DNA from: a virus
Virus record (IMG/VR): IMGVR_UViG_3300007523_000089
Location: 1-24,138 of that record
Length of the DNA: 24,138 bases
Strand: one strand, 5' to 3'
The position numbers and the translations under genes are program-made. Below, piece after piece: positions 1 to 24,138 of the stretch (positions are counted from its first letter, which is position 1; each line of letters starts with the position of its first letter). The notes under the pieces are model-generated. The model did not search any database and was not told where the DNA came from. It saw only the letters and a list, made by a program, of their open reading frames with translations.

Positions 1-1
1 G

Positions 2-142
2 CGGCACGTCGCCCGGCTCTATGAGCGCTGGGCCGCGCGCCAGCATGACCCGACGATGCCGCGCACGACCACTGTGCACGTCGTCGGCGGCAACGGCGCG
101 AGGCAGACCGCGCGCGCCGTGCTTTGGCCGGTGGCTGCGTGA
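2..142 (+). CDS. C-terminal end of an unrecognised phage gene (5' partial)
   Basis: An open frame enters from the left edge and ends at the TGA at 140-142, giving 46 visible residues that start RHVARLYERWAARQ and end ARAVLWPVAA. The stop overlaps the ATG of the next gene (ATGA-type, 1 base shared), the coupling style used throughout this window, which supports it as a real coding end. The fragment is basic and has no motif I recognise. By position, just upstream of the ParB-like and methyltransferase genes, it could belong to an early/middle DNA-metabolism gene, but no function can be assigned. Confidence 0.55.
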   Translation, partial: RHVARLYERWAARQHDPTMPRTTTVHVVGGNGARQTARAVLWPVAA

Positions 143-831
143 TGGCGCGCGAAGCTTCACCCCCCGCGCCCGCACCCGCCGCGGTCTACGTCCACGTCAG
201 CGAGCTGCGGCCCAACGCCAAGAACCCGCGCGCCCACGGGGGCGAAGTCACCCGCCTCGCTCGCACGATCCTCCGCACCGCCTGGGGCGCTCCGATCGTG
301 GCGCAACTCCGCTCGCGGCGGATCATCGCAGGCCACGGCCGCCACGCCGCGGCGCTCCTGATCCTCGCTGGCCTAGAGCTCGACGGCGAGGCTCGCGGCG
401 GCGCAGAGCATCGCTTCGACCCCGCAGCCCCCGGCCCTGGGATGGTGCCGGTGCGCTTCGTTGACGTGTCCGACGCCGAGGCCGACGCGATGACCGTCGC
501 CGACAACGCCACGGGGCTCCAGGGCGTCGACGACGCCGCGGCGCTTCTCGCGATGCTGTCGGGCTTCGGTCGCGGAACCGACCTGCTCGCAGAGATCGGG
601 TACGACGACGCGGCCCTCGACGCGCTGGTCAAGGGCGCGGGGAACGCTGTGCTGTCCGCCGCCCCTCCGTCGTCGACCTCCGCGTCGGGCGACGTCGAGC
701 GACACGAGATCATCGGCGACGCGCCGCCCTACCGCGGCGACCCGGACGGGCGCGAGTACGACGAGAGCGTTGAGGCCGACGTGCCTTCGATCGACTGCCC
801 GCACTGCGGCGGCAAGGTGCCCCGTGGCTGA
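142..831 (+). CDS. ParB/sulfiredoxin-superfamily N-terminal domain protein
   Basis: The protein has 229 residues from the ATG at 142, chosen because it overlaps the upstream stop; a TTG at 124 would add six residues. Residues about 15-75 look like the ParB/Srx fold used by phage ParB-like proteins: a V-x-V-x-E-L-x-P strand-turn with N25, K27 and N28, then an ...RRIIAGHGRHAAALL motif (59-73) in place of the ParB nucleotide-binding box (GHGR at 64-67). Residues 102-150 (VPVRFVDVSDAEADAMTVAD and following) match the usual C-terminal part of these domains. The tail is Ser/Pro-rich and ends with one CPHCGGK pair at 219-225, half of a zinc ribbon. Known relatives are CTP- or DNA-binding proteins, or nucleases, encoded beside phage methyltransferases and terminases. 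The pairing with the downstream MTase suggests a DNA-modification or packaging-linked role. The exact activity is not known. Confidence 0.75.
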   Translation: MAREASPPAPAPAAVYVHVSELRPNAKNPRAHGGEVTRLARTILRTAWGAPIVAQLRSRRIIAGHGRHAAALLILAGLELDGEARGGAEHRFDPAAPGPGMVPVRFVDVSDAEADAMTVADNATGLQGVDDAAALLAMLSGFGRGTDLLAEIGYDDAALDALVKGAGNAVLSAAPPSSTSASGDVERHEIIGDAPPYRGDPDGREYDESVEADVPSIDCPHCGGKVPRG

Positions 832-1840
832 CGGCGCGACCCCGCGACTCCAGCGGATCACAGACTACCCGGCGTTGCTCGACGCCGCCTGGGCGCAGGC
901 CCACGCGCCCCGCGCTGCCAACGCACCGACGGTGATCAGCACGTTCGCCGGCTGCGGTGGTTCGTCGCTTGGCTACGCGATGGCGGGCTACCGCGAACTC
1001 CTCGCCGTCGAGTGGGAGCAGAACGCCGCCGAGACGTTCCGACTGAACTTCCCCGCCGTCCCTCTCTACCACGGCGACATCGCCAAGCTTTCCGTTGAGG
1101 AGTGCCTGCAACGCGCTGCTATCGCGCCCGGAGAGCTCGACGTGTTCGATGGGTCGCCGCCCTGTCAGGGCTTCTCGACAGTGGGCAAGCGCGATGTGGG
1201 CGACTCGCGCAACCAGCTCTTTCGCGAGTACACGCGGCTGCTCTCCGGCCTGCGCCCCCGGGCGTTCGTCATGGAGAACGTCAGCGGGATGGTGAAGGGC
1301 GACTTCAAGCTGGTGTTCGCCGCGATCCTTCGCGCGCTCAAGACTTGCGGCTACCGCGTCAAGGCGCGGCTTCTCGGCGCTCACTTCTATGGCGTGCCGC
1401 AGGAGCGCGAACGCATGATCTTCGTGGGCATTCGCGACGACGTTGCGGCAGAGCCGTCGCACCCGAGCGGGTGGTCGGAGCCTGTGTCGCTCGTCGCTGG
1501 CCTCGCTGGCCTCGCTGGCCTCGCTGGCGTGCGTGAAGGCTTCGGCCCGACGCACCTTGCGGGCGTTCGCAACGAAGACTTCGAGAACAAGTGGCGCTCT
1601 CCGCTTCGCCCGTGCTGCACTGTCGTCAAGTCGCGCCCTCCCATCCTGTCGTTTACGGTCGGCGATCAGCGCGAGATGACGCCTCGCGAATGCGCTCGCG
1701 TCGGCTCGTTCCCTGACGGGTTCCAGTTCATCGGGGGCGCATCGAAGGCCGTCGAGCGCATCGGCAACAGCGTCCCTCCGCTCCTCATGCGCTCGATCGC
1801 CGCGCACGTTCGCACGCTCCTCCCATGCCTCAGCCCCTGA
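824..1840 (+). CDS. C5-cytosine DNA methyltransferase (Dcm family)
   Basis: The enzyme transfers a methyl group from S-adenosylmethionine to carbon 5 of cytosine in DNA. The GTG at 824 is preferred (GGCAAGG at 811-817, 8-base overlap with the ParB-like gene) over an ATG at 770; this gives 338 residues. Motifs in order: motif I FAGCGGSSLGYAMAGY (41-56), motif IV DGSPPCQGFS (109-118) with catalytic C114, motif VI ENV (151-153), motif VIII QERER (193-197), and motif X with GNSVPP (314-319). The set appears complete, so the enzyme should be active. The target-recognition stretch, about 205-275, is short and carries VAG-LAG-LAG-LAG from a 9-base tandem repeat. No restriction enzyme gene is visible, so it is probably an orphan anti-restriction or packaging-related methylase. 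The recognition sequence cannot be read from the DNA. Confidence 0.95.
   Translation: MADGATPRLQRITDYPALLDAAWAQAHAPRAANAPTVISTFAGCGGSSLGYAMAGYRELLAVEWEQNAAETFRLNFPAVPLYHGDIAKLSVEECLQRAAIAPGELDVFDGSPPCQGFSTVGKRDVGDSRNQLFREYTRLLSGLRPRAFVMENVSGMVKGDFKLVFAAILRALKTCGYRVKARLLGAHFYGVPQERERMIFVGIRDDVAAEPSHPSGWSEPVSLVAGLAGLAGLAGVREGFGPTHLAGVRNEDFENKWRSPLRPCCTVVKSRPPILSFTVGDQREMTPRECARVGSFPDGFQFIGGASKAVERIGNSVPPLLMRSIAAHVRTLLPCLSP
1493..1528 (+). repeat. 9-bp tandem repeat (four copies) in the methyltransferase target-recognition region
   Basis: Four head-to-tail 9-mers: gtcgctggc once, then ctcgctggc three times. In frame they encode V-A-G then L-A-G three times. Because the unit is a multiple of three, copy-number change would lengthen or shorten the protein without breaking the frame. 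The repeat lies between methyltransferase motifs VIII and IX. Confidence 0.9.
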
Positions 1841-2343
1841 CCTACACCGACGCGGCGCGAGAGCACGTTCTCATGGCCCTGCGCGCGGGCTCGTCGATGC
1901 GCGACGCGGTGGGCTTCGCGGGCGTCGAGTGGCGCACCTTCCTCCACTGGCTCAAGGCCGGTCGCCGCTACGTCGAGCTGGGCGCCGACGCTGACGGCGC
2001 TGACGTCCGCTTCGCGCAGCTCGCTCGCGAGGTCGACCAGGCCATGCACGCGTCGAGCGTCGCGCTCACCAGCATCATGCGCACGGCTGCGAACGCCGGC
2101 GACTGGCGCGCGGCGGACCGGCTGCTCACCCACCGCTCGGAGCGGCAGCGCGCCCGCGCCGACCTGCGCCGCGCTCGCGCCGACGCCACCGTGGCCGAGC
2201 AGCGCGCTGCCGGGACGCTGATCGACCGCACCGATGTCACCAGCGGCGGCGCCCCGATGCTGGCGTTCTACGTGCCCCGCAAGCGCGCCGACGACGACGA
2301 TGGAAGCCCCCCCGACGACCCAGCGCCAGTGGCGACCGAATAG
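1825..2343 (+). CDS. Terminase small subunit-like DNA-binding protein
   Basis: A 172-residue protein starting at the ATG at 1825, overlapping the methyltransferase end by 16 bases. Residues about 8-45 form a helix-turn-helix of the small-terminase type (AREHVLMALRAGSSMRDAVG, then WRTFLHWLKAGR), which recognises the phage DNA end or pac site. The middle is helical and rich in Arg/Ala (about 60-130), as expected for the oligomerisation region of TerS. The C-terminus is acidic (KRADDDDGSPPDD). It lies directly in front of the large terminase, with overlap, which is the canonical position. Sequence similarity in this family is weak, so the call rests on HTH plus position. Confidence 0.75.
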   Translation: MPQPLTYTDAAREHVLMALRAGSSMRDAVGFAGVEWRTFLHWLKAGRRYVELGADADGADVRFAQLAREVDQAMHASSVALTSIMRTAANAGDWRAADRLLTHRSERQRARADLRRARADATVAEQRAAGTLIDRTDVTSGGAPMLAFYVPRKRADDDDGSPPDDPAPVATE

Positions 2344-3754
2344 CGCGCCCCAGGAGCAGTACCTCACCTACGGCGGATTCGAGGGCGGGTACGGCGGCGC
2401 GGCCGGCGGCGGGAAGTCCGAAGCGCTCCTGATCGATGCGCTCTACGGCATCGATCACCCGTCGTACCGGGCGATTCTGTTCCGTCGCACCTTCGACGAA
2501 CTCAAGAAGAGCCTGATCGACCGCGCCCGCGACTTCTACCCGCACCTCGGCGGCGTCGAGCACAAGACCGACCACGTCTGGACTTTCCCGTCGGGCGCGC
2601 AGGTCGGCTTCAGCCACATGGCAGAGATGACGGACTATCGCCGCTTCGACTCGGCGGAGTTCCAGTACGTCGCCTTTGACGAGCTCACGAGTTTCTACCG
2701 CGAGCAGTACATCTTCATGGCCTCTCGCCTCCGCTCCTCCAAGGGGCTGCGGTCGCGTCTCCGGTGGGCCACCAACCCGGGCGGGGTCGGTCACGAGTGG
2801 GTGTTCGCGCGCTTCGCCCCGTGGCTCGACACGCGGCCCGAGTACGAGGGCGCGCGGGCCGAGTACGGCGAGGTGCTCCACTTCGCGCGCGACGAGGCGC
2901 ATCCCGATGGCGATGGGATGGTGGTGCCGCGCGGCACGCCCGGGGCGCTCCCCCGCACCTTCGTGCGCGCCCTCGGCACCGACAACCCCAACATCGACCC
3001 CGAGTATCTCTACCAGCTCGACCTCCTCGACCGCGTCACCCGCGCGCAGAAGAAGCTCGGCGACTGGCTCGTCAAGTCCGGCAGAGGGCTGTATTTCCAG
3101 CGCCCATGGTGGCGCATCCTCGACGCGGCGCCGCCCCGGAGCGACTGGCGCGCGGCCGTCCGCTCCTGGGACCTCGCGGCAACTGCGGACGGCGACTGGA
3201 CCGTCGGCGTCCTCACCGTCCACGTCCCCACGGCGCTTCAGCCGTGGATCACCGCTGACGTCGTGCGCTTCCGCGGCACCCCCGCCGAGGTGCACGCGAA
3301 GGTGCGCGCGACCGCCGAAGCGGACGGCGCGGCCGTCACGGTGCTGATCCCCCAGGACCCCGGGCAAGCCGGCGTCGAGCAGCGCGATGGGTACGCCCGA
3401 CGCCTCGCGGGTTTCACGCTTCGCACGCACCGGCCCACGGGCTCGAAGGTGTTGCGCGCGAGCGGGCACTCCTCGCAGGTCGAGCACGGCCAGGTCGCCA
3501 TCGTGCGGGGCGACTGGAACGCCGTCTGGATTGAAGAGCACCAGGATTTCCCGACGCGGGGCATCCCGGACGATCAGGTCGACGCGGGCGCCGACGCGTT
3601 CAACTACCTGAGCGGCCGGCTGAACACCTACGACGCCGACGCGATCTTCGCCGAGATGCGGGACGTCGCTCCCCGCCGTGACGGCGGCATCTGGCGCGCC
3701 CCACGCTCCGACGACGATGACGACGACGCCGACACCTTCTCCCGCCGCGAATGA
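2300..3754 (+). CDS. Terminase large subunit (packaging ATPase and nuclease)
   Basis: The motor that pumps DNA into the prohead and cuts it. The ATG at 2300 gives 484 residues and overlaps the TerS gene by 44 bases; an upstream ATG at 2234 would add an unlikely Ser/Pro-rich leader. The ATPase domain has Walker A GYGGAAGGGKS (30-40), Walker B YVAFDE (123-128), with E128 the likely catalytic acid, and coupling motif ATNPGG (157-162). The C-terminal RNase H-like nuclease shows SWDLAATADGDWTVGV (first Asp), then IPQDPGQAG, then DDQVDAGADAFNYL near the end, which supplies the remaining metal ligands. The length is normal for Terminase_6-type TerL. The C-terminus ends in an acidic Asp run and overlaps the portal start by 4 bases. 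Confidence 0.95.
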   Translation: MEAPPTTQRQWRPNSAPQEQYLTYGGFEGGYGGAAGGGKSEALLIDALYGIDHPSYRAILFRRTFDELKKSLIDRARDFYPHLGGVEHKTDHVWTFPSGAQVGFSHMAEMTDYRRFDSAEFQYVAFDELTSFYREQYIFMASRLRSSKGLRSRLRWATNPGGVGHEWVFARFAPWLDTRPEYEGARAEYGEVLHFARDEAHPDGDGMVVPRGTPGALPRTFVRALGTDNPNIDPEYLYQLDLLDRVTRAQKKLGDWLVKSGRGLYFQRPWWRILDAAPPRSDWRAAVRSWDLAATADGDWTVGVLTVHVPTALQPWITADVVRFRGTPAEVHAKVRATAEADGAAVTVLIPQDPGQAGVEQRDGYARRLAGFTLRTHRPTGSKVLRASGHSSQVEHGQVAIVRGDWNAVWIEEHQDFPTRGIPDDQVDAGADAFNYLSGRLNTYDADAIFAEMRDVAPRRDGGIWRAPRSDDDDDDADTFSRRE

Positions 3755-5055
3755 CCCCCACTCCTCCACCGAAGCGCGTGCGCGGCACCAAGCCGGCCGC
3801 CCCTGACGTCGCCATGCTCCCCGGCGCCGTCCAGGGCGACCCCACGCCTGGGACCGGCGCCACGCCCGCGACGCCCTCGCAGCAGGAGCCGCTCGCCACG
3901 ACCACGGTGGCGGCGCTGCGGGCGATGCTCGACGAGCACGACCGGGGGATCTTCGTCCGCTCCGGGCTCCTCGCCGACCTCATGCGGCGCGACCCGGACA
4001 TTTACGGCGCCCTCCAGCAGCGGCTGACGGCCCTGCTCTCGCACCCGGTGTGCTTCGACGCCGCGGACGGCACTCCCGGCGCCCTTGAAGCCCGCGACGA
4101 GCTCGCGGCCGACTGGGCGCGCATCCTCACGCCCGGGGCCGCCTGCGACCTCGCCACCGACGAGATTCTCATGGGGTTCGGGCTCGCGCAGGTCGTCTGG
4201 CGCTGGCACGACGAGCACCACGCCATGCGGCAGACCGTCGAGCCGTGGCCGTCGCACGCCGTCGAGTACGACCGCTTCTTCTGCCGCTGGTACGTCCTCA
4301 CGGCCACCGCCGGCCGCATCGCGATCACGCCCGGCGACGGGCAATGGCTGCTCTTCGCGCCGCGCTCGGACCGTGCCCCCTGGCTATGGGGCGCGATCCG
4401 CCCGACGGCGCAGTGGTACCTCCGCGGCGACTACGCGGCGGGCGACGCCTCGCGCTCGGCCGAGGTCACCGGCTCGCCCATCTGGAAGGCGTCCATGCCC
4501 CTCGGCGCGCGCTTGAGCGACGAGGGCAAGGGGTTCATTCGCTCGCTCCGCACGATGGGCCGCAACGCGGTGATCCCCATCCCGAAGGGGCGCACCGCGG
4601 AGGAGAGCTACGACGTCGAGCTCGTGCAGGCGCAGGTCGACGCCTACCGAATCTTTGAGTTCTTGATGAGGGCGGGCGGCGGGAAAATCCGCCTCGCGAT
4701 CCTCGGCCAGGACCTCACCTCGCAGAACAACAGCGTCGGCACCAACGCGTCGTCGAGCACCGGCGAGAACGTCACGCGGGCCGTCGTCGAGGCGCAGGCC
4801 CGCGGGCTTTCCGCGTGCGTCACCGCCGCCGTCGCCGACCCCCGCGCGGCGTACCTCGGCGCACCCCGCACGCGCGTCCGCATCGACGCCGAACCCGAAG
4901 CCGACCGCAAGGCCGCCGCCGAGGCGCAGACGGCAGAGGCCGCCGCCGTCACCGCCTGGGAGGTCCTGGGCGTCGACGTCGACGTCGCCCACCACGCGGC
5001 GAAAGCAGGTGTCCACCTGCGCTCGACCACGATCACGAAGGCCCCCGCACCATGA
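3751..5055 (+). CDS. Portal protein, DUF935 / Mu gp29-like
   Basis: Probably forms the dodecameric portal through which DNA enters and leaves the head. The gene has 434 residues and starts in an ATGA overlap with TerL. The first 50 residues are Pro/Thr-rich and likely disordered. Family-like features follow: DLMRRDPDIYGALQQRLTAL (76-95), resembling the DUF935 'RDPhl..vlqkR' signature, then LMGFGLAQVVWRW in the central part, and GGGKIRLAILGQDLTSQ at about 308-324, resembling the conserved 'lgQtlts' segment. The Ala-rich C-terminal helix is typical of portal wing/clip ends. Neighbours (TerL before, protease after) agree. Unlike Mu, no MuF/gpF-type minor head gene follows. Confidence 0.85.
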   Translation: MTPTPPPKRVRGTKPAAPDVAMLPGAVQGDPTPGTGATPATPSQQEPLATTTVAALRAMLDEHDRGIFVRSGLLADLMRRDPDIYGALQQRLTALLSHPVCFDAADGTPGALEARDELAADWARILTPGAACDLATDEILMGFGLAQVVWRWHDEHHAMRQTVEPWPSHAVEYDRFFCRWYVLTATAGRIAITPGDGQWLLFAPRSDRAPWLWGAIRPTAQWYLRGDYAAGDASRSAEVTGSPIWKASMPLGARLSDEGKGFIRSLRTMGRNAVIPIPKGRTAEESYDVELVQAQVDAYRIFEFLMRAGGGKIRLAILGQDLTSQNNSVGTNASSSTGENVTRAVVEAQARGLSACVTAAVADPRAAYLGAPRTRVRIDAEPEADRKAAAEAQTAEAAAVTAWEVLGVDVDVAHHAAKAGVHLRSTTITKAPAP

Positions 5056-6386
5056 GCACCACCCCGCCGCCCACCAAGCGCTTCGGCGCGCCCTTCGAGG
5101 CTCTGTCGATCGACGAGGCCGCGCTTGCGCGCGACTTCGAGCCCTCGTCCTTCGGCTTCTTCTACGACGACGAGGCCCGCCCGAAGCCCTACCGCATGGC
5201 GGGCGACGTGGCCGTGGTCGACGTCGTGGGCGCGCTCGACACCCGCGCCGGCTGGTGGTGGGACGGCTACGACGCGATCGTTGAGCGGGCCGCCGCCGCC
5301 CTCGCTGACCCGAAGGTCCGCGCGCTGGTGCTGTCGATGGACTCCCCCGGTGGCATGGCCGCGGGCAACCTCGACGCGTGCCACGCCCTGCGCGCCGTCG
5401 CCGATGCCTCGGGCAAGCCCGTCGTGGCCCACGCCGGCACCATGGCCGCGAGCGCCGCCTACGCCCTCGCCTGCGCCGCCGACCAGATCCTCGTCACCAG
5501 CGACGGCGTGGTCGGCTCCATCGGCACCATCGCCACGGTCTACGACCGCACGGCGCTGAACGAGAAGATTGGCCTCGACGTCCGCGTCGTGCGCTCGGGC
5601 AACCTCAAGGCCGACCCGCACCCGGACGTCGCGCTCACCGACGCCAGCGTGGCGAGGGTTCGCGCGAGGGTCAACGAGCTCGCGCAGATGTTCGCGGCGC
5701 ACGTCGCCGCGCGTCGCCCCCAGGCGGGCGACCCGCTCGCTCTCCAGGGCGCGTGCTTCTACGGCGCCGACGCCGTCACCAGAGGCCTCGCCGACGCGGT
5801 CGGCACGCTCGCCGACGCCATCACCACCGCCGCGCATCTCGCGGCCGATAGCCGAAAGACGAACACCATGGACCCCACCGCCACGAAGGCCGTCGAGATC
5901 ACCACCGCGCTCTGCGCTGCCACCGGCGCGAGCACGGTTGACGAGCTCGTCGCCACCGTCGCCACCCTGCGCCAGCGCGCGGGCCAGGTCGACGCGCAGG
6001 CCGTCGAGCTCACCGCCCTGCGCCAGCAGCTCGCCGACCGCGACGCCGCGGCCATCGCCTCCGCCCGCGCCGACGTGCTCTCGAAGCACCGCGTGCGCGG
6101 CGCCTTCACCCCCGCGATGGAGGCTGACGCGGAGTACATGGGCGACCTCGCGCCGCTCTCGCCCGCCGCCCTCGACCGGGTGCTCTCGAAGCTGCCCGCG
6201 ATGCCCGCCGCCGTCGCCCCGCGCGCGGTCGGTGCGGTCGACCCGGGCGCCGTCGACGCGGACCCCGGGGCGATCGACCTCACCGCCGAGGACAAGGCGT
6301 GGTGCGCGAGCGTCGGCGTCTCCGAGGCGTCGATGCTCGTCACGAAGCGCCTCGACGCCACCAGGCGCGCCGCCCGTCAGGGCTGA
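5052..6386 (+). CDS. Head maturation protease (S49/SppA-ClpP fold) with C-terminal scaffold-like extension
   Basis: A 444-residue protein starting in an ATGA overlap with the portal. Residues 50-265 are an SppA/S49-type serine protease: strand VAVVDVVGALD (53-63), oxyanion-type SMDSPGGMAAGN (95-106), the nucleophile helix TMAASAAYALACAAD (130-144) with S134 as nucleophile, and RSGNLKADPHPD (181-192) with K186 as the general base. This is the Ser-Lys dyad of phage prohead proteases. Residues about 270-444 are a different, helical, Ala/Gln-rich region (LRQQLADRD, then an Asp/Pro-rich linker) that looks like an internal scaffold. Mu gpI/Z and lambda C/Nu3 have the same arrangement. An in-frame ATG at 5868 (M273) lies exactly at the junction and could make the scaffold alone. 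Confidence 0.88.
   Translation: MSTTPPPTKRFGAPFEALSIDEAALARDFEPSSFGFFYDDEARPKPYRMAGDVAVVDVVGALDTRAGWWWDGYDAIVERAAAALADPKVRALVLSMDSPGGMAAGNLDACHALRAVADASGKPVVAHAGTMAASAAYALACAADQILVTSDGVVGSIGTIATVYDRTALNEKIGLDVRVVRSGNLKADPHPDVALTDASVARVRARVNELAQMFAAHVAARRPQAGDPLALQGACFYGADAVTRGLADAVGTLADAITTAAHLAADSRKTNTMDPTATKAVEITTALCAATGASTVDELVATVATLRQRAGQVDAQAVELTALRQQLADRDAAAIASARADVLSKHRVRGAFTPAMEADAEYMGDLAPLSPAALDRVLSKLPAMPAAVAPRAVGAVDPGAVDADPGAIDLTAEDKAWCASVGVSEASMLVTKRLDATRRAARQG
5868..6386 (+). CDS. Possible separately translated scaffold (internal in-frame start)
   Basis: The ATG at 5868-5870 lies in frame inside the protease gene, just after the protease fold ends. It would give a 172-residue protein beginning MDPTATKAVEITT, helical with a possible coiled coil (residues about 35-60) and a charged C-terminus. 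Nested scaffold genes of this kind are established for lambda Nu3 and Mu Z. The ribosome-binding sequence is weak (CGAAAGA about 8 bases upstream), so the nested product is a candidate, not a certainty. Confidence 0.45.
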   Translation: MDPTATKAVEITTALCAATGASTVDELVATVATLRQRAGQVDAQAVELTALRQQLADRDAAAIASARADVLSKHRVRGAFTPAMEADAEYMGDLAPLSPAALDRVLSKLPAMPAAVAPRAVGAVDPGAVDADPGAIDLTAEDKAWCASVGVSEASMLVTKRLDATRRAARQG

Positions 6387-6421
6387 TCGCTCGCACCGTA
6401 GCCCCCGCACCGCCCCTCACC

Positions 6422-6434
6422 GGAGATCACCACC
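6422..6434 (+). promoter_or_regulatory. Ribosome-binding leader of decoration gene
   Basis: GGAG at 6422-6425 followed by a 9-base A/C-rich spacer to the ATG at 6435. This gene and the capsid gene have the two longest intergenic leaders in the head module, and both share the pattern CCGGAGA-C/A-rich-CCACCATG. That suits strong, independent translation of abundant capsid proteins. Confidence 0.6.
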
Positions 6435-7307
6435 ATGACCGCTCTCGCTCTCAACTTTTCCCGCGCCCGCGAGGGCGTCCACGCCGTCTGCGCACTCCAG
6501 GGGGGCTTCCCGCTCGCCGCGGCTGCGCGCCTCTACGTCGGCTCGCTCGTCGCGGTGAACCCCGCCGGCTACGCCGTCCCCGCGTCCGCCGACTCGACGC
6601 TCTTCGTGATCGGCGTGGCCGAGGCCGAGGCCAACAACTCCGCGGGCGCGGCGGGCGCCGTCACCCTGTCCGAGATCCGCCGCGGCGCCTTCATGTTCAC
6701 CAACAGCGCGACCACCGGCGCCGTGACGGACGCCGACATCGGCCGCCCCTGCTTCGTCGTCGACGACAACACCGTTTCGCGTATCTCGCTGGACGGCGCC
6801 CGGCCGCCCGCGGGCATCGTCCGCCGCGTCGACGCCTCGGGCCTCGTCTCCGTCGAGGTCGGGCTCGCGTCGCGCAACGCCATCGAGGGCGTCACGGATT
6901 ACCTCTACCCCGCGGGCGCGGACCTGAGCACCACGGGCCAGTACCTCTTCGTGAAGCTGGACGGCTCCTCGGCGATCGTGCTGGCGAGCGCCGCGGGTGA
7001 GTCCGCCCTGGGCGTGTTGCAGAACGCGCCCGCGTCCGCCGCCATCGCGATCGTGCGTCGCCGAGGCCCCTCGCGCGTCGTCGCTGGCGCGTCCATCGCT
7101 GACGGCGCCCTGCTCGCCGTGCAGGTCACCACCGGCCGCGCCAAGGCCGCGGTCGCCTGCACCGTCGCTGGCGGCGCGGGCGACCCCGCCAACGACGCGT
7201 TGGTCGGATCCTTCTGCATGGGCATGGCCCTGAGCGACGGCGCGTCCGCCGCCGCGATGATGATCGACGTCCACCCCATGGGCGCCATCCCCACGACCGC
7301 GGCCTGA
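6435..7307 (+). CDS. Head decoration (cement) protein with two tandem domains
   Basis: A 290-residue protein between protease and major capsid, the usual place of capsid-cement genes. Residues about 30-155 resemble the decoration protein of Mu-like phages (VNPAGYAVPASADSTLFVIG, then RRGAFMFTNSATTGAVTDAD, then CFVVDDNTVSRIS and AGIVRRVDASGLVSVEVG). Residues about 170-275 instead look like a DUF2190-type cement domain (YLFVKLDGSSAIVLASAAGE, GVLQNAPAS, RVVAGASIADGALLAVQVTTGRA, then a final GSFCMGMALSDGA strand). Such domains usually occur as separate genes of about 110-130 residues; here they are joined without a stop. The likely role is to bind the outside of the capsid and stabilise it against DNA pressure. 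The domain calls are by pattern recognition. Confidence 0.72.
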   Translation: MTALALNFSRAREGVHAVCALQGGFPLAAAARLYVGSLVAVNPAGYAVPASADSTLFVIGVAEAEANNSAGAAGAVTLSEIRRGAFMFTNSATTGAVTDADIGRPCFVVDDNTVSRISLDGARPPAGIVRRVDASGLVSVEVGLASRNAIEGVTDYLYPAGADLSTTGQYLFVKLDGSSAIVLASAAGESALGVLQNAPASAAIAIVRRRGPSRVVAGASIADGALLAVQVTTGRAKAAVACTVAGGAGDPANDALVGSFCMGMALSDGASAAAMMIDVHPMGAIPTTAA

Positions 7308-7342
7308 TCGGGCCCGCACCCACCCCACAGCCCACAGACCCC

Positions 7343-7358
7343 GGAGACCACCCCCACC
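7343..7358 (+). promoter_or_regulatory. Ribosome-binding leader of major capsid gene
   Basis: GGAG at 7343-7346, then a 12-base C/A-rich spacer to the ATG at 7359. It resembles the leader of the decoration gene (CCGGAGA...CCACCATG). No hairpin or promoter is evident in the 51-base gap 7308-7358. Confidence 0.55.
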
Positions 7359-8306
7359 ATGGCCACCCAGTTCAAGTCATCTGACCTCGCCGCGCTCGAC
7401 CGCACGGTCCGCGCTTCGTTCACCGAGGCGTTCAGCGCGAAGGCAAATTACACCCCGTGGTGCGCGCGCGTCGGATCGCGCGAGACCTCGACCAGCGCCG
7501 CGAACCTCTACCACTTCGGCATCGACTCGGGGAACTTCCGCGAGTGGACCGAGGGCGAGCGCATCATCAACTCCGTCGGCGCGGGGTCCATGACCGTCAC
7601 CAACGTCAAGCGCGAGCTGACCTACGGCGTGAAGCGCGAGGCGCTCGACGACGACGCCACGGGCGCCCTGCGCTCGGTCGTGTCGCGCGTGCGCAGCGCC
7701 GCGGGCAAGCTCCTGCGCCTGCCCGACCGCCTCATGGCGGCGGCGCTCGCGGCCAACCCGACGTCGCTCTCGGGCTCGGCCCTCTTCGCCGACTCGCACG
7801 TCATTCCCGGCACGGCGAGGACGTTCGACAACAACTTCACCGCGACGGCGCTCACCCGCGACAACGCCGTCGCGATGCGCGCGCAGATGCTCTCGATCCG
7901 CGGGTCGGACGACGACATCATCAACACCGACCCGCGCATCCTGCTGGTGCCGCCGGAGCTCGAGGACGTCGCAATCGAGATCGCGTTCGGCGGCCTCAAG
8001 GTCAAGGCGGGCACCTCGACCACGAACATCAGCACGGTGCTGGAGAACTCGGCGCGCGGGCTCTTCGAGCCGATCGTGGCGCCGCAGCTCTCGCAGTACA
8101 GCGCGACGACCTGGTACCTGATCGACGCGTCCGACCTGTACGACCGCGCCCTGATCCACCAGGTGCGCGAGGAGGCCGAGCTCGTCGCGATGTTCGCGCC
8201 GACCGACCCGGAAGCCTTCATGCGCGACGAGTACATCTGGGGCTTGCGCGAGCGCTCCACGGTGGCGGCGGGCAACCCCGTTCGCATCGGTCGCGGCACC
8301 GCCTGA
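7359..8306 (+). CDS. Major capsid protein, Mu gpT-like
   Basis: A 315-residue protein close in size to Mu gpT (about 305). Family-like features: an N-terminal segment with FTEAFSAKANYTPWCARVGS; GNFREWTEGERII (the 'w.eger' strand); TYGVKREALDDDATGALRSV; LFADSHVIPGTARTFDNNFT (the 'f..sH......Nn' element typical of gpT); ILLVPPELEDVAIEIAFGG; TTWYLIDASDLYDRALIHQV; and the C-terminal DPEAFMRDEYIWGLRERSTV. Together these are characteristic of the gpT/HK97-fold capsid family (PF10124 type). It follows the protease-scaffold and decoration genes, as expected. It probably assembles the icosahedral shell. No N-terminal delta domain is obvious, consistent with a separate scaffold. Confidence 0.92.
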   Translation: MATQFKSSDLAALDRTVRASFTEAFSAKANYTPWCARVGSRETSTSAANLYHFGIDSGNFREWTEGERIINSVGAGSMTVTNVKRELTYGVKREALDDDATGALRSVVSRVRSAAGKLLRLPDRLMAAALAANPTSLSGSALFADSHVIPGTARTFDNNFTATALTRDNAVAMRAQMLSIRGSDDDIINTDPRILLVPPELEDVAIEIAFGGLKVKAGTSTTNISTVLENSARGLFEPIVAPQLSQYSATTWYLIDASDLYDRALIHQVREEAELVAMFAPTDPEAFMRDEYIWGLRERSTVAAGNPVRIGRGTA

Positions 8307-8322
8307 GCGGCGCTGAGACGCC

Positions 8323-8730
8323 ATGAGCGCCGACATCACCCGCGCCGAGCTCGCCAGCCTCGGGCTGCGGGCGGCGGCGCTCACGGGCATCTCGACGGGC
8401 GATCAGGACGCGGCGTGCGAGTCGGCCACGGCCACCGCGCGGAGCTACCTGCGCGCCCGCTACCCCGCCGCGGGGACCATCGCGGACCCCGGGTACAAGC
8501 AGGCCGTCGCGCGCATTGCTGCGCACGAACTGCTCTCCACGCGCGGCTTCGACCCGTCGGGCTCCCGCTCGGACGAAGCCGTGCAGCTCAACCGCGACGC
8601 CGCGGTGAAGTGGCTGCGCGACGTCTCCAACGGCATCGCGCACCTCGACCTCACTGAGACCGTCGCCGAGACCTTCGCGCCCACCCTCGGGGGCGACGGC
8701 ATCCTCTCCGACCCGCCCCGGGGCTGGTGA
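8323..8730 (+). CDS. Head-tail connector, DUF1320 / Mu gp36-like
   Basis: A 135-residue protein 16 bases after the capsid gene. The pattern matches the DUF1320 family: an N-terminal helix (TRAELASLGL), a central ATARSYLRARYPAAG ('YL..rY' signature), then a helix with IAAHELLSTRG, and the end helix AVKWLRDVSNGIAHLDL ('ai.wL..i..G...L'). These proteins sit at the head-tail interface as adaptor or completion proteins. The position directly after the capsid gene and in front of a gpG-like gene fits. It ends in a GTGA overlap with the next gene. Confidence 0.78.
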   Translation: MSADITRAELASLGLRAAALTGISTGDQDAACESATATARSYLRARYPAAGTIADPGYKQAVARIAAHELLSTRGFDPSGSRSDEAVQLNRDAAVKWLRDVSNGIAHLDLTETVAETFAPTLGGDGILSDPPRGW

Positions 8731-9161
8731 CCCTCCGGCAGACCGGCACCCCCCTCGACGTGCTGCTCGATAGCCTCGCCGCGTGGGCGGACGGCACCGT
8801 GCAGCACGACGTCGCCGTAGCCCTCGCGCAGTCGGGCGCGGGGTTGGTGCGCGACGGCTTCGCCCGGTCGAAGACCCCCGACGGCCAGCGCTGGGCGCCG
8901 CTGAAGCGCCCGCGCCCGGGCGGCCGCGTGCTCGTGAAGACCGGCCGGCTTCTCGCCGCCGCGCCGTTTTACCGGGTCGACCGCACCGGCTTCGTGATGG
9001 ACGCCGTCGACCGCGTCACCACCTACGGGGGCCTCCACATGACCGGCACCCGCACCATGCCCGCCCGCCCCTTCTACCCACAAGGCCAGCTCTCGACGGG
9101 CTGGTCGATCGTCCTCGCTGACGCGGCGGACGCCGCTGCGCGCATCCACATCCCCCGATGA
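8727..9161 (+). CDS. Tail completion / virion morphogenesis protein (gpG-like)
   Basis: A 144-residue protein with a GTG start (8727) overlapping the upstream TGA by 4 bases. The diagnostic stretch of phage virion morphogenesis proteins (PF05069 type) is present: TPDGQRWAPLKRPRPGG (50-66), VKTGRLLAA (70-78), a central strand region, and a C-terminal MPARPFYP motif (111-118). In Mu and P2 relatives this protein helps finish the tail or its junction with the head. The fold is short and basic in the first half. Function is assigned from these motifs and from the location between the DUF1320-like gene and the sheath. Confidence 0.85.
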   Translation: MTLRQTGTPLDVLLDSLAAWADGTVQHDVAVALAQSGAGLVRDGFARSKTPDGQRWAPLKRPRPGGRVLVKTGRLLAAAPFYRVDRTGFVMDAVDRVTTYGGLHMTGTRTMPARPFYPQGQLSTGWSIVLADAADAAARIHIPR

Positions 9162-9700
9162 GCACTGCCACCACCACGCTGCGCGCCGAGGTCACGGCGG
9201 TCATGGCGGACGTTGCGGTCGACGTGCCCGGCGTCGCCACGACCATCGGCCGGCGCGAGGTCGCGGCGCACCAGAGCCCGCCAATGGTCGGGTGGCTGCT
9301 CGCCTCCGAGCAGCCCACGGGCGCGCGCAAAAACGCCTTTCCGGGCGGGCGGCGCGAGATCTACTCCTCGCTGCTCACCCTCACGGTGCGTTGCTGGGGG
9401 ATCGCCGCGACGCCCGATCGCACCTACGCCACCGACGACGTCGAGGCGGTGTTGCTCCTGCGCGAAAGCGTCATCGCGTGCCTGCACCGGCGCTTCCCTG
9501 GCGTCGCCGTGTGGAGCCGCGCAACATACGTGACCGACCCCTCCGCTTCGGACCTCGGCGAGCTCGTCGACCTCGCGATCACCCTCCCGGTCGGCGTGCT
9601 CGACCGCGCCCCGCTCCGCGCCACCGTCACCACCGCCACCCTCGCCCCCCCCGCCGTGCCCTTCGCGGACGGCCTTCTATCGCCCGGAGAAACCGCGTGA
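9158..9700 (+). CDS. Probable tail terminator / head-tail joining protein
   Basis: A 180-residue protein in an ATGA overlap with the gpG-like gene and a GTGA overlap with the sheath gene. It has an N-terminal helix (TTLRAEVTAVMADVAVDVPG), a strand with PPMVGWLLASEQ, a conspicuous RREIYSSLLTLTVRCWG strand, a long helix with EAVLLLRESVIACLHRRFPG and a closing strand ELVDLAITLPVGV. This alpha/beta order (helix, strand pair, helix, strand) is that of tail terminators (Mu gp37/lambda gpU-like), and the slot just before the sheath is where Mu-like phages carry that gene. The C-terminal 40 residues are Ala/Pro/Thr-rich. No strong sequence signature is seen, so the name rests on layout and pattern. 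Confidence 0.55.
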   Translation: MSTATTTLRAEVTAVMADVAVDVPGVATTIGRREVAAHQSPPMVGWLLASEQPTGARKNAFPGGRREIYSSLLTLTVRCWGIAATPDRTYATDDVEAVLLLRESVIACLHRRFPGVAVWSRATYVTDPSASDLGELVDLAITLPVGVLDRAPLRATVTTATLAPPAVPFADGLLSPGETA

Positions 9701-11457
9701 CCACCCTCCTCAACGTCCTCACCATCCTCGACGGCGGCCTCGGCGTCGTCGCCCCCGGCGGCAGTCCCGTCGCCGTCGTCGGCTGCTGCTCGGCGGGCAC
9801 CGTCGCCACGCCCGTGACCTGCTACACGCCGGCGCAGCTCGTCGCCGCGGGCGGGTACGGCCCCGCGGTCGACGACGCCGCGATCATCCTCGATCGGTCG
9901 GGCGGTCCCGTCATCCTCTGCCGCGCGGCGACCGTCACCGCGGCCGTGCTCGGCGGATTCAGCCAGAGCGGCGCCGGGTCGGGCGCGGCGGGCACCATCG
10001 CGGCGGGCGGCGGGAACACCTCAACGGCCGTCTTCTCGCTCACCGGCACCGCCACCCAGCGCGTGGCGGTGGCGATCAAGGTCACCACCGCGGGCGCCAA
10101 CCTCGCGGGCTCGCCTGCCATCGCGATCAGCTTCGACGGCGGGGTGTCCTACCTCGCGCCGCAGGTCGCGCTCGCGGGCCCCACGGTCATCGGCTTCGGG
10201 CTCTCGCTCACCATCGTCGACGGCACCTTCGTGCTCGCCGACACCTTCAGCGCGGTCGGCGCGTCCTGCCCGACGCCCGCCGACGCCACCGGCACCAGCG
10301 TCCCGGCGTTCAGCGGCACGCCCCTCAGCGCGTTCCACATCGTCGCGCAGGTGATGACCGCCGCGGTGTCGCTGTCCGTGCTCACCGCCGCGGTGCGTTT
10401 CTCCCTCGACGGCGGGCGCTCCTACGGCGCCGCGGTGGGCATCCCCGCGACCGGGGTCTACGTGCTCCCGAACACCGGCATTACGGTGACCTTCGCCGCG
10501 GGCACCTTCGTGGTCGGCGACACCTTCGAGGTGCAGTCCGCGCCGCCGCTCTTCTCAACCACCACGCTTCGCGCGGCCCTCGACGGCCTCGCGACGGTGC
10601 GAGGCAGGTACGAGTTCGCGCACGTCGCTGGCGCCATCGACGTGACCCACGCCGCCCCGATGAGGGCCTGGGCCGTCGCGCGCGAGGCTCTCGGCGAGTA
10701 CGTGTTCGCCCTCGGCGGCACGCGCGATCAGGCCACGGGCGAGAGCGCGGTCACCTGGTACACGGCGCTTGGCGGCGCTTCCCCGGGCTTCACTGGCTAC
10801 GACGGGGGCCGCTACCTCGACGTGCACGCCTCTCACGGCTACGTCGAGAGCGCGATCTACCCGGGCAGCTACTTCCGCCGCAACCTCTCGGTGCTGCGGT
10901 CGGCGCGGCTCGCGAGCATCCCCCTCCAGGAGCACCCCGGGCGCGTGAAGTCGGGCGCGATCGTCGGCCTCATGGCCGATGGCGACGAGTCCAGCCTGAT
11001 CCACGACGGCGCCGTGCTCACGGTCCTCGACGCGAGCCGCTTCAGCACCTCGCAGTCGGTGCTCGGTCAGCCGCGCGGGTCGTACTTCTTCACCAGCCGC
11101 ACGCTGGCGCTGACCACGTCGGACTTCGGCGAGGTCCAGCGCATCCGCGTGATGTGCGTCGGCGCCGCCGCCGCGCTCTACGCGATGAGCCTCTACGTCG
11201 GCGAAGACCTGGAGACGAAGACGGACGGGTCGGGCCAGCTCGCTGAAGCCGCCGCCGCCGTCATCGACGAGGAGGTCACTGCCGCCATGAAGCGCGCCAT
11301 CGTCGACGCGCCCAATGCCTTCGCGACGCGCGTCACGGTCGCGGCCGACCGCACCATCGACCTGCTCTCCACCGGCCAGATCGCCGCCGCGGTCTCCATC
11401 GTCCCGCGCGGAAGCGTCAACGCGGTCACCACCACCATCACCTTCTCGCGGAGCTGA
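9697..11457 (+). CDS. Tail sheath protein (DUF2586-like) with two inserted beta repeats
   Basis: A 586-residue protein from the GTG at 9697 (GTGA overlap). The sheath contracts around the tube to drive it into the cell. The N-terminal region (VLTILDGGLGVV, VAVVGCCSAG, YTPAQLVAAGGYGP, GGPVILCRA) and the C-terminal half (HVAGAIDVTHAAP, YLDVHASHGYVESA, RRNLSVLRSARLASIPLQEH, DASRFSTSQSVLGQPRGSYF, VTVAADRTIDLLSTGQIAAA) follow the DUF2586-type sheath found in some Mu-like phages. Between them, residues about 112-188 and 204-283 are two related beta modules, each containing SFDGG/SLDGG-x-SY and ending xGTFV-x-x-DTF. They are probably surface-exposed insertions. The next gene encodes the matching tube. 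Confidence 0.85.
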   Translation: MTTLLNVLTILDGGLGVVAPGGSPVAVVGCCSAGTVATPVTCYTPAQLVAAGGYGPAVDDAAIILDRSGGPVILCRAATVTAAVLGGFSQSGAGSGAAGTIAAGGGNTSTAVFSLTGTATQRVAVAIKVTTAGANLAGSPAIAISFDGGVSYLAPQVALAGPTVIGFGLSLTIVDGTFVLADTFSAVGASCPTPADATGTSVPAFSGTPLSAFHIVAQVMTAAVSLSVLTAAVRFSLDGGRSYGAAVGIPATGVYVLPNTGITVTFAAGTFVVGDTFEVQSAPPLFSTTTLRAALDGLATVRGRYEFAHVAGAIDVTHAAPMRAWAVAREALGEYVFALGGTRDQATGESAVTWYTALGGASPGFTGYDGGRYLDVHASHGYVESAIYPGSYFRRNLSVLRSARLASIPLQEHPGRVKSGAIVGLMADGDESSLIHDGAVLTVLDASRFSTSQSVLGQPRGSYFFTSRTLALTTSDFGEVQRIRVMCVGAAAALYAMSLYVGEDLETKTDGSGQLAEAAAAVIDEEVTAAMKRAIVDAPNAFATRVTVAADRTIDLLSTGQIAAAVSIVPRGSVNAVTTTITFSRS

Positions 11458-11462
11458 TCGAG

Positions 11463-11900
11463 ATGAACATCAACGGCAACGAATATTCGTGGGCGTCGCT
11501 CGTCGCGCGCTTCGGCGGCGCCGAGGTCACCGACATCAAGTCCGTGAAGTACGCCGATGAGGTCGAGGGCGGCGAGGTCGTCTACGGCACGGGTCGTCAC
11601 CCGCGCGGCCGCACGTCGGGGCGCTACAAGCCCGGCGACGCAAGCGTCACGTTCTTCAAGAGCGGCTGGAAGAAGCTGCTAGCGGGCCTCCCCAGCGGGT
11701 ACGCCGACGTGCGCGGCACGATCACGGTGCAGTACCGGGAGGGTTCCGACATCCACACCGACGTGCTCGAAGACGTCCGCATCATGGGCGTCGACGAGTC
11801 CGCCGAAGACGGCACCGACGCGCTCGAAGTCGAAGTCAAGCTCTCGATCCTGCGCATCCGGCGCAACGGCAAGTACCTCGTCGCGAAGCGGGGGGAGTGA
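11463..11900 (+). CDS. Tail tube protein
   Basis: A 145-residue protein 5 bases after the sheath gene, with GCGGAG at 11449-11454 as ribosome-binding sequence. It is mostly beta: MNINGNEYSWASLVARF, VTDIKSVKYADEVEGGEVVY, then GRHPRGRTSGRYKPGDASVT, FFKSGWKKLLAGL, ITVQYREGSDIHTDVLEDVR, and a final LEVEVKLSILRI strand. The 'K.v.Y.d..e.g.VyG.g..p.g.t.G......' arrangement is typical of tube proteins paired with DUF2586-like sheaths. Stacked hexamer rings would form the inner conduit. The location between sheath and tail chaperone is canonical. Confidence 0.85.
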   Translation: MNINGNEYSWASLVARFGGAEVTDIKSVKYADEVEGGEVVYGTGRHPRGRTSGRYKPGDASVTFFKSGWKKLLAGLPSGYADVRGTITVQYREGSDIHTDVLEDVRIMGVDESAEDGTDALEVEVKLSILRIRRNGKYLVAKRGE

Positions 11901-12283
11901 TGGACGACCGCGAAGCCACCCTCACCGACGCCGAGCACCAGAGTCTCGCGGCGCGCTACGGCGCGAGCGTGAGGGTGTGGGAGCTCAACGGCCGCCGCTT
12001 CGCCCTGCGCAAGCCCAAGCGGGGCGAGTGGCAGGCCCACAAGTGCGATGCGGGGAGCGCCGACCCGACCACGAAGGCGGACGCCCAGGTGCAACTCGCG
12101 CGCACCGTGCTTGTGCCGATCGATCCCTCGGGGTCGGTCGATGTCGAGCGCGCGGCCTTCGATGCGCTCGGCGAGGAGTACCCCGCCCTGCTCGACCTAC
12201 TCGGCGCGCTCGCCGAAGGCCTCGCGGCGGGCCCTTTGGCCGTGCGCGAGGTCAAGCCGCCGCCCTCTACGCCGCTGGTCTGA
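11900..12283 (+). CDS. Tail assembly chaperone, short (zero-frame) form
   Basis: A 127-residue protein; the ATG at 11900 is preceded by GGGGGAG, and a GTG one codon upstream (11897) is an alternative. Features: an N-terminal acidic helix (TLTDAEHQSLAARYGA), a beta pair (VRVWELNGRRFALRKPKRGE), and a helical second half (YPALLDLLGALAEGLAAGP). The location between tube and tape measure is that of the lambda G / Mu gp41-type tail chaperone, which binds the tape measure and recruits tube subunits. The frame stops at 12281-12283, but CCCTTTG at 12232-12238 is positioned for a -1 slip that would replace the last residues with a 71-residue extension. Confidence 0.8.
   Translation: MDDREATLTDAEHQSLAARYGASVRVWELNGRRFALRKPKRGEWQAHKCDAGSADPTTKADAQVQLARTVLVPIDPSGSVDVERAAFDALGEEYPALLDLLGALAEGLAAGPLAVREVKPPPSTPLV
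12232..12238 (+). promoter_or_regulatory. Programmed -1 frameshift heptamer CCCTTTG
   Basis: The sequence is C-CCT-TTG in the zero frame of the tail chaperone, a perfect X-XXY-YYZ slippery heptamer. It lies 42 bases before the zero-frame stop. After a -1 slip the reading frame stays open to 12453. No clear downstream hairpin or pseudoknot was found by eye. Tail chaperone genes of many dsDNA phages use this device, and the phase is correct here. Confidence 0.78.
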
Positions 12284-12453
12284 AAGACCCCGACGTCGCC
12301 GCCGACGCCCTGATCTCGCTGCTCCGCGCCGACCACGACGACCCCGAGGCGCGCGCGGGCGCGTACCTCGTCGTCGAGTTCTTCGGCGGGTTCCGCTCGT
12401 TGCTCAAGGGCCTCTCCGCACCCGCGAAGAAGGCCCCGCGCCGCCGCTCGTAG
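12238..12453 (+). CDS. Tail assembly chaperone, -1 frameshift extension (C-terminal half of long form)
   Basis: This frame has no sensible start of its own and is read by -1 slippage at CCCTTTG. The long form would be 184 residues: 113 from the first frame plus 71 from here. The extension begins GRARGQAAALYAAGLKDPDV and contains ADALISLLRADHDDPEARAG, YLVVEFFGGFRSLLKG and a basic APAKKAPRRRS end. It looks protein-like (amphipathic helices, WT-like codon use), while the same bases in the other frames are shadows. In lambda gpGT and Mu-like systems the frameshifted tail binds tape measure or tube. It ends 7 bases before the tape measure start. Confidence 0.75.
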   Translation, partial: GRARGQAAALYAAGLKDPDVAADALISLLRADHDDPEARAGAYLVVEFFGGFRSLLKGLSAPAKKAPRRRS

Positions 12454-12460
12454 CCCACCC

Positions 12461-14728
12461 ATGAACACGACCTGGACCCTCGCACTGAAGGACGCCGCAG
12501 CGTCGCGCACGGCGAAGCGGATCGCCGCCGCCGTGACGCCGCTGACGGCGGCCCTGCGCGCGCTGACGTCCGTCGCCCCCGCGGCGCAAGCGGCGCTCTC
12601 TCGCGTCGCCCCCGCGGGGACCGCGGTGCAGATCCGCGCGGTGACGGGCGCGCTCAAGGCGCAGTCCAAGGCCCTGCGCGAGCTCAACGGGATCGCGAGC
12701 CGAGCGCCGCGGGGTGCCCGGGCATCGGCCCCGCGCGCGGTGTCTTCGACCGCGGCGACGCTGGCCGGCGGCGTGCGTTTCGCCGGGGCGCCTACGGGCC
12801 GCACCCGCGTCGAGGCGTCGAGCACCGACCCGCGCCAACTGGCGCAGGGCGTGGCGTTCCAGCGGCGCGCGCTGGCGTTGCAGTCGGCCTACCGCACGCG
12901 CCAAGGGGCGCAGCAGGTGGCGCAGACGCAGCGCGACCGCGCGACGGAGATGCGCGCTCACCAGAGCTATTTCCAGCGGCTCTCGCGCCTGACGCAGGCG
13001 TCGTTCCGCGAGAGCACGCGACTCGCCGCGCAGCAGCGGCGTGCGACGGAGTCCGCCGGTCGCGCCCGCGTCCAGTCGCAGCAGCGTGAGGCGCAGTCGA
13101 GCCGCGCCCTCCTCGGCACCGTCGCTGGCGTGGGCCTCGGCGCCGTCGCCGCGCTCGCAGGCATCGCCACGGCCTTTGCGGGCGTGGGCTTCGCGGCGTC
13201 GCAGGCCGTCATCGAGGTCGCCAGCTTCCGCGAGTCGTCGCTTGTCGCGCTCGAAGCGGTGCTCGGTTCCTCAGCCGCGGCGGGGCGGCAGTTCCGCAAC
13301 GCGGTCACGGTCGCGAATCAGACGCCGCTCGACACGCGCGACGTCATTACGCAGACGCAGAGCTTCGCCGTCGCGGGCTTCGGCGAGCGCGAGATTGCGC
13401 CGCTGATCGCCGCGTCCGCCGACCTCGGCGCGGCGTTCGGGCAGCGCTCGTCGGAGGGCTTCGCGCTCGCGCTCTCGCAGATCCGCGCGACGGGCACGTT
13501 GCAGGGGCAGGAGCTGCTCCAGCTCACCAACGCCAACGTGAGCCGGATGGCGGTCCTCGACAGCGTCGCCCGCCAGATGAACCTCGGCCATGGGGAGGTC
13601 GGGCGCCGCGCGGCCATCAGCGCCATCTCTCAGCGCCGCGTATCCTCGGGCGTCGGCGAGCAGGCCGCGCTCGACGCGGTGCGCGGACGGCTCGACCAGG
13701 GCGGCCAGCTCGGGAGCTTCGCGCGGCGGCAGTCGGAGACCCTCACGGGCGCGATCAGCAACGCGCGCAACGCCATCTTCAACCTCATGATCGGGATCGA
13801 CTTCGGGAACGTCCCCGGAATCGTCGCCTTCAAAAACGTCCTACTCCAGGTCACCGCCGCGCTGACCAGCGGCTCGCCCGCCGCGGCGTCGCTCCGCGCT
13901 GGCATCACCGGGGCGGCCAACGCCATCGGCGGCCTGCTCGCGCGCGCCGTGAATCCCGCGACGATCGCCGCGACCATCACCACGCTCAGCAGCGGGTTCG
14001 CCACGGTGCAGCGCGTCGCGGCGATGGCGTGGCCCGTGGTGCAGTCCTTCATTCGCGGCGTGGGTCCCGGCTTCGCGGCGGGCGTCGCGCCCCTTCGCGC
14101 CCTCTTCGCGCAGCTCTCCGCGGGCGGCGGTCCATCGGCCGGCACCATGCTCGTGATCACGCGCGCCGCCCTGGGCCTCGGGCAGGTGCTCGGCTTCGCT
14201 GGCGGCGCCGCGGTCGCCTTCACGGGTGCCATCGGCACCTTCGCGAGCGTCACCGCCGCCGTCTTCACCACGGTGGTCGGGCTGGTCGGGAGCGTGCTCC
14301 TGCCCATCCGACAGGCCTTCCTGGGCGTCGGGACGAATATCGTCGGCGGCATCATCGACGGCATCCGCGGCGGTGTCGGGGCCATGACCGGCGCCGTGAC
14401 TGGCCTCGGCGCGTCGGCCATCGCCAGCGCGCGCGCGGCCCTCGGCATTCGCTCGCCGTCGCGCGTCTTCGCGGATCTCATCGGCGCGCAGATCCCCGCG
14501 GGCATCGCCATGGGCGTCAACGCAGGCGCCCCCGCGGCCAACGACGCCGTGAGCGGCATCGTGAACCCCAGCGTTCCGGCCCTCGGCGGCCGCGGAGGGG
14601 CGAGCGTCAGCCTCACGATCAACGTCACGGGCGGCGGCCAGCCCGGCGAGACCGCGCGCGCCATCCGTGCGGAGGTTGAAGACGCGCTCGGGTCGATCTT
14701 CGGCCAGATGGCCGAGGCCGCGGCGTGA
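12461..14728 (+). CDS. Tape measure protein
   Basis: A 755-residue protein starting at the ATG at 12461. Order: helical, Ala/Arg/Gln-rich coiled-coil region (1-215); hydrophobic Ala/Gly segment (about 217-250) that could insert in the membrane; tape-measure core (FRESSLVALEAVLGSSAAAG at 256-275, then ANQTPLDTRDVITQTQSFAV at 285-304, then GQELLQLTNANVSRMAVLDS), matching the tape measure domain of PF20155 type; further hydrophobic helices (about 480-620); and the typical C-terminal module with GGIIDGIRGGVGAMTGAV followed by ALGIRSPSRVFADLIGAQIP and GIAMGVNAG. Using the usual 0.15 nm per residue, the tail would be about 110 nm long. It ends with a GTGA overlap to the next baseplate gene. Confidence 0.92.
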   Translation: MNTTWTLALKDAAASRTAKRIAAAVTPLTAALRALTSVAPAAQAALSRVAPAGTAVQIRAVTGALKAQSKALRELNGIASRAPRGARASAPRAVSSTAATLAGGVRFAGAPTGRTRVEASSTDPRQLAQGVAFQRRALALQSAYRTRQGAQQVAQTQRDRATEMRAHQSYFQRLSRLTQASFRESTRLAAQQRRATESAGRARVQSQQREAQSSRALLGTVAGVGLGAVAALAGIATAFAGVGFAASQAVIEVASFRESSLVALEAVLGSSAAAGRQFRNAVTVANQTPLDTRDVITQTQSFAVAGFGEREIAPLIAASADLGAAFGQRSSEGFALALSQIRATGTLQGQELLQLTNANVSRMAVLDSVARQMNLGHGEVGRRAAISAISQRRVSSGVGEQAALDAVRGRLDQGGQLGSFARRQSETLTGAISNARNAIFNLMIGIDFGNVPGIVAFKNVLLQVTAALTSGSPAAASLRAGITGAANAIGGLLARAVNPATIAATITTLSSGFATVQRVAAMAWPVVQSFIRGVGPGFAAGVAPLRALFAQLSAGGGPSAGTMLVITRAALGLGQVLGFAGGAAVAFTGAIGTFASVTAAVFTTVVGLVGSVLLPIRQAFLGVGTNIVGGIIDGIRGGVGAMTGAVTGLGASAIASARAALGIRSPSRVFADLIGAQIPAGIAMGVNAGAPAANDAVSGIVNPSVPALGGRGGASVSLTINVTGGGQPGETARAIRAEVEDALGSIFGQMAEAAA

Positions 14729-15285
14729 GCATCCCATCGCCCTTCGACGACGCGGAGACCTGGGACACGCTGGTCATCGGAGGCGTCCTCTTTCGGGGCA
14801 CCTTCGAGTGGGGCGGCGACCTCATCAAGCGGAAGCTGGACCAGCGCCACGCCCCGGGCCGCGACGGCGCGCGCGTGCGGGACAAGGGCTACGACCTCGC
14901 CGAGATCGACTTAACGCTCACGGTGATCGACACGCCGCAGTGGGAGGACCTCCAGGCGATCATCGGCGTGGTCTTCCCGCGCGGCACCTCGCCGACCCCT
15001 CGCAACGCGCTCTCGTGTCTGCACCCCCAGCTCGCCGTCGCCGGCATCACGAAGCTCTACGGCACGTCGATGGGGCCGCTCTCGCAGGCGGGGCCCACGA
15101 AGTGGACCGCCACGTTGAAGTTCGTCGAGTTCCGCGCCTCGGCGCAGGTCTCGCGCAACGTCTCTCGCACCCCGCCCGCGGCCCCTGACATCGGCGCGAA
15201 TCGCACGGCCTTCACCGGCACCGAGACCGCGCCCGCACCCACGCCGCCGCCCACGCCGGGCCCCGGACGGAGACCCACCCCATGA
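14725..15285 (+). CDS. Baseplate / hub-adaptor candidate (unrecognised family)
   Basis: A 186-residue protein with GTG start overlapping the tape measure stop. Residues 1-150 read as a compact mostly beta fold: GVLFRGTFEWGGDLIKRKLD, then RDGARVRDKGYDLAEIDLTL, QWEDLQAIIGVVFPRG, ALSCLHPQLAVAGITKLYGT and KWTATLKFVEF. The 'gyel.ev.i.l....' plus 'W..l......' arrangement resembles small phage proteins that follow the tape measure and fill the gpN/LysM-adaptor slot in Mu-like and related phages. I cannot name the family. The C-terminus (about 157-186) is a Pro/Thr-rich tail (APAPTPPPTPGPGRRPTP). It probably bridges tube and hub. Overlaps the hub gene by 4 bases. Confidence 0.6.
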   Translation: MSIPSPFDDAETWDTLVIGGVLFRGTFEWGGDLIKRKLDQRHAPGRDGARVRDKGYDLAEIDLTLTVIDTPQWEDLQAIIGVVFPRGTSPTPRNALSCLHPQLAVAGITKLYGTSMGPLSQAGPTKWTATLKFVEFRASAQVSRNVSRTPPAAPDIGANRTAFTGTETAPAPTPPPTPGPGRRPTP

Positions 15286-15956
15286 GCGAACTCACCTTGA
15301 ACGGCGGCGCCGCGATCCTGCGCGCCGTCGTGCACCTTCCCCTCGCGGGCGTGTGGTCGGCAGACCTCGACGTGGACTCCGCGGAGTCCATCACCGGCGC
15401 TGTCTCCGTCGAGGTCGACGGCGTCCCAACGCTGCTCGGCACCGTCGTCGAAGGCGGCGTCACGCACGGGCTCTGGCGAGGCCGCATCGTCGGCGGCGCG
15501 GGCGGCCTGCGCGGCACGATCCCGGCGCGGGCGTACCGCGACATCACCCTGGCCGACGTCGTGCGCGACGCGCTCGCCGAGTCGGGCGAGACGCTCTCCT
15601 CGACCTCCGCCGACCTGTCGGCCGTGCGCCGCCTCTGGCACCGGGCCGAGGGCGCCGCCGCCCGCACCCTGACAGCGGTGGCCGACGCCGCGGGCTACGG
15701 CTGGCGCGTGCTCCCCGGCGGGGACGTGTGGGTCGGCGCCGAGACCTGGCCCGACGCGCCCGAGGCCGACCTTTCGCTGATCGACCGCGACCCGTCGCAG
15801 CGCCGGTACACCCTCGGCGGCGACGTCCTCGGGCTCCGCCCCGGGACGTTGCTCCAGCTGCGCGACGAGGGGGCCGATGTCTTCGTGCGCCTCGGCGCGC
15901 TGCGGCTCGACCTCGCGTCCGACACCTTCACCGCGACCGTGTGGTCGGCGCCGTGA
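15282..15956 (+). CDS. Baseplate hub protein (gpD/gpP-like, short)
   Basis: A 224-residue protein in an ATGA overlap. It has an N-terminal beta region (GAAILRAVVHLPLAGVWSAD, VSVEVDGVPTLLGTV), a middle YRDITLADVVRDALAESGET (about 86-105), a signature of hub proteins in which a helix follows 'y....l.dvl..il...G', then LWHRAEGAAARTLTAVADAA and GYGWRVLPGGDVWVGAE, and a closing beta region. This order is seen in the T4 gp27-like hub family (P2 gpD, Mu gpP). It is shorter than Mu gpP (about 380), so one domain may be reduced. It forms the base that carries the spike encoded next. Confidence 0.7.
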   Translation: MSELTLNGGAAILRAVVHLPLAGVWSADLDVDSAESITGAVSVEVDGVPTLLGTVVEGGVTHGLWRGRIVGGAGGLRGTIPARAYRDITLADVVRDALAESGETLSSTSADLSAVRRLWHRAEGAAARTLTAVADAAGYGWRVLPGGDVWVGAETWPDAPEADLSLIDRDPSQRRYTLGGDVLGLRPGTLLQLRDEGADVFVRLGALRLDLASDTFTATVWSAP

Positions 15957-16453
15957 GCAGCCTGAGCCCGCTCGACGCGCTCCGCCGCCTCGTCGACGGG
16001 TGGGTCTCGCCGCGCCTCGACCGGCTCGCGCTCTACCCCGCTCGGGTGGTGTCGCAGGCCGCGGACGGCACGCTCGACCTGGTGCCCGACGACCCCCGCA
16101 TCCCGCCGTGCACCGGCGTTCCGGTTCGGCTGGGCCTCCCCGGCGCCCGCGCCACGGTCCCGGCCGGCGAGCGGGTGCTCCTGGGGTACGAGGGCGCCGA
16201 CCCCGCCGCTCCCTACGCCGCCCTCTGGACCGCTGGCGCCGTGACGGTGCTCACGATCAACAGCGGCGCCGTGAAGGTGGCGCGCGACGGCGAGGCCGTC
16301 GTCAGCAGCGGCGCCATGGGCGCGTGGATCACTGCCGTCTCGGCGCTGCTCAACAGCCCCGGCGCCGTCATCGGAGCGCCCGGCGCGGTGACCCCACCCA
16401 CGGGCGCCATCGGCGCGGTGTCGGGCGGTAGCGACGTGCTCAAGGTTCCATGA
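15953..16453 (+). CDS. Baseplate spike / assembly protein (gpV, Mu gp45-like)
   Basis: A 166-residue protein with GTG start in GTGA overlap. Residues about 20-95 look like an OB-fold: LYPARVVSQAADGTLDLVPD, CTGVPVRLGLPGARATVPAG, ERVLLGYEGADPAAPYAALW. The 'G..v.l.f..gdp..P......' strand is typical of gpV/gp45 spikes. The C-terminal third is rich in Ala/Gly/Val/Pro and short turns (GAVIGAPGAVTPPTGAIGAV), consistent with a trimeric beta-helix or needle tip. It probably forms the membrane-piercing spike at the tail tip. It follows the hub gene as in Mu and P2. Confidence 0.78.
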   Translation: MSSLSPLDALRRLVDGWVSPRLDRLALYPARVVSQAADGTLDLVPDDPRIPPCTGVPVRLGLPGARATVPAGERVLLGYEGADPAAPYAALWTAGAVTVLTINSGAVKVARDGEAVVSSGAMGAWITAVSALLNSPGAVIGAPGAVTPPTGAIGAVSGGSDVLKVP

Positions 16454-16845
16454 CCACTATCTCCACCCCGATCAACGCCGATGGCGTCGTCGACCTCGAT
16501 CCCGCGATGCGGCTGGCCTCGGGCCGACTCGCGCTGGCGCAGGCCATCGCCCGTCGCGTCACCACGCGCGCCGGGCTGCTCGCGCGCATCGGCGACGATC
16601 CCGCGTGGGGCCTCGACGTCCGCGACTACCTCGGCGCCGACACCGACGACCGCACGGCCTTCGTGATCGCGGCCGAGGTGCAGGCCGAGGTGATGCTCGA
16701 CGAGCGCGTGCGCGGCGCCGACGTGTCCGCGACCCTCGCAGCCGGCGTGATCACCCTCACCATCCTGCTCGCCGACTCGGCCGGTCCTTTCCGCTTCGTC
16801 CTGGCCGTCTCGGCCGTCACCGTCGAGATCCTGAGGAGTTTCTGA
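16450..16845 (+). CDS. Baseplate wedge protein, gp25/gpW (Mu gp46) type
   Basis: A 131-residue protein in ATGA overlap. Residues about 15-60 (LDPAMRLASGRLALAQAIAR, then GLLARIGDDPAWGLDVRDYL) match the gp25/gpW/gp46 wedge pattern with a low-complexity start, a core helix and 'G....yG.dl...l'. A long helix follows (AFVIAAEVQAEVMLDERVRG), then strands VSATLAAGVITLTILLADS and GPFRFVLAVSAVTVEIL. It sits before the gpJ/gp47 gene, which is invariant in contractile tails. The partner wedge follows immediately. Confidence 0.78.
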   Translation: MTTISTPINADGVVDLDPAMRLASGRLALAQAIARRVTTRAGLLARIGDDPAWGLDVRDYLGADTDDRTAFVIAAEVQAEVMLDERVRGADVSATLAAGVITLTILLADSAGPFRFVLAVSAVTVEILRSF

Positions 16846-18011
16846 TGGTCGCCAGCATCACCGAGCTCACCACCCCGCGCACGGCCGACCAGATCGTCAC
16901 CGCCGAGCTCGCCACGCTCACCAGCGGGGGTTTCGCGGTCGACGCCTGGGCACCGGGCGATCCCGCGCGCACGCTGATCCTCGCCGACGCGCAGGCCCTC
17001 ACCGTCGCCGAGGGCACCGTCGCGTCGCTGGCCCTCGGCGCCTACGGCTCGACCGCGGCCCAGGCCGGAGAGGGCTGGCTCGACGTCTTCATGGCCAGCC
17101 GCTTCGACCTCGCGCGCGTCGAGGCCACCTACGCGGTCGGCCAGGTGCGCCTCACCGTCGCGAGCGGCGCCGGGCCCTACACCATCCCCGCGGGCGCGCT
17201 GCTCGTGTCCGATGGCACGCTGCGCTGGCGGAGCACGAACACCATCGGGGTGAACATCACCTCCGCGGCGGCGGTGAACATCAGCGTGCGCGCCGAGATC
17301 GCAGGCACCGGCGGTAACGTCGCGAACGGGTCGATCACCCGCATCCTGTCGCCCGCGAACGCAGGGGTGACCTGCGCAAACCCCGTTATCGGCGCGACCT
17401 CGACGTGGCTGTCCGCGAACGCCATCGACCGCGAGGGCGACGGCGCGTATCTCGCCCGCGGGGTCGCCCGCTGGGCGACGCTGGGCAGCGGATTCACTCG
17501 CGACGCGGTGGCCTACTGGTGTCGCTCGGCGACGCTGGACGGCACCCCTGCGACCGCGAACGCGGGATGCACGCGGATCGCGTTCGGGCCGGTGACGGGG
17601 GACGGGGCGTACACGGTGTACGTCGCGAACGCCACGGGGCCGCTCGGCGGCGCGTCCGTCGTCGCGGTGCAAGCCGAACTCGACCTACGGAAGCCCCTCA
17701 CCGACACGCCGACGGTGGCCGCGGCGACGCAGAGCACCATCACGGTGACGGGGACGGTCGCCTTTCGGTCGGCGAGCACGTCAGGGGAGCGCGCCGCCGT
17801 GCTCGCGGCGATCCGGGCCTACGTCGATGCTCTGGAGATGCCCGACGACGGGGACACCACCACGGTCGACCTCGCGGGCATCCACGCCGCGATCTACGGC
17901 GCCGCACCCGGTCGCATCGCCGACGTCGACCTGTCGAGCCCCGCCGCGGACGTCAGCGTCACGCTGGGGAGCGTCGCGGTGGCAGACACGTCGGGTGTGA
18001 CCTTCCCCTGA
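16845..18011 (+). CDS. Baseplate wedge protein, gpJ / Mu gp47-like
   Basis: A 388-residue protein; the ATG at 16845 shares one base with the previous stop, and a strong GAGGAG (16833-16838) lies 6 bases upstream. The Baseplate_J family outline is clear: N-terminal helix with LTTPRTADQIVTAELATLTS, a GSTAAQAGEGWLDVFMASRF element (the 'a.g..Ld..a.....'), ATYAVGQVRLTVASGAGPYT beta domain, RAEIAGTGGNVANGSITRIL ('a...G..gNv..g.i..i'), AIDREGDGAYLARGVARWAT ('d.Es..e.r.r...'), and the C-terminal SGERAAVLAAIRAYVDALEM helix. It makes up the wedge with the gp25-like protein and controls sheath contraction. Ends 4 bases from the converging lipoprotein gene. Confidence 0.9.
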   Translation: MVASITELTTPRTADQIVTAELATLTSGGFAVDAWAPGDPARTLILADAQALTVAEGTVASLALGAYGSTAAQAGEGWLDVFMASRFDLARVEATYAVGQVRLTVASGAGPYTIPAGALLVSDGTLRWRSTNTIGVNITSAAAVNISVRAEIAGTGGNVANGSITRILSPANAGVTCANPVIGATSTWLSANAIDREGDGAYLARGVARWATLGSGFTRDAVAYWCRSATLDGTPATANAGCTRIAFGPVTGDGAYTVYVANATGPLGGASVVAVQAELDLRKPLTDTPTVAAATQSTITVTGTVAFRSASTSGERAAVLAAIRAYVDALEMPDDGDTTTVDLAGIHAAIYGAAPGRIADVDLSSPAADVSVTLGSVAVADTSGVTFP

Positions 18012-18015
18012 CCGG

Positions 18016-18459
18016 CTACCGCTCGCAGGCGCAGTTCACGCAGAACTCGCCCGCCGAGCAGCTGACCCCGCACCCGCCGCAGTGGTAGGTGCGGCCGCCG
18101 TCCTGCTCCCCGCCCTGGACGTTCACGCTGCGCCCGTCGCACGTCGCGAGCACCCCGCGGCACACCTCGCTCTGGCGCGGGTCGACGTCGCGCGGCACGT
18201 CCGCCCCCGCATCGGCCACGCCCGCGTCGACGCCCACGTCCACCACCGTGAGCACGTCCACCGACGCCCCGCGATCCACCGCGACCGGCACGTCGGCACC
18301 CGCATCGACCGCCACGCACGCTCCCTCCGCACACACCGTCCCGAGGCCACAGGCGCCCCCGCAAGGCCCCGCGTCGGGCACCCCCGAGGCATCGGGCAGG
18401 AGCACCGGGTCAGCGGCGCAGGAGAGGGCGAGGAGAGCGAGGGCGAGTAGGTGGCGCAT
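18016..18459 (-). CDS. Secreted, Cys-rich lipoprotein on the opposite strand (moron-like cargo)
   Basis: A 147-residue protein, ATG at 18459, stop at 18016-18018. Signal: MRHLLALALLALSC, with lipobox L-A-L-S-C and predicted lipidated C14; the next residues are AAD with no Asp at +2, so outer-membrane sorting is expected. Cysteines C33, C37, C43 and C48 form the C-x3-C-x5-C-x4-C pattern of CGGACGLGTVCAEGACV, followed by an Asp/Val/Ala-rich linker with VDAG repeats, and a second cluster at 100, 107, 127, 130, 134, 140, 143 and 145. VDAG linkers and such Cys repeats are typical of Myxococcota lipoproteins. The gene is antisense to the tail operon and stands alone in a gap, as phage morons do. 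Surface change or superinfection exclusion are possible roles, not shown. The promoter was not found by eye; the start has only a weak GGGG ribosome site. Confidence 0.75.
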   Translation of the reverse strand: MRHLLALALLALSCAADPVLLPDASGVPDAGPCGGACGLGTVCAEGACVAVDAGADVPVAVDRGASVDVLTVVDVGVDAGVADAGADVPRDVDPRQSEVCRGVLATCDGRSVNVQGGEQDGGRTYHCGGCGVSCSAGEFCVNCACER

Positions 18460-18504
18460 CCCCGGACCCTACGGCACCCACGGCCCGGACATCCACAGGC
18501 ACCC

Positions 18505-19137
18505 ATGACCACCGCCCCCGCCACCTTCGCGGTCTACCAGGCCGACATCATGCCCCTGCGCGGCCGCTACGCCCTCGCGTGGGCGTCGGCGATGGGCGCC
18601 GAGAAGGACGTCACCGTCGAGCGCGCGCGACAGGCCGTGCTCGCGGGCGCCGTCACCGACGCCCCCGGGGACGCGCTCCCTCTCCTCGGCGCCGACGCCG
18701 CGCTCGAGCAGCTCCCCGGCGAGTCGGACACCTCCTACCGCGCCCGCATCCTCGGGGCCTGGGACACCTGGCCGTGGGCGGGGACGCGACAGGGGCTGGG
18801 GGCGGTCTTCACGCTACTCGGCCTCACGGTCACCCTCGCGACCGCCACCGAACTCGGGCGCGCGCCGTGGGCGCAGTGGTACGCGTTCGCGTCCGCGACC
18901 GGATGGACCCGTCGCACCTGGCAAGCGGGTAGCGAGGTGTGGGGCTCCGGCGTGTGGGGATCTACCGCCACTCGCGACGACGTGCGACGCATCCGCCGCT
19001 TCTCCCGCCGCTTCTCGAACGCGCGCGACCGCGGATGGGTCGTCATCCTTCAATCGTCCCCCGGCGTCTGGGGCGCACCGAGCACCTGGGGTGCGCCGGG
19101 CGTCTGGGGCGCCCGCAACCCCCGCTGGAGAATCTGA
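18505..19137 (+). CDS. Tail-tip/baseplate protein with Trp-Gly repeats (gp48 position)
   Basis: A 210-residue protein; the ATG at 18505 is chosen over an in-frame GTG at 18451 that would run into the lipoprotein gene. It follows the wedge genes, where Mu-like phages carry the gp48 baseplate/fibre-attachment gene. Visible: LPLLGADAALEQLPGESDTS, YRARILGAWDTWPWAGTRQG, AWAGT-type Trp clusters, VWGSGVWGS (145-153), then TRDDVRRIRRFSRRFSNARD, and PGVWGAPSTWGAPGVWGA (186-203) with a 12-residue period. The Trp-Gly repeats followed by a basic helix are also seen in other phage tail-tip proteins I recall. It probably links baseplate and fibres; no catalytic motif seen. Confidence 0.6.
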   Translation: MTTAPATFAVYQADIMPLRGRYALAWASAMGAEKDVTVERARQAVLAGAVTDAPGDALPLLGADAALEQLPGESDTSYRARILGAWDTWPWAGTRQGLGAVFTLLGLTVTLATATELGRAPWAQWYAFASATGWTRRTWQAGSEVWGSGVWGSTATRDDVRRIRRFSRRFSNARDRGWVVILQSSPGVWGAPSTWGAPGVWGARNPRWRI

Positions 19138-19140
19138 TCC

Positions 19141-20004
19141 ATGGCCAACGTCATCACCCCCGCGATCTCCTACGACACGGCAGGTGTCATCACCGCGCCC
19201 GAGGACGGCGACGATCTCGACGCATCGGTGATTGAGATCGACCTCCAGGTGCTCGCCGACCGCGCGCGCTTCGCGCAGTACGTACTCCGCGCGCACATCG
19301 TGTGGGACGGTGCGTTCGGCGTGCGCTCTGGCGGCACGCTCACCAGCTTCACTGTTGACGTGGGGGCCATCGACCTCGCGGCGCTCGTGAACGGCACGGT
19401 CTCGTCGGCCTACAACGCGTCGGCGACCACCGTCACCGCGGCCAGCATCGAAGGGGGCGGCGTCACGCTCGGGGCTGTCGCGCGATGGTGGTACGTCTAC
19501 GCCTACGCATCCGCCGGCATCGGCTATCAGGTGAGCCAGACCGCTCCCGCGGCCGGACGTCGCTACAAGACTGGCGCGACCACCCACGTCTACCTGGGAT
19601 GCTTTCGCACGACCGCCGCCGGCTCCCCGCTCCCGGGCCGCCAGAGCAACGGCCGGTGGGTCTACCGCCGGAGCGCTCTCGCGGGCAACGAAACGAGGGT
19701 CCTGAATGTCAGCGCGAGTGGGGGTCCTGCGGACCTCGACCTCTCGGCGCTGGTGCCTCCGCACGCGCGCCTCGCCACCCTGGCCCTCGCGTGCGTCGGC
19801 GGGGATGGCGGCTTCAGCCTGAGCATCTACGCCGACGGAGACACCTCGGACGTCGCGCTATTCCATCGCGCGGAGATCGGGCTCACCAGCCCGTCGATCA
19901 CGGGCGACGTCGAATGCACGGCTTCGCAGGTGGTCGATTACCAGACCGTCCGCAGCGGCACGACTGGCGGAGCCACCGCGCACGTACACGGCTTCTACGA
20001 GTAA
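19141..20004 (+). CDS. Tail fibre-like structural protein
   Basis: A 287-residue protein 3 bases after the tail-tip gene, with GGAG at 19127-19130. Beta-rich: GGTLTSFTVDVGAIDLAALV, then ARWWYVYAYASAGIGYQVSQ and GATTHVYLGCFRTTAAGS, a domain type seen in phage tail fibres ('YYlYay...g....vs...P......y...thvYLG.frt'). The C-terminal part (VLNVSASGGPADLDLSALVP, LATLALACVGGDGGFSLSIY, VDYQTVRSGTTGGATAHVHG) is also strand-rich and may contact the host. It precedes two further fibre-like genes and probably forms or carries the receptor-binding fibre. Confidence 0.65.
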   Translation: MANVITPAISYDTAGVITAPEDGDDLDASVIEIDLQVLADRARFAQYVLRAHIVWDGAFGVRSGGTLTSFTVDVGAIDLAALVNGTVSSAYNASATTVTAASIEGGGVTLGAVARWWYVYAYASAGIGYQVSQTAPAAGRRYKTGATTHVYLGCFRTTAAGSPLPGRQSNGRWVYRRSALAGNETRVLNVSASGGPADLDLSALVPPHARLATLALACVGGDGGFSLSIYADGDTSDVALFHRAEIGLTSPSITGDVECTASQVVDYQTVRSGTTGGATAHVHGFYE

Positions 20005-20063
20005 CGCTCCCGCCACCCACGCCCCCCCACGCCGCGGCGCCCCTCGGGCCGCATCGGAGCCCC

Positions 20064-20393
20064 ATGCCCGCGTACCTCTCCCGCATCGCCGTCGCCCACA
20101 CCCTCGTCGCAGGCGTCGCGCTCGCCATCGACCTCCCCGTCGACGGAGCGACGAACGCGCTCTACGTCGTGAAGAACACCGGTGCGAACCCCGTCACCGC
20201 TATGTCCGTCGCGCGCGCCCCCCTGGGCGTCGCGGAGCTCATCGAGACCGCCGTCGCCGTCGTCACGGGCATCCCCCTCGCGGCGGGGGCGTCGCTCCCG
20301 GTGCAGCTCACCAGCGAGCCCATCACCACGCTGCGCATCACGCTCACCTCGACGTCGGGCACCACCGTCCGCATCGCCGGGGGTGGCTGGTGA
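20064..20393 (+). CDS. Small beta-rich tail-associated protein
   Basis: A 109-residue protein with ATG at 20064 and GGAG at 20056-20059. An upstream extension is not needed, because the 59-base gap 20005-20063 holds only this ribosome site and no clear hairpin. The sequence (YLSRIAVAHTLVAGVALAID, TNALYVVKNTGANPVTAMSV, IPLAAGASLPVQLTSEPITT, LRITLTSTSGTTVRIAGGGW) reads as a single beta-sandwich. It lies between two fibre-like genes and ends in a GTGA overlap. It may be an adaptor or cap of the fibre, but I recognise no family. Confidence 0.6.
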   Translation: MPAYLSRIAVAHTLVAGVALAIDLPVDGATNALYVVKNTGANPVTAMSVARAPLGVAELIETAVAVVTGIPLAAGASLPVQLTSEPITTLRITLTSTSGTTVRIAGGGW

Positions 20394-21379
20394 TCAGCGT
20401 CGGCGGCGTCGTCGTCATCGGCGGCAGCGGTAGCGGCCTCCCCGCGGGCGCCCTCAACGGCCAGGTGATCCGAGACGTGGGCGGCGTCCCGACGTGGGTC
20501 GGCCCCGACGAGGTCGTCGGGGGTGGCCTTAGCGCCCTCCTCGCCGCCGACCTGTTGGGGACGACGATTATCGCAGACGGCCTGGGCTCCGCCACGGCGA
20601 CCAGCGTCGCGGTAGGCGCGCTGCTTGGCGCCGCCGACGCGGCTGCGATGCGGACGGCGCTGGCGTTCGCCCCCTCGACCCTCGCCGCGCAGGCACGCCT
20701 CGTCGCCGCCACGCGTCGAGGCCCCGTCGCCGCGGGCGGGTGGTCGGATACGGCCTACGTCGGGTCAGTCGCCGCGCCAGCCGCTGGCGCGCAGCCTTCG
20801 ATCGTGCGCGGCAGCACCTTCGTAATCACCCTCTATGTGCCCTCCTCGTCGGCGGGCGCGGGCGCGCACCTCGCGACGTCGGCGGACGGCGCCAGCCGCG
20901 GGTGGCTGATCGCGGAGGGCACCGGGGGCGGCGCGGGCGACCTCATCCTCTACAGCTGGTCAGATGCCGTCGCGGTCACGCTGCCCGGCGTCCTCACGAC
21001 GGCGGGGTGGCACACGAACGCTGTCTCCGTCTCCGTGGGTGGCGTCGTGCGCTACAGCCTCGACGGAGGCGCGGCAGCCGCCGCCACAGGCACACCGGCT
21101 CTGACGGTGCGCGACGCGGACGCCGTCCGGATCGGGAGGGGCATCGGAGGCGGCGCGTCGGGCGGCCTCACGGCGCTCGCGTACCTCGCCACCTGGGCGT
21201 CGGTGCTCGCCGACTCCGCTCTCGTGACGCTCTCGACGTCTCCCACCGCGGGCGCTCCCACGCTCCCGTCGGCGCCCGCGTGGGAGTGGGCGGCGGCGGC
21301 TCACCTCGGGTGCGGGCGCGTGACCGTCGGCGCGACCGTCTACGCCGTCACCGGGACGCCCTACCTGTGGATGCCATGA
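20390..21379 (+). CDS. Tail fibre with LamG-like lectin domain
   Basis: A 329-residue protein with GTG start in GTGA overlap. The N-terminal third is Gly/Val-rich (GSGSGLPAGALNGQVIRDVG) and includes GALLGAADAAAMRTALAF (76-93), resembling the 'aA.RtaLgl' motif common in phage tail fibres. Residues about 120-290 have the strand order of a LamG/concanavalin-A-type jelly roll: FVITLYVPSSSAGAG, GWLIAEGTGGGAG, LTTAGWHTNAVSVSVGGVVR, YSLDGG, DAVRIGRG and ALAYLATWASVLADSALVTL. Such domains bind sugars. The C-terminal end (CGRVTVGATVYAVTGTPYLW) may be a tip fold. It probably recognises host surface polysaccharide; the binding target is unknown. Confidence 0.65.
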   Translation: MISVGGVVVIGGSGSGLPAGALNGQVIRDVGGVPTWVGPDEVVGGGLSALLAADLLGTTIIADGLGSATATSVAVGALLGAADAAAMRTALAFAPSTLAAQARLVAATRRGPVAAGGWSDTAYVGSVAAPAAGAQPSIVRGSTFVITLYVPSSSAGAGAHLATSADGASRGWLIAEGTGGGAGDLILYSWSDAVAVTLPGVLTTAGWHTNAVSVSVGGVVRYSLDGGAAAAATGTPALTVRDADAVRIGRGIGGGASGGLTALAYLATWASVLADSALVTLSTSPTAGAPTLPSAPAWEWAAAAHLGCGRVTVGATVYAVTGTPYLWMP

Positions 21380-21948
21380 ACACGCAGCAGCACCTCTCGC
21401 CGTGGGCTATCGCGCTCGCGGAGATCAGCGCGGGCGCGCTCGCAGCGTCCGAGGGGCACCCGCACGTCCCGGCGTGGCTCGCGGGCGCGCTCGCTGCGCT
21501 CGTCGTCGGCATGGCGCTGCGGCTCATGGACCCGACGCTCAAGCTTCGTGGCGAGCGCCTCGCGCGTCGGCTGTCGGAGCCCCCCACCGCGCCGCTCACG
21601 CGGTCGGTGCTCGTCGTCGATGACGTCGCGGCCGTGCGCGAGCTCATGGCGATGGTCCTCCGCGACGCGCTCACCGTCCCGGTCTACGTCGCTTCGAGCG
21701 CAGCCGAGGCCCGCGCGATGTGGAACGCTCACCGCTGCGCCGTCGTCGTGTGCGACCTGATGCTGCCCGACGGCCTCGGCGACGAGGTGTTGTCCGCCCT
21801 CCCGCGCCGCGTGCGGGCCGTGCTGACGAGCGGCGTGGCCGACGAGTCGGCCCTCCACGCCAGCGCGACGGCGTGCCGCGCGACCCCGATGCACAAGCCG
21901 CTTGATCCTAGCGCGCTGCTCGCCGTCGTGCGAACGATGCTCGGATGA
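21376..21948 (+). CDS. Membrane-anchored response-regulator receiver (CheY-like) protein
   Basis: A 190-residue protein from the ATG at 21376 (ATGA overlap with the fibre gene). Residues 10-25 are weakly hydrophobic (one Glu), residues 31-51 (VPAWLAGALAALVVGMALRL) form a clear TM segment, and K56, R58, R61, R64, R65 follow, so the C-terminal domain should face the cytoplasm. Residues 77-190 are a receiver domain: SVLVVDD with D82-D83, phosphoacceptor D127 in VVVCDLMLPDG, switch T151 in LTSG, and K174-P175 in MHKPLD. All residues needed for Asp phosphorylation are present; the usual aromatic switch residue before Lys is missing. There is no DNA-binding or enzyme output domain. The N-terminal part could be a two-helix holin-like hairpin. 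It lies at the border of fibre and lysis genes. Confidence 0.85.
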   Translation: MNTQQHLSPWAIALAEISAGALAASEGHPHVPAWLAGALAALVVGMALRLMDPTLKLRGERLARRLSEPPTAPLTRSVLVVDDVAAVRELMAMVLRDALTVPVYVASSAAEARAMWNAHRCAVVVCDLMLPDGLGDEVLSALPRRVRAVLTSGVADESALHASATACRATPMHKPLDPSALLAVVRTMLG

Positions 21949-22196
21949 GCACCCCCCAGGAGCACCATGCCCACGCTGACCACCACTGGATCGACACGCA
22001 CCCGCTCGACGGCCGGTGCGCGGTGACGCTCGCGGGCGCCATCGCGCTGCTCCCGCCCCGCTGGCGATGGACCGTCCACAACCTCATCGCGCACCCGCTC
22101 TCCGAGCTGCTCTTCCAGGTCGGCGCTGAGCGCCTCGGCACCCGCATCCACGACGCAACCATCCCCGCGGTCGGTGCCCCCGACCCCCGCGGCTGA
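21945..22196 (+). CDS. Small phage protein of VHNLIAHP type
   Basis: An 83-residue protein with ATG at 21945 in ATGA overlap. The N-terminal 17 residues are His-rich (MSTPQEHHAHADHHWID), followed by RCAVTLAGAIALLPPRWRWT, then VHNLIAHPLSELLFQVGAER and LGTRIHDATIP. The 'W..HNLIAHPl.E......g...l...iHdaT.P' signature is, as I recall, shared by uncharacterised small proteins of phages; I cannot assign a function. It is amphipathic with a possible short membrane-associated stretch (AVTLAGAIALL). The first codons coincide with one copy of a direct repeat that also forms the start of the next gene in another frame. Confidence 0.6.
   Translation: MSTPQEHHAHADHHWIDTHPLDGRCAVTLAGAIALLPPRWRWTVHNLIAHPLSELLFQVGAERLGTRIHDATIPAVGAPDPRG
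21957..21985 (+). repeat. Direct repeat copy A (initiation region)
   Basis: 29 bases beginning caggagcaccatgcccacg. It matches copy B at 22197-22225 at 27 of 29 positions, with 240 bases between corresponding positions. A second matching block, tggatcgac, follows at 21987-21995. In this copy the ATG (21967) opens a frame that stops after 19 codons, so it lies inside the real gene in a different frame. Confidence 0.85.
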
Positions 22197-22225
22197 CAGG
22201 AGCCCCATGCCCACGCTGACCGCCA
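22197..22225 (+). repeat. Direct repeat copy B (ribosome site and start of the two-TM gene)
   Basis: The counterpart of the repeat at 21957-21985, 27 of 29 identical. It contains AGGAG and the ATG of the next gene (22207) plus its first codons; the tggatcgac block recurs at 22234-22242. The copy spacing is 240 bases for the first block and 247 for the second. Confidence 0.85.
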
Positions 22226-22869
22226 TCACCCGTTGGATCGACGCCCACGCGCTGTCCCTCCCCCTCTACCTCGCGCTCGCCACCGGCCTCCTGCGCGCGG
22301 CCTACGCGCTCGCGTCGCGCATCCTCGCGCCGTACCCGCGCGCTCGCGCCGCCGTCGAGGCCTGCGCCGCGCTCGCGCCCGACGTGCTGCGCTTCATGCA
22401 GCAGGTCTTCCTGCTGCTGACGGGCCGCCCGATGCCCTCGACGCAGCCGGTGAGCGTGGTCCCCGCGCCGCCCGCCGATGACACCCCGGCCGACGGCGAC
22501 CGGCACGCGAGCATCGTCCCGCCGCCCCCGTCGCCGCTGCGCGCGGTCACCATCCGACACCGCCCGCCCCCTGCGCCCGACGGGCAGCGGGGGAGCGCGA
22601 GCGTGCGGGCGCTGATCGTCTTCGTGGTGGCGCTCACCGTGGTGCTCCCCCTCGGGGCCGCGCTCACCGGCTGCCCCAACTGGCAGCGCCCTGTGTGCCC
22701 CGCGCCCGGCGTGTACGCCTGCGTCGCTGACCAGCCCGCGGTGTGCAGCCCCAGCGGCGAGCAGACGCCCATCGGCGACGAGCCGTGCTCGGCGCAGGGC
22801 CGCGTGTGCGTCCTCCGCGCCGACGGCGTCGCCTACTGCGCCCGATCGACGGACGGGGGTGCGCTGTGA
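22207..22869 (+). CDS. Two-TM protein ending in a Cys-rich lipoprotein-like domain
   Basis: A 220-residue protein; the ATG at 22207 has AGGAG at 22198-22202. Residues 18-40 form a TM segment (LPLYLALATGLLRAAYALAS), 47-72 a helix, and about 76-120 a Pro-rich linker. Residues 134-155 form a second hydrophobic segment that ends in L-T-G-C156, a lipobox-like site. The last 65 residues have six more cysteines (164, 172, 180, 194, 201, 211) in a CPAPGVYACVADQPAVC type arrangement like myxobacterial secreted domains. The middle lipobox suggests either a fused inner-membrane and lipoprotein unit or two products. It lies between small lysis-region genes; a spanin-like or holin role is plausible and unproven. 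Confidence 0.6.
   Translation: MPTLTAITRWIDAHALSLPLYLALATGLLRAAYALASRILAPYPRARAAVEACAALAPDVLRFMQQVFLLLTGRPMPSTQPVSVVPAPPADDTPADGDRHASIVPPPPSPLRAVTIRHRPPPAPDGQRGSASVRALIVFVVALTVVLPLGAALTGCPNWQRPVCPAPGVYACVADQPAVCSPSGEQTPIGDEPCSAQGRVCVLRADGVAYCARSTDGGAL
22589..22605 (+). promoter_or_regulatory. Internal ribosome site and GTG start for a nested lipoprotein
   Basis: GGGGGAG at 22589-22595, 7 bases, then GTG at 22603-22605, in frame with the gene around it. Initiation here would give a 88-residue protein, VRALIVFVVALTVVLPLGAA then LTGC, with a basic second residue, hydrophobic core and lipobox at C24: a complete lipoprotein signal peptide. Confidence 0.5.
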
Positions 22870-23576
22870 TCCCCGCCGCTCGTCTCGAAGAGGTCGCCGC
22901 GCAACTCGAAGCCGCGCTCTGCGCCGAGCTCGGCGCCACCGTCGTCACGAAGCGCGAGAGCTTCGGGCACCGGGGCATCGCGTTCGCGTTCGACGCCGTC
23001 GCCGCTGGCGCGTCCAAGCTGTTCGAGCTCGCCACGCTCGTGTCGATCAACCCGCCGCTGTTCGGTCTGCCGAGCGGCGCGCAGTACCTCGACGACTACG
23101 CCACCACGATTGCCACCGAGATCGCGCTGCCCGCGGCGTGGCGCGCTCCCGCTGGCGCCGTCACGCGGCTGATCGTCGAGCCACACGAGGGCGTCCACGT
23201 CGAGCAGCACAAGCGCGGCGTCGAAGCCGGCTGGTGGCCCCGCAAGGTGGGGCACAGCGTGCTCTACCTGTGCAGCATCGCGACCGATGACGCCGCGGAG
23301 TACCTCGGGCACGTCGAGGCCGACGCGTACGCCACGACGGAGTGCGTGCGCGCCTGGCTGACTGGCGGCCCGCGGCGCCCCATCGCGGAGATCGTCGACA
23401 GCCTGCGCCGCCACTACGCGCTGCGCCCCGCTGGCGCCGCCGTCGCGGAGGCCACGCTGCGGTCGCACTACGCCACGATGGATGACGGGGGCGTGCCACC
23501 GGTCACGGTGTGCCGCTGGACGATCGCGTGGCTCGACGAGCACGCGCCCGACCTGCGCGGACAGGTGAGCGCGTGA
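22866..23576 (+). CDS. Zinc metallopeptidase-like protein with HExxH motif
   Basis: A 236-residue protein with GTG start in GTGA overlap. The motif EPHEGVHVEQHKRG (105-118) contains H107-E108-G-V-H111, the HExxH zinc site, and GHVEADAYATTE (149-160) provides E151 as probable third ligand, in the E-x-x-A-Y context seen in gluzincin-like proteins. The spacing between the motifs, 40 residues, is normal. The N-terminal part (about 1-100) is helical with ESFGHRGIAFAFDAVAAGA. It has no signal peptide, so it needs the holin or acts inside the cell. The surrounding genes include an M15-type peptidase, so it may be part of lysis, or may cleave a host protein. The exact family was not identified. Confidence 0.65.
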   Translation: MIPAARLEEVAAQLEAALCAELGATVVTKRESFGHRGIAFAFDAVAAGASKLFELATLVSINPPLFGLPSGAQYLDDYATTIATEIALPAAWRAPAGAVTRLIVEPHEGVHVEQHKRGVEAGWWPRKVGHSVLYLCSIATDDAAEYLGHVEADAYATTECVRAWLTGGPRRPIAEIVDSLRRHYALRPAGAAVAEATLRSHYATMDDGGVPPVTVCRWTIAWLDEHAPDLRGQVSA

Positions 23577-23755
23577 GCGACCGTCGCCCGTTCTGGCAGG
23601 AGATCGCGCTGGCCGTCGTCGCGCCTGTCGCCGCGGAGGTGTGCGGGGCGCTTCGGGAGCACCGACGCGCGGAGCACGCAGATCAAGTGAGCCACCGCGT
23701 CGCCATGCGCGAGACCTACCGCGGCGTCAACGAGCCCGCGAAGGTGATCGCGTGA
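23573..23755 (+). CDS. Small hypothetical protein with N-terminal hydrophobic helix
   Basis: A 60-residue protein with GTG start in a GTGA overlap with the zinc-peptidase gene, and a GTGA overlap with the endolysin gene. Residues 9-26 (QEIALAVVAPVAAEVCGA) form a hydrophobic helix; residues 29-47 are charged (EHRRAEHADQVSHRVAMRE). A single membrane helix plus a charged tail and position next to an endolysin recall small holin-like or accessory lysis proteins, but the helix has two Glu and is short. Function unknown. The frame is supported by the coupling on both sides. Confidence 0.55.
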   Translation: MSDRRPFWQEIALAVVAPVAAEVCGALREHRRAEHADQVSHRVAMRETYRGVNEPAKVIA

Positions 23756-24138
23756 CGCCCGCCGAGGTCGCCGCCGTCGAGCGCGAGCTCGTCAGCATCC
23801 GATTCCTCGGGAGTTCGTGTCGCGTCGTTCCGCGCTTCGCGGCGAAGCTCAAGTACGTCGAGACGCTTTTGCGCGAGGAGTACGTACTCACGATGCTCAC
23901 GCTCCCTGGGGGCGCTGCGACGCCGACGTTCGCCGAGTGGCACGGCATCCGATCCGTCGGCGGATACCGCGCCCGCGCAGGCTGGCACGGTCGCGGCAGG
24001 GCCGTGGATCTGAATTATTACAGGAACGGGTATGCGGCGTGCCGCACCGTCCTCGCGAGCGGGCGCGTGGTCTACGGCGGCGAGGCGTCGCCCCTCCCCA
24101 TGCGCCCCGCGCGCGAGGCGTTCGCTGACGCCTGCGAC
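23752..24138 (+). CDS. M15-type peptidoglycan peptidase (probable endolysin), 3' partial
   Basis: An open frame from the GTG at 23752 (GTGA overlap) running out of the window after 129 codons with no stop. Residues about 66-95 carry the D-Ala-D-Ala carboxypeptidase/VanY-like zinc motif: SVGGYRARAGWHGRGRAVDL then NYYRNGYAACR, equivalent to the 'S.H..G.AiDl' signature, with the His of WHGRGRAVD and the Asp as ligands; the remaining His ligand would lie beyond the window. The helical N-terminal part (about 1-55) may be a cell-wall or linker region. These enzymes cut peptide cross-links in murein, and many phage endolysins are of this type. Lack of a signal peptide means export depends on a holin. 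Confidence 0.75.
   Translation, partial: MTPAEVAAVERELVSIRFLGSSCRVVPRFAAKLKYVETLLREEYVLTMLTLPGGAATPTFAEWHGIRSVGGYRARAGWHGRGRAVDLNYYRNGYAACRTVLASGRVVYGGEASPLPMRPAREAFADACD

Follow-up and report, generated by a model that had tools for sequence, protein, structure and literature searches.

How phages match the timing of lysis to host state has long been asked, and the known answers involve holin clocks, antiholins, and superinfection signals. Class II holins are recognized by two transmembrane (TM) segments, an N-in/C-in topology, and a charged tail. On the side of host signaling, single-domain response regulators such as CheY, DivK, and Spo0F consist of a receiver fold with an acidic pair, a phospho-accepting Asp, a conserved Ser/Thr, and a Lys, without an output domain, and they are soluble cellular proteins with known kinases. 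A cytoplasmic regulatory segment on a membrane lysis protein has been described for the gp63 pinholin of phage N4, where it is proposed to receive a lysis-delaying signal; however, the name "Receiver domain" is there a label for a cluster of mutations and is not presented as a two-component receiver (PMC12642591). Receivers are also carried on phage genomes, such as CDS-30 of Alteromonas phage V22, listed as an auxiliary gene, and the receiver-like cREC domain of jumbo phages, which is linked to NAD/ADP-ribose enzymes (PMC7824862), and the accessible parts of these two sources do not report either of them in a lysis module. Across the open-access literature searched, phage receivers exist and none was placed in a lysis module. 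The new aspect of the locus described here is a known receiver domain put to work in such a module.

The window, that is, the whole 24,138-base virus record analyzed, carries terminase, portal, head protease, capsid, tail sheath, tape measure, and baseplate J genes in this order, and this structural gene set of a contractile-tail phage bears out the phage origin originally supposed. The gene under study encodes a membrane-anchored receiver protein (Table 1). Its ATG overlaps the stop codon of the upstream fibre-like gene, its own stop codon overlaps the ATG of the downstream gene (ATGA in both cases), so that translation probably proceeds in line with the late genes. GC content by codon position is similar in the N-terminal half (0.77/0.56/0.92) and the receiver half (0.77/0.50/0.92), and the frame and sequence are the same in a twin contig (IMGVR_UViG_3300007722_002801), so that neither a frameshift joint, which could have attached the TM part of another protein to the receiver, nor chance accounts for the reading frame; together with the Response_reg match, these data rule out a chance ORF or a wrong frame. 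Outside the identical receiver gene the twin differs from the window at 14 sites, and five of these lie in one 120-base stretch (21127-21245) of the fibre-like gene, a pattern that fits a fast-changing receptor-binding part.

Table 1. Coordinates of the receiver gene, its domains and residues, and its neighbors in the window.
Feature	Position	Strand	Basis
Fibre-like gene upstream, weak Laminin_G_3 match	20390..21379	+	stop overlaps receiver ATG
Whole gene, membrane-anchored receiver protein, 190 aa	21376..21948	+	translation; Response_reg E=1.2e-11; twin contig identical
Helical hairpin, residues 9-51	21400..21528	+	model; hydropathy
Basic helix, residues 53-66, indicating cytoplasmic C-terminal side	21532..21573	+	model; sequence
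Receiver domain, residues 75-189, complete (beta-alpha)5	21598..21942	+	Pfam, model, PDB matches
Acidic pocket D82-D83	21619..21624	+	alignments
Predicted phospho-acceptor D127 (VVCDL)	21754..21756	+	alignments
Conserved Ser/Thr switch position S152 (VLTSG)	21829..21831	+	alignments; end of model strand 147-152
Conserved Lys K174 (KP motif)	21895..21897	+	alignments
Small protein phrog_36447, function unknown, ATGA-coupled to receiver gene	21945..22196	+	PHROG match; overlap
Membrane protein joined to Cys-rich lipoprotein (LTGC); holin-like by position only	22207..22869	+	31% identity to L064:15240-15836
HExxH (HEGVH) metallopeptidase-like protein	22866..23576	+	L064 homologue HEWTH; L088 protein at same place HEHEH
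Probable lysin, HxxGxAxD (M15/VanY-like) motif, cut by contig end	23752..24138	+	sequence; tentative

Pfam Response_reg (PF00072) matches residues 78-185 with 45.1 bits against a cut-off of 30.2, and the AlphaFold2 model of the protein, made from a seven-row alignment with a mean pLDDT of 76, gives the five strands and five helices of the receiver fold that had been predicted. The best solved structures matching the model are RR468, CheY, Spo0F, and similar receivers, with a target-normalized TM-score of about 0.8-0.87 for the CheY/RR468-type matches. D82, D83, D127, and K174 stand at the positions named in the original prediction, which was one residue off for the conserved Ser/Thr: it had named T151, whereas relatives read VLTSG, VLASG, or VLMSG, so that SG is the kept part and S152 the conserved residue; the preceding T151 is Ala in the L064 homologue, which retains SG. 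No aromatic residue is found at the position of CheY Y106. By fold, profile, and residues, the domain as modeled is a bona fide receiver, and its phosphorylation is predicted. The 190 residues hold only a hairpin and the receiver, and an output domain, whose absence had been claimed, is seen neither by Pfam nor in the model. The protein thus resembles CheY, DivK, and Spo0F in its fold, residue set, and lack of an output domain, but differs from them in being a phage late gene product with its own membrane hairpin. Identity with cREC was considered and ruled out, since Pfam gave no PF20274 match in the protein and its neighbors are fibre and lysis genes, not NAD/ADP-ribose enzymes.

In the same model the N-terminal part forms helices 9-27 and 33-51, followed by the basic helix. 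Helix 33-51 is a clear TM segment (Kyte-Doolittle 1.88), and helix 9-27 is weakly hydrophobic (peak 1.27; it contains E16), so the protein may pass the membrane once or twice. A TM segment or hairpin had been proposed at about residues 10-51; the hairpin is borne out by the model and the second helix stands, and the first helix is only a weak TM candidate. The C-terminal side had been placed in the cytoplasm by the positive-inside rule, and the basic helix directly after the hairpin supports this. In the size of its modeled hairpin, its predicted basic cytoplasmic tail, and its location in the lysis region, the protein may be likened to class II holins. It differs from them by a receiver of about 115 residues instead of a short tail, by the low hydrophobicity of its first helix, and by having no holin family match, either for the N-terminal 77 residues in Pfam or for the whole protein in PHROGs. 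From sequence and model, it is at most holin-like.

The neighboring membrane protein likewise gave no holin family match in Pfam or PHROGs; it is joined to the lipoprotein in the window and in the relative L064, and the two are separate ORFs in the relative L088. No family match was obtained for the HExxH proteins of the window, L064 (15833-16546), and L088 (7393-8100), and the HExxH protein of the cassette is possibly a new lysis-associated metallopeptidase. The lysin call at the contig end is tentative because it has no Pfam match. In the tail/fibre region, Cys-rich lipoprotein-like genes lie on the minus strand (18016-18459 in the window, L010:12689-13336, L016:12965-13348, and L064:12056-12898), possibly encoding surface cargo or a superinfection-exclusion lipoprotein.

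When single sequences (P0001, the fibre protein, and baseplate J) were used as queries, the twin contig alone was recovered, and alignments were needed for the other relatives. A baseplate J profile retrieved 48 related viral loci, and a Pfam receiver scan of 51 related records (these loci and three named phages) matched only the twin; the receivers of other family members fall under Pfam's cut-off. Profiles of the fibre, the lipoprotein, the receiver, and the TM/coil protein recruited L064, L073, L076, and L088, respectively, which makes five distinct receiver-bearing contigs, with the window and its twin counted once, all of them uncultured. Each of the four relatives encodes a receiver of 129-130 residues separate from the TM part, and their order is fibre-like genes, a TM/coil protein (a single TM segment at the N-terminus plus a long coiled coil), the receiver, its gene beginning before that of the TM/coil protein has ended, a small membrane protein, and a Cys-rich lipoprotein, followed farther downstream, where the contig is long enough, by an HExxH protein and then a lysin. 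In L088 this lysin is a clear Amidase_2 endolysin (E=6.5e-14; PHROG endolysin), and the region is thereby identified as a lysis cassette. Gene order in the window is the same, except that TM hairpin and receiver form one protein, whose gene is followed by a small one. The original placement of the receiver beside lysis genes and after fibre genes is therefore borne out both in the window and in its four relatives.

The window protein can be regarded, by analogy, as a fusion of a TM/coil protein and a receiver. Homology of its hairpin to the TM/coil proteins is unsupported, with none detectable by hhalign (probability 0.3%), and neither the hairpin nor the TM/coil protein nor the L088 receiver had a homologue in a collection of named phages. 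At the end of contig L010, which is among the closest relatives, a truncated ORF (14894-15086) after a TM/coil-like gene resembles the beginning of a receiver (LARCVLVADDS); compared with the window protein, it scores no better than shuffles (777 of 2000), and L010 was left out of the receiver-bearing count as a lead only. In the 51-record Pfam scan, no receiver was seen in most of the phages related by baseplate J, indicating that lysis in general does not need one.

The receiver-bearing phages are of more than one type. L064 and the window are collinear across the tail genes (sheath 39%, J 42%, and tail protein I 54% identity), except that in L064 baseplate J stands after the first fibre gene, and L076 has other sheath and capsid families with no detectable match to the structural genes of the window. 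L088 shares 92% identity with L076 over 7.8 kb, and L074 (the entire L073 contig) aligns to it at 82% over 2.7 kb. The L073 receiver is modeled with confidence as a receiver fold (pLDDT 91; PDB matches), and the three other stand-alone receivers are 70-71% identical to it. The window receiver is about 27% identical to that of L073, and all five receivers keep [DE]-D, V[VL]CDL, VLxSG, and KP, with E-D, VLCDL, VLxSG, and KP in each of the four stand-alone ones. Decay of the receiver residues among homologues, which would have spoken against a phospho-receiver, was thus not seen. The dN/dS ratio is 0.42-0.44 in three pairs and about 0.7 in the closest pair, L076/L088, where changes are few, and given the latter value the constraint may be modest. 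In a tree the window receiver groups with the phage receivers against 33 others (99/91), on long branches, and a common origin of the window and other phage receivers is likely.

Blastn comparison of L064 with L076, L074, and L088 revealed 80-83% identity over about 1.15-1.26 kb, and one further match of 167 bases between L064 and L088; tblastx, swamped by compositional noise, was disregarded. The shared block begins at the TM/coil gene and ends within the next membrane-protein gene, and such a sharp block between phages with different structural genes shows that the TM/coil gene, the receiver, and part of the membrane-protein gene were exchanged together. Judged from these alignments, the block travels as a part of the lysis module, and this transfer is the best evidence for the receiver working with lysis-module membrane proteins. 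The receiver thus recurs in a mobile lysis module, in most cases next to a TM/coiled-coil protein encoded separately.

As originally noted, the window carries no histidine kinase, and a HATPase_c search found none either in the incomplete contigs L004, L010, L064, L073, and L076, so the cognate kinase nearby by which a two-component system is recognized is missing from the contigs searched. The bacterial receivers recovered in one genome scan are the C-terminal receivers of long, hybrid-kinase-like Hydrogenophaga proteins (L005/L006), which share 31-32% identity and an MHKPxDP-like motif with the window receiver, and the best NCBIfam match of the window protein is a histidine kinase family with a C-terminal receiver; the window protein differs from these in lacking a kinase domain and in having its membrane part directly before the receiver. 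Relatives by baseplate J include Myxococcus phage Mx4, and a myxobacterial host (perhaps a member of Myxococcota) is plausible; Thermus and Meiothermus phages are equally near by that protein. Separately, the locus L077:6608-13306 (IMGVR_UViG_3300030606_000543) holds a membrane histidine kinase with HisKA and HATPase_c (8938-9993) and two receiver proteins beside it (9962-10402 and 10421-11032). With a phage portal gene on one side and a Mu F-like head gene on the other, these three look like an entire two-component system set within a phage structural module.

The roles originally proposed were a lysis timer, a decoy or phosphate sink, and a reporter of cell state. We tentatively favor, at somewhat less than an even chance, the reading that the protein is a membrane-tethered single-receiver switch of the lysis module that couples a host phosphosignal to lysis. 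Late in infection the protein would lie in the inner membrane with its receiver facing the cytoplasm, and D127 would be phosphorylated, or not, by a host histidine kinase, a phosphotransfer protein, or a small phosphodonor. The changed receiver surface would alter self-association or association with the neighboring membrane protein, by which membrane permeabilization would be advanced or delayed. In the relatives this job would be split between the TM/coiled-coil protein and a separate receiver from an overlapping gene, and in the window it would be done by one chain. It is unlikely, in our estimate, that the receiver is instead a protein-binding or anchoring domain of a lysis complex, not phosphorylated in use; the stretch between D and S varies widely among family members, the stand-alone members score below Pfam's cut-off, and no phage kinase was found, all of which would fit such docking, yet none of the acidic pair, D, S, and K has been lost at an identity of only about 27%, unlike in pseudo-receivers, where one or more of these residues are usually missing.

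The place of the gene bears on two further explanations, both of lower probability. The receiver could be a decoy or phosphate sink that drains host kinases or titrates a host phosphorelay, blunting a stress or development response. Stand-alone receivers are in principle capable of this, the bacterial receivers found belong to hybrid-kinase-like proteins, and a membrane tether would put the receiver beside sensor kinases; nevertheless, one would look for a decoy among early genes, unlinked to the lysis block, whereas this gene lies in a late lysis cassette and the receiver travels with a membrane protein of that cassette, which makes the explanation rather improbable. We give slightly less weight again to host-derived cargo (a moron) acting in lysogens or on host behavior and merely adjoining the lysis genes. 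Other cargo-like genes, the antisense Cys-rich lipoproteins, occur in the same region, and one report lists a phage receiver gene elsewhere as auxiliary (PMC7289586), but the ATGA coupling to neighbors on both sides, the same place in two phage types, and the joint transfer with the lysis block are not what cargo would lead one to expect.

Under the switch reading preferred here, a conserved phospho-receiver in a lysis module would give the phage direct access to host signaling at the protein level, for which D127 offers a one-residue test, and the window protein adds a membrane-anchored receiver to the response-regulator repertoire. In its widest and more doubtful form, this would mean that a membrane component of lysis stands directly under host two-component phosphorelays, through a mobile module with a built-in phospho-receiver that is in some cases joined to a holin-like hairpin; lysis would then be timed by the physiological state of the host with no transcriptional step in between.
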